A stretch of DNA of 64,000 bases, from assembly GCA_021800275.1 (NCBI GenBank), contig JAJYZB010000003.1:126680-190679 (forward strand), read 5' to 3'. This document shows, piece after piece, positions 1 through 64,000 of this stretch. Every line of letters starts with the position of its first letter. Within the stretch, counting starts at the first letter, position 1. Both the position numbers and the translations under genes were made by a program. The DNA is from a bacterium. Its GTDB lineage: Bacteria > Vulcanimicrobiota > JABDET01. The notes beneath the pieces were generated by a model. That model searched no databases, had not been told where the DNA came from, and worked only from the letters and a program-made list of their open reading frames with translations.

Positions 1-48
1 AATTTATAAGCATAATACAAATCATATCATAAAATTAAGGAGGGCATC

Positions 49-453
49 ATGCAGCAAGCAACAACAAAGTTTCACACCATTACACTCAATGACTTAAAGG
101 AGAAAGTTCTTCACAGCCACCATACTCCTGTATTGATCAACGTGCTGAGCGAGGAGTCTTTTCAGAAATCCAATGGATTAAGACTTCCTGGCAGCTACTG
201 GATCCCAAATGCAGAAGTGGATCGCAAAGTTCCTTTAATGTTTTCCAAAAACAAGGAAATGGTGGTTTACTGCTCCAGTTTCGACTGCACTGCCAGCGAG
301 AAAGCAGCAGAAAAACTCCAGGACATGGGTTACACCAATGTCCATGTTTATAAAGGTGGAGTCAAAGAGTGGAAAGAAGCTGGACTTCCAATGGAAACAA
401 ATCAAGAAATGAGCGGCTGCTGCGGCGGAACATCTTCCTGCGGCTGCGATTAA
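49..453 (+). CDS. Rhodanese-like domain protein with Cys-rich tail
   Basis: Single rhodanese domain of 134 residues, expected to carry persulfide sulfur or act as a sulfurtransferase in the cytoplasm; no signal peptide. The candidate active-site Cys is C75 in the loop CSSFDC (75-80), after a hydrophobic strand typical of the fold. The last ten residues hold four cysteines (C124, C125, C131, C133) in a CC-x5-C-x-C pattern, which is not part of a normal rhodanese and could bind a metal or relay sulfur. A strong AAGGAGG ribosome site lies about 6 bases before the ATG. It is followed by its own terminator, so it is probably the last or only gene of its transcript. The substrate is unknown. Confidence 0.85.
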   Translation: MQQATTKFHTITLNDLKEKVLHSHHTPVLINVLSEESFQKSNGLRLPGSYWIPNAEVDRKVPLMFSKNKEMVVYCSSFDCTASEKAAEKLQDMGYTNVHVYKGGVKEWKEAGLPMETNQEMSGCCGGTSSCGCD

Positions 454-470
454 ATCAGCTAATCTCACAA

Positions 471-497
471 AGAGGGGGGCAACCCCCTCTTTTTTTT
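471..497 (+). terminator. Rho-independent terminator after rhodanese gene
   Basis: Perfect 8-bp stem AGAGGGGG/CCCCCTCT (471-478 with 483-490) around a GCAA tetraloop, followed by a run of seven T. It ends the rhodanese transcript just before the dehydrogenase start. Confidence 0.9.
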
Positions 498-513
498 CGA
501 GCTTAAAGGAATC

Positions 514-1512
514 ATGAAAGTTGTCTTAAATCTTCAATACGGATATTATTTTCTGAATCTTACCCAGCGGCATGTGGATTCCCTAGAGTTAAATTTTCCT
601 CAAATCAATTTTGTCAACCTCGAAAAAGAAGATAACAGATTACTGCCTGAAATCCAAGAAGCGGATGCATTTGTCACCTGGCCCATCGGACTTGAAAAAT
701 TTAAAAACATCGCTGAAACAGCTAGAAATCTAAAGTGGATTCAATTCAGCTACACAGGTGTCTCTCAAGAGTACCTTGAAATTGCTAAAAACAGGAGTTG
801 GATCTCCACCAATGCCAAAGGAATTGCTTCTGAATCAGTCTCTCTGCATGCCCTCAGTTTACTTCTTGTCCTTGAACGAAACCTACACCTGGCTTTCCAG
901 CAGCAGCAAGAGAAAAAATGGAATCATCACGTTTTTACAGAGCAGGATTATGGGTTCTCAGGAATACGGGACAAAACCCTGGGAATAGTGGGTCTAGGAA
1001 GCATAGGTGAAAAACTGGCGGCAAAAGCTGCCGGTCTAGGGATGAGAGTTCTCGGAATTAAAAAAAATTTTAACAAAACCCTTCCCTATGTCGAAAAAAT
1101 TCTCCCCCCTTCGCAGATTTCTACACTGCTTAAAGAGTCTGATGCATTAATTCTCTGCGCTCCTTTATTAAAAGAAACCAGATGCCTGCTGCGAGATCGC
1201 GAATTTGATCAAATGAAAAGGACAGCTTTTTTAATCAATGTGGCAAGAGGTGGACTCATTGATGAAAGCGCTTTAATTGAAGCGCTTCAGCAAAAAAAAA
1301 TAGCGGGAGCAGCTCTGGATGTTGTTCAGGAAGAACCTCTAGCTCCTGACAGCCCACTTTATCGAACTCCTCGTTTAATTTTAACCCCTCATACTGCGGG
1401 ACTGGACCGCCATTACACGGATTCATTAGTGGCTCTGATTTTAGAAAATCTAAAACTCTTTTCAGAAGGGAATCTGTTAATAAATCAAATTGACTACTCA
1501 AAAGGATATTAA
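514..1512 (+). CDS. D-isomer-specific 2-hydroxyacid dehydrogenase
   Basis: NAD(P)-dependent oxidoreductase of 332 residues, the usual family length. The Rossmann motif GLGSIG sits at 160-165. The family catalytic residues are visible: R245 in NVARGG, the Glu in EEPLAPDSP near 273-274, and H293 in LTPHTAG. It would interconvert a D-2-hydroxyacid and a 2-oxoacid, such as glyoxylate, hydroxypyruvate or phosphoglycerate; the sequence does not show which. It lacks an ACT domain, so classic SerA is less likely. The ATG follows an AAAGGA site. A small hairpin (1520-1540) with no T-run follows the stop. Confidence 0.88.
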   Translation: MKVVLNLQYGYYFLNLTQRHVDSLELNFPQINFVNLEKEDNRLLPEIQEADAFVTWPIGLEKFKNIAETARNLKWIQFSYTGVSQEYLEIAKNRSWISTNAKGIASESVSLHALSLLLVLERNLHLAFQQQQEKKWNHHVFTEQDYGFSGIRDKTLGIVGLGSIGEKLAAKAAGLGMRVLGIKKNFNKTLPYVEKILPPSQISTLLKESDALILCAPLLKETRCLLRDREFDQMKRTAFLINVARGGLIDESALIEALQQKKIAGAALDVVQEEPLAPDSPLYRTPRLILTPHTAGLDRHYTDSLVALILENLKLFSEGNLLINQIDYSKGY

Positions 1513-1573
1513 GAAAGGATTTCTTCTCTTTAAGAAGAAAATGATTTAGAAAATTCTATTCAGGAGGGGCGTA

Positions 1574-2920
1574 GTGAGAAAGATCGTTGTTTCTTTTTTG
1601 TCTTTGTTTTTAGGAGTGATCGTATTTGCTGGATGCCGCGCCATTCCACCACCTGCAGGTGAAATCATTCCAAGCTCCTCCAGTTCTTCTACTTCTTCTA
1701 CTCCACCTACCAGTTCACAAGGACTCAATTTAACATCTGTTGCCATTAACCCAGCGGCATCTGCTGCTGCTGCTGTTGGATTTTCTACCTCAAGTGGACA
1801 AGGAACTATTTTAGTGAGCAGTGGAGGCATAGGAAGCTGCGGCAGCGGCTCAGGACACTTCCCCTGCGGCACCTGGAAATCTCCCTTGTCTCTTCCCTCC
1901 TCTCTTTTGCCTCTCACATCTGTCGCATTTGATTCAAGCAGCACCATCAACTCTTATGGTTTGGCAGTAGGAGCATCAGACACAATGCTTGCCACAACTG
2001 AACCGGCCACCTCGTGGTCAACTGTAACTCCTTCGTTTACCTGTTCTACAAACACTCCTGTTTCCTTGACAGGAACTAGTTTTTCAGGTGTCAGTATATT
2101 CGGAGCTCAAGTGGATCAAAACCCTGCTATAATTGTTGGAGGTCCATATTCAGATTCATGTTCAGCAGCCAATGCCACAACAGGCCTTATTGCAGTAACT
2201 ACCACTCAAAGTTTTCCCTATTCCCAATGGGAAGTCATTGATCAATATTCGGCAAATGGATCACTGCAGCAAATTCCCGACGCAAACTTCACAGGCGCAA
2301 GTTTTGCTCAAGGAGGAACGACCTCAAATTATGCTCTGGTGGTTGGATATAATCAATCCACAGGATACATTTTCCAAGGGGATACCGAAACAGGGCTTGC
2401 CAATGATTCGACAGTTTCCAATAATTCCTGGTCGTTATCCGATTCTGTTTCAGGGGCTCAATTCAATGGGGTGGCTCTTTCCGCATTCAGCGGCGCCGGC
2501 AGTGGGGCAGTTGTCGTTGGAAATAATGGAGTTATCTATATGAACCCGGCAGTAGGTTCACCCACTTCTACATGGACTCAGGTTCCTATCAACGATTTGC
2601 CAACACAAGCTCAAACCGCTAATTTCATGGGAGTTCATTTTTCCAGCGGAAGTTCCACTTCAGTAGTTGTAGTAGGGAATAATGGCGCCAATAGTCCCAT
2701 TATTTTATTTATCACGAACTGCTGCAATACAAATAACATCACATCATCCAACATCATTGACGAGACACCCAGCATTACAAATCTCACCGGATTATTTGGA
2801 ATTTGGGGGGAAGGAAATGGCACAACCCTTGCAGCTGGAAATAATGGGTTTATTCTAGAAAATGACAATGGAGGCAACAGCAGCACTACTCCCTGGTTTC
2901 AGGTTAATCCCGCGCAGTAG
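1574..2920 (+). CDS. Predicted lipoprotein with YCF48/BNR-like repeats
   Basis: Exported protein of 448 residues starting with GTG behind an AGGAGGGG site. The N-terminus is a lipoprotein signal with a lipobox ending VFAGC (Cys21), followed by a Pro/Ser/Thr linker, so it should be lipid-anchored in an envelope membrane. The rest is rich in Ser, Thr, Gly and Asn. It contains recurring strands of the form VVVGNNG-x-I, for example near residues 313, 365 and 417, which resemble YCF48/BNR beta-propeller blades. No catalytic motif is visible. A structural or binding role at the surface is plausible; the family is not recognised beyond the repeat type. Confidence 0.75.
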   Translation: MRKIVVSFLSLFLGVIVFAGCRAIPPPAGEIIPSSSSSSTSSTPPTSSQGLNLTSVAINPAASAAAAVGFSTSSGQGTILVSSGGIGSCGSGSGHFPCGTWKSPLSLPSSLLPLTSVAFDSSSTINSYGLAVGASDTMLATTEPATSWSTVTPSFTCSTNTPVSLTGTSFSGVSIFGAQVDQNPAIIVGGPYSDSCSAANATTGLIAVTTTQSFPYSQWEVIDQYSANGSLQQIPDANFTGASFAQGGTTSNYALVVGYNQSTGYIFQGDTETGLANDSTVSNNSWSLSDSVSGAQFNGVALSAFSGAGSGAVVVGNNGVIYMNPAVGSPTSTWTQVPINDLPTQAQTANFMGVHFSSGSSTSVVVVGNNGANSPIILFITNCCNTNNITSSNIIDETPSITNLTGLFGIWGEGNGTTLAAGNNGFILENDNGGNSSTTPWFQVNPAQ

Positions 2921-2925
2921 AGAGA

Positions 2926-3420
2926 CTAAAGCCCTTGTTCAGCTTTAAAAAGCGGCGCCAGTTTATCGTAAACTTTGGACAAATCCTGGCTGATCACTTT
3001 TGATTTGCCTATCACTGGCAGAAAATTTGTGTCTCCTGTCCATCTAGGAACAATATGGAGATGGAGATGATCAGCAATCCCTGCTCCTGCCGTTTTCCCC
3101 AAATTCATCCCCATGTTAAATCCTTCAGGATGAATCACTTTTTTTAAAATTTGCAGAGACAAACGGCTTGTCTCATGCAGTTCCTGCCATTCCTCTTTTT
3201 TCAGAATTTTAGGGTCAGCTAGATGCCTATTGGGAGCAATCATTAAATGCCCATCATTATAAGGATATAAATTTAACAGAACAAAGCAGTTTTTTCCACG
3301 AAATAAAACATAGTTCTTCTTATCTTTCTTTTCTTTAAACTTTGAACAAAAAATGCAATTTTTGGGAGCTTTACTTTTCAACAAATAAGAAGACCTCCAT
3401 GGAGCATAAAGATGCTCCAT
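2926..3420 (-). CDS. HIT-family nucleotide hydrolase/transferase
   Basis: Histidine-triad protein of 164 residues with the motif HLHLH at 118-122 followed by IVPRW. The N-terminus MEHLYAPWR plus a CxxC pair (C22, C25) matches the Ap4A phosphorylase-like branch of HIT proteins. It probably cleaves dinucleoside polyphosphates or similar adenylyl compounds in the cytoplasm. The start lies two bases after the stop of the upstream exported protein on the same strand, so the two are co-transcribed. The exact substrate cannot be assigned. Confidence 0.88.
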   Translation of the reverse strand: MEHLYAPWRSSYLLKSKAPKNCIFCSKFKEKKDKKNYVLFRGKNCFVLLNLYPYNDGHLMIAPNRHLADPKILKKEEWQELHETSRLSLQILKKVIHPEGFNMGMNLGKTAGAGIADHLHLHIVPRWTGDTNFLPVIGKSKVISQDLSKVYDKLAPLFKAEQGL

Positions 3421-3422
3421 GC

Positions 3423-4361
3423 TTAGGGCATGTCTCCCGCCTGAACATATTTGCTAAAGGGAAGACTGATTTGGGGCGGCTGGAAAAGCTCCACTGGAAG
3501 CTGATCATTCACGCTGACTTTCGAGTACACAACCATTCCTGCTAAAGATCCAGGCCCTTTTCTTTTCTTAAACCAATTTTCATATCTCTCAATGAGCATC
3601 GGAACCCAGTATCCATTAGGGAGCAGCACTGGATTTTTATAATAGAGAGTAACTTTATAAAGAACCGTTCTTTCTACGGTAAGATTTCCGCCGCTGGTCA
3701 CAATGTCTGTAGATCTTTTTTGTCCTTCGCTCCAGGCTTGAACTTTGCAAATATAATGACGCGCAGCATCAATCCAGATTTTAATCATGTCTTGCTTTTC
3801 CCAGGGGTCCGTTCGATTCATCAGACCAATAATATATCTTTTATCTCCATACTTATTCTGTGTTCCTAAATAAGTAAACACTGCATCCTGTGGAGCTACA
3901 GGCAGCATTAACCCAAATGGGAGAAAGCGATTATTAGCCTGGTAAGGAGTATCTACTGATTCTGCCAGAGGATAATCATATCCATTCTTCATGGTATAAA
4001 CAAATTGGCCTGTGTGAATAATCACAAACTGCTGCCTGCGAACCCCTGGCTCTATCAGATGGAATTCATACCTCAAATAGTAAGGACTTTTCCAAAATAA
4101 TCGCCCTTTCATAAGTGGGGTCAGGTCATCGGGATTGTTCGTAAGAACATACTTAGGAGACTGATTAAATCTAACATAAAAATTTGCCGTGAAATTCCGT
4201 ATAGGAGGAGCAGAAGCAGCCCTATAAATTCTGGAAAAAATCCTCCTTGCTTTAGCGGCATCCTGAGTTACAGAAGCTTTTGCGGGATACAGGAGCAGAA
4301 GAAAAAAAGAGGAAACTATTCCTAAAAACAATATGACTGGCGCAATCTTATTTCTACTCAT
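3423..4361 (-). CDS. Exported LolA-like protein of unknown function
   Basis: Periplasmic protein of about 312 residues from this start. The preferred Met gives an ideal signal peptide (MSRNKIAP, a hydrophobic core, then PAKAS). A longer form from 4445 is also open and would put 28 residues before the signal; neither start has a good ribosome site. The mature protein has the repeated-strand look of LolA/outer-membrane lipoprotein-sorting folds, for example GRLFWKSPYYLRYEF and WIDAARHYICKVQAW. It is the upstream partner of the HIT gene. Its 5' end overlaps that of the divergent gene at 4333, so at least one of the two starts must be reconsidered. Confidence 0.6.
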   Translation of the reverse strand: MSRNKIAPVILFLGIVSSFFLLLLYPAKASVTQDAAKARRIFSRIYRAASAPPIRNFTANFYVRFNQSPKYVLTNNPDDLTPLMKGRLFWKSPYYLRYEFHLIEPGVRRQQFVIIHTGQFVYTMKNGYDYPLAESVDTPYQANNRFLPFGLMLPVAPQDAVFTYLGTQNKYGDKRYIIGLMNRTDPWEKQDMIKIWIDAARHYICKVQAWSEGQKRSTDIVTSGGNLTVERTVLYKVTLYYKNPVLLPNGYWVPMLIERYENWFKKRKGPGSLAGMVVYSKVSVNDQLPVELFQPPQISLPFSKYVQAGDMP

Positions 4362-5940
4362 CGCACTTATCAGTTTACACTTCCTGAACAGAAAAGGAAA
4401 CAAACGGTTTGTTAACTTTTCGACAACTCTGTCAGTTTTCACCATCTTTTTCTTAACTGCAGTTTCAATTCCAGCGAACTTTTCTTCTCCTGAAAGACCC
4501 TCTCAGAGAAGACTTTTATGGGCTGCTCATCTAAAACCAACTGTGCTCTCCCACTTTAAAACCATCTCTAAAATTCCATCCATATATTATCAGAAAATTC
4601 AAAATACTCCTCTTTTTCCTGGAGTTGATACCCTTGCTTTAGGTCAGCTTTCTGGCTATGGGAAAGTTTTAGGAGTGTGGCGTCATTCGATGAAACACGC
4701 GTATTTTTATCTATACCTCATCAAAAAAAGAAAATTAGTCGCTGCTGGTAAACCTTATCTCCTGCCTCCGGACTCTCAACCTTTTTTCGCATTTGTCAAC
4801 AGGAAGCTCTGGATCTGCCTCGGACAGACAAAAATTTCTAATTTAGTTTTGAACCGCAGTCACTGGAAGGTTCGGCGACAATTCAACACAGGTCACAGGG
4901 TCATGGGACTGACGAATTTTCATCGCAACATCCTTTTAGCTCTTGAGAAAAAACCTGGGTGGTCATCCTTGTTTCTTTATTCATCTTCAGGGAAAAGACT
5001 GTGGGAAGAAAAAAGAGAATGGAACTCAAGATCTTATGGATTTGCAGCCTCAGGAAAAAACTTATGGGTAAGCGTCAACCACTGGGATGGATTAACAACA
5101 AGAATCCTTCACTTTTATTTCATGTCGAAACAAAAAATTGATTTATTTTCCGAGCAGCAGACCAACACCCTCAGCACAGGAAAAATTATCCTTGCAGGAG
5201 CAGGAATCATCCATCATCATCCTTATATTGCTGCCACAGTCTGGGGATTTACAACTTTTGGGCTTTTAGCCCGACAGGTTCTTTTCAGTGGCAGTTCTAA
5301 AAATTTAACCCGCATTAAAATGGTTTTCCCTTTTCCTTCGTCATTCCTAGCTTCTATATTAAAAATACACCATGAGTTGGTATTTGCAGAAGAATTCCAT
5401 CCCACCAGAGAGATTGTGCTTCCTGACTCGATCTCGGTCTGGGGGATTAAACAAATTCCTAGATTAAATTCGACGATTTCTTTAGGCTTTGATCCAAAGG
5501 GTATAAAAAAATTCACCAATCAAACCCTTCCAAAACCTAAAAGTATTCCACGAAAACCTTTTAATCCTAACCCATATCGAGCAAAACTTCTCCCCTGGCA
5601 GTGGAAAGCCTGGAAAAAATTAATGGCTGAAACAGGACAGGATGGAATTGCAGGTGTTTCCGGTCCGGATTACCCTCTTGCTCATGGATGGGATGCCATC
5701 GCAGATCCTAATCCTGAACATACAGTATGGGCAAATAATGCTACCCCAAGAGATTATTTAACAGGGAAAGTGAAGGGAACAGTCTGGCCCTATATCCCTT
5801 TTGACACTCACCCTAGAGTCATCCTCTGTGAAAGATGTCATCCTTTACGAAAAGGAGTTTACCCTTTCTGGTGCATGTACAACACCTTAATAAAAGGGAA
5901 CAAACTAACACCTGATGGGATGCGGGTCCCTCCCAGGTAA
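4333..5940 (+). CDS. Exported protein with C-terminal CxxCH heme motif
   Basis: Protein of 535 residues that I do not recognise as a family. The N-terminus has two hydrophobic stretches (about 2-16 and 30-47) suitable as signal or anchor. The middle is beta-rich and has no known motif. Near the C-terminus a single CERCH (499-503) forms a c-type heme attachment site, which requires export to the periplasm. The next two genes, resB and ccsA, build exactly such heme attachments, and the order suggests an operon with this protein as a client or partner. The 5' end overlaps the opposite gene, and no Shine-Dalgarno marks the start. Confidence 0.65.
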   Translation: MTGAILFLLIALISLHFLNRKGNKRFVNFSTTLSVFTIFFLTAVSIPANFSSPERPSQRRLLWAAHLKPTVLSHFKTISKIPSIYYQKIQNTPLFPGVDTLALGQLSGYGKVLGVWRHSMKHAYFYLYLIKKRKLVAAGKPYLLPPDSQPFFAFVNRKLWICLGQTKISNLVLNRSHWKVRRQFNTGHRVMGLTNFHRNILLALEKKPGWSSLFLYSSSGKRLWEEKREWNSRSYGFAASGKNLWVSVNHWDGLTTRILHFYFMSKQKIDLFSEQQTNTLSTGKIILAGAGIIHHHPYIAATVWGFTTFGLLARQVLFSGSSKNLTRIKMVFPFPSSFLASILKIHHELVFAEEFHPTREIVLPDSISVWGIKQIPRLNSTISLGFDPKGIKKFTNQTLPKPKSIPRKPFNPNPYRAKLLPWQWKAWKKLMAETGQDGIAGVSGPDYPLAHGWDAIADPNPEHTVWANNATPRDYLTGKVKGTVWPYIPFDTHPRVILCERCHPLRKGVYPFWCMYNTLIKGNKLTPDGMRVPPR

Positions 5941-5979
5941 AGGATTTTATTCTCAAGAAATGGAAAGTTAAGCTCTGAT

Positions 5980-7449
5980 ATGATCCAAAACACTGCTGAA
6001 CCTCCTGTGCTCCAAAAGCCAGGAGCAAAACAAACTCTGCTGGAAAAGAATTTCCTTGACCGCCTCTGGGACTTTTTTAGTTCAGGGCAAATGGCGATCT
6101 GGCTTTTAAGTCTGTCAGGGCTGTCGGTTCTGATCGGAACAATCGTAGAGCAGAACAAGTCTCCTGAAAAATATATCAGGACTTACGGACCTTTGATAGC
6201 TCAATTGATTCAATGGTTCCACATTTACGATCTGTATCACAGTTGGTGGTTCGAAATTATAATGGCGTTTATCTGTCTCAATCTTTTTCTTTCAAACTTT
6301 AATCGAGCTGAAAAAGTGTTAAAAAAATATTACCACGCGTCAGTTCCGATGGAACCTTCCTATTTCAGAGATGCTCCAGCAAAACTAACTCAAAACGTAA
6401 AAGGAGGAATTCAGGAAGCTTGTTTAAAATTGGAAAACTCTTTCCTGAAAATAAAATATAACTTTCAAAAAGAACAATTGGGAGACACCACGTATTATTA
6501 TGCAGAAAAAGGAAAACTCACTGTCTGGGGTTCTCTTGTGGCTCATATTGGACTGCTTCTCCTATTCGTTGGAGTCATTGTGGGGCATTTTTCAGGCGGC
6601 TATTTTTTCGGTCACTATATTCCACCCCAGGGATTTGACAGAACAACCATGCTGCTGCCAGGTCAGAGTTACTACATTCCGGAGGGAGACTTTGGGTTCA
6701 CTTTAAAAAGATTTGTGGCTAGATGGAATAAAGAACGTATTCCTACTCTTTACAGGAGCACAGTTGTTGTTTTTAATAGAAGGGGGAAAGATTTATTCAC
6801 ATCAAACATAGAAGTTAATCACCCTCTTGTTTATCACAATGTAAAAATATATCAAGCCACTTATACTCCAGGTTATATCGTAGGACATTATACGGATTTG
6901 AATGGGAAGAAACATGTCTTTAGAGTCATGGTCCAGCAGGGGGGAAACATGTTTTTTACGATTCATCCACAGAAAGGAAAAGAATGGGTAGGAATGATCA
7001 ATAAATTTATCCCAGATATTGTTTTCGGTCCTGATGGTCAGGTTGGTTCTTTCAGCAAAGAACCCTATAATCCAGGAATTCATCTCTTGTTGGTGACGAA
7101 TATAAAAAAAATGCCTCCAGACCCCAAGAGCATAAAAAAAGTTGGCTGGTTAACCAAAACATTAACCGCATCCTATCACGGAATCCAATTCCATTTTGAC
7201 AAACTGGTTCTGGTCAGCGGCTTTGAAATCAAAAGAGATCTAGGAGTTCCCATTATTTTTACAAGTTTTGCAGTCATTGTTTTAGGAGTCATTTTAACTT
7301 TTTACACACCTCACAAAGTTATTCGCGCCCAGATTGTTTCAAACCCTAATGGTTCACAAATTGTTATTGCTGCTTCCCGAAGAGACAGAGAACAGAACTA
7401 CGAAAAAGATTTCAATTCTATTCAAAAGGTTTTTCAATTAAAATCTTGA
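5980..7449 (+). CDS. resB: Cytochrome c biogenesis protein ResB (Ccs1)
   Basis: Membrane subunit of the System II cytochrome c synthase, 489 residues. Transmembrane segments are visible near residues 38-58, 88-106, 180-203 and 425-447, with the large periplasmic loop between the third and fourth. The family signature NHPLVYHNVKIYQATY is present in that loop. Together with CcsA it moves heme across the membrane and attaches it to CxxCH motifs. It lies 39 bases after the CxxCH protein gene and about 60 bases before ccsA. No strong ribosome site is seen immediately before the ATG. Confidence 0.92.
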   Translation: MIQNTAEPPVLQKPGAKQTLLEKNFLDRLWDFFSSGQMAIWLLSLSGLSVLIGTIVEQNKSPEKYIRTYGPLIAQLIQWFHIYDLYHSWWFEIIMAFICLNLFLSNFNRAEKVLKKYYHASVPMEPSYFRDAPAKLTQNVKGGIQEACLKLENSFLKIKYNFQKEQLGDTTYYYAEKGKLTVWGSLVAHIGLLLLFVGVIVGHFSGGYFFGHYIPPQGFDRTTMLLPGQSYYIPEGDFGFTLKRFVARWNKERIPTLYRSTVVVFNRRGKDLFTSNIEVNHPLVYHNVKIYQATYTPGYIVGHYTDLNGKKHVFRVMVQQGGNMFFTIHPQKGKEWVGMINKFIPDIVFGPDGQVGSFSKEPYNPGIHLLLVTNIKKMPPDPKSIKKVGWLTKTLTASYHGIQFHFDKLVLVSGFEIKRDLGVPIIFTSFAVIVLGVILTFYTPHKVIRAQIVSNPNGSQIVIAASRRDREQNYEKDFNSIQKVFQLKS

Positions 7450-7510
7450 ATTTCTCTATGATTTAAATTATGCTTCAAAAAAATTCTACTTCACAAAAAA
7501 GGAGTGTTTT

Positions 7511-8500
7511 ATGCCTCAGCCTCATTATATGGATATAATTTACAATATTATTTGGGGGGGATATCTTCTGGCATCCTTGCTTTATTTGTCTCTCCTGATA
7601 TGGCAGAGCGTGCCATTAGCAAAGACAGCAAAAGCAGTTCTGATCATCACTGTTGTTCTGCAGCTGATCTTCATTTTGCTTCGAATGAGAGCAGACAGAA
7701 ATTATGTTGGATTCTGGTACGCGCCGTTAGCCAATCTTTTTGAAGAAGCAACCTGCCTGACCTTTGCTGTATCTGTTTACTATCTAGTAACAGAATCATT
7801 CACTAATTTCAGGGCGTTAGGTACAATCATTGTTCCATTAAATACACTGCTTGTAACCTGGTGCGCCCTGGGTGGACCAGGAAACAGCGCTATGAGCTAT
7901 AGTCTTGAACAGCCGCCGCCAGCGCTTCGCAGCTACTGGATTGATATTCACGTTCCCACTCATCTAATTGCTTACAGCGCTCTGGTCATCGCTTTTGGGC
8001 TAGCCATTTTCTATCTGATCAAAGCGCCTTATGACAGGGGGTCAGGAAAACTTGTGACCGGATTTTTATCCTGGATTCCTTTTGGCTTTAGGATGAATGA
8101 ATTATTAGGATTTTTAGAGGGCAAGTTGTCCGAATTTTTATCCTGGGTTCCTTCCAGCGATAGAATTGACAAAATGATTTATAGAGCAGTTGTTATAGGC
8201 TTTAGTTTTTTAACTGCCTTAATTATGCTGGGAGCCACATGGGCAGAAGTTTCATGGGGAACCTATTGGGGATGGGATCCAAAAGAAACATCTGCTCTCA
8301 TTACCTGGATCGTATATGCTGTTTACCTTCATGGGAGATTTCTCCTTGGATGGGGGACCAAACAAAGAACTCTTCTAGCTGTCCTCTGTATTGTTGGATT
8401 TGCTTCTCTCATGTTCACCTATCTAGGAGTAAGTTTCCTGCTGCCTGGACTGCACAGCTATCTCAGATCGCTGTCTGTGTTTAACGTTAAACTGATTTAA
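7511..8500 (+). CDS. ccsA: Cytochrome c biogenesis protein CcsA (ResC)
   Basis: Polytopic heme-handling protein of 329 residues that pairs with ResB. The tryptophan-rich WWD motif is clear (WGTYWGWDPKE, about 248-258), followed by conserved ITW and H residues used for heme binding. Several transmembrane helices cover nearly the whole length. The start has a good AAAGGAG site. A strong terminator follows directly, so the heme-attachment operon ends here. Confidence 0.93.
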   Translation: MPQPHYMDIIYNIIWGGYLLASLLYLSLLIWQSVPLAKTAKAVLIITVVLQLIFILLRMRADRNYVGFWYAPLANLFEEATCLTFAVSVYYLVTESFTNFRALGTIIVPLNTLLVTWCALGGPGNSAMSYSLEQPPPALRSYWIDIHVPTHLIAYSALVIAFGLAIFYLIKAPYDRGSGKLVTGFLSWIPFGFRMNELLGFLEGKLSEFLSWVPSSDRIDKMIYRAVVIGFSFLTALIMLGATWAEVSWGTYWGWDPKETSALITWIVYAVYLHGRFLLGWGTKQRTLLAVLCIVGFASLMFTYLGVSFLLPGLHSYLRSLSVFNVKLI

Positions 8501-8520
8501 CCTGGAGAAATACAGCTCCC

Positions 8521-8552
8521 GCCCTTCTTACATCAAGAAGGGCGTTTTTTTT
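8521..8552 (+). terminator. Rho-independent terminator after ccsA
   Basis: Perfect 9-bp stem GCCCTTCTT/AAGAAGGGC (8521-8529 with 8535-8543), 5-base loop, then G and eight T. Confidence 0.92.
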
Positions 8553-8679
8553 AATACAAAGTGTGGATAGCCAGAACCTTTGCAAATAGAATCTGTTAAG
8601 GATCCCAATTTTTATAGGTTTTCTTCTTTTTTTATAGAAATAACAAAGTGTAAGCAATCCATAAAAAGGGGGAGAACCA

Positions 8680-9447
8680 TTGCTGACAGGGAAGAAAATA
8701 GTTGTAACCCGTCCTGTTGGACAAGAAAAATCTATTATTGACCTCCTTCATCGCTCTGGCGCCACTGCTTACCACTGTCCCATGATCCAAACTTCTCCTT
8801 GCTATGACACAGAAGAAATGCAAAATCTCTTTAAATCAATTCAACGATTTGACTGGATCTGCTTCACCAGCGCAAATGGAGTAAAGTTCGCACTGGATTT
8901 TGCCGAAAAAGAAAATAAACTTGATTTTTTCCATAAGATCCCAATCGCCTGCATAGGACCAGCTACGCAGGAAGCTCTTTCAGTTCGAGGGATTAAATCA
9001 AGCCTAATTCCCGAAAAATTCCAAGCGGAAGGAATGATTTCTGCCTTTCAAAGCCTTCCCATAAAAGGAAAATCTATCCTGCTCCTGCGAGCAAAAGGAG
9101 CACGCAAAATTTTGAGTGAGGCGCTGGAAGCCAATGGAGCTTTTGCCCTTGAGTTTCCCATTTATGATACCTTCTCAGATCCAATTGGAATGGAACAGTT
9201 GAAAAATCTACTAAAAACAGGCAGCGTGGATGTGATTGCTTTCACCAGTTCTTCAACTGTTCGATCTTTTAAAAAATTGCTCCTTGAAGAAAAAATAAGT
9301 GTTTCTGAAGAAAAACTTACGATAGCCTCGATAGGACCAATTACTTCAGAAACACTTCGAGATGAAGGGCTGTGGGTTAATGTTGAAGCTCAAACTTCTA
9401 CTGCCAAAGGGTTGGTAGAATCACTGGAAGAATTTTTTAACTCATGA
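8680..9447 (+). CDS. hemD: Uroporphyrinogen-III synthase
   Basis: Cyclises hydroxymethylbilane to uroporphyrinogen III in tetrapyrrole synthesis; cytoplasmic. The 255-residue protein has the two-domain HemD pattern: KKIVVTRP at the start, CFTSANGV (about 64-71), ACIGPATQEAL, then a second lobe with AFTSSSTVRSF and ASIGPITSETL. Translation starts at TTG behind AAAGGGGGA. The stop overlaps the hemL start by four bases (ATGA), so the two are translationally coupled. Early steps (hemA, hemB, hemC) are not in the window. Confidence 0.92.
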   Translation: MLTGKKIVVTRPVGQEKSIIDLLHRSGATAYHCPMIQTSPCYDTEEMQNLFKSIQRFDWICFTSANGVKFALDFAEKENKLDFFHKIPIACIGPATQEALSVRGIKSSLIPEKFQAEGMISAFQSLPIKGKSILLLRAKGARKILSEALEANGAFALEFPIYDTFSDPIGMEQLKNLLKTGSVDVIAFTSSSTVRSFKKLLLEEKISVSEEKLTIASIGPITSETLRDEGLWVNVEAQTSTAKGLVESLEEFFNS

Positions 9448-10766
9448 GCCAAAATCTTTCTAATTCAAAAAAATGGCTTGCCAGAGCAAAGGCAGTTCTG
9501 CCAGGAGGAGTAAACTCACCTGTACGAGCTTTTTCAGCAGTTGAAGAAACGCCTCCTTTTATTACCAAGGGATCTGGCAGCAGTCTGTGGGATGAAGATG
9601 GAAATAAGTATATTGATTATGTTTGCTCCTGGGGACCTTTAATCTTAGGACATGCTCACCCATCGGTTGTAAAAGCAGTAAAAGAAGTTTTAGAAAATGG
9701 CTTGACTTTTGGGGCTGCGTCAAGCAGGGAAGTCCTGCTTGCCGAAATGATCCAGGCCGCAGTCCCATCTGTGCAAAAACTAAGACTCGTCACTTCTGGA
9801 ACAGAAGCTGCCATGACTGCTGTTCGACTGGCAAGGGCTTTTACGGGGAAAAATTTAATTTTGAAATTCGAAGGATGTTATCATGGACATGCCGATCCTT
9901 TCCTTGTAAAAGCGGGCTCAGGTCTTTTAACTTTTGGGACTCCTTCTAGTAAAGGAGTCCCTAGAGAAGTCTCTGGCAGCACTCTGGTTGCTGAATACAA
10001 TTGTGAAACTGCTTTGGATGAAATTTTTCTGAAACATAAAAATGAGCTTGCCTGTGTCATCGTTGAACCTGTCGCGGGAAACATGGGAGTCGTTCTGCCA
10101 AAACCCGGTTTTTTAGAGAAACTTTCTATCCTATGCAAACAGACCAAAACAGTTTTAATTTTTGACGAAGTCATAACAGGCTTCAGAACTTGTTACGGAG
10201 GCTATCAGAATATCTGTTCCATTTCTCCTGATTTAACCTGCCTTGGAAAAATCATTGGGGGTGGACTTCCAATGGCTGCTGTAGGAGGAAAGAGAGAAAT
10301 CATGTCTTTACTTTCTCCTGAAGGACCTGTCTATCAAGCAGGAACCCTTGCCGGCAACCCGGCAGCAGCTGCTGCTGGAATTGCCACCTTAAAAATTTTG
10401 AATCAGGAAAAAGAAAAAATTTATCCTCAATTAGAGCGGCAAACTGCCTGGCTGTGTTCAAAAATCAAAGAGGCTGCTGAAAAATTAAAAATTTCTGTAG
10501 GAATCAATCAAATTGGTTCCATGTTTACTCTCTTTTTTACCAGTCACCAGGTTGAAACTTACTCTGATGTCATTTCATCAAGCACTAATCTTTATAAACA
10601 TTTCTTTAAAGAAATGTTTAGGCGCGGCATTTACCTTCCTCCGTCAGCGTTTGAAGCCTGGTTTGTGTCTGTTGCACATACTTGTGAGGATCTCGAAAAA
10701 ACCGCACAGGCAGCAGAGGAAGCACTGCTTAAAGTAAAGGAAAAGGAAACTGTTTCGCTTTTATGA
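9444..10766 (+). CDS. hemL: Glutamate-1-semialdehyde 2,1-aminomutase
   Basis: PLP enzyme of 440 residues that makes 5-aminolevulinate from glutamate-1-semialdehyde, the C5 route to heme. Visible landmarks are the N-terminal PGGVNSPVRAF, the PLP lysine in CLGKIIGGGLPMAAVGG (about K268), and AGTLAGNPAAAAAG. It overlaps hemD at its start and the TPR gene at its end, both by four bases, so the three form one unit. Use of the C5 pathway is expected for most bacteria outside the alphaproteobacteria. Confidence 0.95.
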   Translation: MSQNLSNSKKWLARAKAVLPGGVNSPVRAFSAVEETPPFITKGSGSSLWDEDGNKYIDYVCSWGPLILGHAHPSVVKAVKEVLENGLTFGAASSREVLLAEMIQAAVPSVQKLRLVTSGTEAAMTAVRLARAFTGKNLILKFEGCYHGHADPFLVKAGSGLLTFGTPSSKGVPREVSGSTLVAEYNCETALDEIFLKHKNELACVIVEPVAGNMGVVLPKPGFLEKLSILCKQTKTVLIFDEVITGFRTCYGGYQNICSISPDLTCLGKIIGGGLPMAAVGGKREIMSLLSPEGPVYQAGTLAGNPAAAAAGIATLKILNQEKEKIYPQLERQTAWLCSKIKEAAEKLKISVGINQIGSMFTLFFTSHQVETYSDVISSSTNLYKHFFKEMFRRGIYLPPSAFEAWFVSVAHTCEDLEKTAQAAEEALLKVKEKETVSLL

Positions 10767-11608
10767 ATGACAAAATTAAAGATTGCATTCAAGAAGGCAA
10801 CAAAGCTTTAAACCAGAAAGATCTGGATACTGCCCTCAACTGGTATGAAAGAGCACTCGAATTTTCTCCTACGGAAAAAGAAATTCATGAAAAAATTATT
10901 CAAATATATATTCAAAAAAAAGATAGAAATGGATATCTAGAAGCCGTTAATCGTTACAGAAGTGCAAAAGACGCACTTGCTGCGCCTCAGCAAGCTCCAC
11001 CTCAAAGGTTCTATTCAGCCCCTAAATCACCTGAACCCTTTAAACTCCCTGAAACTCCTAAACCCATCCCTAAATCACCTGAACCCTTTAAACTCCCTGA
11101 AACTCCTAAACCCATCTCTAAATCACCTGAACCCTTTAAACTCCCTGAAACTCCTAAACCCATCCCTAAATCACCTGAACCCTTTAAACTCCCTGAAACT
11201 CCTAAACCCATCCCTAAATCACCTGAACCCTTTAAACTCCCTGAAACTCCTAAACCCATCCCTAAAAACAAACCTAGTGAGATCTTTTTGTCAGATTCTA
11301 TTGAAGCTGGCCCTCCACCCAAAACCGCTCCTGAAGTGTCTGATGCTGAAATGATTGAAGCAGATGCTGAGCAGTGGGAAAAAAGAAACGAAAAAGAAAC
11401 CGCTTCAAAATCCTACGCAAGAGCCGCTTCCCTCTGGAAACAGAAAGGAGATACAACTCGCGCAGGCATGGCTTACGAAAAATCTTATCAACTTTTTCCT
11501 GATCCTGAAGTGCTTTCCAAATTAAATGAGCTTTACAGCCAGGGAGTCAAACTAAAGCAGTCAACCATTATGGAAATTTATAAAAAAATCTATCACATGA
11601 AAATGTAA
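10763..11608 (+). CDS. TPR protein with five 16-residue Pro-rich repeats
   Basis: Protein of 281 residues without a signal peptide. The N-terminal 75 residues form TPR-like helices (ALNQKDLDTALNWYERALEF), and the C-terminal 90 residues are helical and TPR-like too (RAGMAYEKSYQLFPDP). Between them, residues about 88-167 hold five tandem copies of KSPEPFKLPETPKPIP, a Pro/Lys/Glu-rich stiff linker. It is translationally coupled to hemL by ATGA and followed closely by the PilZ gene. A scaffold role linking two TPR domains is likely; partners are unknown. Confidence 0.75.
   Translation: MNDKIKDCIQEGNKALNQKDLDTALNWYERALEFSPTEKEIHEKIIQIYIQKKDRNGYLEAVNRYRSAKDALAAPQQAPPQRFYSAPKSPEPFKLPETPKPIPKSPEPFKLPETPKPISKSPEPFKLPETPKPIPKSPEPFKLPETPKPIPKSPEPFKLPETPKPIPKNKPSEIFLSDSIEAGPPPKTAPEVSDAEMIEADAEQWEKRNEKETASKSYARAASLWKQKGDTTRAGMAYEKSYQLFPDPEVLSKLNELYSQGVKLKQSTIMEIYKKIYHMKM
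11024..11263 (+). repeat. 48-bp coding minisatellite, five units
   Basis: Five head-to-tail units of 48 bp (starts 11024, 11072, 11120, 11168, 11216). They are identical by eye except for one C-to-T change in unit 2 (CCT to TCT, Pro to Ser). The unit is a multiple of three, so copy number can change without a frameshift. Confidence 0.95.
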
Positions 11609-11621
11609 GGAGCGTTCCGAA

Positions 11622-11987
11622 TTGGATAATTACGAAGAAAGAAGAGAGTTTGTAAGAATGCCTGCCAGCGCTAAAGCGGTTGTTCGGCAAAATAGAAAAA
11701 AATGGGACGCAGCGGTCGTTGACATCAGCCCAGGAGGGTGTCAACTTCTATGTTCTGAGAAACTGAAAAAAGAAGATCCAATAAAATTAGATTTTATTTT
11801 AAATGAACAGGATCCAGTAATTCAAATTCAAGGAAAAATCGCATGGACAAAAAAACACGAATCCGAACCCTTGTGGAACCACGGAATCCAATTCAAAGAG
11901 AGAGAAAAATTTGAAAAGTTAGGCCCCATGTTTCTGGACTATCTAGCTTTTAAAAAAAAGATGAATTTATTAAAAAAGGTGAAATGA
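11622..11987 (+). CDS. PilZ-domain c-di-GMP-binding protein
   Basis: Small cytoplasmic protein of 121 residues consisting of one PilZ domain. Both halves of the c-di-GMP binding signature are present: ERREFVRM near residues 5-12 (RxxxR type) and DISPGG near residue 39-44 (D/NxSxxG). It starts at TTG behind AAGGAG, 13 bases after the TPR stop, and precedes the di-heme sensors. It may read c-di-GMP for the neighbouring membrane module or act elsewhere. Confidence 0.88.
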   Translation: MDNYEERREFVRMPASAKAVVRQNRKKWDAAVVDISPGGCQLLCSEKLKKEDPIKLDFILNEQDPVIQIQGKIAWTKKHESEPLWNHGIQFKEREKFEKLGPMFLDYLAFKKKMNLLKKVK

Positions 11988-12015
11988 AGATGAAAAAGAA
12001 CTTGTTCTAAAAAAG

Positions 12016-12969
12016 ATGAAATTTATTTACAGCATAAGATTCAGACTCTGGAGTTCAATCTTAGTGTTTGTTTTGCTTTTTATGCCTGTCCTATGGTATA
12101 TCGCTATCCATTTCGGAAAAAAAGAGCTGAAATCCACTTATAAAACCAGCAGGAGAGAAATCATAAAAAATACCAAAACCTGGACCGCAATTACGGCTCG
12201 TTTAATCTTTGGTTCACTTCGAGAATCCATGGCGAAATACGATGTCAGCGCCATGGAAAAAATTGTGCAGATGGCTAGAGCGCAGAAGGACATTGAAGCG
12301 GTTCGAATTTTTGGTCCCAAAACTTTTCCGGGACCTAACAACTCACTTGTAGGGCAGCTGAGATTTGATGGCGACACAAAAAAACACCCTTCTTTAGTAT
12401 ATAACATTGAATGCAGCGCCTGCCATACTTCAACAGAAGCCTTGAGGTTTAAAATGAAAACTCGTAAAGCTGCAATGGTGGATGCTCAGGCAAGAATCGA
12501 TGTCCGCACACATGCTCTCAACATAAGAAAGCACAGAGTTTTCGAAATGATTGTTCATGTGTTTAATCAGGCTGATCCTTGTTATCAATGCCATCTACCA
12601 ACACAAAAAGTTAATGGTGTTATCCAGGTGGACATCTCTGAAAAAAATGTCCGCAAACTTTTGCGAGCCATGAAAAAGAACGAAGAAAAGACAAAAAAGA
12701 AATTCGAACAGCAAACTGTTCTATGGACATTCATCTTCATGTTTATATCTTCCGCTATTCTGCTATTTATCGCCACTGGAATTGTCAATAAACTGGCTAA
12801 ACTAAAATCTTTAGCTGAACAAGTCAGCCTTGGAGAAACCAATGTAACCCTGGATGACATACCACCATCAGCCGATGAACTCGGAGAACTTAGAGATTCC
12901 TTTGAACGCATGCTGGTCGCAGTTAAATTCTTCATGACGCCAGAAGAAGAACCGGAGGAACCTGTTTAA
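12016..12969 (+). CDS. Di-heme c-type sensor with HAMP domain (copy 1)
   Basis: Membrane protein of 317 residues. Transmembrane helix 1 lies at about 11-31, followed by a periplasmic domain of about 200 residues with two c-type heme sites, CSACH (133-137) and CYQCH (189-193). Helix 2 is at about 235-255, and a HAMP domain follows (about 256-302, ending ELRDSFERML), then an acidic tail EEEPEEPV. There is no kinase, cyclase or methyl-accepting domain, so the signal must leave through another protein. The stop overlaps the start of the small gene by one base. Redox or gas sensing through the hemes is inferred from the architecture. Confidence 0.85.
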   Translation: MKFIYSIRFRLWSSILVFVLLFMPVLWYIAIHFGKKELKSTYKTSRREIIKNTKTWTAITARLIFGSLRESMAKYDVSAMEKIVQMARAQKDIEAVRIFGPKTFPGPNNSLVGQLRFDGDTKKHPSLVYNIECSACHTSTEALRFKMKTRKAAMVDAQARIDVRTHALNIRKHRVFEMIVHVFNQADPCYQCHLPTQKVNGVIQVDISEKNVRKLLRAMKKNEEKTKKKFEQQTVLWTFIFMFISSAILLFIATGIVNKLAKLKSLAEQVSLGETNVTLDDIPPSADELGELRDSFERMLVAVKFFMTPEEEPEEPV

Positions 12970-13180
12970 TGGCTCTTTACGATGATATCGTCTCTGTTTC
13001 TAAACCCTATCTGGGAATCGCCACTGACGCTTTTCTAAAACGCCAGTTGAAACATATTAACCGCACCCCTGAATCACTGGATAAATCCTGCATCCCTGAA
13101 CTCTCAAAATGGATCGAAATCTCCGCAAAAATGCTCATGGGTGAAGCTAAAGCTAAAAACCTAAAAGAAAAAATCTTGAA
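12753..13180 (+). repeat. Tandem duplication, unit 1 (HAMP end plus small gene)
   Basis: 428-bp block covering the second transmembrane helix, HAMP and the small gene of copy 1. It matches 13939-14366 at a constant offset of 1186 bp. A few substitutions fall in the HAMP part; the small gene part is identical. Confidence 0.92.
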
Positions 13181-13196
13181 CATGGGGCAGCCATGA
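12969..13196 (+). CDS. Small protein coupled to di-heme HAMP sensor (copy 1)
   Basis: Soluble, mostly helical protein of 75 residues starting MALYDDIVSVSKPYLG, with no signal or membrane segment. I do not recognise the family. The start codon shares one base with the sensor stop (TAATG) and its own stop overlaps the next sensor start by four bases, so translation is coupled both ways. Residues 1-71 are identical to the second copy at 14155, ending differently (NMGQP here). The fixed pairing with a HAMP protein lacking an output domain makes a partner or output role likely. Confidence 0.8.
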   Translation: MALYDDIVSVSKPYLGIATDAFLKRQLKHINRTPESLDKSCIPELSKWIEISAKMLMGEAKAKNLKEKILNMGQP

Positions 13197-14155
13197 AGTT
13201 CGTTCACAGCATCAGATTCAAGCTCATGGCTGCGATCTTTGCCTTTATTATCATATCTGTTCCCCTGCTCGTCATAACGGTTCTTCATTTTGGCAAAAAA
13301 GAACTGCAGGTCACATACGTAGAAGGAAGAAACAAAATCATGAGTGATACCCAAGAGTGGTCTCTAGTTCTCACCCATTTAACCTTTGGAGCGCTCAGCA
13401 GATCCATGGATGATGGCGACGTGGATGCTTTGCAAAAACTGACTACAATGGCAAGGGAGCAGAAAGACATTGCTGCAGTTCGCATCTTCAGTCCAGAATT
13501 TGCGGCAGGGACTAACGGAAAATTGAACGGCATCTTACTTTTCACTGGAGATACCCACGGATTTCCTAAAGAAGTAAAGAAAATTAACTGTGGAGAATGC
13601 CACAACAGCGATGGAACCTTAAATCAGACGGGACTTGCTCTAAAACCTAAGCCCTCCATGCTGGATTCTCAAGTCCGTATTGACGCAAACTGGAGAGCTA
13701 AAAATTTACAAGGAAATCGCTCCTTTGATATGATTGTTCATGTGTTTAATCAAGCCTCTTGTTCTGAATGCCATACCCACCCATCCACCCAAAAAGTGGA
13801 TGGAGTGCTGCAAGTCAACCTTTCTCTAAGAGGCGTGAAAAAACTTCTGCGGAGGATGAAACGAAGAGCAGAAAGAAATGAACAACGCTTTAAAAATGAA
13901 GTTATTGTATGGACATTGGTTTGTGTTGTTGTTCTCGCTGCTATTCTGCTATTTATCGCCACTGGAATTGTCAATAAACTGGCTAAACTTCGATATATTG
14001 CTGAACAGGTCAGCCTTGGAGAAACCAATGTAACCCTGGATGACATACCTCCATCAGCCGATGAACTTGGGGAACTTAGAGATTCCTTTGAACGCATGTT
14101 GATCGCAGTTAAATTCTTTATGATGCCAGAAGAAGAACCGGAGGAACCTGTTTAA
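13193..14155 (+). CDS. Di-heme c-type sensor with HAMP domain (copy 2)
   Basis: Paralogue of the gene at 12016, 320 residues with the same plan: helix 1 (about 11-31), periplasmic domain with heme sites CGECH (133-137) and CSECH (190-194), helix 2 (about 239-258), HAMP and an acidic tail. The periplasmic part has clearly diverged from copy 1, whereas the stretch from helix 2 to the stop is nearly identical. It overlaps the preceding small gene by four bases and the following one by one base. The two copies probably sense different ranges or ligands through the same output. Confidence 0.85.
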   Translation: MKFVHSIRFKLMAAIFAFIIISVPLLVITVLHFGKKELQVTYVEGRNKIMSDTQEWSLVLTHLTFGALSRSMDDGDVDALQKLTTMAREQKDIAAVRIFSPEFAAGTNGKLNGILLFTGDTHGFPKEVKKINCGECHNSDGTLNQTGLALKPKPSMLDSQVRIDANWRAKNLQGNRSFDMIVHVFNQASCSECHTHPSTQKVDGVLQVNLSLRGVKKLLRRMKRRAERNEQRFKNEVIVWTLVCVVVLAAILLFIATGIVNKLAKLRYIAEQVSLGETNVTLDDIPPSADELGELRDSFERMLIAVKFFMMPEEEPEEPV

Positions 14156-14366
14156 TGGCTCTTTACGATGATATCGTCTCTGTTTCTAAACCCTATCTGG
14201 GAATCGCCACTGACGCTTTTCTAAAACGCCAGTTGAAACATATTAACCGCACCCCTGAATCACTGGATAAATCCTGCATCCCTGAACTCTCAAAATGGAT
14301 CGAAATCTCCGCAAAAATGCTCATGGGTGAAGCTAAAGCTAAAAACCTAAAAGAAAAAATCTTGAA
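13939..14366 (+). repeat. Tandem duplication, unit 2 (HAMP end plus small gene)
   Basis: Second copy of the 428-bp block at 12753-13180. Identity stops abruptly at both ends: inside the second transmembrane helix on the left and six bases before the end of the small genes on the right. Confidence 0.92.
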
Positions 14367-14376
14367 AATGGATTAG
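14155..14376 (+). CDS. Small protein coupled to di-heme HAMP sensor (copy 2)
   Basis: Protein of 73 residues; its first 71 residues and the underlying 212 bases match the copy at 12969 exactly by eye, then it ends KMD. It shares one base with the stop of the second sensor (TAATG). It is the last gene of the operon and runs up against the convergent tRNA-Ser gene five bases later. Function unknown; see the first copy. Confidence 0.8.
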   Translation: MALYDDIVSVSKPYLGIATDAFLKRQLKHINRTPESLDKSCIPELSKWIEISAKMLMGEAKAKNLKEKILKMD

Positions 14377-14380
14377 AACT

Positions 14381-14470
14381 TGGCGGAGAGAGAGGGATTC
14401 GAACCCCCGATGAGCTTGCACTCATAACGGTTTTCAAGACCGCCGCCATCAACCGCTCGGCCATCTCTCC
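14381..14470 (-). tRNA. tRNA-Ser (anticodon UGA)
   Basis: 90-base tRNA on the minus strand with acceptor stem GGAGAGA/TCTCTCC, D-arm GCCGAGCGG, anticodon loop CTTGAAA (anticodon TGA), a long variable arm typical of class II tRNA, and T-arm GGGGGTTCGAATCCC. The discriminator is G, the serine identity base, and the 3' CCA is encoded in the DNA. Confidence 0.96.
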
Positions 14471-14652
14471 ACAAGGAAGATTTTCCAAGCGGGCTCAAAA
14501 GTTCCTTTAAATCAATACTGCGCAGTAAGACGCTGAAGTAATCCCGGTCTTGACAAATTTACAGGGGCAATTTTTCCAACAGTGCAACTGCGAGATAACT
14601 CTTCAATCGCGCAAAAAACCGACTTAAATCAAGAAGTTTGCCATTAAAAAAA

Positions 14653-16521
14653 TTACCCCATCACATTGCGCGCAAGTTGATAATGCATATCCCATGAACC
14701 CATCACTTGTTTGGTGTCAATGGGGTCTCGTTCACTGTGTCCAACAAAAGGAACTTCTTGATGTCCTCCAATTCCTTCATGATTTCCAAAATAATCATCC
14801 TCATCAAAACTGACGGCAAATCCTTTCCCATCAGGGGTTTGTTTATACGTTCCATATAATGTAAGGTGACCGCTGTTGTACATTGAAACGTCATGATCGA
14901 TTTCATAAGCAATAACTTCTGGAGGTCCAAAAGTTTCCAGCCATTTTGGATTCCCTTCTAGAATTTTGCCATCTTTTATGATTAAAGTTCCGTTCTTGGT
15001 GGCTGCAATTGTTTTCCCATCCTGTTTTCCCGCCACAACGGCAACTGCAGGGTGTGAAAGGAGTTTTTGAATCATTTCCGGATGATTTTGTTCCACTTCA
15101 CTTAAATTCATGGGGCGTTTGACATTAGTGAAATAAATGTAGGCATGAGATCCGAGAGATGTGACTGCCACAGGATCAACGCCTGAAAGTTCCTGAGCAT
15201 ATTTCTTAAAAGGAGTCCCATAAACCTGACTGAAAGGTCTTGTAGGAGTTTGCCCATGATCTGAGATCAGATAAAGATGATAATCTTTGTCTGGATTTTT
15301 CTCAATAGCATCAATAATCTCTTCAATCTTTCCAAAAATTCCATAAAGAGTGTTTAGAGATGTTTTAGAAAAAGGTCCGTATTGATGGCTGGCAGAATCA
15401 TATCCTGCCAAATCAATCCACGAAATAGGGATCCCTGCTTTAATATCATTAACCAGATTGGAAGTGGTGGCATCTCTCACAATAGTCCCTGTAAAGTTGT
15501 TTTCAAAATAATTGAAAAGATTTCGCGCTTTTAAATGCGCGCCTTCTGGTTTCTTTTTGAGCATTGGTTTTAATTGAGATACAAGATTCCAACTGAAATC
15601 TAAAGCGCTGTCAAGACATCCTTCAGGAGAGGCAAGCGCCTGACTGGTGTGGTCTAATCCCTGGGTAATGATATTTTTCTTGATTCGATAAGGGACCATC
15701 ATTGTTTTTTTAGCGTCTCCACTTAACAACATGGCATAAGCAGAACCCTCTGCTAAAAGCCCTGGCTGAGGCTTCACTAAATATTTTTTAAGATTGGTTT
15801 TAAAACTTTGAGCGCTGACAAGTTTTCCACTCTCAGGATTAATAAACCAGAAAGCAGGAACTCCCACATTGGTTCCATATAAAAATCCTGCTTCAGAACT
15901 AGGAGTAACACTTCCCTGTCCACAGTAAAAGGGCTTAAATTCATAATGGTTTTTTTCAAAAAATTCCCGCACTTTTTTAGGAACCATTCCCATTTTAAAT
16001 GCCATTTGGAGAGCCGAATAGCTCAAGCCGTCAATCTGCACAATAATAGAACGATTTTTTACATGCACAGGTCCATGATCGGGATTGGTTTTAAAAACAG
16101 GTTTTTCAAAAGGATAGACAGGCTGTCCAGGGTCAGGAATCGTTTGCGGATGATGAGTAAAATGATTTTTAAAAAACTGCTTAATCTGTTTTCTTCGATC
16201 ATAAAGAACCATTCCTAAAACTGGCAGAAGGGCGACTTGAGCAATAAGTGGAGAGCCAATGGCGCTTGCTGCTGCAATAGCCACTGCATTCGCCACCATG
16301 GCAGATCCAAAAGCCACGTCTTTTTTGTTTTTATTTTGGATGCCTGATACAATTCTTCTAGCGCCATCTACTCCAAGGAACCCTGAACCCAAAATGGCGA
16401 GATCGGCGGGAACAAGACCTGCAACACCCAATGCTAAAAGGTAATCTTTAACTCTAGCAGCTGCTTTGCCTGCGTTCCACGCCATTCTTCCCGCTTTTTG
16501 CAAATCTTGCTTAATATCCAC
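14653..16521 (-). CDS. Alkaline-phosphatase-superfamily phosphodiesterase
   Basis: Protein of about 622 residues. The N-terminal 120 residues carry hydrophobic, Ala-rich segments (LALGVAGLVPADLAIL, AIAAASAIGSPLIAQVALL) that may anchor it. The core has the type I phosphodiesterase/alkaline-phosphatase fold: a metal site in VQIDGLSY, a Ser/Thr region GSVTPSSEAGFLYGTN, WIDLAGYDSASHQYGP, and the metal motif ISDHGQTP. The substrate could be a phospholipid head group, nucleotide or phosphoglycan. GTG at 16521 is chosen because AGGAGG (16531-16536) sits nine bases upstream; a longer TTG-initiated frame would place that site inside the gene. Confidence 0.8.
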   Translation of the reverse strand: MDIKQDLQKAGRMAWNAGKAAARVKDYLLALGVAGLVPADLAILGSGFLGVDGARRIVSGIQNKNKKDVAFGSAMVANAVAIAAASAIGSPLIAQVALLPVLGMVLYDRRKQIKQFFKNHFTHHPQTIPDPGQPVYPFEKPVFKTNPDHGPVHVKNRSIIVQIDGLSYSALQMAFKMGMVPKKVREFFEKNHYEFKPFYCGQGSVTPSSEAGFLYGTNVGVPAFWFINPESGKLVSAQSFKTNLKKYLVKPQPGLLAEGSAYAMLLSGDAKKTMMVPYRIKKNIITQGLDHTSQALASPEGCLDSALDFSWNLVSQLKPMLKKKPEGAHLKARNLFNYFENNFTGTIVRDATTSNLVNDIKAGIPISWIDLAGYDSASHQYGPFSKTSLNTLYGIFGKIEEIIDAIEKNPDKDYHLYLISDHGQTPTRPFSQVYGTPFKKYAQELSGVDPVAVTSLGSHAYIYFTNVKRPMNLSEVEQNHPEMIQKLLSHPAVAVVAGKQDGKTIAATKNGTLIIKDGKILEGNPKWLETFGPPEVIAYEIDHDVSMYNSGHLTLYGTYKQTPDGKGFAVSFDEDDYFGNHEGIGGHQEVPFVGHSERDPIDTKQVMGSWDMHYQLARNVMG

Positions 16522-16745
16522 TGGTACCGTCCTCCTCAAAATACAGTATGCTCAATTGCCTGCTTCTGGCTCCTCTCAGCATACCATAAAAAGGTGGGGA
16601 TGAACAATTAAAAAAATATGAACTTTTTGTTCTCCGAAAATATCAGATTCATTGGCAAAATTTATTTTAGATGAACGGTCCGCGTTTCCAGAAAAGTAAA
16701 TGGAATTAATCTAAACAGAGGTGTCAACGAGACACGTGACGTGAG

Positions 16746-16778
16746 CTGCGAATGTCTTTCTTCAGCTTTTCGCAGGAG
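16746..16778 (+). promoter_or_regulatory. Leader hairpin upstream of the diiron gene
   Basis: Perfect 7-bp inverted repeat CTGCGAA/TTCGCAG (16746-16752 with 16769-16775) whose right arm runs into an AGGAG sequence (16774-16778). Just downstream is a four-codon reading frame (ATG at 16798, stop at 16810-16812) ending directly before the gene's ATG at 16813. This could couple or regulate translation of the diiron gene. The rest of 16522-16812 shows only a 5-bp hairpin at 16721-16735. Confidence 0.35.
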
Positions 16779-16812
16779 ATCTTATTCTTTGTCATGAATG
16801 TTTCAAGAGTAA

Positions 16813-18054
16813 ATGGCTAATTACACGACTGATACGCTTCCAGACAAATATCACAAGGCTTTAATAAGCTGGCAGAAAAAGTATTTTCATGATCTGGATT
16901 ATCTTGCAGACCACTGGTCAGACTATTATCGTCAAGAGCCCTTCCATTTAATGGCAAAGATAGGAGAACTCAGAAAGCCCGTCATTGAAGTCGGAAAATA
17001 TAAAGGAAGAGAGAAGTTTAAGAAAGCGTCAGAAATGGATGAAGAGGTTCTGGAGGCATGTGCGGCCATTGTTCGCGCTCAAGCTTCTACTGAGCTGGGC
17101 AGCATCCAACAGCATCGAGAATCTCTTCATAAAGCCCAGGATCCGAAGATACAGTTCGATGTATTAAGGATCATGGCTGAAGAGTTCCGTCATGCCTATC
17201 AGATGGTTTATGTTTTAGCCAGCGACAACTGGACCAAAGGAGGCAAGGATCTTGTTTCTGAGGTTCTAGAGGGTCTACTCAGCATGGAAACAGGTTCTCA
17301 TGTTTTAGACGCGTTTAATCTATATTTTGATTCTTTTGTGGATAATGTTACTTTTGCGGCAATCATTGATCGAGTTGGGAAATATCAGTTAACCATGCAG
17401 AGTATCTTCTCTTATGAACCTATGGCGAGAAGCATGCCCCCTATGCTGGTTGAAGAAGCATTTCATCTGGCATCAGGAGTGAATCCTTTAAAAACCTGGG
17501 CTTCCCAGGCCGCTGAAGAAAAAGGAAATGTGAGCATTCTTAACATCCAAAAACATATCAATAAATGGTTCCCAAGGGGACTTGAAATGTTCGGGGATGA
17601 AAGAGGAGGTTCTAAAAATATTGAGTTCGGGTTCAAACCCATGAAAAATTTAGAAGCACAGGAGCTTTATGTGAAGGAAGTTCAGAAAGAGGTTGTTGAT
17701 GTATTGAATGTCGCCTTTGTTCTGACCAGATATAAGAGTTGGACTCGCCAGCAAGCCTCTAACTTAATCCACCAAATTTTAACCTCGGGAGAGCCCTTGT
17801 CTGGGATTCTGCCCGAAGACCTTCTGATTCTCCCCAGTGTTAAATTTTTTAGAAGAAGAGGGATTCATGCCTACTTAATGTCCGATATTCAAGGAAGTCT
17901 TTTCCAAACCCCAAAAGAATACGAACAATATCTCCGAAAAAATCTGCCTGATTCTTATATTACGGGTCCTGATTTTGCCCAGTATTTAGAGAATTTAAAG
18001 AAACATTACAAAGGAGAAGAAGTGAAGGAAGGGAAGCTCCCTTTTTATGGATAG
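16813..18054 (+). CDS. BoxB/PaaA-like diiron oxygenase-family protein
   Basis: Protein of 413 residues resembling the catalytic subunits of benzoyl-CoA epoxidase (BoxB) and phenylacetyl-CoA epoxidase (PaaA). Ferritin-like diiron ligands are visible: E94 in ASTELGSIQQHRE, an ExxH at 124-127 (EEFRHAYQM), acidic residues around METGSHVLDAF (158-168) and a second ExxH at 215-218 (EEAFHLA). Other family-like blocks are SFVDN, IDRVGKYQLTMQ and GLEMFGDERGG. No reductase, CoA ligase or other ring-degradation gene lies nearby, so the substrate is unknown. The upstream frame is closed by TAA directly before this ATG, which fixes the start. Confidence 0.75.
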   Translation: MANYTTDTLPDKYHKALISWQKKYFHDLDYLADHWSDYYRQEPFHLMAKIGELRKPVIEVGKYKGREKFKKASEMDEEVLEACAAIVRAQASTELGSIQQHRESLHKAQDPKIQFDVLRIMAEEFRHAYQMVYVLASDNWTKGGKDLVSEVLEGLLSMETGSHVLDAFNLYFDSFVDNVTFAAIIDRVGKYQLTMQSIFSYEPMARSMPPMLVEEAFHLASGVNPLKTWASQAAEEKGNVSILNIQKHINKWFPRGLEMFGDERGGSKNIEFGFKPMKNLEAQELYVKEVQKEVVDVLNVAFVLTRYKSWTRQQASNLIHQILTSGEPLSGILPEDLLILPSVKFFRRRGIHAYLMSDIQGSLFQTPKEYEQYLRKNLPDSYITGPDFAQYLENLKKHYKGEEVKEGKLPFYG

Positions 18055-18754
18055 AGGGGATCATAACGGACTGAATAACAATCAGAACAATTTCGAGAGT
18101 CGATTTGTTATTGACAATTTTGTTCATACAGATACCTGGAGGCTCTTTCGGATTATTGCGGAGTTTGTGGAGGGTTTTGAATCTTTGAGCAAGATTCCTC
18201 CTGCGGTGACTGTTTTTGGATCTGCTCGAACCAATCCTGGACTCCCTGATTATCAAATAGGAGTGAAATTGGGAAAACTTCTGACAGAAAATGGTTTTGC
18301 GGTTCTAACAGGCGGGGGACCTGGAGCCATGGAAGCTGCGAATAAAGGAGCATTTGAGGCAAATGGAGTTTCTGTTGGACTCAATATTGAACTCCCATTT
18401 GAGCAAAAACCCAATCCTTATATCACCAAACTTTTAAACTTTCGATATTTTTTCATTCGAAAAGTCATGTTTGTAAAATATTCTACTGCTCTGGTGATTC
18501 TGCCAGGAGGGTTTGGAACCCTGGATGAGTTGTTTGAGTCAATCACTTTAATTCAAACCCAAAAAATAAAGCCTTTTCCTGTTATTTTGATTGACGTTAA
18601 TTATTGGAAAGGACTGATCAAGTGGCTGGAAGATAGAGTTTTGGAATCAGGAAATATCTCTCCTGAAGACATGAAAATCTTTCATTTGGTAGAAACGCCT
18701 GAGGAAGCTATAAAAATTATTAAAGAAGCTAAAGTAGTTGCAAAAAGAGCTTGA
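18047..18754 (+). CDS. LOG-family (TIGR00730-like) Rossmann protein
   Basis: Nucleotide-binding protein of 235 residues. It shows the signature PGGFGTLDELFE (about 146-157) and the earlier GGGPGAMEAANKGAFE, the pattern of LOG phosphoribohydrolases, once mislabelled lysine decarboxylases. It probably hydrolyses nucleoside 5'-monophosphates such as N6-modified AMP. It overlaps the end of the diiron gene by eight bases, so the two are co-transcribed, and it sits just upstream of trigger factor. Confidence 0.88.
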   Translation: MDRGDHNGLNNNQNNFESRFVIDNFVHTDTWRLFRIIAEFVEGFESLSKIPPAVTVFGSARTNPGLPDYQIGVKLGKLLTENGFAVLTGGGPGAMEAANKGAFEANGVSVGLNIELPFEQKPNPYITKLLNFRYFFIRKVMFVKYSTALVILPGGFGTLDELFESITLIQTQKIKPFPVILIDVNYWKGLIKWLEDRVLESGNISPEDMKIFHLVETPEEAIKIIKEAKVVAKRA

Positions 18755-18767
18755 CAAGGGGGATGGG

Positions 18768-20117
18768 ATGTCTGTTGACGTTGAAGTTGTAACTCCAACC
18801 AAAGTGTCTTTAACCATTGAAGTTGAAGCTGAAAAAGTTAAAAATGAAAAAGAGAAAGTATTTCAGCTAATGTCAAAACAGGTTCAAATTAAAGGGTTTC
18901 GAAAAGGGAAAGCTCCAAGAAAAATCGTAGAAAAATGGATTAATGCAGATGTCCTCAACAAAGAGGTTCTGGAAAGACTTGTTTCAAATGCTTATGGAGA
19001 CGCTCTCAAAGCAAACCATCTCATTCCTGTAACCCAACCCCAAGTGGAAATCGTGCATTTTTCTGACAACGAATCCTTAAAATTTAAAGCTACTTTTGAA
19101 AAAAGGCCTGAAGTCGCCCTCCCCGAATATAAAGGAATAGAAATAGAGACGGAAAACAGAGAAATAACAGTTGAGGAAGTTGAAAAAACTCTTCAGACCC
19201 TAAGGGATCTAAAAGGAATTTATGAAACTGTCCCCAATGGAGTAGTCCAAGAAGGCAGAGCTGTTCTCCTGGATTTTGAAGGAACTGTTGAAGACAAACC
19301 TTTTAAAGGAGGAAATGGAAAAGGGGTTCTACTTGAAGTTAAAAAAGATTGGGTTATCCCTGAATTCATGGAACAGATGCTTGGAATGAAAGCAGGAGAA
19401 GAAAAAAAAGTTGACGTCACAATTCCTCCCCATTTCGAACCTGAAATTGCAGGTAAACAAGCTTCATTCAAAGTAGTGGTTCATGAAGTAAAAGAAAAGA
19501 AGCTGCCTGAACTGGCTGACTCATTTGCGCAGTCCTTTGGCGAGTTCAAAACCATGGAAGATTTAAAACAAGCCATTCGAGAACAAATTAAAACCACTGC
19601 TGAACATCAAAAAAAAGAGGAGGCTTTACAGAACATACTGGACCAATTTGCTGAAGCAGCGAGCTTTCCTGTTCCTCCCATTTTCATTGAGGAAAGATTA
19701 AAACAGATGGAGCGCACGGCGCTGCAATTTTTACAAGAACAAAAGAAGTCATTCACTGAATTCCTAAAGGAAAAATATCCCGAAACTTTCGCGCTGGAAG
19801 GGATAACTGAAGAAGAAAAAAATAATCGGGCAGTTGCAAAATTCAGAGAGGAGCTTCATCCAAAAGCTTCAAAAATGGCAAAGATTGACTTGATTTTAGA
19901 CGAAATTTGGAAAAAAGAAAATATAACCATTACAAAAGATGAAGTCAATGCCGAGATTGCGCGCCTAGCTTCCCATTATAAAATGCCTGTGGAAGCGATC
20001 CAAAAAACCCTGAAAGATGAGCAGGTATATCAATCTTTTCTGGTTGGAATTTTAAGAGCCAAGGCTAGCTTTTTGATTCGAGACAGTTTGAAGTTGAAAT
20101 TCAAAGAAAAGAGTTAA
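18768..20117 (+). CDS. tig: Trigger factor chaperone
   Basis: Ribosome-associated chaperone with peptidyl-prolyl isomerase activity. The ribosome-binding signature GFRKGKAPRKIV is in the N-domain; a FKBP-type domain occupies about residues 150-240 (EGRAVLLDFEGTVEDKPF to FKVVVHEVKEKKLPELA) and the helical C-domain follows. The ATG at 18768 is chosen because AAGGGGG lies six bases before it; an upstream TTG in the same frame has no such site. At about 449 residues it is a normal length. It heads the conserved tig-clpP-clpX order. Confidence 0.95.
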   Translation: MSVDVEVVTPTKVSLTIEVEAEKVKNEKEKVFQLMSKQVQIKGFRKGKAPRKIVEKWINADVLNKEVLERLVSNAYGDALKANHLIPVTQPQVEIVHFSDNESLKFKATFEKRPEVALPEYKGIEIETENREITVEEVEKTLQTLRDLKGIYETVPNGVVQEGRAVLLDFEGTVEDKPFKGGNGKGVLLEVKKDWVIPEFMEQMLGMKAGEEKKVDVTIPPHFEPEIAGKQASFKVVVHEVKEKKLPELADSFAQSFGEFKTMEDLKQAIREQIKTTAEHQKKEEALQNILDQFAEAASFPVPPIFIEERLKQMERTALQFLQEQKKSFTEFLKEKYPETFALEGITEEEKNNRAVAKFREELHPKASKMAKIDLILDEIWKKENITITKDEVNAEIARLASHYKMPVEAIQKTLKDEQVYQSFLVGILRAKASFLIRDSLKLKFKEKS

Positions 20118-20147
20118 TCGGTTTAATAAAATGATTGGAGGTTAAAA

Positions 20148-20765
20148 ATGCAGGAAATGTTTTATCCGAAATCTCAACACTTAGTTCCCATGGTTGTAGA
20201 ACAGAGCCCACGAGGGGAAAGGTCTTATGACATTTATTCCCGTCTCCTAAAAGAAAGAATCATTTTTATCGGAGATGCAATCGAGGATATATCAGCAAAC
20301 TTGATCATTGCCCAGCTGCTGTTTCTTGAAAAGGAAGATGCCGATAAAGATATTGATCTTTATATAAACTCTCCAGGAGGTTCAATTACGTCCGCTCTGG
20401 CTATTTATGATGCCATGCAGTTGGTAAAACCGTCTGTCTCCACGATCTGCATGGGAATGGCTGCAAGCGCTGCTGCCCTACTCCTGGCTGCAGGAGCAAA
20501 AGGGAAAAGGTTTGCTCTCCCCTACTCTAGAATAATGATTCATCAGCCCTGGGCAAGCGGAATTTCTGGAAAAGCGACTGATATTGACATCCATGCAAAA
20601 GAAATCATTCGAAATCGTCAAACCTTGAACGAAATTTTGGCAAGGCATACAGGGCAGCCTGTGGAAAGAGTAGAAAAAGATACTGAGAAAGATTATTTTA
20701 TGGGGGCTGAAGAAGCAAAGGTGTACGGATTGATTGATTCAATTATTGATAAAACCAGCCGGTAG
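20148..20765 (+). CDS. clpP: ATP-dependent Clp protease proteolytic subunit
   Basis: Serine peptidase of 205 residues that forms the 14-subunit proteolytic chamber used by ClpX. Catalytic residues are visible: S107 in GMAASAAA, H132 in MIHQPWASG and an Asp in the [13 protein letters not shown] region. The INSPGGS oxyanion loop is at 74-80. It has a strong GGAGG ribosome site and lies between tig and clpX, the usual arrangement. Confidence 0.97.
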
Positions 20766-20789
20766 GCATGGTTAAGGAGCGCAGCGGCA

Positions 20790-22040
20790 ATGTTTGGGCG
20801 AGGAGATGAAAGAGGACAGCTAAAATGCTCTTTCTGCCAGAAAAATCAAGAACAGGTTAGGAAATTAATCGCCGGACCCGGAGTCTATATCTGCGATGAG
20901 TGCATTGAACTCTGCAATGAAATCATCGAAGAGGAGCTGTACAAACACCCCGAAGAAGCTTCAAAACTAAAGGCTGTTCCAAAACCTAAAGAAATTAATA
21001 ATATATTAAATCAATACGTCGTAGGCCAGGATAAAGCAAAAAAGGCTTTATCTGTTGCTGTTTATAATCATTACAAGAGGATTAATTATCCTCACAGCCC
21101 TGAAGAAGTCGAGCTGCAAAAGTCGAATATTCTAATGATTGGCCCGACAGGTTCAGGGAAAACCTATCTGGCTCAAACTCTCGCGAAAATTTTAGATGTT
21201 CCAATCGCTATTGCGGATGCTACCAGCCTCACAGAAGCAGGGTATGTTGGAGAAGATGTAGAGAATATTCTTTTAAAATTGATCCAGGCAGCAGAATACG
21301 ATGTTAAAAGGGCTGAAAGAGGGATTGTTTATATTGATGAAATTGATAAAATTGCCAGGAAAAGCGAAAATCCTTCAATCACACGCGATGTTTCAGGAGA
21401 AGGAGTGCAGCAAGCTCTTTTAAAAATACTGGAGGGAACAACTGCCAATGTTCCTCCTCAAGGGGGCAGGAAACACCCTCATCAAGAATTCATTCAAATT
21501 GATACAACCAACATTTTATTCATCTGCGGTGGAGCTTTTGAAAACCTGGATAAAATCATTGAGCATCGAGTTTCTGACCAATCCATTGGATTTAGAGCGC
21601 AAATAGAAAGCCGAAAAAAGAAAAACGTTGGCGCTTTATTTGCCCAGGTCATGCCTGAGGATCTGCTCAAATTTGGTTTAATCCCTGAATTTATTGGCAG
21701 GCTTCCTATTGTGGCAACTCTGGACGCTCTGGATGAAATAGCTTTGAGGAAAATTTTGATAGAACCTAGAAATGCGCTGGTAAAGCAGTACCAAAAGATA
21801 TTTTTCATGGATGGAGTGGAATTGTATTTTTCTCCTGACGCTTTGACAGCAGTGGCAAAAGAAGCCCAAAAACGAAAAACAGGAGCTAGAGCTCTAAGAA
21901 GCATTATCGAAGAAGTTATGATGAACATCATGTTTGACCTCCCTTCATTGAATAATGTAAAAAAATGTGTTGTTACTTCGGACTGCATCCAGAAAAAAGC
22001 TGAGCCCGAGCTGATTTTTGAAGAAAAAGCTTCAGCTTAG
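20790..22040 (+). CDS. clpX: ATP-dependent Clp protease ATP-binding subunit ClpX
   Basis: AAA+ unfoldase of 416 residues that feeds substrates to ClpP. The N-terminal C4 zinc finger uses C13, C16, C35 and C38. The Walker A is GPTGSGKT (about 117-124), the Walker [11 protein letters not shown], and the IGF loop that docks onto ClpP is represented by SIGFRAQ. It is complete and in the expected position after clpP. Confidence 0.97.
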
Positions 22041-22045
22041 ACAAA

Positions 22046-23776
22046 ATGAGCCAACAAAAAGAACTTAAGTTTTTTGCCTTAAGATGGTTTATTGTCTTAA
22101 TTTCAGCCTTTATTTTTGAGTTCTATCATCCTTACCCATACCTAATTTTTACTGCTGCTTTTGCAATTTATGGAATTCTGGCCGCAGCTCTTCTTTTCAT
22201 TGTTTCTATTCCTGATCTACCTTTTGTTTTTTGTCTTATGGATTTCTTCTGGATCTTTTCTTTGTGCTGGACCGCTCGAGCTGAAAGTATAGCGGCAGAC
22301 TGGCTGTTCATTGTGCCTGCTTTTTTTATGACTCTTGACTCAAAAACCTGGAAGCTGATGGTTTCGCTGCTGACAATCAGTTTTTTTGAAATTTACCTTC
22401 AAATTCACCCTGTCGTCAGTTCTGAACCAGCTCCTTATTTTTTTATTCAACTTCTCATTACCTGTATCGTTTTAACTGCCGGTTATTCCTTGAATCAACA
22501 GCATGAAGCTCCATTTCTAGAAGCTGCGGACCCAGAAAGTAGAAAATCCAACCTTTCTATGGTTGAGCACCACCGCCGCATAAAACAAATTACGGGAGAG
22601 AAAGAAGAAACCACAACAAAACTCTATGACAAAATAAGGCAGCAGTCCACTTTATACGAAATTATGGGACATATTACAAATACACTTGATGTTGAAAAGC
22701 TATTTGAGTTAACAGTTGTGCGCAGCAAAGAAGAATTTAAAGCAGAGGCCAGTTTTTTAATGCTTCTTCAAGGAGAGCAAATCGTTGTTGTTCACCAAAA
22801 CGCCCTTCTAAAGCCTACTGAAGAGGCATTTATTTCTCAAATTGGAGAACCCCCTTTCGGGAAAGTAATTCAAAAAGGAGAACCTCTTGTAGAATCTCTA
22901 AACATGCCAAATCATCCCATTTTGGATTCTCTGCTGCTTTTAAAAAACATCCAAATGATTCGAGACTTAATGGTTGTACCTTTGAAAACCCCCTCTGGGA
23001 AAGTAAGTGGAGTTCTAGGAGTGTTAAACAGTTTTGATCGAACTGGTTTCACCCAGGAACAAATGGAACTCTTAACCGTACTGGCAGGTCAAACTGCGAT
23101 TGCCCTGGAGAATGCTCAAATGATTGAAAAGCAGAAAACCTATTTTAAAGAAACCATCGAAGCCTTCGCGGCAGCGATCAATCAAAAACATCATTACACC
23201 CATGTCCTACATTCTAAAAGTGTGGCTAAATGGGCTTCTGATATAGCGCGAAAAATGAGCATCCCCAAAGAAGAAATTGAACGGATTGAAATAGGCGCAA
23301 TCCTGCATGATGTCGGAAAAATCGCAATTCCAGATCTTATTTTAACCAAAGAAGGAAAATTAACTCCTGAAGAAGTTGCAATCATGCAAGAACACCCTAA
23401 TAGAGGAGCCAACATGATAAAAGAGATCAGCCTTTTTCAAGAAATTGCGCCTTTTATTCTGCATCATCATGAACGATGGGATGGGAAAGGTTATCCTGAC
23501 AAACTGAGTGGAGAGCAAATTCCACTGGGGTCTCAAATTATTTCTGTTGCCGATACTTTTGATGCCATGACAGCTAATCGCCCTTATCACAAAGGCTTAA
23601 ACTCTGCAGAAGCACTGGAAATAATTAAACAGGAATCGGGAAAACAGTTCAGTCCCCGTGTTGTGGAAGTATTTGTTAAAATCATGCAGGAAAGAGTTGA
23701 TTTGAAACAATTCCATCTAAGTCTTTCTGACGATAAACTTTCTGAAAGGAGAAAAGAGATAGAATCATATTATTAA
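22046..23776 (+). CDS. Membrane HD-GYP c-di-GMP phosphodiesterase with GAF
   Basis: Protein of 576 residues. The first 150 residues contain about five hydrophobic helices, a likely membrane sensor region. A GAF domain follows (about 205-355: EAEFKAEASFLMLL-like strands through TVLAGQTAIALENAQ). The C-terminal HD-GYP domain has HD in AILHDVGKIAIP (about 420), HHHERWDGKGYPD (about 474-486) and SVADTFDAMTANRPY. It probably degrades c-di-GMP. It starts five bases after clpX and runs directly into valS. Confidence 0.9.
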   Translation: MSQQKELKFFALRWFIVLISAFIFEFYHPYPYLIFTAAFAIYGILAAALLFIVSIPDLPFVFCLMDFFWIFSLCWTARAESIAADWLFIVPAFFMTLDSKTWKLMVSLLTISFFEIYLQIHPVVSSEPAPYFFIQLLITCIVLTAGYSLNQQHEAPFLEAADPESRKSNLSMVEHHRRIKQITGEKEETTTKLYDKIRQQSTLYEIMGHITNTLDVEKLFELTVVRSKEEFKAEASFLMLLQGEQIVVVHQNALLKPTEEAFISQIGEPPFGKVIQKGEPLVESLNMPNHPILDSLLLLKNIQMIRDLMVVPLKTPSGKVSGVLGVLNSFDRTGFTQEQMELLTVLAGQTAIALENAQMIEKQKTYFKETIEAFAAAINQKHHYTHVLHSKSVAKWASDIARKMSIPKEEIERIEIGAILHDVGKIAIPDLILTKEGKLTPEEVAIMQEHPNRGANMIKEISLFQEIAPFILHHHERWDGKGYPDKLSGEQIPLGSQIISVADTFDAMTANRPYHKGLNSAEALEIIKQESGKQFSPRVVEVFVKIMQERVDLKQFHLSLSDDKLSERRKEIESYY

Positions 23777-23781
23777 CAACC

Positions 23782-26769
23782 ATGGACACTGTTTATAAAC
23801 CGCAAAATGTAGAAGAGAAATGGTATCAAATCTGGATGGGGAAAAAAGCTTTTTCACCCCGTTTTGACACAAAAAATGGAGCTTTTTCTATTGTTATCCC
23901 TCCACCCAATATTACTGGTTCACTTCACATGGGACATGCGTTAAACAATACGATTCAAGATATTTTGATCCGCTGGAAGAGAATGAAAGGATACTCTGTC
24001 TGCTGGTTCCCTGGAACAGATCATGCGGGAATTGCGACTCAGGTCGTAGTAGAAAAAGAGCTAAAAAAAGAAGGGAAAACTCGATATCAGTTAGGGAGGG
24101 AAAAATTTATCGAGAGAGTCTGGGAATGGAAAAAACAGTACGGCGGCATTATTGAAGGACAATTGAAGAAATTGGGAGTGAGCTGTGACTGGGATCGGAA
24201 CTCTTTTACCATGGATGAAAAACGATCAAAAGCGGTTCAAGAGGCTTTTGTAAGATTATATAAAAAAGGGCTGATTTACCGCGGACATCGAATGGTGAAC
24301 TGGTGTGTTCGATGTTTAACCGCTCTTTCAGATCTGGAAGTTGAACATCAGGCAGAAGTTGGAACCCTGTATTATTTAAAGTATCCGCTTCCCCATCCTG
24401 TTCCTTATGGGAAAAAAAAATTTGATTTTTCTAACTCTGAACAGGTTAATGAACTAACCAGCGTTCCAGGATTTGACCAGTCCCTCAACCAACACCTTTT
24501 TGACAGTGAGGGGAACATGACAGCAGTTGTGATTGCCACCACTCGTCCTGAAACTATTCTGGCAGATATGGCAGTTGCGGTTCATCCTAAAGATCCACGC
24601 TATAAACATTTGATCGGGCAAGAAGCTATTCTTCCTATTATTGGCAGAAAATTGAAGATTATTGCGGATGAATGGGCTGATCCAATGGTCGGAACAGGAG
24701 CCGTTAAAATTACTCCTGCCCATGATCCGAATGATTTTGAGGTTGGAGAACGTCATGGTTTAAAACCAATTGTAGTCATAGGATTGAATGGAAATATGAC
24801 CACAAACCAAATTCTGGAAGAAGAAGGAAGATTGGAAGAAAAGAAAGCCCAACTGGAAGCCCGAGCAGAAGGGAAAGAAATTCCTCCTTTTAAAGAGAAA
24901 AGAAATTATGACAAGTATGATGGAATAGATCGCTTCAAATGCAGAGAAGAGATTGTAAAAGATTTAAAAGAAAAAGGATATTGGGTAAAAGAAGAGCCCT
25001 GGGGCACAAGTCCGGGCAGATGCGCCCGCTGCGGAACCATCATTGAACCCTATTTGAGCATCCAGTGGTTCATGAAGATGAAAGAGTTAGCCGCCCCTGC
25101 TGTTGAAGTGGTGAAACAGGGAAAAGTTCGATTTCATCCTGAGCGGTTTTCTAAACTCTATTTGGACTGGATGGAAAATATTAAAGATTGGTGCATTTCC
25201 CGCCAACTCTGGTGGGGGCATCGGATCCCTGCCTGGTACTGCAGAAACATGAACTGTCATCGTGGAAAAAAGAGTCAAATTCAAAGGTTTGGTGGATTGA
25301 TTCAGGGAGATCTAAAAGATCCCTATCAAATTTCACCTGATGCAGACCCAATTGTTCAAAAAGATAAACCTGAAAAATGTCCTGACTGCGGGGGAACAGA
25401 TCTGACTCAAGATCAAGATGTTTTAGACACCTGGTTTTCATCTGCTCTTTGGCCCCTCAGCACTATGGGATGGCCAGAAGAAACAAACGATCTGCGTGAT
25501 TTTTATCCAACTCAAGTCTTAAGCACAGGAAGAGATATCATTAACCTCTGGGTCGCCAGAATGATCATGATGGGATTGGAATTTAAGGGGAAGATCCCTT
25601 TTTCTGACGTCTATATTCACGCCACCATTCTAGATCGGGAAGGGAAACGGATGTCTAAATCCAAAGGAACAGGGGTTGATCCTCTGGATTTAATCCAAAA
25701 GTATGGAGCTGATGCGACTCGATTTGGAATGATTTTAATGTCCCAGGGGCAGGATGTTCGCTTCAGTGAAGAACGAATTCAACAGGCTCGAAATTTCGCG
25801 AACAAAGTCTGGAATGCCTCCCGATTTGTTCGAACGAACTTGTCGGATGATTTTCTTTCTCAAATTCAACCTAAAATAGAAAATTCGACGCTTAAATTTT
25901 ATGACCATTGGATCCTTTTTAAATTATTTGATGCTGCTGCTCGGATCGAAAAACAGCTCGAGCAGTTTGATTTTCCTGCAGCGGCATTTCAGCTTTATGA
26001 TTTCTTCTGGGATGATTTCTGCGATTGGTATGTGGAATTGAGCAAGCTGGGTTTCCAAACCCAAAAGGAAATGGCAGGGACTGCGGCAGGCGAAAGTCGC
26101 CTGACAGCAGTCCGAGGAATCCTATATTTCGTCTTATCCAGCGCCTTAAAGCTCCTGCATCCTTTTATGCCTTTTTTGACAGAAGAAATTTGGGAGAATT
26201 TCAATCCATCAGGACTGATGATTCACGAAACATGGCCAGCCCTTCAAATTAAGGATATTTTGCAAAACTTTAATGCTTCGAGAAACAATTTTTCCTCCTC
26301 TATCTCTCAGATGGAACTCTTCATGGAAACAGTGAAAGGAGTTCGGAATATGAGGGCAGAATCTGGAATTTCAGCTAAGCAAGAGACTCCAATCATCATA
26401 CGCGCCAGCGATCTACAGATTTTTGAAAAAATGCGGCAAGAACTAAAAGCTTTCACCCAGGCATCTGAACTAAAAATCCAGCCTGAGAGTGAAAAAATTC
26501 CTCAAAAAGCTTTTTCATGCCAGATCCCAGGAGCTTCTGTTTATTTGCTCTTAGAAGGTGTTGTTGACCTGAACGCTGAATTGTCTCGGTTAAAAGAAGA
26601 ATATGATCAGAGCTGCAGAGAACTGAACCAAGTTCGAAATCGCCTTATGAACCCTGAATTTTCTGAAAAAGCAAAAAAAGAAATCGTTCAAGCGGCTCAA
26701 GAAAAAGAAAAACAGTTGAGCGAAAAAATGTCTCGAACCAGAGAAAGGATTGAATCATTGACACAGTAG
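23782..26769 (+). CDS. valS: Valyl-tRNA synthetase
   Basis: Class I synthetase of 995 residues that charges tRNA-Val. The HIGH motif is HMGH at 49-52 within PPPNITGSLHMGHAL, and the KMSKS motif appears as RMSKSKGTGVDP near residue 625. The editing domain contains TTRPETILADMAVAV, and zinc-like CxxC pairs occur near 411 and 533. The C-terminus is the usual coiled-coil arm. It begins five bases after the HD-GYP stop. Confidence 0.97.
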   Translation: MDTVYKPQNVEEKWYQIWMGKKAFSPRFDTKNGAFSIVIPPPNITGSLHMGHALNNTIQDILIRWKRMKGYSVCWFPGTDHAGIATQVVVEKELKKEGKTRYQLGREKFIERVWEWKKQYGGIIEGQLKKLGVSCDWDRNSFTMDEKRSKAVQEAFVRLYKKGLIYRGHRMVNWCVRCLTALSDLEVEHQAEVGTLYYLKYPLPHPVPYGKKKFDFSNSEQVNELTSVPGFDQSLNQHLFDSEGNMTAVVIATTRPETILADMAVAVHPKDPRYKHLIGQEAILPIIGRKLKIIADEWADPMVGTGAVKITPAHDPNDFEVGERHGLKPIVVIGLNGNMTTNQILEEEGRLEEKKAQLEARAEGKEIPPFKEKRNYDKYDGIDRFKCREEIVKDLKEKGYWVKEEPWGTSPGRCARCGTIIEPYLSIQWFMKMKELAAPAVEVVKQGKVRFHPERFSKLYLDWMENIKDWCISRQLWWGHRIPAWYCRNMNCHRGKKSQIQRFGGLIQGDLKDPYQISPDADPIVQKDKPEKCPDCGGTDLTQDQDVLDTWFSSALWPLSTMGWPEETNDLRDFYPTQVLSTGRDIINLWVARMIMMGLEFKGKIPFSDVYIHATILDREGKRMSKSKGTGVDPLDLIQKYGADATRFGMILMSQGQDVRFSEERIQQARNFANKVWNASRFVRTNLSDDFLSQIQPKIENSTLKFYDHWILFKLFDAAARIEKQLEQFDFPAAAFQLYDFFWDDFCDWYVELSKLGFQTQKEMAGTAAGESRLTAVRGILYFVLSSALKLLHPFMPFLTEEIWENFNPSGLMIHETWPALQIKDILQNFNASRNNFSSSISQMELFMETVKGVRNMRAESGISAKQETPIIIRASDLQIFEKMRQELKAFTQASELKIQPESEKIPQKAFSCQIPGASVYLLLEGVVDLNAELSRLKEEYDQSCRELNQVRNRLMNPEFSEKAKKEIVQAAQEKEKQLSEKMSRTRERIESLTQ

Positions 26770-26771
26770 GA

Positions 26772-27626
26772 ATGTTTTCTGAAAACTGGGCTTCCTTCAT
26801 TGAAAGGGGAGATCTGGCGTTTCTACGAAAACATTACACCCTTGCCCAAGAATATTATGAGGAAGCATTAAGCCTTGCTCCAGAAAACCCCCTTCCTTAC
26901 GAAAAGCTGGGCAATTTCTATTATTTCTCTAATCGCTTAGAACTTGGATTCAAACATCTTATTAAAGCCTTTGAACTAGGGAGCAGCAGTCCCCTGGTTT
27001 TTTTTAATTTAGGCAGGATCTATTTTTTAGGACAGGAGCTTCTGGATAGAGGAAGGTACTTTTTTGACCGAGCTTTAGCCCTATCACCGAAACACGAACC
27101 AATGATTGGCACTTATCTCGGTATTCTTTTTTATTTAAAAGGGAGAGTGGAAGATGCGGGAGACTTTTTGTCTCGTTACCGCTTGTCTTCCCCCTTGAAA
27201 GAGCCCTTAGATTTTTTCTTGGGCTGTATTTTGCATGATCTTGGAAGTTATGAAAAAGCGGTAAAAAGTTTTAAACAGGCGATTTCCTTTGATCCAAGAT
27301 CTGAGGAAAGTTTTTTAATGATGGGAAACTCTCAGTTCAAAATGAAAGATTATGCCCAGGCTTTAATCAGTTACCAAAAAGCTCTGGAAATTTCCCCGAA
27401 CTACTCTTCAGCATGGAAAAATAGTGGAATTACCCTTCAATATTCAGGCAGCCCTATTCAAGCCGGAGAATCTTTAAGAAAAGCCTCGGCATTGAAAAAA
27501 AAGACTCGAGAAAAATTTAGTTCTGTTGAAGAACCTGGCCTTGACCGCCATCTGTGGCAGCATACTGAGAAGCTTCTTCTGGTAGGAACTCTTACCAATG
27601 GGAATCTTCCACTGAATCTAGATTAA
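26772..27626 (+). CDS. TPR-repeat protein
   Basis: Protein of 284 residues made almost wholly of tetratricopeptide repeats, for example LAQEYYEEALSLAPENPLPYEKLGNFYY, KAVKSFKQAISFDPRS and QALISYQKALEISPNYSSAWKNSG. There is no signal peptide or enzyme motif. It follows valS by two bases, so it is co-transcribed, and ends four bases into the convergent gene. A protein-interaction role is all that can be stated. Confidence 0.8.
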   Translation: MFSENWASFIERGDLAFLRKHYTLAQEYYEEALSLAPENPLPYEKLGNFYYFSNRLELGFKHLIKAFELGSSSPLVFFNLGRIYFLGQELLDRGRYFFDRALALSPKHEPMIGTYLGILFYLKGRVEDAGDFLSRYRLSSPLKEPLDFFLGCILHDLGSYEKAVKSFKQAISFDPRSEESFLMMGNSQFKMKDYAQALISYQKALEISPNYSSAWKNSGITLQYSGSPIQAGESLRKASALKKKTREKFSSVEEPGLDRHLWQHTEKLLLVGTLTNGNLPLNLD

Positions 27627-28558
27627 GCTTCTTCTTTCAAAGCAGCTGCCAGCAGAGGAATTAAAATTTCATGGTGTCCAATAATCTGATACCCTTCTCC
27701 ACCCAGCTCTTTAGCTCTTTTGACCGGATACAAACTGGAGCGATAATGCTGCAGAAAATCGAAGTTTACTCCGATGAATTTTTCAACAGGATGCCCCAAG
27801 TTTCGACAAACAGCAATAGCTTTTTCTAGAACAACCGGAAGAACAACTGCTGAACCGATATTAAATAAGACAGAACCTTCTCCAAGGGCAGAAATCAGTC
27901 GACATAAAATTTGAAAATCTCGAAAACTGGCGAACCCGATAGCTTCCCCACTGGCTTCGGGATGAATATGAACAATATCTGCTCCAATGGTCACATGAAC
28001 AGTAACTGGAATTTTCAGCAGGAAAGCCTGACCCAGGAGACTATCTGACAGATATGGAGGATTTGTGTCAACTAAAATCCTACCAAGAGTTTCTCCAAAT
28101 CCTTTTTTTTCTCGATATGCTTTTTCCGCAGCATGATTCACAAATTTACCTGTTTCTTCTGCCATTCCAAAGTTTCTGTCATGAAGAGCAGAAGAAACCT
28201 CTTCAGATGTTTTTCCTGACAAAGCAAGTTCAACATCGTGAATGACCCCAGCGCCGTTTAACAAAATTCCTGAAACAAATCCTTCTTTCATTAAATCAAT
28301 GAGAATCGGATTTAACCCAACTTTAATGGCATGAGATCCAATACCCCATAGAATCAGTTTTTTTTGAGCTCGCGCTGAAGTCAGGGATTTCACAATTTGA
28401 CGCAAATCCTTACCTGCTAAGATATCAGGAATGGAATTGAGAAAGCTCTTGAAAGAATCTCCTTTAGAGAAAACTTTCCCGAAATAATCCCTGCTTACCT
28501 TGCTTTTACGATCATGCAGGGAATAACGATGTACTCCATCAAAACCAAGAGGCTCCAT
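27623..28558 (-). CDS. Deoxyhypusine-synthase-like protein
   Basis: Protein of 311 residues resembling bacterial deoxyhypusine-synthase-family proteins: KSKVSRDYFGKVF at the N-terminus, ILLNGAGVIHDVELAL, TVHVTIGADIVHIHPEASG, LFNIGSAVVLP and GYQIIGHHEILIPLLAA near the end. The fold would bind NAD. The lysine motif SWGK that carries the intermediate in eukaryotic enzymes is not present, so true hypusine formation on EF-P is unlikely; the reaction is unknown. It starts immediately after the accB stop (TAA then ATG), the last gene of a hisS-accB-DHS-like unit. Confidence 0.8.
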   Translation of the reverse strand: MEPLGFDGVHRYSLHDRKSKVSRDYFGKVFSKGDSFKSFLNSIPDILAGKDLRQIVKSLTSARAQKKLILWGIGSHAIKVGLNPILIDLMKEGFVSGILLNGAGVIHDVELALSGKTSEEVSSALHDRNFGMAEETGKFVNHAAEKAYREKKGFGETLGRILVDTNPPYLSDSLLGQAFLLKIPVTVHVTIGADIVHIHPEASGEAIGFASFRDFQILCRLISALGEGSVLFNIGSAVVLPVVLEKAIAVCRNLGHPVEKFIGVNFDFLQHYRSSLYPVKRAKELGGEGYQIIGHHEILIPLLAAALKEEA

Positions 28559-29011
28559 TTAACTGTTTTTCCGAATTAAAAACAGAATTTCTCCGACTTC
28601 AACCACTCGACCATTTTCCACCATGACAGACTCTATGACTCCTGCTGCATCAGATACCACTTCATTCATAACTTTCATCGCTTCAATAATGCACAGTGGT
28701 TCGCCTGGAGCAACTGTGTCGCCAGCCTCTACAAAAGGTTTTGAACCTGGCGATGAGCCTCTATAAAAAACTCCTACTAATGGAGAAATAACTTTAAAAA
28801 GCTTGTTGTCATCTGACTGCGGTTTCTGCAGCGGGATAGGAGAGGAATGGATTATTTCTATGGGTTGGGCAGAGGGATAAACTGTTTCTGCTCTTGAAAC
28901 ATAGAAATCCCCTTCAGGAGCGTTAATGGTTAACTCCTCTAGATTATGCTCTTTAGCCAGGTTCAAAAAATCTAGAATCAGATCGGTTGGAATAAGGGGG
29001 TTATTTTCCAT
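28559..29011 (-). CDS. accB: Biotin carboxyl carrier protein of acetyl-CoA carboxylase
   Basis: Carrier subunit of acetyl-CoA carboxylase, 150 residues from the chosen ATG. The C-terminal biotinyl domain has the motif EAMKVMNEV, with the biotin lysine at K113, and the linker is Pro/Gln-rich. ATG at 29011 is preferred because an AAGGAA site lies about ten bases upstream; the longer frame from 29047 reads through hisS. The gene overlaps the hisS end by 11 bases. The usual partner accC is absent from the window. Confidence 0.93.
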   Translation of the reverse strand: MENNPLIPTDLILDFLNLAKEHNLEELTINAPEGDFYVSRAETVYPSAQPIEIIHSSPIPLQKPQSDDNKLFKVISPLVGVFYRGSSPGSKPFVEAGDTVAPGEPLCIIEAMKVMNEVVSDAAGVIESVMVENGRVVEVGEILFLIRKNS

Positions 29012-30434
29012 GGTTAATTTTTTCCTTGAGTTCCAAAACTGGGTCAAATTTTTTCTCGAATGTCTTGATTTCCTCCAAAAATACTGTAATTTTCTCCAAA
29101 ATTTGGTTCGAAATATTTTTTAAGTTTTCCTGTGAGTTTTCTATAGAATTCAAAGGCAGATCTTCTTGTTTGCGTGTGTTTAAATTTTTTAAAATTAACT
29201 TCTTCTCGTTTAGTTCATTTTCACCCAGAATAACAGCAAAATCTGCTCTCAGTCTGCTGGCTTCTTTTAACTGCGCGCTTAAATTCTTTCCTTGATAATC
29301 TCTTTCTATATGAAGTCTGATCTTTTTCATCTCCGCTTCTTCTCTTAATCTAAAAATAAGGGGAACCATGAAGTCTTCCGCTTTTTCTCCTAATGGAACC
29401 GCATAAAGAAGAGGAGCTTTTTTAAATCCCGGGAGATTGTCTTGGATCAGCAGCATCAGTCTTTCCATTCCTGCTGCAAATCCAACTGCAGGAACAGAGG
29501 GACCCCCAAGGGTTTCGATCAGATCATCATATCTTCCCCCACCACAAACTGAATTTTGAGCGCCTAAAGAGCCTGAAATAACTTCGAAAACGGTTTTCGT
29601 ATAGTAATCCAGCCCTCGAACAAGGCGGGGATCAAGAGAATAGGGAACTTGAAGTTCTTTTAATCTATGTTGGACAGCATTAAAATGGGTTTTACATTCT
29701 TCACACAGATAATCTATTGGAATAGGAGATCCTAAAATAAAAGGCGCGCATTTTTGAGACTTGCAGTCCAGAATTCGAAGTGGATTTTTCTCATAGCGGT
29801 GGGTTTTGCAGTCTTCACACAACTGCTCCAGATGATCGTAAAAGTGTTTTCTTAAAACTTCTCGGTAAGAGGGTCTGCAGCTTGAACATCCAATAGAATT
29901 TAACTTTACTTCCAGATTTTCAAGAAAAAAAGATTTAAAAACTTGAAGAGCAAACTGGATCACTTCAATATCTAGATCGGGGTGTTTAGAGCCAATGGCT
30001 TCAACTCCAAACTGATGAAATTGTCTGTACCTGCCACTCTGCGGTCTTTCGTACCGAAAAGCAGGTCCAAAATAGCACCATTTCACAAATGGGGGACTGC
30101 CCTGGAGAATTTTGCGGCCGTCCTGGATTCTGGTTCCAGGCATGGGAAAGTTTTGCAGATAAGCTCGAACAGCAGGAGCCGTTAATTCAGGGCGAAGCGT
30201 GATGCTTCTCCCTCCTTTATCTATAAAGGTGTACATCTCTTTAGCGGCAATATCGGTTCCCTCACCAATCCCTCTTGAAAACAGCTCTGTGTGTTCAAAA
30301 ATAGGGGTGCGAATCTCTTGAAATCCAAAAGATTCAGCCTTTCTTCTGATTATTTCTTCCACAAAAACCCATTTTTGAGTTTCAGGCGGAAAAAGATCAT
30401 TCGTTCCTCGTGGACCTATAAATTGTTCGCCCAT
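29001..30434 (-). CDS. hisS: Histidyl-tRNA synthetase
   Basis: Class II synthetase that charges tRNA-His. Landmarks are the N-terminal PRGTNDLFPPE, motif 2 around FGPAFRYERPQSGRYRQFHQ and the histidine-binding segment LVRGLDYYTKTVFE. At 477 residues it is about 50 longer than usual; the excess is a charged, helical C-terminal tail after the anticodon-binding domain. A Cys-rich insert (CSSC, CEDC, CEEC in residues about 183-260) could bind zinc. It is the first gene of the hisS-accB-DHS-like unit. Confidence 0.95.
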   Translation of the reverse strand: MGEQFIGPRGTNDLFPPETQKWVFVEEIIRRKAESFGFQEIRTPIFEHTELFSRGIGEGTDIAAKEMYTFIDKGGRSITLRPELTAPAVRAYLQNFPMPGTRIQDGRKILQGSPPFVKWCYFGPAFRYERPQSGRYRQFHQFGVEAIGSKHPDLDIEVIQFALQVFKSFFLENLEVKLNSIGCSSCRPSYREVLRKHFYDHLEQLCEDCKTHRYEKNPLRILDCKSQKCAPFILGSPIPIDYLCEECKTHFNAVQHRLKELQVPYSLDPRLVRGLDYYTKTVFEVISGSLGAQNSVCGGGRYDDLIETLGGPSVPAVGFAAGMERLMLLIQDNLPGFKKAPLLYAVPLGEKAEDFMVPLIFRLREEAEMKKIRLHIERDYQGKNLSAQLKEASRLRADFAVILGENELNEKKLILKNLNTRKQEDLPLNSIENSQENLKNISNQILEKITVFLEEIKTFEKKFDPVLELKEKINHGK

Positions 30435-30540
30435 TTTGCCTGATTCTGCTTCTGTTTTTAAGACTGTTTTCCTGTAAAGGGCAATAAAACATCCTGTCTA
30501 TGACTTAGATGCTGCAGATAAGTCCGGCAGCATTCTTCTA

Positions 30541-30641
30541 AATCCTCTCAATCCCATCAATGTGCTTCCTCAGGATCAAGGAGAATATTTTTAAATATCA
30601 AAAATTTTTAAATGGTTGCAAATACAGGCAAAACTTTAAAA
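30541..30641 (+). repeat. Imperfect direct repeat, left copy
   Basis: About 101 bp matching 31697-31796 in the same orientation at roughly 80% by eye, including a 12-base block CAAGGAGAATAT and the 16-base block AGGCAAAACTTTAAAA. It lies in the gap 30435-30669, which otherwise shows no gene. Confidence 0.8.
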
Positions 30642-30669
30642 TCAGCGCTAATTCTTGACAGTTTAAAGG

Positions 30670-31098
30670 TCATTCCATTGTAGTTATTTTTAAAAAATCT
30701 GCCCAACTCACAATTTGAATGGAGCCCCAACTTCCCATAGAACATAAATCTTTGTCCCCGCTAATAACAAACTTTGCCTTTCCTGAAATTGCGCACTGAA
30801 TAAATTTTGCATCGTCAGAATCGCGGCATTCAATCTTTGTCTTCTTCTTAATTTTAGTAATTTCAAAGTAAGGCAGAATCTCTTCTGCAATAATACTTTT
30901 TATTTCTTCTTCTGTAAGAGAAAATTTAGGATACGAAAGAGTTCTTGTTAACTCATCAAATGTTTCTCTGGAAATTAGAGGAGTAAGTTTATTTGTTTTC
31001 CACCACTGAATAATTTCTGAGAGTGAGCCTCTAAAAAGCAGGGCAGAAATTATAATGTTTGTATCCAGGACTACGCGTGTCTTTTCTTTCTTGCCCAT
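30670..31098 (-). CDS. PIN-domain toxin (VapC-like endoribonuclease)
   Basis: Protein of 142 residues with the PIN-domain order of acidic residues: VVLDTNIIISALLF at the N-terminus, a middle Glu region, ECRDSDDAKFIQCAI, and the final VISGDKDL. Such proteins cleave RNA and are held inactive by a partner antitoxin. The start overlaps the end of the upstream small gene by 28 bases, the usual coupling in toxin-antitoxin pairs. It resembles the PIN_3 type of putative toxins rather than classical short VapC. Confidence 0.88.
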   Translation of the reverse strand: MGKKEKTRVVLDTNIIISALLFRGSLSEIIQWWKTNKLTPLISRETFDELTRTLSYPKFSLTEEEIKSIIAEEILPYFEITKIKKKTKIECRDSDDAKFIQCAISGKAKFVISGDKDLCSMGSWGSIQIVSWADFLKITTME

Positions 31099-31313
31099 CG
31101 AATCGCATGATTTACATCTTCTTCAGTAATGCCAAGTTTTTTCATTTTGCCTCTCACCTTTTCAATCACTGCTTCTGATGAGACGATTTTGACGGGCTCT
31201 AGAATAATCTTATTCAATTCTCGTTTAACATTAAAGTAGTCTGTATCTTTGAAAGCGTCTGAAATCTCCTTTGGCAGAGTGAATTGATTTTTAGATGTTC
31301 GTTTTACCAGCAT
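31071..31313 (-). CDS. AbrB/SpoVT-type antitoxin
   Basis: Protein of 80 residues. The N-terminus MLVKRTSKNQFTLPKEI fits the swapped-hairpin AbrB/MazE DNA-binding fold. The C-terminal half (EKVRGKMKKLGITEEDVNHAIRWARK) is helical, as expected for the toxin-binding part. A good AAGGAG site lies 11 bases before the ATG. It is the upstream partner of the PIN toxin and probably represses its own promoter. Confidence 0.8.
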   Translation of the reverse strand: MLVKRTSKNQFTLPKEISDAFKDTDYFNVKRELNKIILEPVKIVSSEAVIEKVRGKMKKLGITEEDVNHAIRWARKKRHA

Positions 31314-31374
31314 ATTTAGTACATCTCCTTACATTAAGGATACCTTACTTCCTTGCTAAAGTCAAGAGTTCAAA

Positions 31375-31677
31375 TCAAATTCGGAAAGTCCTTGCCCGAT
31401 TCAGAGATGTCTGTGAAAAGTTTTCGTGTGCTTCGCATGGCTCAAATTTAAAGAGGTTATCGGCAATCCTGTTGGAGTAGTTTAGGATATAAATTTGAGA
31501 CTGAACAGCAAGGATGGCAAAGTGCTTCTGCCCTTGGGGGTTATTAGTGAAGTTAGCCTCGATCACGGTAGGGATGATCAAGGTTGGATTTTCAATGCCG
31601 CAGTCTGCCCGTATACTTAATTCATCAACTCGCATCTTAACATTTAAGCCGTAATGGGAGGGCAGATGCTTTTCTGG
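31375..31677 (-). CDS. Uncertain hypothetical protein, possibly a gene remnant
   Basis: Possible protein of 100 residues starting MPEKHLPSHYGLNV. An AAAGGA site lies nine bases before this ATG; the same frame stays open 26 codons further upstream through the repeat at 31697-31796. The middle (NPTLIIPTVIEANFT, KHFAILAVQSQIYIL) looks like plausible strands, but no family is recognised. It could be real, or the remnant of a gene brought in with the toxin-antitoxin segment. Confidence 0.3.
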   Translation of the reverse strand, partial: PEKHLPSHYGLNVKMRVDELSIRADCGIENPTLIIPTVIEANFTNNPQGQKHFAILAVQSQIYILNYSNRIADNLFKFEPCEAHENFSQTSLNRARTFRI

Positions 31678-31696
31678 CATGAGTTTTTTTCCTTTA

Positions 31697-31796
31697 AACC
31701 CTCTCAATTCCTTCAATGATTTTCCACGAGCAAGGAGAATATTTTCCAATATCAAAAATTTTCAGATGCTGGTAAACACAAGGCAAAACTTTAAAA
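31697..31796 (+). repeat. Imperfect direct repeat, right copy
   Basis: Partner of 30541-30641, same orientation, 1156 bp apart. The two copies bracket the toxin-antitoxin pair and the uncertain frame. The similarity may extend weakly to the right (ATTCTTGACAG compared with ATTCTGGACAAGG). Confidence 0.8.
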
Positions 31797-31851
31797 GAAG
31801 TCCATCTGATATGGCAGAGATTCTGGACAAGGCTGTACATAGAGCAGTCTC

Positions 31852-32613
31852 GTGAGATTAAATCGGTTTTTTATTCCACCTCCTCAAATCCAAGGGGGTC
31901 GAATCTTTCTGAGCGAGTCTGTTTTCAACCATGCGATTAAAGTTCTGCGCAAATCTGTTGGGGACTTGATAACTGTGTTTGATGGAACAGGAAAAGAGTA
32001 TCAGGTTAAACTCCTGGATTCGAGTCCAAAACAGAGAGAAGCTGTAATCGTTTCTGTTTTTGATGGAAAACCTCTGCCCGAGCCGCGGGTTTATCTTTAC
32101 CAGGCGATGATTAAGAAAGAACGGTGGGAATGGCTTTTAGAAAAAGGAACAGAATTAGGTGTTCATGCTTTCATACCAATGCTTACGAAGTACACAGAAC
32201 TAGAAGAAAAAAATGGATTTGACAAAAAATTAAGCCGCTGGAACAGTATTGCCCAGAGCGCCTGCGAACAGTCAGGCAGAAGTTTTCTTCCTGAAATTTT
32301 TTCCCCTATTTCTTTTGAGAAAGCGCTTCAAAATTATTCTGGGCATCCTTTTTTTCTGCACTGCGGGACCAGCCCTCTGGGGGAAAGCTCAGAGATTAAA
32401 CCCTTAAAATCGGCGCTGCAGCAGATCTTTTCCTTTCCACGAAAAAACGTGGAGGTTTCTCTTTTTATTGGTCCTGAAGGCGGATTCTCCCAAAAGGAAG
32501 CAGATGAAGCATTTCAAACTGGACTTCCTCTGGTCTCTTTAGGCGACCAAATTTTGAGATCGGAAACCGCGGGAATGGCGTCTGCAAGCATTCTTTTTTT
32601 CTGGTTCTCATAA
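31852..32613 (+). CDS. rsmE: 16S rRNA (uracil-1498-N3)-methyltransferase
   Basis: SPOUT-fold enzyme of 253 residues that methylates U1498 of 16S rRNA using S-adenosylmethionine. Family blocks are visible: NHAIKVLRKSVGDLITVFDG in the N-terminal PUA-like domain, LYQAMIKKERWEWLLEKGTELGV, and the knot motifs FIGPEGGFSQKEADEA and LGDQILRSETAGMAS. Start is GTG with only a weak ribosome site. Confidence 0.94.
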   Translation: MRLNRFFIPPPQIQGGRIFLSESVFNHAIKVLRKSVGDLITVFDGTGKEYQVKLLDSSPKQREAVIVSVFDGKPLPEPRVYLYQAMIKKERWEWLLEKGTELGVHAFIPMLTKYTELEEKNGFDKKLSRWNSIAQSACEQSGRSFLPEIFSPISFEKALQNYSGHPFFLHCGTSPLGESSEIKPLKSALQQIFSFPRKNVEVSLFIGPEGGFSQKEADEAFQTGLPLVSLGDQILRSETAGMASASILFFWFS

Positions 32614-32630
32614 TTTTTCTTGAAGGGGTC

Positions 32631-32659
32631 TTGCCATTTTACAGATAATAAGGTATAGT
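32631..32659 (+). promoter_or_regulatory. Sigma70-type promoter for pgeF
   Basis: TTGCCA (32631-32636), 17-base spacer, TATAGT (32654-32659). The -10 ends 14 bases before the ATG at 32674, so the transcript should start only about 8 bases ahead of the gene. Confidence 0.65.
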
Positions 32660-32673
32660 ATAGGATAGTGGGG

Positions 32674-33441
32674 ATGATCAACGTTTGGAAGTCTTCTCTT
32701 TTAGCTGAGAAGGGGGTTCTAAATTTTTTTACGATGAGACTTGGGGGGGTTAGCGAACCTCCTTATGATAGTTTAAATTTGGGCTTAACAACAGGGGACA
32801 GCGCTGAGAACGTTCGAAAAAATCGGGAAATTGTGGAAGCCGAGCAAAAAGTTGAACTATTTTCCCTGGCATGGCAGGTCCATGGAAACCACGTTCTCGC
32901 TCTGAGAAAAGGAGATGTCATTCCAAAAGAGCCTGACCTTCCTGAGGCAGATGCGATTATTTCAGATATTCCAGAACTCTCTCTGGCAATGTTCTTTGCT
33001 GACTGTGTTCCAATTTTTTTATGGGATCCAGTTCATTGGGCAGGAGGGCTTGTTCATGCTGGATGGCGCTCCACTCTGCAGGACATATTGAATCGGTCTC
33101 TTGAGAGCATGAAAACAGTTTTCAATTCTAATCTTTCTGATTTAACAGCCTGTATCGGTCCATCCATCGGTCCATGCTGCTTTGAAGTACAATCAGATGT
33201 GTGGGAACCCTTTCAGCGCAAATTTGGGAAAAAGGTTTTAGTGCAGAAAGAAGAAAGAATTCACTTGGATTTGTGGGAGTGCAATTTTCAAACTCTTTTA
33301 AAGAAAGGGGTGAATGCCAGTAAAATTGATCGCGCTGACCTCTGCACTTCCTGCTCTTCTGTCTTCTTTTTCTCGCATCGGAGAGATAAAGGGAAAACAG
33401 GGCGAATGGCAGGGGTTATACAGATCCCAGGCAAAAACTAA
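32674..33441 (+). CDS. pgeF: YfiH/PgeF laccase-domain family protein
   Basis: Protein of 255 residues of the family once called polyphenol oxidase/laccase domain, now known to include purine nucleosidases/phosphorylases and peptidoglycan editing. The metal or active-site residues lie in WQVHGNHV, FADCVPIFLWDP, VHAGWRSTL and IGPSIGPCCFEV. The ATG at 32674 is preferred over an in-frame GTG six bases earlier, which sits too close to the only AGGA site. Confidence 0.9.
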   Translation: MINVWKSSLLAEKGVLNFFTMRLGGVSEPPYDSLNLGLTTGDSAENVRKNREIVEAEQKVELFSLAWQVHGNHVLALRKGDVIPKEPDLPEADAIISDIPELSLAMFFADCVPIFLWDPVHWAGGLVHAGWRSTLQDILNRSLESMKTVFNSNLSDLTACIGPSIGPCCFEVQSDVWEPFQRKFGKKVLVQKEERIHLDLWECNFQTLLKKGVNASKIDRADLCTSCSSVFFFSHRRDKGKTGRMAGVIQIPGKN

Positions 33442-33455
33442 TGATTAAGAATAAT

Positions 33456-33470
33456 GGCTCCACAGGAGCC
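33456..33470 (+). other. Small hairpin between pgeF and the response regulator
   Basis: Perfect 6-bp stem GGCTCC/GGAGCC with a three-base ACA loop. No T-run follows, so it is not a standard terminator; it might stabilise an mRNA end or attenuate read-through. Confidence 0.4.
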
Positions 33471-33487
33471 TAGAAGGCGGTGAGCGA

Positions 33488-34183
33488 GTGGCAAAAGAAA
33501 AAGTATTAGTAGTAGATGATGAAAGAAATATAGTCGAACTTCTAAAATTCAATCTAGAGAAGGAAGGTTATGATGTGGTAACCGCTTTTGATGGGATTGA
33601 AGCTGTTAAGCTGGCGAAAGATGAGAAACCCGATCTTGTGATTCTGGACATTATGCTTCCAGGGCAGGGGGGGCTTGAGGTCTGCCGCCAAATTCGAAAA
33701 GAAAGCAAAATTCCCATTTTAATGGCGACAGCAAAAGGAGAAGAAATTGACAAAATTTTAGGGCTTGAACTAGGCGCTGATGATTACGTAACAAAGCCCT
33801 TCAGCCCTCGCGAGTTAATAGCTAGAGTAAAGGCTATTTTAAGAAGAACCAGCATCCGCCCTGAGGAGCAGGAAGAGATTACGGTTAAAGAGATTTCCAT
33901 GAATCTGGTGAGGCACGAAGTTCTGGTAAAGGGAGAAAAAGTGGAGTTAAAGCCAAAAGAGTTTGAGCTGCTGAAACTTCTTGCTACCAATCGAGGAAAA
34001 GTATTCACCCGCGACTTTCTTCTTGAACAGCTTTGGGGATATGATTATCTCGGAGATACAAGAACAGTTGACGTTCATGTTCGGCGCATTCGCCAGAAAA
34101 TAGAGGAAGATCCATCTCTTCCTAAATATTTAAAAACTGTCCATGGAATAGGGTATAAATTTCAATATGACGAAGAAGGCTAA
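33488..34183 (+). CDS. OmpR/PhoB-type response regulator
   Basis: Two-domain regulator of 231 residues. The receiver has D10/D11, the phosphoacceptor D54 in VILDIMLPG and the conserved Lys in YVTKPFSPRE. The C-terminal winged helix (about 130-228) ends HVRRIRQKIEEDPSLPKYLKTVHGIGYKF, the DNA-binding form of the PhoB group. Start is GTG. It is immediately followed by a histidine kinase, its probable partner. Confidence 0.94.
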   Translation: MAKEKVLVVDDERNIVELLKFNLEKEGYDVVTAFDGIEAVKLAKDEKPDLVILDIMLPGQGGLEVCRQIRKESKIPILMATAKGEEIDKILGLELGADDYVTKPFSPRELIARVKAILRRTSIRPEEQEEITVKEISMNLVRHEVLVKGEKVELKPKEFELLKLLATNRGKVFTRDFLLEQLWGYDYLGDTRTVDVHVRRIRQKIEEDPSLPKYLKTVHGIGYKFQYDEEG

Positions 34184-35401
34184 ATGTTGATGGAGCTGCC
34201 CTTTTTAACGGATCCTACAACAGGCCTTCCATTCTTAACCTCTATTTATTCAAGTGTCGAAAAAAGCCTGTTGAAGTTAACTCGAATTGGATTTTTGTAC
34301 TTCGAAGTTGCAGGATTTAGAGAACTGGAAGAACTGTATGGAAAAGAAAATTGCAAAGAGCTTTTAGAACAAATTGGGAAGACCTTCCAGGAAATAAAAG
34401 GAAAACTTTTTAGAGAAGAAGATCTGGTTTGTGTCACAGGACCTGGAAACGAATCATTTATTCTTTTCCTTTTTTCAACTCCCAGGCACAAAGAGGATCT
34501 TTCCCTTGCCGATTTAAAACTGGTCTCCTATCGAATCAGCAAAAAATTAGAACTGAGAACAGCCAGTTGGGTCATAAAGCACTCTGTGAAAGAAAAAATT
34601 GTGATTCATGTTGGACATACTTTCATCTCTTCAGATCCTCTTATCAGTGTGGACCGATTAATTTACGAAGCTCAGAGAGAAGCTGCTTTGAGGTGTCGCC
34701 TGGAAGAAGTGATGGCTCAATTTGTCTCTAATATTTCCCATGAACTTCGCACACCTCTAACCTGTATTAAAGGCTATGTCGAAACTCTAATGGACGGAGC
34801 TTCTGCTGATCCTGAGATGTCAAAAAAATTTCTAGGAATTATCTACGAAGAAACAGAACGCTTAAATCGTTTAATTCGAGATCTTTTAGACCTCAGCATG
34901 ATGGAATCCAAAAAAACTCGAATGAATCAGCATCTTATCGACCTTGGACAGTTAGTTCAGGAAGCAGGGGACTTCCTGGAAGATTATGCAGAGAAAAAAC
35001 AAATTTCCCTCTCTTTTAATCTGCGCAAAGATCTCCCTGAAGTCAATGGGGACGAAGATCGGTTAGAGCAGGTCTTAATTAATTTGATGGATAATGCCAT
35101 AAAATATACTCCTCCAGGTGGAAAAATTCAAGTTTCGTGTGAACAAGATGATGGCTTTTTAAAAGTTTCTGTGAGAGATACTGGACCTGGAATTCCTGAA
35201 GAAGAAAGAGAAAGGGTTTTCGAGAGATTTTACAGAGTAGAGACCGATCGTTCAACTCGAACAGGAGGAAGGGGGTTAGGTTTATCTATTGCAAAACACA
35301 TTATAGAAGCGCATGGAGGGGCAATTTGGGTTGAAAGTATATTAGGGAAAGGAAGCACTTTTTGTTTTACTATACCGATCCTAAACGCGGTAGAGACATG
35401 A
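34184..35401 (+). CDS. Soluble histidine kinase with degenerate GGDEF-like domain
   Basis: Kinase of 405 residues without a membrane segment. The N-terminal 170 residues look like a diguanylate-cyclase fold (IGFLYFEVAGFRELEELYGKEN, HVGHTFIS, VDRLIYEAQREA) but lack GGDEF; the signature position reads around GPGNESFILF. The kinase core has H186 in SNISHELRTPL, the N-box NLMDNAIKYTPPGG and DTGPGIPEEERERVFERFYR, GGRGLGLSIAKH. It starts one base after the regulator stop, a certain operon partner. The inactive domain may bind a nucleotide or a partner. Confidence 0.9.
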   Translation: MLMELPFLTDPTTGLPFLTSIYSSVEKSLLKLTRIGFLYFEVAGFRELEELYGKENCKELLEQIGKTFQEIKGKLFREEDLVCVTGPGNESFILFLFSTPRHKEDLSLADLKLVSYRISKKLELRTASWVIKHSVKEKIVIHVGHTFISSDPLISVDRLIYEAQREAALRCRLEEVMAQFVSNISHELRTPLTCIKGYVETLMDGASADPEMSKKFLGIIYEETERLNRLIRDLLDLSMMESKKTRMNQHLIDLGQLVQEAGDFLEDYAEKKQISLSFNLRKDLPEVNGDEDRLEQVLINLMDNAIKYTPPGGKIQVSCEQDDGFLKVSVRDTGPGIPEEERERVFERFYRVETDRSTRTGGRGLGLSIAKHIIEAHGGAIWVESILGKGSTFCFTIPILNAVET

Positions 35402-36819
35402 AAAGGCAAAAAAGAGTTTTTCTAATTGGTCTCCTGGCTGCCATTTTGGGTTATCTGTGGGAGCTTTATCTTATTCATTCTCATCCACCCTTTATTTTCG
35501 TAAAAATAAAACCAACCTGGTGGATGCAGTGGGTGATTCTTTTCGCTGCATGGAGAATTGGAGTGTTTATATCCGGGCTGTGGAAAACACAGCCCACCGC
35601 TTCTTCTCAAAAAGAAAATGATCGCGAAGAAGAGTTGAAATACTTATCCAGAATTTATCAAGATTTATCAAATTCGCTTCGACTTGAAAAAGGAAAATTC
35701 GAAGCTGTTTTAAGAGGAGCTCCTGATGGAATTTTTACTCTTGACGAGGTAGGGAGAATTAATTTCTGGAACGAGTCAATGGAAAAATTGACAGAATTGA
35801 AAAAAGAAGACGTTTTGGGTAAACCCTATGAAGATGTCCTGACATTCTATTCAACGGGTAAATTGGTGGGCTTTGAACAGGGAACAATGGAAGGGAGCAG
35901 CAGCTCAGAGCCGCGTCAAGCGGTAAATTTCTTTTCGTTTAATGGAGATCAATCTCTAAGTTTTTTAGAAATTGACGCTGAAGTCTCAGGGGGAAAAGAA
36001 TTTCCAGCAGCTGTCAGCGTTTCTACATTAAAAAGCCCGGACAAAAAGAACACGGAGCAGATCATTATTACGGTAAAGGACATGACCGCTCAAAAAGAAA
36101 TAGAAAAACTGCGCGAAGAGATGATTGCCATGATTACTCATGACCTGCGTTCTCCTCTTTCTTCAATACTGGGATATGCGGGTTTGCTGCAGAACCCCAA
36201 ATTATGTGTTTCCGAGGAAGACAGACAAAAATTTTTGACGGCATTAATTCGATCAGGGAAAGGGATGCTACTATTAATTAACAATTTACTTGAAACAGCG
36301 CGATTGGGAGACGGGAAAGTGCCTGTCATCTCTGAGCCCGTAAAAATAAAAATGGTTCTGGAAGAAGTGGCGGAAAACCTTTTAGCTTTGGCAAAAGGGA
36401 AAAATTTATCTTTATCGGTTGAGGCAAAAGACAACCTCTGGGCAGACTCAGACAAGGATAAACTTCACGAAATTTTAACCAATCTGGTTTCCAATGCAAT
36501 TAAGTTCAGCCGCTCAGGTGAGGCTGTTAAAATTACCGCTTTTGAAAAAGCACAAGAAGTAGTTATTTCCATTTCCGATTCAGGTCCTGGTATTAGAGCA
36601 GAAGAAAAAGAATATTTATTCGAAAAATTTTCGAAAATAAAAAAACAAGGTTCAACAACTGGTCTTGGGCTATATATTGTCAAAAAATTGACCGACAAAA
36701 TCAATGGAAGAATTGTGGTAGAGAGCCAGGAAGCGATTGGAAGCACTTTTACTTTAAAACTGCCTGCCTCGAAAAAAGCCTCATCATCAGTCCAACTCTC
36801 CCTTGTTGGAAGTCGCTGA
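35398..36819 (+). CDS. PAS-containing membrane histidine kinase
   Basis: Kinase of 473 residues. Two membrane helices lie at about 6-24 and 37-55, with almost no periplasmic part. A PAS domain follows a short coiled coil (about 90-220: LRGAPDGIFTLDEVGRINFWN), then the HisKA helix with the phosphoacceptor near H247 (MITHDLRSPLSSILGYAG) and an ATPase domain (LTNLVSNAIKFS, DSGPGIRAEEKEYLFEKFSKI, TGLGLYIVKK). The start overlaps the previous stop as ATGA, which fixes it. Confidence 0.92.
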   Translation: MKRQKRVFLIGLLAAILGYLWELYLIHSHPPFIFVKIKPTWWMQWVILFAAWRIGVFISGLWKTQPTASSQKENDREEELKYLSRIYQDLSNSLRLEKGKFEAVLRGAPDGIFTLDEVGRINFWNESMEKLTELKKEDVLGKPYEDVLTFYSTGKLVGFEQGTMEGSSSSEPRQAVNFFSFNGDQSLSFLEIDAEVSGGKEFPAAVSVSTLKSPDKKNTEQIIITVKDMTAQKEIEKLREEMIAMITHDLRSPLSSILGYAGLLQNPKLCVSEEDRQKFLTALIRSGKGMLLLINNLLETARLGDGKVPVISEPVKIKMVLEEVAENLLALAKGKNLSLSVEAKDNLWADSDKDKLHEILTNLVSNAIKFSRSGEAVKITAFEKAQEVVISISDSGPGIRAEEKEYLFEKFSKIKKQGSTTGLGLYIVKKLTDKINGRIVVESQEAIGSTFTLKLPASKKASSSVQLSLVGSR

Positions 36820-36835
36820 AAAAACGTGGGGACTG

Positions 36836-37216
36836 ATGAAAAAGAAGGTTCTGGTCATTGAAGACAACGCAGACCACCAGGCAATTATAAAATCATCTCT
36901 CGTGTCAAGAAATTATTTGGTAGTATGCGCAGACAACCCATCAGATGCTCTTCATTACTTGCTAGATGAAAAAATCGATCTGATTATTCTAGATCTCTGG
37001 CTTCCAGAAATGGATGGATTGAGTTTTTTAAAAGATTTAAAAAATGTGCCTGAATTCTCAGAAATTCCAGTGATCGTTACCAGTGGAACATTTGGAAGTG
37101 AGTACGATATTTTAAAACTAAATGGTTATGGAGTCAGAGAATTTTTTATGAAGCCTTATGATCCTGCTGAACTCGTTGAAACAGTTGGAAGTTTATTAAA
37201 AAAAACAGTGGATTGA
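36836..37216 (+). CDS. Single-domain response regulator (receiver only)
   Basis: Receiver of 126 residues with acidic residues E9/D10, phosphoacceptor D53 in ILDLWLPEMDG, TSG and the conserved Lys in FFMKPYDPAE. There is no output domain, so it acts by phospho-transfer or protein contact. ATG at 36836 has a GTGGGGA site; a longer frame from 36803 lies inside the kinase end. It is the last gene of the two-component locus. Confidence 0.92.
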   Translation: MKKKVLVIEDNADHQAIIKSSLVSRNYLVVCADNPSDALHYLLDEKIDLIILDLWLPEMDGLSFLKDLKNVPEFSEIPVIVTSGTFGSEYDILKLNGYGVREFFMKPYDPAELVETVGSLLKKTVD

Positions 37217-37244
37217 GTCCTGGATGTCAGTCGAAAACAAAAAA

Positions 37245-37784
37245 CTAAAAATTAATCCTTAATTTTGCCGTTGTGTGCTGCTGTGGCCCGGAATAATCAC
37301 CCGGTCCTGTTTGCACATTCTTATAACTAATTGATATCCTGGTTCTCGCGTTAAACCAGTATTCAGCTCTTAAGAGAGGGAAATTCATCTCCTGATAGAT
37401 GTTCCCAACTCTCTTGGTATTCAACACAACATATTTCCCATTTAACAAGAATTTCGAATCCAGCGGATAATAAACCCCCAGGGCGCTCTCTTTACGAGTA
37501 GATTTAAATTTTGAGCTAGAGTTTCGAGAATAAAAAGTTTTCCCCCATAAAAAAACCCTTTGGAACAGAGAAAGTGGATGATAAAACGAACCCCTGCGGA
37601 ATACCCCTTTTTTAAGCGAAAACTTGCTGCTGAGCTTAGAAGGCTCAAAAAGCACAACATGACTGTTTTTTTGCAAAAGGATAGAATAATCTAATGGGCT
37701 CCTTTTCAAGCTGTGAAAGGGAGAAGCAGTAGCCACTCTCAAAATAGAAAAGATAGAGATTATAAGAAAAGCTGCTCTTTTCAT
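37245..37784 (-). CDS. Small predicted outer-membrane protein
   Basis: Exported protein of 179 residues with a signal peptide ending ATAS. The remainder is rich in alternating strands with basic and aromatic residues, and the C-terminus ends KLRINF, an aromatic last residue like the beta-signal of outer-membrane barrels. The family is not recognised and the size is small for a barrel. It is the gene after ftsZ on the same strand, 45 bases downstream, perhaps part of the division operon. Confidence 0.6.
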   Translation of the reverse strand: MKRAAFLIISIFSILRVATASPFHSLKRSPLDYSILLQKNSHVVLFEPSKLSSKFSLKKGVFRRGSFYHPLSLFQRVFLWGKTFYSRNSSSKFKSTRKESALGVYYPLDSKFLLNGKYVVLNTKRVGNIYQEMNFPLLRAEYWFNARTRISISYKNVQTGPGDYSGPQQHTTAKLRINF

Positions 37785-37829
37785 AAGGGTAAAATGAGTC
37801 TTCTACCCTACTGCCTAAAACTCCTCTTT

Positions 37830-38906
37830 CTACCTTCTTCTTAAGAAAGCGGGAATATCCAGATCTGCCAGAAAAGGTTTTACTTCCACAGATTTGATTT
37901 CAGCGTCTGAGGAATCAAAAATTCCCCGATTAGCAAAAGAAAGATTCCTTGACCCAAACCCTGTGGCAATAACGGTTACCACAATTTCTCCTTGAAGTTT
38001 TTCATCAATGACTGTTCCAAAAATAATCTTTGCATCCGGATCCACGACAGGAGAAATCACTTCAGCCGCCTCATTCACTTCTGTCAAGGTCAAATCAGTT
38101 CCTCCAGCCACACTGAAAAGGACGCCTTTTGCTCCCTCAATACTGGTTTCAAGGAGAGGACTGGCAATCGCGCTTTTAGCAGCCTCTTGAGCTCTATGTT
38201 CTCCTGTGCCTCTTCCAATCCCCATCAAAGCAGAACCTGCGCTGCTCATAATTGCCTGCACATCTGCAAAATCAAGATTAATTAAACCAGGTTTTGTGAT
38301 CAAATCGGAAATGCCTTGAACGCCTTGTCTTAAAATATCATCTGCAGCTTTAAAGGCATCTACCAGAGGAGTTCGCCTTTCTACAATTTGCAGCAACCTA
38401 TCATTAGGGATAGTAATTAAGGCATCTACTTTCTGTTCTAATTCCTGAGTTCCTTTCTCAGCCGCAGCCATTCTAATTTTTCCTTCAAAAGTAAATGGTT
38501 TTGTGACAACAGCCACTGTCAAAGCTCCCGACTGTTTCGCCAGATCCGCAACAACTGGAGCCGCTCCTGTTCCTGTTCCCCCTCCCATGCCTGCTGTGAT
38601 AAACACCATATCAGAACCCTCAAGCGCCCTTAAAATCTCCTCAGAATTCTCTTCACAAGCCTGTTTTCCAATATCGCTGTTAGCCCCTGCTCCAAGTCCT
38701 CTCGTTAGATTCCCTCCAATATGCACCCTTTTATCAACATTACATAAAAAAAGTGCTTGAGCATCAGTATTGACAGCAACAAATTCCACCCCATTAAGTC
38801 CAGATTCCACCATTCTGGTTACTGCATTGCACCCTGCCCCTCCAACTCCCACCACTTTAATTCCAGCAAATGGATGTACGCTTTCTTTTTTATCCTCTTT
38901 TTCCAC
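37830..38906 (-). CDS. ftsZ: Cell division protein FtsZ
   Basis: Tubulin-like GTPase that forms the division ring, 358 residues. The GTP-binding motif [13 protein letters not shown] is clear, as are [11 protein letters not shown] at the N-terminus and the C-terminal tail DIPAFLRRR that binds FtsA. The linker before that tail is short, about 30 residues. It is the last conserved gene of the cluster. Confidence 0.97.
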
Positions 38907-38995
38907 GAATCAATCCCTCCTTATTATCTTACCGTGAGTCCCCAAAAAAATCCCCTGTTATTGGGCAGCAAAATTTTTTTCTCTCGTGTCCACGC

Positions 38996-40231
38996 TCAAA
39001 AAAAATCTCTAAATAAATTTCTAAAAACTCGCGCCATAAAAGCCTCTCTTTTTCGATAGACTTTCTGGTGAGTTAAATTTTTCCCCGCATAAACAAGCAG
39101 TCCCACGCCTGTAGAATACTGCGGATTATGAATGGCATCATTAACAGATCCATTTAAAGGAAGTGGATACCCCAAACGGGCAGAAAGTTTTAAAATCTGT
39201 TTTGCTACTGTAGAAATTCCTGGAAGCTGACTTGTGCCGCCCGTTAAAATTAACCCTGCCAGCGAAAAATCTCTTGAAGCCCTATCCATTTCTGGTTTGA
39301 CCAGAGAAAAGATCTCTTCAATTCGTGGAGCAATTTTTTCCGCAATTGCTTTTCTGCTGATAGTCTCCTTGATCCCGGAAAGCGTTGTAACTTCAACAGG
39401 CTCATCTTCCGTAATTTGCGATGGATCAGCATGTCCAAATTCTATTTTTACTCTTTCCGCTTCTGTCGGAGATAGTTTGAAAGCGACAGCAATGTCATTC
39501 GTAATATGGCTTCCACCCACTGGCAGGACAGCAGTGTGATAAATATGCTTCTGGCGGAATATAGCTAGATCTGTGGTTCCACCGCCAATGTCTAAAAGCA
39601 AAATTCCAAGCTCTTTTTCCGCTTCATTCAAAACCGAAAGACTGGATGCCAGAGGCTGTAAAACCAATCCATTGTCTTCAATTTCAAGTCCCGCCAATTC
39701 CACGCACTTTGTCAGATTATGAAGAAAAGTAACTGTGCCCGTGACAATATGGGTGTTCGCCTCCAGCTTCATGCCTAACATTCCAACTGGATTTTTAATC
39801 CCATTCTGGCCATCCACCGCAAATCCACGAGGAACGACATGAATGACTTCTCGATCTGCCGGCAGGCTGATAATCTTTGCCGCCTCAACAGAACGGCGCA
39901 TGTCTTCTTCAGTGATTTCTTTCGCCTCATCGGCCAGAGTAATAATGCCGTGGCTGTTGATCGAAGCAATATGTTCTCCCGTAACGTTAACAAACACACT
40001 GTGAATTTTATAGCCCGAACTTCTTTCTGCTTCGCGAACTGCCTGCTGAATTGCCTTTACAGTTTCACCTATGTCAACAACGATTCCCTTTTTTACCCCT
40101 TGAGAAGAACTAGTTCCTTTACCCGTAATTTCAATATGATTTTCCTGATTAATTTCCCCCACCAGACAGGTAACTTTAGATGTGCCGATATCCAGTCCTG
40201 AAACAATGGTATGTTTTCCTAATGCCGCCAT
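38996..40231 (-). CDS. ftsA: Cell division protein FtsA
   Basis: Actin-like protein of 411 residues that tethers FtsZ to the membrane. Nucleotide-binding motifs are GLDIGTSKVTCLVGE, LLDIGGGTTDLAIF and LILTGGTSQLPGI. The C-terminus (ARVFRNLFRDFF) is an amphipathic membrane-targeting helix. It lies directly upstream of ftsZ. Confidence 0.96.
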   Translation of the reverse strand: MAALGKHTIVSGLDIGTSKVTCLVGEINQENHIEITGKGTSSSQGVKKGIVVDIGETVKAIQQAVREAERSSGYKIHSVFVNVTGEHIASINSHGIITLADEAKEITEEDMRRSVEAAKIISLPADREVIHVVPRGFAVDGQNGIKNPVGMLGMKLEANTHIVTGTVTFLHNLTKCVELAGLEIEDNGLVLQPLASSLSVLNEAEKELGILLLDIGGGTTDLAIFRQKHIYHTAVLPVGGSHITNDIAVAFKLSPTEAERVKIEFGHADPSQITEDEPVEVTTLSGIKETISRKAIAEKIAPRIEEIFSLVKPEMDRASRDFSLAGLILTGGTSQLPGISTVAKQILKLSARLGYPLPLNGSVNDAIHNPQYSTGVGLLVYAGKNLTHQKVYRKREAFMARVFRNLFRDFF

Positions 40232-40276
40232 AACCCCTCCCTTCTACCCAACAAAAATTTACACTACTCTCAGTTT

Positions 40277-40651
40277 TTATTCGAGCGGCGGTTTTGAAAA
40301 TCCTTGTTGATGATCTGTGGAAAACCGCTGAAAAAAATACACTCTCAAAATAGAAAGGTTCTGAAAAATTCTAACACCAAACGTAATGATCGCGGCCAGA
40401 TATAACTCAACCCCTAAACGGTCTCCTATATAAGTCAACAAAAACGCGAGAAAAGTATTGGAAACAAATCCCGAAACAAACAAAGAAATATTAAATCTCT
40501 TTCTAAATACAGCTTTACCTCCTCCCAGAATACTGTCAAGCGCCGCTAAAACAGCAACCGATAAATATTTACCCAAAGTGATCGGAATAGAAAATGGCAG
40601 AAAAAAACCTGCAACAATTCCGAGCGCAAAAGAAGTCAAAAGGTAAAGCAT
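40277..40651 (-). CDS. sbp: Small basic family protein (DUF1290)
   Basis: Membrane protein of 124 residues with three or four hydrophobic helices and the family blocks AALDSILGGGKAVFRKRF, FVSGFVSNTFLA and YLAAIITFGVRIFQNLSILR. In Gram-positive bacteria this gene sits between DUF881 and ftsA, as here; its role is poorly understood. It overlaps the DUF881 stop by one base. Confidence 0.92.
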   Translation of the reverse strand: MLYLLTSFALGIVAGFFLPFSIPITLGKYLSVAVLAALDSILGGGKAVFRKRFNISLFVSGFVSNTFLAFLLTYIGDRLGVELYLAAIITFGVRIFQNLSILRVYFFQRFSTDHQQGFSKPPLE

Positions 40652-41415
40652 TATCCTCCTCTAAGAGAAGAACGAACTCGCTTTGAATTGAACGCTGGTA
40701 ACGCATAATGGAAGGTCAGGGTTCCTCCAAAAGCGGGAATAATAAGTCGTTTTTTTCTTGAAATCTTTATCGTTACTCCATGCGCAGTCGAAATTTGCAT
40801 GGCATCTAAGAATCCACCCTGCATTTTTAATGCTGTGTCAAGAGTATCAGGATCGCCAATCGCTTTCACGATATAAGGGGGAGAAACATGGAACGTATTG
40901 ACCAGTATGGTTGGCCCAACACATCGAATCGGGGAATCAGCAATAATTCTTTCATTGTTGATGGAAATAGCTTCTGCTCCAGCCGCCCACAGTTCATTGG
41001 TTAACTCAGTCAGGTCAACATCATGAACAAGATAAAAATAATCTCCTTCTCCAGGTTTAGGCTTTTGGATAGAATCATTTAAAACAACCTCAATTCCAGG
41101 TCCTTTAACCGCTATCATTCCCGCTTCCATGCGCGCTCTCTCAAGTTCTTTTCCTAACTCGTGGGTTAAGTTACCTTTCTGCGTTCTGGAAATTTCATAC
41201 TCTGCCAAGTGAGTTCTCAATTTCGAAATCTGAGTTTCCAAAGTAATATTTTGTTTCTGAGAGTTCTGCAGCATTTGGATTAAATCTATTGAACGGTAGG
41301 CGGCCAGAGGAAACCCTTGCTTCTCCTGTCCTTTAAATTGAAATGCTATTAAAATGCCAAGAGCGAAACATCCTAACGACAAAAATAGAATCCAGTCTTT
41401 TATTTTTTTTCTCAT
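40651..41415 (-). CDS. DUF881 family protein
   Basis: Protein of 254 residues with one N-terminal membrane helix, a coiled coil (about 45-90) and the DUF881 core: GPGIEVVLNDS, LVHDVDLTELTNELWAAGAEAISINNERI, CVGPTILVNTFHVSPPYIVKAIGDPDTL. It is a member of the division cluster in Actinobacteria and Firmicutes. It overlaps ftsQ by four bases and sbp by one. Confidence 0.92.
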   Translation of the reverse strand: MRKKIKDWILFLSLGCFALGILIAFQFKGQEKQGFPLAAYRSIDLIQMLQNSQKQNITLETQISKLRTHLAEYEISRTQKGNLTHELGKELERARMEAGMIAVKGPGIEVVLNDSIQKPKPGEGDYFYLVHDVDLTELTNELWAAGAEAISINNERIIADSPIRCVGPTILVNTFHVSPPYIVKAIGDPDTLDTALKMQGGFLDAMQISTAHGVTIKISRKKRLIIPAFGGTLTFHYALPAFNSKRVRSSLRGG

Positions 41416-42107
41416 TTTACGAATCCAGATCCGCGGGGCCGCTTGCCTGCACGCAGCAGCACAGGCATTTGAGGCACGCTGACATTGACATCAGCTACAG
41501 CCATCTTCTCATGCTGAATCACCAGGAATATAGGTTTCAAGAGCCTCAATTTCTCGTTCATATTTCTAGCGGAGCCAAGTTTGACTCTAATTCCACTTCG
41601 GGTATAAAAACTCCAATTCCCTTTCGAATCAAGATGTATTCCCGAAAGCTGGAGGTAGGAAATATTTTGAAGATCCTTAATCATGAATAACAATTTAATT
41701 TTTTCAGAGTTTGTCCAAAGCCGCATGGGCAGAGAAATCTTGAGCAGTTTCTTGGGGTCTTCCTGACATCTAAAAATAGATCCCGATGAATCCAGACACC
41801 AGTTTTGATCTAGATTGGCTTCAGGCCTTCTGTTAACGGTTTCTATGCCGAGATAAAATCCATTCCCTAAGATAGGATAAAGTGTTGCTTTTGAAAAAGA
41901 ATGGAAACTTTTTAAAATCTGTTTTTGAATAGAAAAATAAGGAAAAAACAAAACGGAACCATGCTCAGGAATAACAGAAGACACAGAAATGTCTCTCGAA
42001 TGGCTTTTAAATTCACTGACAACTCCTCGATACTGATAAAAAGGCATGGCTGCCAGGATAAGAAAGAGCGAAATTAATACTCCTAGCACATAATGCTTAG
42101 AATTCAT
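41412..42107 (-). CDS. ftsQ: FtsQ/DivIB-like division protein (divergent)
   Basis: Protein of 231 residues with one N-terminal membrane helix (about 5-25) and a periplasmic part of about 200 residues. The region after the helix (FSIQKQILKSFHSFSKATLY, IETVNRRPEANL) fits a POTRA-like domain, and AVADVNVSVPQMPVLL near the end matches FtsQ strands. Similarity is weak; the call rests mainly on the position between murB and DUF881, where ftsQ normally sits. Confidence 0.7.
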   Translation of the reverse strand: MNSKHYVLGVLISLFLILAAMPFYQYRGVVSEFKSHSRDISVSSVIPEHGSVLFFPYFSIQKQILKSFHSFSKATLYPILGNGFYLGIETVNRRPEANLDQNWCLDSSGSIFRCQEDPKKLLKISLPMRLWTNSEKIKLLFMIKDLQNISYLQLSGIHLDSKGNWSFYTRSGIRVKLGSARNMNEKLRLLKPIFLVIQHEKMAVADVNVSVPQMPVLLRAGKRPRGSGFVK

Positions 42108-42150
42108 GAAGTCTCTCCTGGGAGCAGTTCCATTTTTCGTTTGAGCATTT

Positions 42151-43056
42151 TTAGCCTAAAAAATTTTCTTCCCACCTTCCCGCCAACTTAATTTCAGGCT
42201 CCAACAAGATTCCTGTTTTTCCCAAAACTGTCTCTTGAATATGTCTCATCAGCTTAAGCACATCCTTTGCTGTGGCAGAGCCTTTATTTATGACAAAATT
42301 CGCGTGAATATCAGAGACAGCAGCATCGCCCATGGAAAATCCCCGCAATCCCGAATCATCAATCAACTTCCATGCAGAACAAGAAGAGGGATTTTTGAAA
42401 GCGCTTCCTGCACTGGCAACTCCTAGAGGCTGCGTTTTTTTTCGTCTCTCTAATATCTCTTGGACTTTTAATTGCGATGTTTTTTTTTCAACCCTCAAGA
42501 GTTTAAGCTTGCCCTCGACAATAACCCAAGGCTTCTGCTGAAATAAACTGTGGCGGTAACGATAATCCAGATCGTCTTTTGACAGCCATTTTGCGTTTAA
42601 AGATTCATCTAAAATTCTAACCTCTTCTACAACGCTCGAAATTTCGCCTAAATAAGTTCCTGCATTCATGTAAAGAGCCCCTCCCATAGTTCCTGGGACA
42701 GCTGCTAAAAACTCAATTCCACCTAAACTTTTCTCCACAGCATCTCTCAGCAGCACGGCTGTCTTAACCCCTGCCCCCACAGTGACTCGATTCTGTTCAA
42801 ATGTCATTCTTTTGAAATAAGAGTGGCCTAAATGAATGACCATTCCTTCTATTCCGTCGTCTGAAATCAAAAGATCGCTGCCATTTCCTAAAATAAACCA
42901 TGGAATTTTTTTTTCAAAGCAGTAAGATAGACCTTGCTTTAAATCCTCCTCATCTTCTGGGATAAAAAAAAGATCTGCTCTTCCGCCAATTCGAAATGTA
43001 GTATATTGATCAAGAGGCAAATTTTCCAGAAACTTCCCCTTTAGAACACTAACCAT
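42151..43056 (-). CDS. murB: UDP-N-acetylenolpyruvoylglucosamine reductase
   Basis: FAD enzyme of 301 residues that completes UDP-N-acetylmuramate. FAD-binding blocks are TTFRIGGRADLFFIP, GNGSDLLI and AVPGTMGGALYMNAGTYLGEIS. GVASAGSAFKNPS carries the catalytic Ser of type I/IIa enzymes. It begins directly after the murC stop. Confidence 0.96.
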   Translation of the reverse strand: MVSVLKGKFLENLPLDQYTTFRIGGRADLFFIPEDEEDLKQGLSYCFEKKIPWFILGNGSDLLISDDGIEGMVIHLGHSYFKRMTFEQNRVTVGAGVKTAVLLRDAVEKSLGGIEFLAAVPGTMGGALYMNAGTYLGEISSVVEEVRILDESLNAKWLSKDDLDYRYRHSLFQQKPWVIVEGKLKLLRVEKKTSQLKVQEILERRKKTQPLGVASAGSAFKNPSSCSAWKLIDDSGLRGFSMGDAAVSDIHANFVINKGSATAKDVLKLMRHIQETVLGKTGILLEPEIKLAGRWEENFLG

Positions 43057-44592
43057 CTACCTCTCCTCTAAATCCTGATTATTTATTCTTTCAGACGCAG
43101 GAGGTCTATCGGTTTTCAATTTGGCATTCATCGTCAAGGATGGACTGCTGTCCACTCGTATTCCTCTGGCAGAACACTGGTCATTTTGTTCGTCTTTCGA
43201 TAAAATTTCCTGCATCCTATTTCCAATTCTATAGATATCTCCAGCCCCAAGGGTCAAAATCATATCCCCTGACTTCACTTCTTTTAAAAGGAGCTGAATT
43301 AAATTTTCCTGTTTGGGCTCAAAAACGACCTTTTTCTCAGGGTGAGCCTTTTTAATTTCTAGCGCTAATTTTTCTGCGTTAACTCCAGCGATAGGAACTT
43401 CCCCTGCGGGATAGATATCTGTAACATAAAGCAAATCGGCATCTAAAAAAGCGTGCCTAAACTCTTCCTGCAGAAGTTTTGTGCGAGTGTAGCGGTGGGG
43501 CTGAAAAACAGCGACGACTCTGCAATTCCATCCGCTTTTTGCAGCGCTTAAAGTAGCCTTAATCTTACTTGGATTGTGGGCATAATCATCCACTATCAAC
43601 ACATTGCTTGGACTTCCCACAATTTGAAATCTTCTTTTTACACCATGAAAAGACTCCAGAGCTTGCGCAATTTTAGAAAAAGGCAATCCAACTGAAAGAG
43701 ATACGCCTGTGGCGCCAAGAGCATTCAGAATATTATGTTTTCCAGGCACAGCAAGTTTTATCTCACCTAAAAATTCTCCCTTAAATAAAAGAGAAAACGA
43801 AGATTTTGTTTCTTTCAATAGAATATTTCGCGCTGTTAAATCTGCTTTCTCCTCTATCCCGTAAGTCATCACAGGCGCGTCAATCTGAGGAGCTATTTTT
43901 TGGGTGAATGGAGAGTCTAAGCAGAGAACCACATTGCCATTTTTAGGAACGCGAGACAAAAATTCCAAAAAAATTTCTTCTACACGTTTCAAGGTTTTAT
44001 GATAATCAAATTGACAAGGAGCAAAAGCCTCTGAGCTTGGGTTCACATCAGCATCAATGGATGTAAGAACAGCTATTTTAGGAAGGAGATGCAGAAGAGA
44101 GGCGTCGCTTTCATCCGCTTCAGCAACAAGATACTGAGCTTTTCCAAGCTTGGCATTAGTGCCAAAATCATTTAGTTCGCCTCCGATCACGACCGTAGGA
44201 TCAAGTCCTGCTTTTTCCAGAATCAAAGCAATCATGGAAGTAGTGGTAGTTTTGCCATGTGTTCCAGCAACTGCGATGCCAAATCTTTCTTTCATAAGAA
44301 ATCCAAGCATTTCAGCTCTTTGAAAAACAGGAATTTTTTTTGCCCGGGCAGCTAAAACTTCGGGATTATCCGCTGGAATTGCAGAACTAACAACCACTAA
44401 ATCGGCATTTTGGATCTGGGATTGAAGGTGTCCTTTGTAAAAGGTAATACCTTCTTTTTCGAGAGCAAGGGTGATGGGAGTTTCTCTTAAATCAGAACCT
44501 GAAATCTGATAGCCGAGTCCTGCCATTACTCTTGCAATAGCGCTCATGCCGATTCCGCTGATTCCGATAAAATGAATTCGCCGCGCATTCAT
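43057..44592 (-). CDS. murC: UDP-N-acetylmuramate--L-alanine ligase
   Basis: Mur ligase of 511 residues that adds L-Ala to UDP-MurNAc. The ATP loop is GTHGKTTTTSMIA, with the N-terminal FIGISGIGMSAIARV and later DDYAHNPSKI. It is about 45 residues longer than typical MurC owing to a polar C-terminal tail after GAGDIYRIG; the tail has no recognised motif. It starts six bases after murG. Confidence 0.96.
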   Translation of the reverse strand: MNARRIHFIGISGIGMSAIARVMAGLGYQISGSDLRETPITLALEKEGITFYKGHLQSQIQNADLVVVSSAIPADNPEVLAARAKKIPVFQRAEMLGFLMKERFGIAVAGTHGKTTTTSMIALILEKAGLDPTVVIGGELNDFGTNAKLGKAQYLVAEADESDASLLHLLPKIAVLTSIDADVNPSSEAFAPCQFDYHKTLKRVEEIFLEFLSRVPKNGNVVLCLDSPFTQKIAPQIDAPVMTYGIEEKADLTARNILLKETKSSFSLLFKGEFLGEIKLAVPGKHNILNALGATGVSLSVGLPFSKIAQALESFHGVKRRFQIVGSPSNVLIVDDYAHNPSKIKATLSAAKSGWNCRVVAVFQPHRYTRTKLLQEEFRHAFLDADLLYVTDIYPAGEVPIAGVNAEKLALEIKKAHPEKKVVFEPKQENLIQLLLKEVKSGDMILTLGAGDIYRIGNRMQEILSKDEQNDQCSARGIRVDSSPSLTMNAKLKTDRPPASERINNQDLEER

Positions 44593-44597
44593 ATCAA

Positions 44598-45698
44598 TTA
44601 TCCTCTGCTCTTTGCAACTGCAATTTTCTCCAATACAGAGATAATTTTTCCTGCAGCATCAGGGTGAGATAAAGATTTTGCCCTATCTCCAACCTCCTTC
44701 AATTTCTCAGGATTGGAAAGCCATTCATTTAAAACTTGATAAAAAGTTTCAGGAGTTAATTTCTCTTCCAGAAGAACTCCGCATCCTCTTTTTTCCGCAA
44801 GCCATTCCGCATTAATCTGCTGATGGTTTTCCGCTGCAAAAGGATAGGGCACCAAAATCGAAGGCTTCCCGGCCGCTAGAATTTCAGCAATCGTGGTGGC
44901 GCCAGCTCGAGAGATAATTAAAGTGGCTGCCGCATAAAATATCTCCATTTTATCAGCAAATGGGAAAGGTTTATAAACCAGAGAAGTTTTACTTAAAGCA
45001 TTCCGAGCTTCTTCCAGAACGCTGGAGTAATGGGCTTCTCCTGTTAAATGAAGAATTTGCCAACTTTTATCCTGCATGTAAGGAATCGCTTTTAAAAGAC
45101 AGGCATTAATTGTTTTTGCGCCCTGGCTGGCTCCCATCACTAAAACAACAGGAAGTTGAGCAGATACTCCCAGCTCTTCGCATGCTTTTTTCTGTTCTAC
45201 ACTTCCAATTTCTGGACGAACAGGGTTTCCCGTGAATCGAGTTTTACCTTCGGGAAGAAATTTTTTAGACTCTTCAAAACTCACACACACGCAGGATGCC
45301 AAACGGGAAAGAAATCGAGTTGTTTTTCCTGGCAGAAGATTTTGCTCTAAAATGAGAGTCGGAATTCTGAGAATCCATCCCGCCAGAATGACGGGAAAAG
45401 AAACGTATCCGCCTGTTCCTACAACAACGTCAGGTTTGAATCTAAATAGAAACGCAAGAGCCTGCAAAGTTCCCTTGGCAGTAACCGCAAGATTCAATAA
45501 ACTCTTGAACACTTTTTTCCCTGCTAGAGGACGGCTTTCAATTCCGAAAAACCGAAATCCATAAGCGGTTGAGGCTTTCATTTCAAACCCTTTAAAGCTG
45601 CCTGCATAAACAATCTCGTGAGCCGTTAAGCATTGGATTAAAACAAGCGCGGGAAAAACATGTCCTCCTGTTCCTCCTCCTGTTACAACGATCTTCAT
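44598..45698 (-). CDS. murG: UDP-GlcNAc--undecaprenyl-PP-MurNAc-pentapeptide transferase
   Basis: GT28 glycosyltransferase of 366 residues that makes lipid II from lipid I. Motifs are TGGGTGGHVFPALVL, GTGGYVSFPVILAGW, MGASQGAKTINACL and ISRAGATTIAEILAAGKPSILVPYP. It overlaps ftsW by four bases. Confidence 0.96.
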   Translation of the reverse strand: MKIVVTGGGTGGHVFPALVLIQCLTAHEIVYAGSFKGFEMKASTAYGFRFFGIESRPLAGKKVFKSLLNLAVTAKGTLQALAFLFRFKPDVVVGTGGYVSFPVILAGWILRIPTLILEQNLLPGKTTRFLSRLASCVCVSFEESKKFLPEGKTRFTGNPVRPEIGSVEQKKACEELGVSAQLPVVLVMGASQGAKTINACLLKAIPYMQDKSWQILHLTGEAHYSSVLEEARNALSKTSLVYKPFPFADKMEIFYAAATLIISRAGATTIAEILAAGKPSILVPYPFAAENHQQINAEWLAEKRGCGVLLEEKLTPETFYQVLNEWLSNPEKLKEVGDRAKSLSHPDAAGKIISVLEKIAVAKSRG

Positions 45699-46834
45699 GC
45701 GCTCTCAAGTCTGGTGATCATTTCAACTTTTCTAGGCGCGGATGCTCTTGAAAGATTTAGCAAGAGCCCAATCATAAAAAGGCACGACAGCAAACTAGAT
45801 CCTCCATAACTTAAAAATGGAAGAGGAATGCCTACCGGTGGAAGCAGATGAATAACCATGGCAATATTGACAAGAGCCTGACTGACAATTGAAATGGTAA
45901 GTCCTGCCGCTAAAATTTTCTTAAATGGATCGCTCTGTTTTAAAGAAATATTCATCCCTCTTGCGGCCAAGAACAAAAACAACAACAAAACAAATAAAGT
46001 GGCCAAAATTCCACCTTCTTCCCCCAAAATGGCAAAAATATAGTCGGTATGCTGATCAGGCAAATAAAAAAACTTCTGTCGAGAGGCGCCTAGTCCAAGA
46101 CCTAACCACCCCCCAGATCCAACGGCAATAAGAGACTGAATAATGTGGTAACCCGAAGTATAGGGGTGTTTCCACGGATTTAAAAAACCTTGTAGCCTTT
46201 TAAGGCGATACCTTGCCTTTAACATATAAAAAATTCCTAAAGGCAGAGATAATAAGCTTAAAAATGCCATGTCTTTCAATTGAATTCCTGAGACAAAGAT
46301 GATTCCCATGACCGTAATAAACATTAAAAATGCAGTGCCAAAATCAGGCTCTTTATAGACCAGAAAGATCATGGGGAGAACGAGAAGAAGGAGAGGAATC
46401 ACTGTTTTCCATAAAGAGGTAGAAAGATTTCCTTTCCTCGTGATAAACCAGGAAACAAATAAAACTAACACAACTTTTGAAAATTCAGCGGGCTGCACAT
46501 TGAAAAATGGAAAATGAAACCACCGCCTCGCTCCCGAGACATCCATCCCAATACCTGGAATTAGGACCAGCAGCAGCGCACTCGCGCAGAGCGAGTAAAT
46601 CCAGGGAATGAACTTTTTAATCAAATCTAAATCCAGATGGTATGCTGCCAGCAGTACCCCAAAGCCTATAAAAACCCATAAAGCCTGCCTTTCTAAAAAA
46701 TAATAGGGATTAGGGTGTTTTCTTGTGATAGCCAGAGCGATTCCAGTGCTTGAACTGAAAACCATCACCAATCCCACTGACAGCAGCACAAAAACCAAAA
46801 AGAGAAGAACCATGTCAGGTTTCTTATATTTCAT
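45695..46834 (-). CDS. ftsW: Lipid II polymerase/division protein FtsW
   Basis: SEDS-family membrane protein of 379 residues with about ten helices. Family blocks are GARRWFHFPFFNVQPAEFSK, KEPDFGTAFLM, GLGLGASRQKFFYLPDQHTDYIFAILGEE and LPPVGIPLPFLSYGGSSLLS. It polymerises septal glycan together with a class B penicillin-binding protein, which is not in this window. It overlaps murD by 11 bases. Confidence 0.95.
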   Translation of the reverse strand: MKYKKPDMVLLFLVFVLLSVGLVMVFSSSTGIALAITRKHPNPYYFLERQALWVFIGFGVLLAAYHLDLDLIKKFIPWIYSLCASALLLVLIPGIGMDVSGARRWFHFPFFNVQPAEFSKVVLVLFVSWFITRKGNLSTSLWKTVIPLLLLVLPMIFLVYKEPDFGTAFLMFITVMGIIFVSGIQLKDMAFLSLLSLPLGIFYMLKARYRLKRLQGFLNPWKHPYTSGYHIIQSLIAVGSGGWLGLGLGASRQKFFYLPDQHTDYIFAILGEEGGILATLFVLLLFLFLAARGMNISLKQSDPFKKILAAGLTISIVSQALVNIAMVIHLLPPVGIPLPFLSYGGSSLLSCLFMIGLLLNLSRASAPRKVEMITRLESA

Positions 46835-48173
46835 TCAATTCTCCAAGATGCAATTCTTGAACTGCACGTTTGAAAAAATCGCCTCTTTCTTCTGCGGAAT
46901 GAAAAAGATCGAAACTTGCGCAGGCAGGGCTCAACAAAACAATATCCCCTGGAGCCGCTCTTTTAAAAGCTTCTAAAACAGCTTTTTTCATCTCTCTCGC
47001 CTCAATCATTGAACTCTTCTCAAGATAAGAGAAAGCCTGCAGGATTTTTAAGTTTTCTCTCCCTAGAGCAATTAAAGCTTTCACTCTGCCTGCAGCAGCC
47101 TGAACTAAAGGAGAAAAATCTAATCCCTTTTCACTCCCCCCTGCGATTAGAATAACAGGTTTCGAAAAAGTTCTTAAAGCACTTGCGGCAGAATTAGGGT
47201 TTGTTGCCTTAGAGTCATCCCAAAACTCAACTCCGTGGATGGTTTTGACAAATTCTAGACGGTGTGAGAGTCCTGTGAATGTTTCAATCCCTTTAATGGG
47301 TGGGGTTAAACCAGCGGCTATACTGACAGCCGCCGCTGCAGCAAGATTGTTTAAGTTATGCTTTCCTTGTAGTTGAAATTTCTCAAACTGTGCTAATATT
47401 TCTTTTGTCCCCCCATATTCCCTGACTATTTGATTCCCTTCCACGTAGATTTCTCCTTCTCCAAACCACAAAATATTCGCTTTTGCCTTTTCTGCCAGGG
47501 ACCTTATTACAGGGTCATCTTTGTTCAAAACAGCAGTATCTTCCATTCTCTGGTTTTCCATAATTTTCGCTTTAGCCTGAATGTAAGTTCTGAGATCGGG
47601 GTGACGGTTTAAGTGATCCTGAGTAATGTTTAAAATGCATGAAATTTTTGGCCTGAAAGAAGTAATGGTCTCCAACTGAAAAGAACTCGTTTCCATAACT
47701 GCCCAGCTGCCTGAAGACAAAGTTGGTATTTCTTCCAGAAGAGGAATTCCTATGTTTCCCACCAGTCTTGCATCCCGGCCAGCGGATTTCATGAGGTGCG
47801 CGACAAGAGCTGCTGCAGTTGATTTCCCATTGGTTCCGGTAATGGCAATAATAGGGCAAGGGCAAAAATGATATGCGGCTTCTATTTCGGGCCAGACTGG
47901 AATTTTTCTTTTTTGAGCAGTAATTAAAACAGAATGGCGAGCATCGATCCCTGGGCTCACAATAATTAAATCGCTGTGAAATATTTTTTCTGTATGGACT
48001 CCAATTTCGTAAGGAATCCCTAATTTATGCAGTTCTTCTAAAACTTTGCTGTCTGGATTCCCAGAATCGCTTGCAAAAATTTCGACTCCTTTATTTTTAA
48101 AAAAACGAGCCGATGCCATTCCGCTTTTTCCCAAGCCAAGAATTGTGATTTTCGAAATTTCATCAAGTTTCAT
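46824..48173 (-). CDS. murD: UDP-N-acetylmuramoylalanine--D-glutamate ligase
   Basis: Mur ligase of 449 residues that adds D-Glu. The ATP loop is GTNGKSTAAALVAHL; the N-terminus is ITILGLGKSGMASARFF, and WDDSKATNPNSA and LLSPACASFDLFHSAEERGDFF are the other signatures. It follows mraY after 42 bases. Confidence 0.96.
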   Translation of the reverse strand: MKLDEISKITILGLGKSGMASARFFKNKGVEIFASDSGNPDSKVLEELHKLGIPYEIGVHTEKIFHSDLIIVSPGIDARHSVLITAQKRKIPVWPEIEAAYHFCPCPIIAITGTNGKSTAAALVAHLMKSAGRDARLVGNIGIPLLEEIPTLSSGSWAVMETSSFQLETITSFRPKISCILNITQDHLNRHPDLRTYIQAKAKIMENQRMEDTAVLNKDDPVIRSLAEKAKANILWFGEGEIYVEGNQIVREYGGTKEILAQFEKFQLQGKHNLNNLAAAAAVSIAAGLTPPIKGIETFTGLSHRLEFVKTIHGVEFWDDSKATNPNSAASALRTFSKPVILIAGGSEKGLDFSPLVQAAAGRVKALIALGRENLKILQAFSYLEKSSMIEAREMKKAVLEAFKRAAPGDIVLLSPACASFDLFHSAEERGDFFKRAVQELHLGELNEI

Positions 48174-48215
48174 TTTTTAATCTCCTAAAAGTGAATTTTT
48201 GCAGTCATCGGCGAT

Positions 48216-49283
48216 TTAATGCAAGGCGAGCGCAATTAAACAAAGCAGCATGGAAATTATCCAGAATCTAACAGAAATTTGATTTTCAGGAATTCCTGAA
48301 AGTTCAAAATGATGATGGAGAGGCGACATTTTAAAAATCCTCTTTCCTCCAGTCATTTTAAAATAGATGACCTGGATAATGATAGAAGCTGTTTCTACAA
48401 CAAAAATTCCGCCAACAACTGGCAGCCAGAAAACTTGTCGTGTTTGAAATGCTAAAGCGGCCAATGCCCCTCCTAATGCCTGTGAACCAGAATCACCCAT
48501 GAAAATTTTAGCAGGATACGCATTAAACCATAAAAACGCCGCGCAGGCTCCCAACAAGGTTAAGCTGAAACTGGTTACAGCTATTTCACGGCTGGAAATT
48601 CCCAGGTATAGAAAAAAAAGCAGAGGGAAAATTGTAACTCCGCATGCTAATCCATCTAATCCATCAGTAAAATTAACAGCGCTGGTCGTGGCAAAAACCA
48701 CAACCACAACAAAAAGCAACGTAAAAATCTCTGACAGCGCAAGGAAAACTATCAGATGTGTTTTTCCAAAAACAAAAATTAAAATTTTTAAAACCAAAGC
48801 ATTATAAGGATGAAGGAGATGTTCTTTAAAAAGGAGATACCAGAGTGCGACCCCGATCAAACACTCCCCCAAAATTTTGTACCTGCCTTTTAAGCCTAAA
48901 TTTTTTCCGCGAAAAAATTTCATCAAATCATCCGCGAGTCCAAGCAGCCCGCTGGTGAAAAACGTCAGGAGCAGCGGGTAGATATTTTGAGAGATAGAGG
49001 GGCAGAAAAGTTTTTTTTGAAAGCACTGCCAGGCTGTCACCGCAGTAATAGCGCATAGAACACTTAGGAGAATTGCTATTCCACCCATGGTTGGGACAGC
49101 AATCTTTTTTTCCAGATGCGTTTTAGGCCCTTCATCGCGAATCTTCTGATATAATAAATGCCGATGCGAAACGAGGAGCCAAAATTTTGTAAAAACAAAA
49201 CAGAAAAAAAAGCTTAAAAAAAAGGAAATCATGGCAGGCATTTTGACATCGTTCTCTCTTAGTCCTTTACCCGTGACATGCAT
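48216..49283 (-). CDS. mraY: Phospho-N-acetylmuramoyl-pentapeptide-transferase
   Basis: Membrane enzyme that makes lipid I, about 355 residues with ten helices. Catalytic motifs are AVNFTDGLDGLACG (Asp pair), FMGDSGSQALGG and MSPLHHHFELSG. The first 14 residues are polar and unusual; in-frame ATGs at 49241 and 49232 begin right before the first helix and may be the true starts. The first ATG fits a promoter just upstream, which would give a near-leaderless mRNA. It heads the division/wall cluster; murE and murF, which normally precede it, are absent. Confidence 0.95.
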   Translation of the reverse strand: MHVTGKGLRENDVKMPAMISFFLSFFFCFVFTKFWLLVSHRHLLYQKIRDEGPKTHLEKKIAVPTMGGIAILLSVLCAITAVTAWQCFQKKLFCPSISQNIYPLLLTFFTSGLLGLADDLMKFFRGKNLGLKGRYKILGECLIGVALWYLLFKEHLLHPYNALVLKILIFVFGKTHLIVFLALSEIFTLLFVVVVVFATTSAVNFTDGLDGLACGVTIFPLLFFLYLGISSREIAVTSFSLTLLGACAAFLWFNAYPAKIFMGDSGSQALGGALAALAFQTRQVFWLPVVGGIFVVETASIIIQVIYFKMTGGKRIFKMSPLHHHFELSGIPENQISVRFWIISMLLCLIALALH

Positions 49284-49292
49284 AGTGTTATT

Positions 49293-49321
49293 TCTATGTC
49301 CTAGATTCGAACCCTTGACAA
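49293..49321 (-). promoter_or_regulatory. Candidate promoter for the mraY-ftsZ operon
   Basis: On the minus strand TTGTCA (49316-49321), 17-base spacer, CATAGA (49293-49298), ending nine bases before the first ATG of mraY. Its -35 overlaps the -35 of the divergent plus-strand promoter in the palindrome CTTGACAAG. Confidence 0.4.
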
Positions 49322-49344
49322 GTCCTGGAAAGACGGTGTATATT
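49315..49344 (+). promoter_or_regulatory. Strong sigma70-type promoter for the GT4 gene
   Basis: Perfect TTGACA (49315-49320), 18-base spacer, TATATT (49339-49344). The -10 ends 13 bases before the ATG at 49358, so the untranslated leader is very short. Confidence 0.75.
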
Positions 49345-49357
49345 CATTGGTAGTGGA

Positions 49358-50566
49358 ATGAAGATCGTTTTACTTCACCAATTTTTTATCCTGGATTCAG
49401 AACCAGGGGGAAGCCGCCACATTTTTTTAAGTCGTTTTTTTAAAAACCATGGAGCAGAAGTCAACGTCATTGCAGGAGCGGTAAATTATATGACAGGCAA
49501 ATCTAAGCTTCCCTGGTATCGCCTTTGGAAAAAAGAAGTGGTGGACGGAATTTCAATCACTTGGGTTGCGTGCACACCATCCCTGAGATTTGGAGTGCCA
49601 GGAAAAATCCTTTGTTATCTCTCATTCTTTTTTCTAGCTCTCCCTATGATTTTAACAACTTCGGGAGATATTTTAATCACAACCTCCCCGCCCCCCAGTG
49701 TCTCGTTTTTAGGATTGCTCCTGCATAAATTCAAGAATATTCCATGGGTTTTAGAGGTGCGAGATCTGTGGCCGGAAATGATTCAAGATCTCGGGGTTAA
49801 AATTGGTGTCTTTTCCCGAATCTCCAATAAAATAGCCTGCGACTTGTATAAAAATTCCTCTTCTATCATTGCCTTAACTCCTGGATTCGCAAAAATTATT
49901 GCGCAAAAAGGAATTTCATCGGAAAAAATAAGCGTAATTCCTAATGGCGTTGACCCTATTTTTGAAGATCAACCCCAAAATCAAATCTCGACTTCATTTA
50001 ACGAAAACAAAAAATTTTGCGTTCTCTATTTGGGCTCCATGGGAACTGCAAACCGACTGACAACGCTCTTGTCACTCGCCGAAAGATTGATCGACTATCC
50101 CGATATACAATTTGTTTTTATAGGCGATGGAACAGAAAAAAACAAACTGATGCGAGAAGCTGCTGAAAAAAAATTGACTAACGTCTTATTTCAAAATTCT
50201 GTGCCTAGACAATCTGTGCCTGAAGTCTTAAAACAGGCGGATTTGTGCATTTTAACACACGCCCAACAAGGTTCGTTTCATGCTTTTATTCCAAATCGTT
50301 TGTTCGATTATTTAGCTTCAGGGAAGCCTGTTTTAGCGGTCCTTGAAAAAGGGGATGCCTCTGAAATTTTAGAAAAATCAGGAGGGGGAACTCAAATCAG
50401 CGCTAAAGATTTAGACGCGGCCGCAAAAGCCATTTTAGATCTGCGAATCGATCCTGAAAAACGAAGAAAAATGGGGGCATCAGGGCAGAAATACGCATTC
50501 GAAAAATTCCTGCGAAAAAATCTGGCTGAAAAATATTTTAAAATTTTAGAACGGGTCAAACGCTGA
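49358..50566 (+). CDS. GT4-family glycosyltransferase
   Basis: GT-B glycosyltransferase of 402 residues, similar in layout to WcaI/capsule-type enzymes. The N-terminus is MKIVLLHQFFILDSEPGGSRH; the middle has ILITTSPPPSVSFLG and WVLEVRDLWPEMIQDLG; the donor half has VIPNGVDP, LYLGSMGTANRL and PNRLFDYLASGKPVLAVLEKG. It probably adds a sugar to a lipid carrier or surface glycan in the cytoplasm. It stands alone with its own promoter and faces the envelope operon. Confidence 0.9.
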   Translation: MKIVLLHQFFILDSEPGGSRHIFLSRFFKNHGAEVNVIAGAVNYMTGKSKLPWYRLWKKEVVDGISITWVACTPSLRFGVPGKILCYLSFFFLALPMILTTSGDILITTSPPPSVSFLGLLLHKFKNIPWVLEVRDLWPEMIQDLGVKIGVFSRISNKIACDLYKNSSSIIALTPGFAKIIAQKGISSEKISVIPNGVDPIFEDQPQNQISTSFNENKKFCVLYLGSMGTANRLTTLLSLAERLIDYPDIQFVFIGDGTEKNKLMREAAEKKLTNVLFQNSVPRQSVPEVLKQADLCILTHAQQGSFHAFIPNRLFDYLASGKPVLAVLEKGDASEILEKSGGGTQISAKDLDAAAKAILDLRIDPEKRRKMGASGQKYAFEKFLRKNLAEKYFKILERVKR

Positions 50567-50633
50567 CTTTTTCGCTGCGCGATCTTCCCATCCGCGCCAT
50601 TCATCCCTCCACTTCCTGAGAGATATCCTCTTC

Positions 50634-52349
50634 TCAAGACGCTTCCTTCTGAAGCAAACTTTTCCATCGATCAGAATAGTGATCCGTAAGAAGCTGAGTG
50701 AACTCTTCAGAGGTCTTAGGCCTATCAAAAAGATATCCTTGAAGATAATCACAGCCCTGCTCTCGAAGGAAAAGCATTTGTTCCCTGTTTTCAACTCCTT
50801 CTGCTGTTGTTTCTAATCTCAACCGATGGGCTATATCAATCATGGCAGAAACAATTGTTGCGTCTCCTGCGCTCGAAACAACATCTCTCACGAATGATTG
50901 ATCAATCTTCAAAATATCAACAGGGAACCTCTTTAAATATTGAAAAGAAGAATATCCTGTTCCAAAATCATCAATGCACAGCTTGATTCCATACTCTCTC
51001 AATCTTTTAAGTTTTGCAATAGACTCCTCCACATTTTCCATCATTAAACTTTCCGTAACTTCCAGGTGAAGAAGTTCAGGGTTCATTTCGCTGGATTCTA
51101 AGATTTCGCAAACAATATCCACAAATTTTTCACTTTTAAATTGTGGAGTGGAAACATTAACTGATATGGGAGTGGTCGGCAGCTTCTGGTCCTGCCATGC
51201 TTTAATTTGAGCGCACGCGCTCATCATGACAAACTTTCCAATAGCGTCAATAAATCCGGTCTCTTCAGCAACAGGAATAAAATCGGACGGAGGAATTTTT
51301 CCAAGTTCAGGGTGTGTCCATCGAACTAAAGCCTCTGCTCCTTTTAAGGTGAGGTTTCGAGCATCCACAATTGGCTGAAAATTTAAAAACAACTCTTTTC
51401 GCTTTACGGCGCCGTGCAGCTGGGAATAAATCATGAGAGAATCTAAAGTTTTTATGTTAGACTCAATAGAAAAAAGTTTCCATCCATTTCTACCATTCTT
51501 TTTCGCTTCGCGCATCGCCAGATTGGCATTGGAAATTAATGAATCAGAGTCAGAGGCAAGCGTCGGAAAAATGGAAATTCCAAGGCTTGCCGTAATATAA
51601 AGCTCTCGTTCTTCAACAATGAACGGATACCTCAAGGAATCAATAAGCCTGTTAGAAAACCCGACAGAATCATTGGGAGATTTTAAATACGGAAGCAGCA
51701 CATAAAACTCGTCTCCTGCAAAACGGGATATAACATCTCCTTCTCTAGAGCAATTCTTAATTCGTTTTCCCACCTTTTCTAGAAACTCATCCCCGATATT
51801 TCTCCCCAGAGTATTATTAATCAAGCTGAATCTATCTAAATTACAGCAGACAACTCCAACCATTTGATTGGCTTTCTTGGCGGCATTTAAAATCGTATTA
51901 ATTCGCTCAATGAAAAACTCTTTACTTGCCAGTCCTGTTAAGGGATCTCTGCTTGCCTGATACTTTACCTGTTCAGTGATGGTTTTTCTTTTTAATGCAT
52001 TTCTTGCGCTGATAATTAAAAAGGAAACGTTCTGAGTTGTCATCTTGCTCAATATCAAATCCAGCGGAAGAGTTGTCCCATCCCTGCGCATCCCCGTAGA
52101 TTCCCGAAGAACCGGTTTTCTAAAACTCTCCGACTGTAAAATATCAAGGTATTCTTGATGCCATCCCAGCAGAGGTTCATGAAAAAAGATTTTAAAATTC
52201 TTCCCAACAGCTTCCTGAAGGGAATATCCAAACAACTTTTCTGCCGCCTGATTGATAAATTGAATACGACTGTTTACGTCAACCACGATAACAGCTTCAC
52301 CCAAATTTTCCAAAATGGCTTGAGAAATATTCTGTTCTTGAAAATCCAT
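50634..52349 (-). CDS. PAS-GGDEF-EAL c-di-GMP protein
   Basis: Protein of 571 residues from the chosen start. A PAS domain (about 5-110) is followed by a GGDEF domain whose signature reads AGDEF (in SRFAGDEFYVLLP) and an EAL domain with GAEALVRWTHP, DDFGTGYSSFQYLKRFPVDILKIDQSFV and TTAEGVENREQ. The EAL residues look complete, so c-di-GMP hydrolysis is likely; AGDEF variants can be active. ATG at 52349 is preferred over the frame start at 52388 because a -10 TATAAT lies between them. It follows the second LpxB-like gene but has its own promoter. Confidence 0.92.
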   Translation of the reverse strand: MDFQEQNISQAILENLGEAVIVVDVNSRIQFINQAAEKLFGYSLQEAVGKNFKIFFHEPLLGWHQEYLDILQSESFRKPVLRESTGMRRDGTTLPLDLILSKMTTQNVSFLIISARNALKRKTITEQVKYQASRDPLTGLASKEFFIERINTILNAAKKANQMVGVVCCNLDRFSLINNTLGRNIGDEFLEKVGKRIKNCSREGDVISRFAGDEFYVLLPYLKSPNDSVGFSNRLIDSLRYPFIVEERELYITASLGISIFPTLASDSDSLISNANLAMREAKKNGRNGWKLFSIESNIKTLDSLMIYSQLHGAVKRKELFLNFQPIVDARNLTLKGAEALVRWTHPELGKIPPSDFIPVAEETGFIDAIGKFVMMSACAQIKAWQDQKLPTTPISVNVSTPQFKSEKFVDIVCEILESSEMNPELLHLEVTESLMMENVEESIAKLKRLREYGIKLCIDDFGTGYSSFQYLKRFPVDILKIDQSFVRDVVSSAGDATIVSAMIDIAHRLRLETTAEGVENREQMLFLREQGCDYLQGYLFDRPKTSEEFTQLLTDHYSDRWKSLLQKEAS

Positions 52350-52359
52350 AAGCACTCTT

Positions 52360-52388
52360 ATTATATCATGCAGGATAAAGATACGCAA
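52360..52388 (-). promoter_or_regulatory. Promoter for the GGDEF-EAL gene
   Basis: On the minus strand TTGCGT (52383-52388), 17-base spacer, perfect TATAAT (52360-52365), ten bases before the ATG at 52349. The transcript leader would be only a few bases. Confidence 0.6.
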
Positions 52389-52398
52389 GGGAAGGGTG

Positions 52399-53571
52399 TT
52401 AAAGAGTTCTCAAAAAACCTGCAATTTTTTGAGAACCACCTGACGGGCCCATTCTCATTTTCCCTTCCTCAGACATTTTTTGATAAACATCTCTATTTTG
52501 TAATATAAAAAATACTTTTGCGGCCAGGAGTTTGGAATCCGCCTTGACAATTGCGAGAGCATCCCCCAGCAGTTTCTTCTGTCTCCACCGATACCAGGAA
52601 AGTTTTCCATTTCTTGAAAACTCTAAATCAAATGCTACAACAGGCTTTCCTGTTCCTGCGGCCTGCTCGTTTCCTGTGCCAGCCTGCCCTAACACAAGAG
52701 TAGAAGCATGAAGAGCATCACCCAGAGAGTTCTGCATGACCAAGAGAGAAACCTCCCCTTGTTTGTAAGCTCCCAGAATAAACGGGGTTCTGTTTATTGT
52801 AACCCCATCCCATCCATTGAGTTTAGAAACAAAAATCTGCGGATTTAGAGCAGGAGGAAGATGAGCAATTCCCTGAATTCTCCCTCCTGTCAACTTCTGC
52901 AAGAACTGCAGCGATTCCACTTGAATTAAAAAATTTTCTGCAAATTCAGATCGCGATCCAGGCAGAAGCGTTATGACTAATCCATCAAAATTTGGGATCC
53001 TGCAGCGATTTTCCAATGATTCGTCCATCATTGGATTTCCAACAAAATCGGCATGGACTTTCTTTTTGTTTAAAATTTCAGCGGTAACTTTGTCTCTAAC
53101 GAAATTTTTAACATTTTTTTTCAGCAGCACCCTTTCTAAAAAATTATACTCTTGAACGTAATGCGATTTTGCCGTTCCAATAAAAACGATTGGCAAATTG
53201 ACAGAAAACTGCGCTAAAAACACTGGGAAAATGTCCCCCACGGCAATCATAAATCGAGCCTTTCTTCCCCATTTTTTCGTGGTACGCCACTCAGCCGCAA
53301 CCCTTCTGACAAGACCTGATTTAAAATCTTGAAACAGAGAGACTCCTGCGGAAGGAAGTTCGGAAAATGACATAAGAACAGGAATGCCTTTGTTCTCATA
53401 GCTTATTCCTCTGCCAATCAGCGGGAAAGCTGCTGAGCGCCTCTCGTCTTTTAAAACTTCAGCGATCTTTGCGGCAATAGCATCTTCTCCATAACCATTG
53501 CTTAAAAATAAAAAATCAAACGAATCCAGAGATAAGCCCTCCTTCAATTTTCCAGGATTGGAGGTTTCCAT
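52399..53571 (-). CDS. LpxB-related glycosyltransferase (TIGR03492-like)
   Basis: Protein of up to 390 residues resembling lipid-A-disaccharide-synthase-related proteins: FLFLSNGYGEDAIAAKIAEVL, PLIGRGISYENKGIPV, FVGNPMMDE, ITLLPGSRSEFAENFL and GQAGTGNEQAAGTGKPVVAFD. It is a distant GT19/GT28-type transferase, distinct from the true lpxB four genes upstream; the acceptor is unknown. The only ATG (53571) lies 56 bases inside the previous gene and lacks a ribosome site. A CTG at 53529 sits seven bases after a perfect AAGGAGGG and may be the real start. Confidence 0.8.
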   Translation of the reverse strand: METSNPGKLKEGLSLDSFDFLFLSNGYGEDAIAAKIAEVLKDERRSAAFPLIGRGISYENKGIPVLMSFSELPSAGVSLFQDFKSGLVRRVAAEWRTTKKWGRKARFMIAVGDIFPVFLAQFSVNLPIVFIGTAKSHYVQEYNFLERVLLKKNVKNFVRDKVTAEILNKKKVHADFVGNPMMDESLENRCRIPNFDGLVITLLPGSRSEFAENFLIQVESLQFLQKLTGGRIQGIAHLPPALNPQIFVSKLNGWDGVTINRTPFILGAYKQGEVSLLVMQNSLGDALHASTLVLGQAGTGNEQAAGTGKPVVAFDLEFSRNGKLSWYRWRQKKLLGDALAIVKADSKLLAAKVFFILQNRDVYQKMSEEGKMRMGPSGGSQKIAGFLRTL

Positions 53572-54298
53572 TTCTTATTTCAAAAAATAAATTCCAACTT
53601 CCGACGAATCTTCCATGCGAACCTGTCTGAAGAATCAAAGTGCTCCCAATTCGGTGCGGCTCTTTTAAAATCGTATGGCTGTGTCCTCCCAGAATAAGAT
53701 CAATGCCAGCAACTTGTTCGGCAAGGACACAGTCAGAATGAAATCCCGAGTGGGAAAGACAAAAAACAAGCTGAACTCCCGCGTCCCTAAATTTTGCAAC
53801 CGCCTTTTTCGCCGATTCAATGGGCGAAAAAAATCTCCATCCTGTTATTTTTTCCCACCTGGAATTTTCAGGATATTGGGGAACAGTCAATCCAAAAACT
53901 CCAATTCTCACTTCAGAGCCAGAGCATGATTGTTGAGGATTCGAAATGTTTTGAGGATCCTTTAGATCTGGGCTGCAGTAAATAAAAGAGTCCTGAATCT
54001 TAACCTTTTCTCTCAAATCAACTAAATTAGCTGCAAGGATAGGAAAATCTGATTCACTGAAGCGATTTTCTAAACAGCGTCGAAGATAATGAAACTCTCT
54101 ATTCCCCATAGCCATAGCAGCATATCCTGCTTTCCGCATTTTCCTCAAAACGGGCTCTTTAAAATGATAGACCAAATTACTTCCTTGAAGGGCATCCCCT
54201 GAATCTAACAGGAGCGAATTTTGAGTTCGAATCTCATTAATCGTTCTTTCGGGAAACCGATTGTGAAGGTCGTTGGTATGAATCAGGTGCAGGTTCAT
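53516..54298 (-). CDS. 5'-nucleotidase-like metallophosphatase
   Basis: Calcineurin-type phosphoesterase of 260 residues. The metal-binding motifs run in order: IHTNDLHNRF near the start, LLDSGDALQGS, AMGNREFHY, LSHSGFHSD and GGHSHT. It resembles the catalytic half of UshA/YfkN enzymes but has no signal peptide and no nucleotidase C-domain. ATG at 54298 is chosen because the start sits at the motif strand MNLHLIHTND, directly after the preceding stop. It belongs to the lpx operon and may dephosphorylate a lipid or nucleotide intermediate. Confidence 0.85.
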   Translation of the reverse strand: MNLHLIHTNDLHNRFPERTINEIRTQNSLLLDSGDALQGSNLVYHFKEPVLRKMRKAGYAAMAMGNREFHYLRRCLENRFSESDFPILAANLVDLREKVKIQDSFIYCSPDLKDPQNISNPQQSCSGSEVRIGVFGLTVPQYPENSRWEKITGWRFFSPIESAKKAVAKFRDAGVQLVFCLSHSGFHSDCVLAEQVAGIDLILGGHSHTILKEPHRIGSTLILQTGSHGRFVGSWNLFFEIRNGNLQSWKIEGGLISGFV

Positions 54299-54300
54299 GG

Positions 54301-54936
54301 CTATAACTTGAAAAAATTCAATAAAAATGATGCGCTGTGACTCACCTGCAATTTTACAGTAAAAGGATATGTGATTTTTAAAAACATTAATAAAATAACA
54401 ATGAGCAGCGGGATAAGAGTATGAATTTCGGATCTCCAGGCTTTCTCCCATTCATACTTTCCAGAAGATTCAGAGTACGCAGTAAAAGTAGGTAAAATGA
54501 GAGGAATTTTCTTGCGATATATTTGATAGATCTCTCCAAATCGCGTTTCCAAAAAACTTTCTTCCAAGGGGATTAAAGTTCCGTAAACTAAAACATAAAA
54601 AACTAACCACACGAGAAAAAAAATCCAAGCGGTTCCCCCCGAATACCTTCCCGCTGCCATAACGGTTCCACCTAAGCCAATTAATGAATTCCCGAGATAA
54701 AGAGGATGCCGAACATATCGAAAGGGTCCTGCTGTAATTAGGCTTTCTGCCTCAAGATAACTCTTCCTGGTTGAAATACCAGCATACCCAACTCCCCAGA
54801 TTCTAATAAACTCCCCTGCAGCGCATAACCCTAACCCAATGAAAAAACTTTCAAAACTTGGGCGTCCAAAAATTAAAAGAAAAAGCCCGAAAGGAGCCAT
54901 GGAGTAACCTCTGTATCGAAATAAAATCCTACGCAT
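54301..54936 (-). CDS. ICMT-like membrane methyltransferase
   Basis: Membrane protein of 211 residues with about five helices and the isoprenylcysteine/phospholipid methyltransferase signature AGPFRYVRHPLYLGNSLIGLG followed by EESFLETRFGEIYQIYRKKIP. Such enzymes use S-adenosylmethionine at the membrane. It overlaps the lpxB end by eight bases. A lipid substrate is likely given the operon; which lipid is not shown. Confidence 0.85.
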   Translation of the reverse strand: MRRILFRYRGYSMAPFGLFLLIFGRPSFESFFIGLGLCAAGEFIRIWGVGYAGISTRKSYLEAESLITAGPFRYVRHPLYLGNSLIGLGGTVMAAGRYSGGTAWIFFLVWLVFYVLVYGTLIPLEESFLETRFGEIYQIYRKKIPLILPTFTAYSESSGKYEWEKAWRSEIHTLIPLLIVILLMFLKITYPFTVKLQVSHSASFLLNFFKL

Positions 54937-56074
54937 GGTTTAATGCTTCTAAAATCAAATTTGCCACTCTTTTCATGACTCCTGGGGAACCCAGAAGGGG
55001 ACGAATTTGACGAAGATCGTTTTTTACTGTGGCTGCATAGTCTTTCTCTGTCAAAAATCTAACCAACTCGTGAAAAATCACCTCTGGCTTAGCTTTTTCT
55101 TGAATCAACTCAGGAACTACTTTCCTTCCTAAAAGGAGATTAGGAAGACCTGCAAAAGAGACGCCTTTAAGAAAATGCCTCTCAAATTTCCAAGTCAAAG
55201 GAGAAACTTTGTAAACAATGACCATGGGTTTTTCATAAAGCGCAGCTTCTAAAGTTGCAGTTCCAGAAGAGATAATCAATGCTGTAGAGACCAATAAAAT
55301 GTCGTAATTGGAATTTTCTACAGCAGTGACCTGCAGCCTGAATTGAGCGATTTTTGAAAGGATTTGGCGTTTTAAATTTTTTGAGGCAATCGGCAGGACG
55401 AATTGTATGTCCTCAAATTTTTCCAAAAGAAGTTCTCCTGCTTTTAAAAGGATAGGAAGAAGATAGCGAATCTCCTGTTCCCTGCTGCCTGGAAACAATC
55501 CAATGATCGGCTTATCGGGGTTTAATTTTAATTTTTCACAAGCTGAATAAAAGTTCGATTTCAACTCATGTGAACGAATCGTATCCACAAGAGGGTGTCC
55601 TGAAAAAAAAACAGGAACACCAGCTTTTTCATACAATGCCGCTGATTCAGGAAAAGGAGCAATAACGGCTTTTAAGCATCTGCCCACTTGTTTGGCGCGG
55701 TTTAGGTCATTTTTCCAGGCTGAAGGAGGGAAAAAATAATAGATTGGAATTCCTGAATTAAACAAAAAGCTTGCCAGGTGCAAATTAAATGCAGGACAAT
55801 CAATTAAAACAGCCGCATTAAATTTTAAGGCAGACAATTGTTTTTTGAGCCTTTGGTAAGCCATAATAATGGTCGGAGCCTTTTTTAATGAATCAAAAAA
55901 TCCAATAGAACTCCACGAGGTGCTGTCTGCCAAGATTTGCGCTCCAGATTCTTTAACTTTTTCTCCGCCAACAGCCGCAAACTCAATCGTGGGATTTTGC
56001 TCTCTTAGAGCTTGTATCAGAAGACTCCCGTTAAAATCGCCGGAGACATCCCCTGTGCTGATAAAAAGCTTCAC
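54929..56074 (-). CDS. lpxB: Lipid-A-disaccharide synthase
   Basis: GT19 enzyme of 381 residues that joins UDP-diacyl-GlcN and lipid X. Family blocks are FISTGDVSGDFNGSLLIQAL, VLIDCPAFNLHLASFL, VFFSGHPLVDTI, IIGLFPGSREQEIRYLLPI and IISSGTATLEAALYEKPMVIVYK. It overlaps the lpxA stop by four bases. Confidence 0.95.
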   Translation of the reverse strand: MKLFISTGDVSGDFNGSLLIQALREQNPTIEFAAVGGEKVKESGAQILADSTSWSSIGFFDSLKKAPTIIMAYQRLKKQLSALKFNAAVLIDCPAFNLHLASFLFNSGIPIYYFFPPSAWKNDLNRAKQVGRCLKAVIAPFPESAALYEKAGVPVFFSGHPLVDTIRSHELKSNFYSACEKLKLNPDKPIIGLFPGSREQEIRYLLPILLKAGELLLEKFEDIQFVLPIASKNLKRQILSKIAQFRLQVTAVENSNYDILLVSTALIISSGTATLEAALYEKPMVIVYKVSPLTWKFERHFLKGVSFAGLPNLLLGRKVVPELIQEKAKPEVIFHELVRFLTEKDYAATVKNDLRQIRPLLGSPGVMKRVANLILEALNHA

Positions 56075-56985
56075 CGTGAGGTGAGTTTATCTACTCTGTC
56101 TCCCGCTGTGCACAATCGCACATCAGCAAGATCTTCTGTTGCAAAGTAGGCAGACTGATCCACTTCTCGATCCGCTCCATTTTCATGCTCATATCCCGCT
56201 TTTTTAGAAAATTCTCTGCTTAAAATCCCTTGTCTAGAAGGGTTTCGCAGAAAATGCAAAAACCTTTCAATTTCAACTGTTGATGGGAGATTGTGTTCTA
56301 TTGCCTCAACTGCCTGGCACAGGTTGTATCCTGATCGATAAAGAAAATTATACGCCTTTTTTAATAATTCTCTGTTTTCGAGAGGAATTTCATTCCTTTT
56401 TAAGGCAATCAAATTCAATCCATAAGCTCGGGATGGAATCCCGTCCACTTTAACGTAGGGAGGAATATCTTTCACGTTTTTGGAGTATCCCCCAACCATA
56501 GCCATGGTGCCTATCTTAACAAATTGATGGACTGCGGCCATTCCTCCCATTACGACTTTATCTTCTAATTCTACATAACCAGCTAATCCGACAGAATTGG
56601 CAATAATACAGCGACTGCCAATCTTAACATTGTGTCCTGCGTGGACGTATGCCATGATATAATTCCCATCCCCGATAATCGTATTCTTTCCCCCGCTGCC
56701 TTTGTGGATAGTAACATATTCGCGAATCAAATTGCCATTTCCAACAACTACCCTTGACACTTCATTCCTCCAGCTTAAATCCTGAGGAGCTGTTCCTATC
56801 ACGACTCCTTGAAAGATCTCATTTTTTTCTCCAATGATTGTTTCATCCTCAAGAATCACATGACTGTGGAGAATCGTGTCTTCCCCTATTTTTACCCTTT
56901 TCCCAATAATACAGTAAGGGCCAATGACTGCTGTCTCAGAAATTTGAGCCGTGGAATCAATGATAGCTGTAGGGTGAATTTTCAT
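56071..56985 (-). CDS. lpxA: UDP-N-acetylglucosamine acyltransferase with C-terminal tail
   Basis: First enzyme of lipid A synthesis, a left-handed beta helix of hexapeptide repeats (IHPTAIIDSTAQISETAVIGPYC and onward). The catalytic His lies in YVHAGHNVKIG, and the C-terminal helical domain has GLNLIALKRNEIP. At 304 residues it is about 40 longer than usual; the extra end (after QGILSREFSKKAG) is acidic and has no known motif. It overlaps the oxidoreductase stop by four bases. Confidence 0.93.
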   Translation of the reverse strand: MKIHPTAIIDSTAQISETAVIGPYCIIGKRVKIGEDTILHSHVILEDETIIGEKNEIFQGVVIGTAPQDLSWRNEVSRVVVGNGNLIREYVTIHKGSGGKNTIIGDGNYIMAYVHAGHNVKIGSRCIIANSVGLAGYVELEDKVVMGGMAAVHQFVKIGTMAMVGGYSKNVKDIPPYVKVDGIPSRAYGLNLIALKRNEIPLENRELLKKAYNFLYRSGYNLCQAVEAIEHNLPSTVEIERFLHFLRNPSRQGILSREFSKKAGYEHENGADREVDQSAYFATEDLADVRLCTAGDRVDKLTSR

Positions 56986-57986
56986 CGTCTCACTGCGAAA
57001 AGTTCTCTCATCAGCTTATGCTCATCTGATTCTACTACAATAAGGCTTTCAACTATCTGTTTGCCAATCTCTATAGCGGCTTTTCCATCCTCGCCTGAAA
57101 CAATAGGCTGCTTATTTTCTCTTAAACACTCAATAAAATGTTCAATTTCGAGCCTCAGAGGTTCATCTTTGCAAATCATGGGTTGTTCTAACAAAAATTC
57201 ACTTCGATACATGGCTTTGGGTTGATCGAAGATATACTTGCTTGAAATTTGTTTTCTCAAAATAATATTTTGTTCTATATAATCCAGATGCAAAAACCCT
57301 TCTTCTTGAGTGATCTCTAAATTTCTCACTTTTTCAGAACTGATTCGGCTAGCTGAAAGACTTGCTAAACAGCCATTCTCAAAAAGAATCTGCGCCTGGA
57401 CAATATCTTCATGATTTGAATAAACTTTCAGTCCAAATCCCTGCATTTTGACGATAGGAGATTTAACCAGATTCAATATAATATCAATATCATGAATCAT
57501 AAGTTCGAAAACCACTCCGATATCTAAATTTCTGCGCGTAGGTGGACCCATTCGATGCGTTTCAATAAAAATTGGTTTTTTTACTAAGCCATTGAGCGAT
57601 ATAACGGCAGGATTAAACCTCTCCGTATGCCCAACCTGCAGAACAAGGTTTTTCATCTTGCTCAACTGAATCAAAGTTTTAGCTTCTTTAACGGTAGAAG
57701 TGATCGGTTTTTCGATTAAAACATGAATTCCCGCATCCAGCAGCGCCACGGCAATTGGATAATGGAAAGAGGTAGGAGTAGCAATACTCACAGCATCAAC
57801 TTTCTCAACTAACTGGTGATAATCCAAATAATAACTGGTATTGTATTTTTTGGCTATTTCTCGGGCAACCAATTCATTGGTATCTACCACAGCTACCAGA
57901 TCAACTCCAGGCATTTCAGAATAAATGCGGGCATGATGACGCCCCATGTGTCCCACTCCTATGACCCCTAATTTAACTGCAGCCAA
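56982..57986 (-). CDS. Gfo/Idh/MocA oxidoreductase in lpx operon
   Basis: NAD(P)-dependent dehydrogenase of 334 residues. The N-terminal Rossmann segment is LGVIGVGHMGRHHARIYS, followed by EKPIT with its catalytic Lys and VGHTERFNPAV. Position between lpxA and fabZ suggests a UDP-sugar substrate, for example oxidation of UDP-GlcNAc to a 3-keto form as GnnA does before GnnB; no GnnB aminotransferase is seen here. TTG at 57986 is the likely start because AGGAGG lies seven bases before it; a TTG seven codons earlier would place that site inside the gene. Confidence 0.88.
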   Translation of the reverse strand: MAAVKLGVIGVGHMGRHHARIYSEMPGVDLVAVVDTNELVAREIAKKYNTSYYLDYHQLVEKVDAVSIATPTSFHYPIAVALLDAGIHVLIEKPITSTVKEAKTLIQLSKMKNLVLQVGHTERFNPAVISLNGLVKKPIFIETHRMGPPTRRNLDIGVVFELMIHDIDIILNLVKSPIVKMQGFGLKVYSNHEDIVQAQILFENGCLASLSASRISSEKVRNLEITQEEGFLHLDYIEQNIILRKQISSKYIFDQPKAMYRSEFLLEQPMICKDEPLRLEIEHFIECLRENKQPIVSGEDGKAAIEIGKQIVESLIVVESDEHKLMRELFAVRR

Positions 57987-58022
57987 TTCTATGCCTCCTA
58001 ATTTCAATTTTAAATCTCATTT

Positions 58023-58403
58023 TTATTTTATGGCCAGGGTTAGACTGCCGCTCGCCATAACCTCATCCCCCACTTTTGCTTCTGCTTTGATTTTTCCTGT
58101 TTTTCCATCCCATTCTAAAAGTTCGACTTCGAAAAAAACACCGTCTCCTGGCAGCACAGGCTTCTTAAATCTTACTTTTTCAATGCCTGTTAAAACAGAA
58201 GTTTGACTTTTGCTAATTTTCTCTTGAAGAAGAATTTCCGCGGTTTGAAGGATTCCTTCCAGAATTAAAACTCCTGGCATGACTGGCATGTCAGGAAAAT
58301 GGCCGCTGAAAAAAACTTCATTTGCGGAAGCGCACTTAAATCCGACAATTCTCCTGTCTTCCTTCTGCACAATCTTATCCACAAAGGAAAATGGATAACT
58401 CAC
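58023..58403 (-). CDS. fabZ: 3-hydroxyacyl-ACP dehydratase FabZ
   Basis: Hot-dog-fold dehydratase of 126 residues in fatty acid synthesis. The catalytic His is in FFSGHFPDMPVMPGVL and the catalytic Glu in LILEGILQTAE. It overlaps lpxC by four bases, the common lpxC-fabZ-lpxA arrangement that balances lipid A and phospholipid. Confidence 0.95.
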   Translation of the reverse strand: MSYPFSFVDKIVQKEDRRIVGFKCASANEVFFSGHFPDMPVMPGVLILEGILQTAEILLQEKISKSQTSVLTGIEKVRFKKPVLPGDGVFFEVELLEWDGKTGKIKAEAKVGDEVMASGSLTLAIK

Positions 58404-59206
58404 TGGATCTGATTCTCCAATGTCTCTGCCATCAACACATGCAAGCTGTGGCCTCCTTTAAAGATCTCAAATTTTCCCACTGGATGCCAGGAGAGCAGCG
58501 AAAGATCTCCTAAAAAATCTAAAACTTTATGCCGAATAGGCTCATCCTTATATCGCAGTGGCGTCAAAATTGAATCTTTTGTTATTACGACACAATTTTC
58601 CAAATTCCCTCCCATGGTCAACCTTTCTTTCCGAAGGGAGTCTATCTCTTCCATAAAACCGAAAGTTCTTGCGGGCGCAATCTCACTTTTAAATATTTCG
58701 GGAGAAATCTCTCCCTGCCAGACTTGAGTGCCAATCAGAGCAAATGGAAAATCAATGGTATATTGAACACTGAACGAATTAGACGGAGAAATTTTAATAA
58801 AAGCATCCGTCTGTTCAATGAGGAGCGACTTTTTGATAAAAACTTGAGAAAAATCGCGTGAAGTCTTATTAAGATGGGGTTCTATAAGATCAATCCAACC
58901 CGACGAGCTTCCATCCAGGATTGGAATTTCTTCCCCTTTTATTTGAACTTCTAAAGAGGAAATTCCAAGCCATCGAACGGCTGCCAGAAGATGTTCTACG
59001 GTTTGAACAGAAATGCCATCCTTCCCTAACACAACTCCCCTTTTTGTTTTAACCACAAATTCTGGTTTTGCGGGTATGCGGATTCCGTCTTTAAAAAATT
59101 GGATGCCCTCTTTGTCAGAGGGCATAAACTTGATTTCAGAAAAGGCTCCTGTGTGGATACCAATCCCGCTGCACGACACTTCATGGGTCAGTTGGCAAAT
59201 TTTCAT
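58400..59206 (-). CDS. lpxC: UDP-3-O-acyl-N-acetylglucosamine deacetylase
   Basis: Zinc deacetylase of 268 residues committing to lipid A. Zinc ligands are the His in VQTVEHLLAAV and the His/Asp in RHKVLDFLGDLSLL; the N-terminus CSGIGIHTG is typical. It is shorter than the E. coli enzyme (305). First gene of the envelope operon running to about 52399. Confidence 0.95.
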   Translation of the reverse strand: MKICQLTHEVSCSGIGIHTGAFSEIKFMPSDKEGIQFFKDGIRIPAKPEFVVKTKRGVVLGKDGISVQTVEHLLAAVRWLGISSLEVQIKGEEIPILDGSSSGWIDLIEPHLNKTSRDFSQVFIKKSLLIEQTDAFIKISPSNSFSVQYTIDFPFALIGTQVWQGEISPEIFKSEIAPARTFGFMEEIDSLRKERLTMGGNLENCVVITKDSILTPLRYKDEPIRHKVLDFLGDLSLLSWHPVGKFEIFKGGHSLHVLMAETLENQIQ

Positions 59207-59404
59207 TTCTATGTTGTTTTATTTCTTTAGCGCGTTTCCTTTCCAGGCAGTATATTTCCTTAAAAAATAACGAAAAGGAATTTGGAAATAAAAATAAAAA
59301 ATTAAGACAAAACAAAGGAGTACGCAGAGGAATCCAGAAAACTCCGTCTAATTAAGTCAAGCATTACAGAAACAAAATATTAATACACAAAAGGAGTGAA
59401 AAAA

Positions 59405-59716
59405 ATGGCAACCGCATCAAAAGCAAAAAGAAATGGCAAACCCCTCACCAAATCTGCTCTCATTGAAGAGATCTCAAAGAGAACAAAACTTTCCAAAAGG
59501 GAAACAGAAAAGACCCTGAATTCCTTTCTGGAAACAGTCAAACATATGCTCAAACAAGGACAAAAAGTTCAGTTAATACCTTTTGGAAGTTTTGAAGTAA
59601 GACACAGAGCAGCCAGAACAGGAAGAAATCCGAGAACTGGAGCCAAAATAACCATTCGAGCAAGAAAGGTTCCAACTTTCCGTCCTGGAAAAGCATTAAA
59701 ACAAGCAGTTCGTTAA
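59405..59716 (+). CDS. HU/IHF-family DNA-binding protein
   Basis: Histone-like protein of 103 residues. The body (LTKSALIEEISKRTKLSKRE to KVPTFRPGKALKQAV) has the HU dimer fold and the DNA-arm GRNPRTGAKI. A basic N-terminal extension of about 14 residues (ATASKAKRNGKP) precedes it. ATG at 59405 has an AAAGGAG site eight bases upstream; a GTG nine bases earlier overlaps that site. It is a single-gene transcript closed by a strong terminator. Confidence 0.93.
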   Translation: MATASKAKRNGKPLTKSALIEEISKRTKLSKRETEKTLNSFLETVKHMLKQGQKVQLIPFGSFEVRHRAARTGRNPRTGAKITIRARKVPTFRPGKALKQAVR

Positions 59717-59734
59717 CCTGAATTAAAATCACAC

Positions 59735-59773
59735 AAAAGAAGTGGAAGGGATTTCCCTTTCACTTCTTTTATT
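59735..59773 (+). terminator. Strong rho-independent terminator after HU gene
   Basis: 16-bp stem (59735-59750 with 59755-59770, one G-T wobble) around an ATTT loop, with T-rich end. The A-tract on the left arm lets it act in both directions. Confidence 0.9.
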
Positions 59774-60048
59774 TCAGTTTTCAACCTCCAGCCCGTAAAT
59801 TATACCGCCCAATTTCGGACGCCAAATCCTGTGCTTCTAACCATTTTTGTGAAGTCAAAATAGCGCGAACATTAGCATAGAGCGACTCATAAAAGATAAT
59901 GATGCGGCAAACCAGGACAAAGGAATAGAGCGCGATCCCAAAGAAAGTCCTAGCTGAGGAAACCTGAACCATGTCACTAGCCAAACAAAAACTAGAAAAA
60001 CAGAAACCCTGAAAGCAAACTCGAACTGTAATTTAAAAGAGACAGATT
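59774..60048. other. Gap with one doubtful small frame
   Basis: With the terminator it makes a gene-poor stretch of 332 bp. A minus-strand frame of 67 residues (59781-59984) has one hydrophobic helix (FFGIALYSFVLVCRIIIFY) but no ribosome site or recognised family; it may be spurious. Nothing else is visible. Confidence 0.3.
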
Positions 60049-61083
60049 TTGAAAATTTTAGTGGCTGGAGCTGGAGCTGTTGGAACTTATCTGGGAGGGA
60101 AACTGGCTCTCTCAGGTCAGGAAGTTTTTTTTCTGAACCGAAATAAAGAATACTGTAGAACCTTAAATACGCAGGGATTTACCATTATTGAAAAAGGTGC
60201 AGCAGTTCAAGGTAAAGCCGCTGCTTTTCAAACCACTCAATCTCTTTTTTCCGCTCATGAAAACATTGATCTTTGTTTAGTTACAGTAAAAGGATTCTCA
60301 ACTCGTCCTCTTTTATCAGAATTGTCCCCTTTTTTAAATCAAATTCTGCACTTTTGCGATTTGCAAAATGGAATTGGGAATGAGGAAATCCTCGCCACGT
60401 TTGTAAAAGAAGAGAAAATTACCTCGGGTTCCCTGACAACAGCTTGCGGGATGGAAATTCCTGGAACAGTTAGGGCAGAAAATAAAGGAGGGGCTGCTTT
60501 CTCCTCAATGGATCCCAATCATTCCCCTCAATTTGTGGCTGATCTCTTTGAAAAAGCAGGAATGAGGGTCAAAATCTGCAGAGATTGGAAGTCCATGAAA
60601 TGGTCGAAACTGTTCTTGAATATCATCGGAAATGGCACTTCTGCTGTTCTTGAAATGACGCCTCAAGAAATTTTTTCGAGCAGGTTGGGCTTTAAAATAG
60701 AAAGAAAGGGTCTGATGGAAGCTGTTTCTGTGATGGAAAAGTGCGGTATAAAGCCTGTTTCTCTCCCTTTTCAACCTCTACCTCTTTACATTTTTGGAAT
60801 TAAATATCTCCCAGAACCTATTCTGCAAAATCTTTTCAAGAAAATGGCTGCAAAAGGAAGAGGAGAAAAACTTCCCTCTCTTTATTACGATTTATTAAAA
60901 GGAAAAAAAGAAACAGAAGCCTCGTTTCTTTACGGACCCCTGATAGATAAAGCAAAGTCTTTTGGAATACCTGTCCCTGTTCTTCAAACCGTGTATGACC
61001 TGCTGCTCAATTTCAATCCAGACGAAAGACAGATTTATCGGAAAAATCCAAATGCGCTTTATGAAAGAATATCGAAGTTTTAA
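60049..61083 (+). CDS. Ketopantoate reductase family (PanE/ApbA) enzyme
   Basis: NADPH-dependent reductase of 344 residues. The N-terminal motif ILVAGAGAVGTYLGGKLA is diagnostic, with the catalytic Lys region MKWSKLFLNIIGNGTSAV and the C-terminal domain. It could make pantoate for coenzyme A, but several family members act on other 2-keto acids, and no panB or panC lies nearby. Start is TTG with an AAAGAGA site. It is about 40 residues longer than typical PanE. Confidence 0.85.
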   Translation: MKILVAGAGAVGTYLGGKLALSGQEVFFLNRNKEYCRTLNTQGFTIIEKGAAVQGKAAAFQTTQSLFSAHENIDLCLVTVKGFSTRPLLSELSPFLNQILHFCDLQNGIGNEEILATFVKEEKITSGSLTTACGMEIPGTVRAENKGGAAFSSMDPNHSPQFVADLFEKAGMRVKICRDWKSMKWSKLFLNIIGNGTSAVLEMTPQEIFSSRLGFKIERKGLMEAVSVMEKCGIKPVSLPFQPLPLYIFGIKYLPEPILQNLFKKMAAKGRGEKLPSLYYDLLKGKKETEASFLYGPLIDKAKSFGIPVPVLQTVYDLLLNFNPDERQIYRKNPNALYERISKF

Positions 61084-61130
61084 TGTTTTTTTAATTCCCT
61101 TACCTGAATCCATTATGGTATGATCAGTTC

Positions 61131-62414
61131 ATGAGCAGCGCGGGTGCAGCTTTAAACATAAACCCTCCTCACCCAGGATCAAAGTCTTCGTCTATGCCTC
61201 CCATTCCAATGAATCCAGGAGACCAGGAAGTCCTCCATAACTATGTCCAAGATTCTTTTCAGAAAATGGTTCGTCCCCCTGGAGGACGACTTCCATACTC
61301 TTATGTTATCCCAAGCGCCCCTGCAGAAAATGATTCGGCAGACAGACTGAAAGGAACCTACCTTGAAATGTATGATTGGGACAGCTATTTTGTCGGTCTC
61401 AGACTTGGAGTAGATGGAAAGGCTGACCTCTGGAAAAATTGCATCCTCAATTTCCTTGCGCAGACAAAATCAGATGGATATACTCCAAGAACCATTTCTC
61501 CCACCCGATATTCAGATTACCCTGATCAATGCAAACCATTCCTGGCTCAAGGCTCTTACTTGGCTTCAAAAGCCAGCCAGGATTTTGCCTGGATAACTCC
61601 AGAAGTTTACCAGAAGTTGGCATCAACTTTAACCTACTGGGAAACACACAGACAGAAATCAGATGGACTGTTTGTTTGGAGGAGAGCGGTTGAAACTGGA
61701 GCAGATGATACGGTGACTGTTTTAAGCGCTCCTCCCATGACAGTGGAAGGGGTGGATTTAAACTGCTACCTGGTCAAAGAGTACAAAGCCATGAGCCTGA
61801 TCGCCGAAAAGCTGGGAAAGCCAGGAGAATCTAAAAAATACCTCGAAAAATCAGAAAATTTGGCGGCAAAAATCAACGAAAAAATGTGGGACAAACAGGA
61901 CCATTTATACTACAGCCTTGATTCCCGAACAGGAAAGCCGATTCGAATTAAGGATTGGACTTGCTTTCTGCCTTTATGGGCAGGAATTTCCAGTTCGGAA
62001 CAGGCAAAAAAACTGGTGGACAATCATCTGCTGAATTCTAAAGAATTTTGGGGCAGGCATGGAATCCCTTCTCTAGCTTTTGATGAAGAGACTTATAACA
62101 ATGCCAAACGAGTTTTGATCCCAGGTTATCATACGGTTTCAAACTGGCAGGGACCTGTCTGGATTGTAGCTAACTACCTGGCCATGATCGGACTTGAAAC
62201 CTACCAATATCACAAACAGGCCGTAGAAATTGCGGAAAAAATAGTGAAATTGGTGGCAGATGACATTCGAAAAACGGGAGGAGCCCATGAAAATTACGAC
62301 TCAAAAACAGGGGAGCCATTATTTGCTCAAAACTTTGGCAGCTGGGATCTTTTAGCTGATATTCTGCTGGATGAAGCCAGAAAGGGGCACGATTTAACAG
62401 CTCTAACACAATGA
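61131..62414 (+). CDS. GH63/GH37-like glycoside hydrolase
   Basis: Cytoplasmic protein of 427 residues with the (alpha/alpha)6-barrel pattern of trehalases and mannosylglycerate hydrolases. Blocks are MYDWDSYFVGLRLG (near 80), the candidate acid GADDT (near 190), MTVEGVDLNCYLVKEYKAM, NWQGPVWIVANYL and the candidate base GGAHENYD (near 386). It has no signal peptide. Trehalose, glucosylglycerate or mannosylglycerate are possible substrates. A -10-like TATGAT ends six bases before the ATG, suggesting leaderless translation. Confidence 0.82.
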   Translation: MSSAGAALNINPPHPGSKSSSMPPIPMNPGDQEVLHNYVQDSFQKMVRPPGGRLPYSYVIPSAPAENDSADRLKGTYLEMYDWDSYFVGLRLGVDGKADLWKNCILNFLAQTKSDGYTPRTISPTRYSDYPDQCKPFLAQGSYLASKASQDFAWITPEVYQKLASTLTYWETHRQKSDGLFVWRRAVETGADDTVTVLSAPPMTVEGVDLNCYLVKEYKAMSLIAEKLGKPGESKKYLEKSENLAAKINEKMWDKQDHLYYSLDSRTGKPIRIKDWTCFLPLWAGISSSEQAKKLVDNHLLNSKEFWGRHGIPSLAFDEETYNNAKRVLIPGYHTVSNWQGPVWIVANYLAMIGLETYQYHKQAVEIAEKIVKLVADDIRKTGGAHENYDSKTGEPLFAQNFGSWDLLADILLDEARKGHDLTALTQ

Positions 62415-62434
62415 CTGAAATTGAATTTGAGGAA

Positions 62435-62465
62435 AGCCTCCTGTGCTGTCAGAGGCTCACTTTTT
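62435..62465 (+). terminator. Possible terminator after the glycosidase gene
   Basis: Stem AGCCTC/GAGGCT (62435-62440 with 62452-62457), 11-base loop, then CAC and five T. It overlaps the stop of the convergent small gene. The stem is short, so the call is weak. Confidence 0.35.
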
Positions 62466-62747
62466 GTCAAACTTTTCAAGGATAGACACAAACTTTTCAA
62501 GCTTTTGACGATATTCGGGGTTTGTCATGATTTTCTTTTGGATAGCCGCTTTCATCTTGTTGAACGCTTCAGGCTCTTTAGCGATTCCTGAACCCAGGGC
62601 AAGAGTTAATCCCGCTTGAACCAGATGATCTGCAACAGGAGGAAGGGTATCTGCTCCTTCTTGCTTAAGGAGAGATATATGTTGACTTGCCATGTCAACA
62701 AACTTTTTCTCTTTTTTGTTCATTGGCTGCGGTCCTGTTGTTCCCAT
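62457..62747 (-). CDS. Small helical hypothetical protein
   Basis: Protein of 96 residues with no signal peptide or membrane helix. The body is helical (EKKFVDMASQHISLLKQ, KMKAAIQKKI, RQKLEKFVSILEKF). An AAGAGGA site lies 11 bases before the ATG, which supports expression. Family not recognised. It is transcribed convergently to the glycosidase and divergently from flgB. Confidence 0.55.
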   Translation of the reverse strand: MGTTGPQPMNKKEKKFVDMASQHISLLKQEGADTLPPVADHLVQAGLTLALGSGIAKEPEAFNKMKAAIQKKIMTNPEYRQKLEKFVSILEKFDKK

Positions 62748-62929
62748 AAAACAAATATTCCTCTTATCCTACTATTTTTTTCACGACAATGGCAGCAAAT
62801 GTCAAGACTTAGAAAAAAAAATTACAAAAAATTAAAATGTTTACAAATCTTTAACAAATTGATTATGAAAAGTTAACACGCATGTATTATGATTAAAACA
62901 GAATAAAAATTCAAAGAGAGGTGCCAAAC

Positions 62930-63361
62930 ATGAATTATGCCACAAACTTTTTCGGTCCCTGGTTCGGATACTTCGAACATGCCATGGATGGACTTTCTCT
63001 TGAACAGAAAGCTATTGCTAATAATATTGCCAATGCCAATAACCCCAATTATCATCCTGAAAATGTGAATTTTCAAGGACAACTGAAACAGCTTCTGGCT
63101 GAAAGCAGTCTTGCTGGTGGAGGAGGAAACCAACCTTTTGAGATTCGCCTTACTGGATTCTCCCCTGAATTTCAATCGGCCATTCAGGATGCCTCTGACA
63201 GCAGTCCAAAAATAGAGGTGGAAGGCAACAAAAAGGTCAATTTAAATCAGCAGATGGCTGATTTGGCAAAAGTTCAAATTTTGTATGATATCGCTGCCAA
63301 GTCATTCACTCCTAAATGGGAGATGATCCCAATTTCAGGAATGACGGGCGGTCCCGCAGTT
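62930..63361 (+). CDS. flgB: Flagellar basal-body rod protein FlgB
   Basis: Proximal rod subunit of the flagellum, about 144 residues. The N-terminal rod signature is LSLEQKAIANNIANANNPNYHPENVNF, and the end (MADLAKVQILYDIAAKSF) matches the C-terminal helix of the family. It is exported by the flagellar secretion system and has no signal peptide. ATG at 62930 follows AGAGAGGTG. The region upstream (62748-62929) is very AT-rich and contains TATTAT at 62885-62890, a possible -10. First gene of a flgB-flgC-fliE operon. Confidence 0.92.
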
Positions 63362-63385
63362 TAATAAATTAAGGAGGTAATATCA

Positions 63386-63853
63386 ATGGGAATTTTCAAT
63401 GCTTTTGATATCAGCGCCAGCGGAATGAGCGCGGAAAGAACAGAGATGGATTTAATTGGCCAAAATATTGCCAACATTAATACAACTGCAACCCCTGGGG
63501 GAGGTCCGTATCAAGAAAAAGTAGCGCTTTTCCAGGAAAAAACCCCTTCTTTTGACAGCTTTTTTGTTCCTGCGGCATATGGACTTCCTTTTGGTTTAGG
63601 TGGAAGTGAAAGCTCGGGAATTGGTGATGGAGTCAAAGTGGCTGCAGTGGTCAATGATCCAGCCCCCCCTAAAATGGTTTATGATCCCCATAATCCTCTC
63701 GCTAATTCAAAAGGGTATGTAGCTATGCCGAATGTTGACTTAATTACAGAAATGACCAATATGATTCAGGCAAGCAGAGCTTACCAGGCAAATGTGGCTG
63801 TTTTTGAAGCTGCCAAACACATGAAGCAGCAAGATCTGAGTCTGGTGCCATAA
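63386..63853 (+). CDS. flgC: Flagellar basal-body rod protein FlgC
   Basis: Rod subunit of 155 residues. The N-terminus FDISASGMSAERTEMDLIGQNIAN and the end VDLITEMTNMIQASRAYQAN are the shared rod/hook signatures, and YDPHNPLANSKGYVAMPN is typical of FlgC. The ribosome site AAGGAGG is perfect. It lies 22 bases after flgB. Confidence 0.95.
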   Translation: MGIFNAFDISASGMSAERTEMDLIGQNIANINTTATPGGGPYQEKVALFQEKTPSFDSFFVPAAYGLPFGLGGSESSGIGDGVKVAAVVNDPAPPKMVYDPHNPLANSKGYVAMPNVDLITEMTNMIQASRAYQANVAVFEAAKHMKQQDLSLVP

Positions 63854-63864
63854 GGAGGTAAATC

Positions 63865-64000
63865 ATGAATTCTCCCGTTCCTTTTAAACCCATTCAACCC
63901 CTTTCAACTCACCTGGAGGATCAAAATAATTTTTTAGGTTCAGCGAGTTCTCAAGGCACAGGAAATGTTCCTTTTGAAAACTATCTGGGACAATTTTATG
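63865..64000 (+). CDS. fliE: Flagellar hook-basal body protein FliE (start only)
   Basis: Open frame of 45 residues cut by the window end, starting MNSPVPFKPIQPLSTHL behind a perfect AAGGAGG. The visible end VPFENYLGQFY fits the start of the FliE core. The call rests mostly on the flgB-flgC-fliE order, which is standard; the conserved part of FliE lies beyond the window. Confidence 0.65.
   Translation, partial: MNSPVPFKPIQPLSTHLEDQNNFLGSASSQGTGNVPFENYLGQFY

Follow-up and report, generated by a model that had tools for sequence, protein, structure and literature searches.

Af1503 from Archaeoglobus fulgidus has become a model for HAMP signalling. In this archaeal receptor, HAMP is the sole cytosolic part after an extracytoplasmic sensor and transmembrane (TM) helices, with no output domain, and its gene is translationally coupled to that of a STAC protein of 60–90 aa, Af1502, located directly downstream (PDB 5A1Q; PMC4834066). 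The crystal structure of Af1502 (5A1Q) is a four-helix bundle made of two hairpins. The STAC motif, LGPx(x)A, lies between helices 1 and 2, and according to its authors Af1502 itself was not reached by sequence searches of the kind used here (PMC4834066). Elsewhere, STAC is a connector domain that joins SLC5 transporters to kinases in CbrA (PMC13022988). In the SLC5-STAC kinases CbrA, CrbS, and RpuS, it is fused between the transporter and kinase domains (PMC13022988, PMC5715377, PMC9100948). Related c-type heme sensors have also been described. The Geobacter chemoreceptors GSU0935 and GSU0582 carry a periplasmic heme c domain (PF21563, Mcp40H) before HAMP, with one heme and the MCP output in the same chain; the Mcp40H/GSU0935 sensor has a PAS-like fold (PMC3460858). 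The sCache_heme domain (DUF3365/Tll0287) is a periplasmic c-type heme sensor with one conserved CxxCH, is fused to signalling modules in part of the family, and reportedly occurs seldom or not at all in Chloroflexota and many further phyla of Terrabacteria (PMC12889525). Our literature search for di-heme HAMP sensors or other outputless receptors found nothing closer than these systems.

Here, we describe two tandem units, each a HAMP receptor followed by a small gene, in a bacterial window of 64,000 nucleotides (the whole stretch of DNA that was analysed). An outputless HAMP receptor with a STAC adaptor is a kind of system already known from Af1503/Af1502. Against the literature searched, the new elements are a di-heme variant in bacteria, coupling that spans two phyla whatever the sensor, fusions of STAC to TPRs, and gene conversion limited to the HAMP-tail and STAC gene. 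One relative with a receptor-STAC pair beside a soluble MCP is also new. The system bears on how a HAMP domain with nothing attached signals and on the role of STAC.

Results

The two receptors and two small genes are all open reading frames on the + strand, with the following parts.

12016..12969, + strand: receptor 1 (317 aa), with TM1, putative periplasmic di-heme c sensor, TM2, HAMP, acidic tail, and no output domain (open reading frame, Pfam, alignment of relatives)
12412..12426, + strand: predicted heme c site 1 of receptor 1, CxxCH (C133–H137), invariant in relatives
12580..12594, + strand: predicted heme c site 2 of receptor 1, CxxCH (C189–H193), invariant in relatives
12769..12918, + strand: HAMP domain of receptor 1 (residues 252–301; Pfam, profile against PDB)
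12919..12966, + strand: tail of receptor 1 (..VAVKFFMTPEEEPEEPV), containing the GGAGGA ribosome-binding site of small gene 1
12969..13196, + strand: small protein 1, STAC-like (75 aa), starting in the TAATG overlap
13193..14155, + strand: receptor 2 (320 aa), architecture as receptor 1, starting in the ATGA overlap
13589..13603, + strand: predicted heme c site 1 of receptor 2, CxxCH (C133–H137), invariant in relatives
13760..13774, + strand: predicted heme c site 2 of receptor 2, CxxCH (C190–H194), invariant in relatives
13955..14101, + strand: HAMP domain of receptor 2 (residues 255–303; Pfam)
14155..14376, + strand: small protein 2, STAC-like (73 aa), residues 1–70 identical to copy 1

Each receptor has a periplasmic part of ~200 residues between its N-terminal TM helix and TM2. 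Its HAMP domain scored 22 bits against a Pfam cut-off of 25, just under threshold, and that of receptor 1 reached 25.5 bits in the genome search. A profile of receptor relatives matched solved HAMP structures in the PDB with an E-value of 9e-10. Judged from these scores and profiles, the HAMP domain is real though weak in score. Only ~15 residues follow it in both receptors, acidic at the end. A sequence-only reading of this DNA had described two consecutive units, each a membrane protein with two periplasmic CxxCH sites and HAMP but without output, ending after a short acidic tail and overlapping a small protein of 73–75 residues by one base. The open reading frames, Pfam, and the sequence of both units agree with that description.

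At both receptor/small gene junctions, stop and start share one base (TAATG), and small gene 1 overlaps receptor 2 by 4 bases (ATGA). The GGAGGA ribosome-binding site of each small gene lies within acidic-tail codons (12954–12959 and 14140–14145). These overlaps, together with the placement of GGAGGA inside the tail codons, indicate that translation of receptor and small gene is almost certainly coupled, as it is in Af1503/Af1502.

The small protein matched no family and no STAC model in Pfam or NCBIfam, and PDB sequence searches with it returned nothing meaningful. Matches to "Cake" designs in the PDB search were repeat artefacts, and an HPt or CheW-type adaptor identity was dropped because no such family matched. 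The predicted structure of the small protein is all-helical, with a pLDDT of 90. In a Foldseek search of the PDB (350,542 chains), Af1502 (5a1q_A/B) had the best TM-scores (0.68–0.75) and the highest probabilities (0.90 and 0.82) among the matches listed, superposing with an rmsd of 2.2–2.3 over 68 residues; its E-value of 1.5 is not significant alone. Four-helix bundles are a common fold. DSSP wrote helices 1 and 2 of the model as a single unbroken segment. The size of the small proteins falls in the 60–90 residue range of stand-alone STACs. Relatives have [LMF]GPAA at the STAC motif position, fitting the published motif. In the window copies and in G004 the LGPxA motif is reduced to LGIAT, and sequence searches with the small-protein family gave no match to Af1502. 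When the receptor HAMP-tail profile was compared with the PDB, the native Af1503 HAMP ranked first (E 8.8e-10), with the alignment extending through the tail; this rank is aided by the over-representation of Af1503 entries. The predicted fold, the motif in relatives, and the gene context together make the small protein very probably a STAC domain. The sequence-only reading had not recognised this family, and the arrangement was already published for Af1503/Af1502 (PMC4834066).

A profile search for STAC relatives covered 400 Chloroflexota genomes and 393 genomes of one class. In all, 17 genomes (Armatimonadota-like and Chloroflexota) had STAC-domain homologues, a count that leaves out two weak matches in G305 and G062 (L057, L058), which lie inside unrelated genes and were discarded. 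The domain adjoins an outputless HAMP receptor in 16 of the 17 genomes, namely G000, G001, G004, G149, G215, G681, G872, and nine Chloroflexota with STAC-TPR proteins. HAMP was Pfam-confirmed in six of the related receptors and read from sequence in the others. The receptor lies upstream of STAC in G000, G001, G004, G215, G872, and the nine STAC-TPR genomes; in G149 and G681 STAC comes first. Both units, with the surroundings seen in the window, recur in the sister species G001, and G004, a relative from the same phylum that was deposited as an Armatimonadetes MAG, carries a single receptor-STAC unit. In the nine Chloroflexota, the STAC-like domain is found at the N-terminal end of TPR proteins that also contain proline-rich regions (L031–L039). 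Each of these genes directly follows a HAMP-only receptor gene, with a dCache sensor in the two that were Pfam-checked. The sensor domains of STAC-paired receptors are unlike one another (di-heme, dCache, and 4HB, a four-helix bundle). All of the receptors share an end resembling (S/A)FxRM(L/V)xA(V/L)(K/R)F, followed by acidic residues.

Two exceptions were found. G585 encodes a 358-aa protein with about four STAC-like repeats (LGPQA, MGPAA, LGARG, VGPAG; L094 6086–7162, also L090 652–1728); it has no Pfam match, and no HAMP gene was seen in the 14-kb stretch. G004 has a second di-heme outputless HAMP receptor (L068 1402–2313, C318) with no STAC gene adjacent, and the tail of this receptor lacks the glutamate run. 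Plasmid records contained no small-protein homologue.

The sequence-only reading had taken the small protein for either the separated output of the receptor or an adaptor, and had asked whether its homologues always follow HAMP genes. They lie beside such a gene in the 16 genomes above, with the order reversed in two. This adjacency makes the small protein very likely a separate partner or adaptor of the receptor. A separated output fits less well: STAC is not known to have a catalytic activity, and with its connector role in CbrA, STAC is better viewed as an adaptor to a further component.

Comparison of the two units showed very uneven divergence. DNA identity between unit 1 and unit 2 of the window is 55% in the sensor, 93% in the HAMP-tail, and 98% in the small gene; the corresponding values in G001 are 57%, 89%, and 97%. 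Orthologous comparisons between the window and G001 give 78–87% throughout. Quartet sites support orthology over paralogy in the sensor (156 versus 18; alignment columns 0–810) and paralogy over orthology in the HAMP-tail (14 versus 1) and STAC (26 versus 0). This pattern shows that the segment from HAMP to the STAC end was homogenised in at least one lineage, with the sensors kept distinct. Most simply, the HAMP-tail and STAC may act as one functional unit common to two inputs. Neutral conversion with selection holding the sensors apart would give the same picture. The limited conversion is a natural experiment that offers evolutionary evidence for one functional unit.

Both CxxCH sites are invariant in all aligned relatives. 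We infer that heme is covalently attached at these sites and that the sensor binds two c-type hemes. Two cytochrome c assembly genes in the window could attach them.

5980–7449, + strand: ResB, cytochrome c assembly
7511–8500, + strand: CcsA-type cytochrome c assembly gene

The window sensors resemble the GSU0935/GSU0582 sensors in their periplasmic position before HAMP and in weak similarity over the CxxCH region. They differ in having two CxxCH sites and no output, and PF21563 scored 19.6 and 16.1 bits, under its cut-off of 27. Against PF11845 (sCache_heme), the window sensor, again with two CxxCH sites rather than one, gave an E-value of 0.15 and 12.9 bits against a cut-off of 24.1, which would place it outside this family by the Pfam test. 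The sensor structure model was poor (pLDDT 59), and a fold search with it was uninformative. By analogy with related heme c sensors (PMC12889525), sensing of nitric oxide or redox state is a reasonable guess.

Upstream of receptor 1 lie PilZ, TPR, hemL, and hemD genes, with the ResB and CcsA-type genes further up and a terminator-like hairpin after the CcsA-type gene.

10763..11608, + strand: TPR protein, encoded further up in this gene run, containing a proline-rich region of 48-bp repeats
11622..11987, + strand: PilZ-domain protein immediately before receptor 1, a possible co-operonic partner, with the c-di-GMP motifs RxxxR and DxSxxG; order same in the sister species
14381–14470, − strand: tRNA-Ser (TGA), 5 bases past the stop of small gene 2, closing the gene run

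No transporter gene adjoins the receptor-STAC units in the window, unlike receptors of the Af1503 type, which often lie near membrane transport genes. The G872 pair adjoins transporter genes (Opp ABC). A near-perfect 48-bp tandem repeat occupies 11020–11266 of the window in 5 copies and encodes PEPFKLPETPKPIPKS repeats in the TPR protein. The P-rich repeat of the TPR protein in the sister species is longer and different.

Discussion

We propose, with a probability of about 0.8, that each unit is a transmembrane receptor with an adaptor of the Af1503/Af1502 kind, working as follows. The periplasmic domain with two c-type hemes would respond to a heme ligand or to a change in redox state, and the resulting signal would cross TM2 to HAMP, where the receptor chain ends. 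The separately made four-helix STAC protein would dock at the HAMP end and tail, and the docked STAC would pass the state of HAMP on to another component in the cytoplasm. Because the sensors differ and the HAMP-tail and STAC are almost identical, the two inputs probably feed one output. Compared with the archaeal pair, the host here is bacterial, the sensor has two c-type heme sites, and two tandem units are present with concerted HAMP-STAC evolution. As in CbrA, CrbS, and RpuS, STAC would be a small helical bundle between a membrane protein and signalling machinery, but the window protein stands alone, encoded next to a HAMP receptor whose chain has neither transporter nor kinase.

The small protein could instead be an unrelated helical bundle, such as a factor for receptor stability or assembly. 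The lack of a Pfam or NCBIfam family, the lack of a sequence link from the small protein to Af1502 or CbrA, and a structural match to 5a1q that is not significant by E-value alone would all fit such a protein. We consider this unlikely, as the best TM-score fell on the one protein whose coupling to an outputless HAMP receptor had been published before, the GPxA signature is present in relatives, and the Af1503 HAMP ranked first; the STAC-TPR fusions also suggest a signalling or scaffold role. Far less probable still are degenerate receptors, that is, former chemoreceptors that lost their output, with the small gene hitch-hiking. The receptors do have no output domain and no demonstrated partner. 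However, the reading frames are intact, the heme sites are conserved, the tail and coupling are kept across two phyla, and both species retain both units and homogenise the HAMP-tail and STAC.

Two candidates for the component beyond STAC were weighed, both tentatively. STAC may link a soluble MCP to the outputless HAMP receptor; the trio would then do the work that a membrane chemoreceptor does in a single chain, controlling CheA. This split chemoreceptor is a more specific version of the receptor-adaptor reading, not an alternative to it. In G004, the gene for a soluble MCP (MCPsignal E 9e-49) precedes receptor and STAC on their strand at a distance of 43 bp, and its product shares 44% identity over 387 aa with the MCP of the complete che cluster in the window genome (contig 28, L069 1739–9459: CheR-CheB-CheD-CheC/X-CheY-CheA-CheW and a soluble MCP). 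The window genome has only two MCPs, neither with a transmembrane segment. G149 and G215 show TM-less MCPs only, with frames possibly cut at the locus edge, and MCPs are present in 5 of 5 stand-alone-STAC genomes tested. Against this, the MCP neighbour was seen once, the MCPs of the window genome are on another contig, G001 and G004 also have membrane MCPs, and soluble MCPs are common in general. MCPs are absent from all nine STAC-TPR genomes, which rules them out as the universal partner of STAC. A soluble chemoreceptor as the STAC target is a testable guess, and a heme-sensing HAMP receptor that uses STAC as a clutch on soluble MCPs and CheA, with gene conversion locking two sensors to one output, is a speculative possibility. 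The partner may alternatively be encoded in the same gene run, with STAC acting on the upstream TPR and/or PilZ protein and thereby turning periplasmic redox state into a c-di-GMP-dependent output. The sister species keeps the order TPR-PilZ-receptor-STAC-receptor-STAC, nine Chloroflexota have STAC fused to TPRs, and the PilZ protein has a Pfam match of 4e-16 with both c-di-GMP motifs visible. This version is doubtful to a similar degree, since neither gene lies near the G004, G215, G872, or G681 pairs, and the presence of hemD-hemL further up the run points to mere co-location. Comparison with the STAC-TPR proteins gave no support for their homology to the window TPR protein (E 2.1 and 0.6).

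For the receptor-adaptor reading, the bacterial system offers redox-type sensors and, in one relative, an adjacent candidate effector. Direct interaction tests are simple here, involving a single small protein and a short stretch of receptor tail.

Two relatives gave further observations. In G149, a second STAC-like copy (L024 8590–8816), frameshifted across two reading frames, lies beside the intact copy. The locus neighbours are two MerR-like HTH genes and the receptor, with T2SSE/T2SSF-type pilus genes upstream. In G004, a few kb from the receptor-STAC pair, a multiheme cytochrome c gene is followed by a gene for a large outer-membrane-barrel-like protein with no Pfam match (L015 2625–6193). 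A role of these two genes in extracellular electron transfer is possible.
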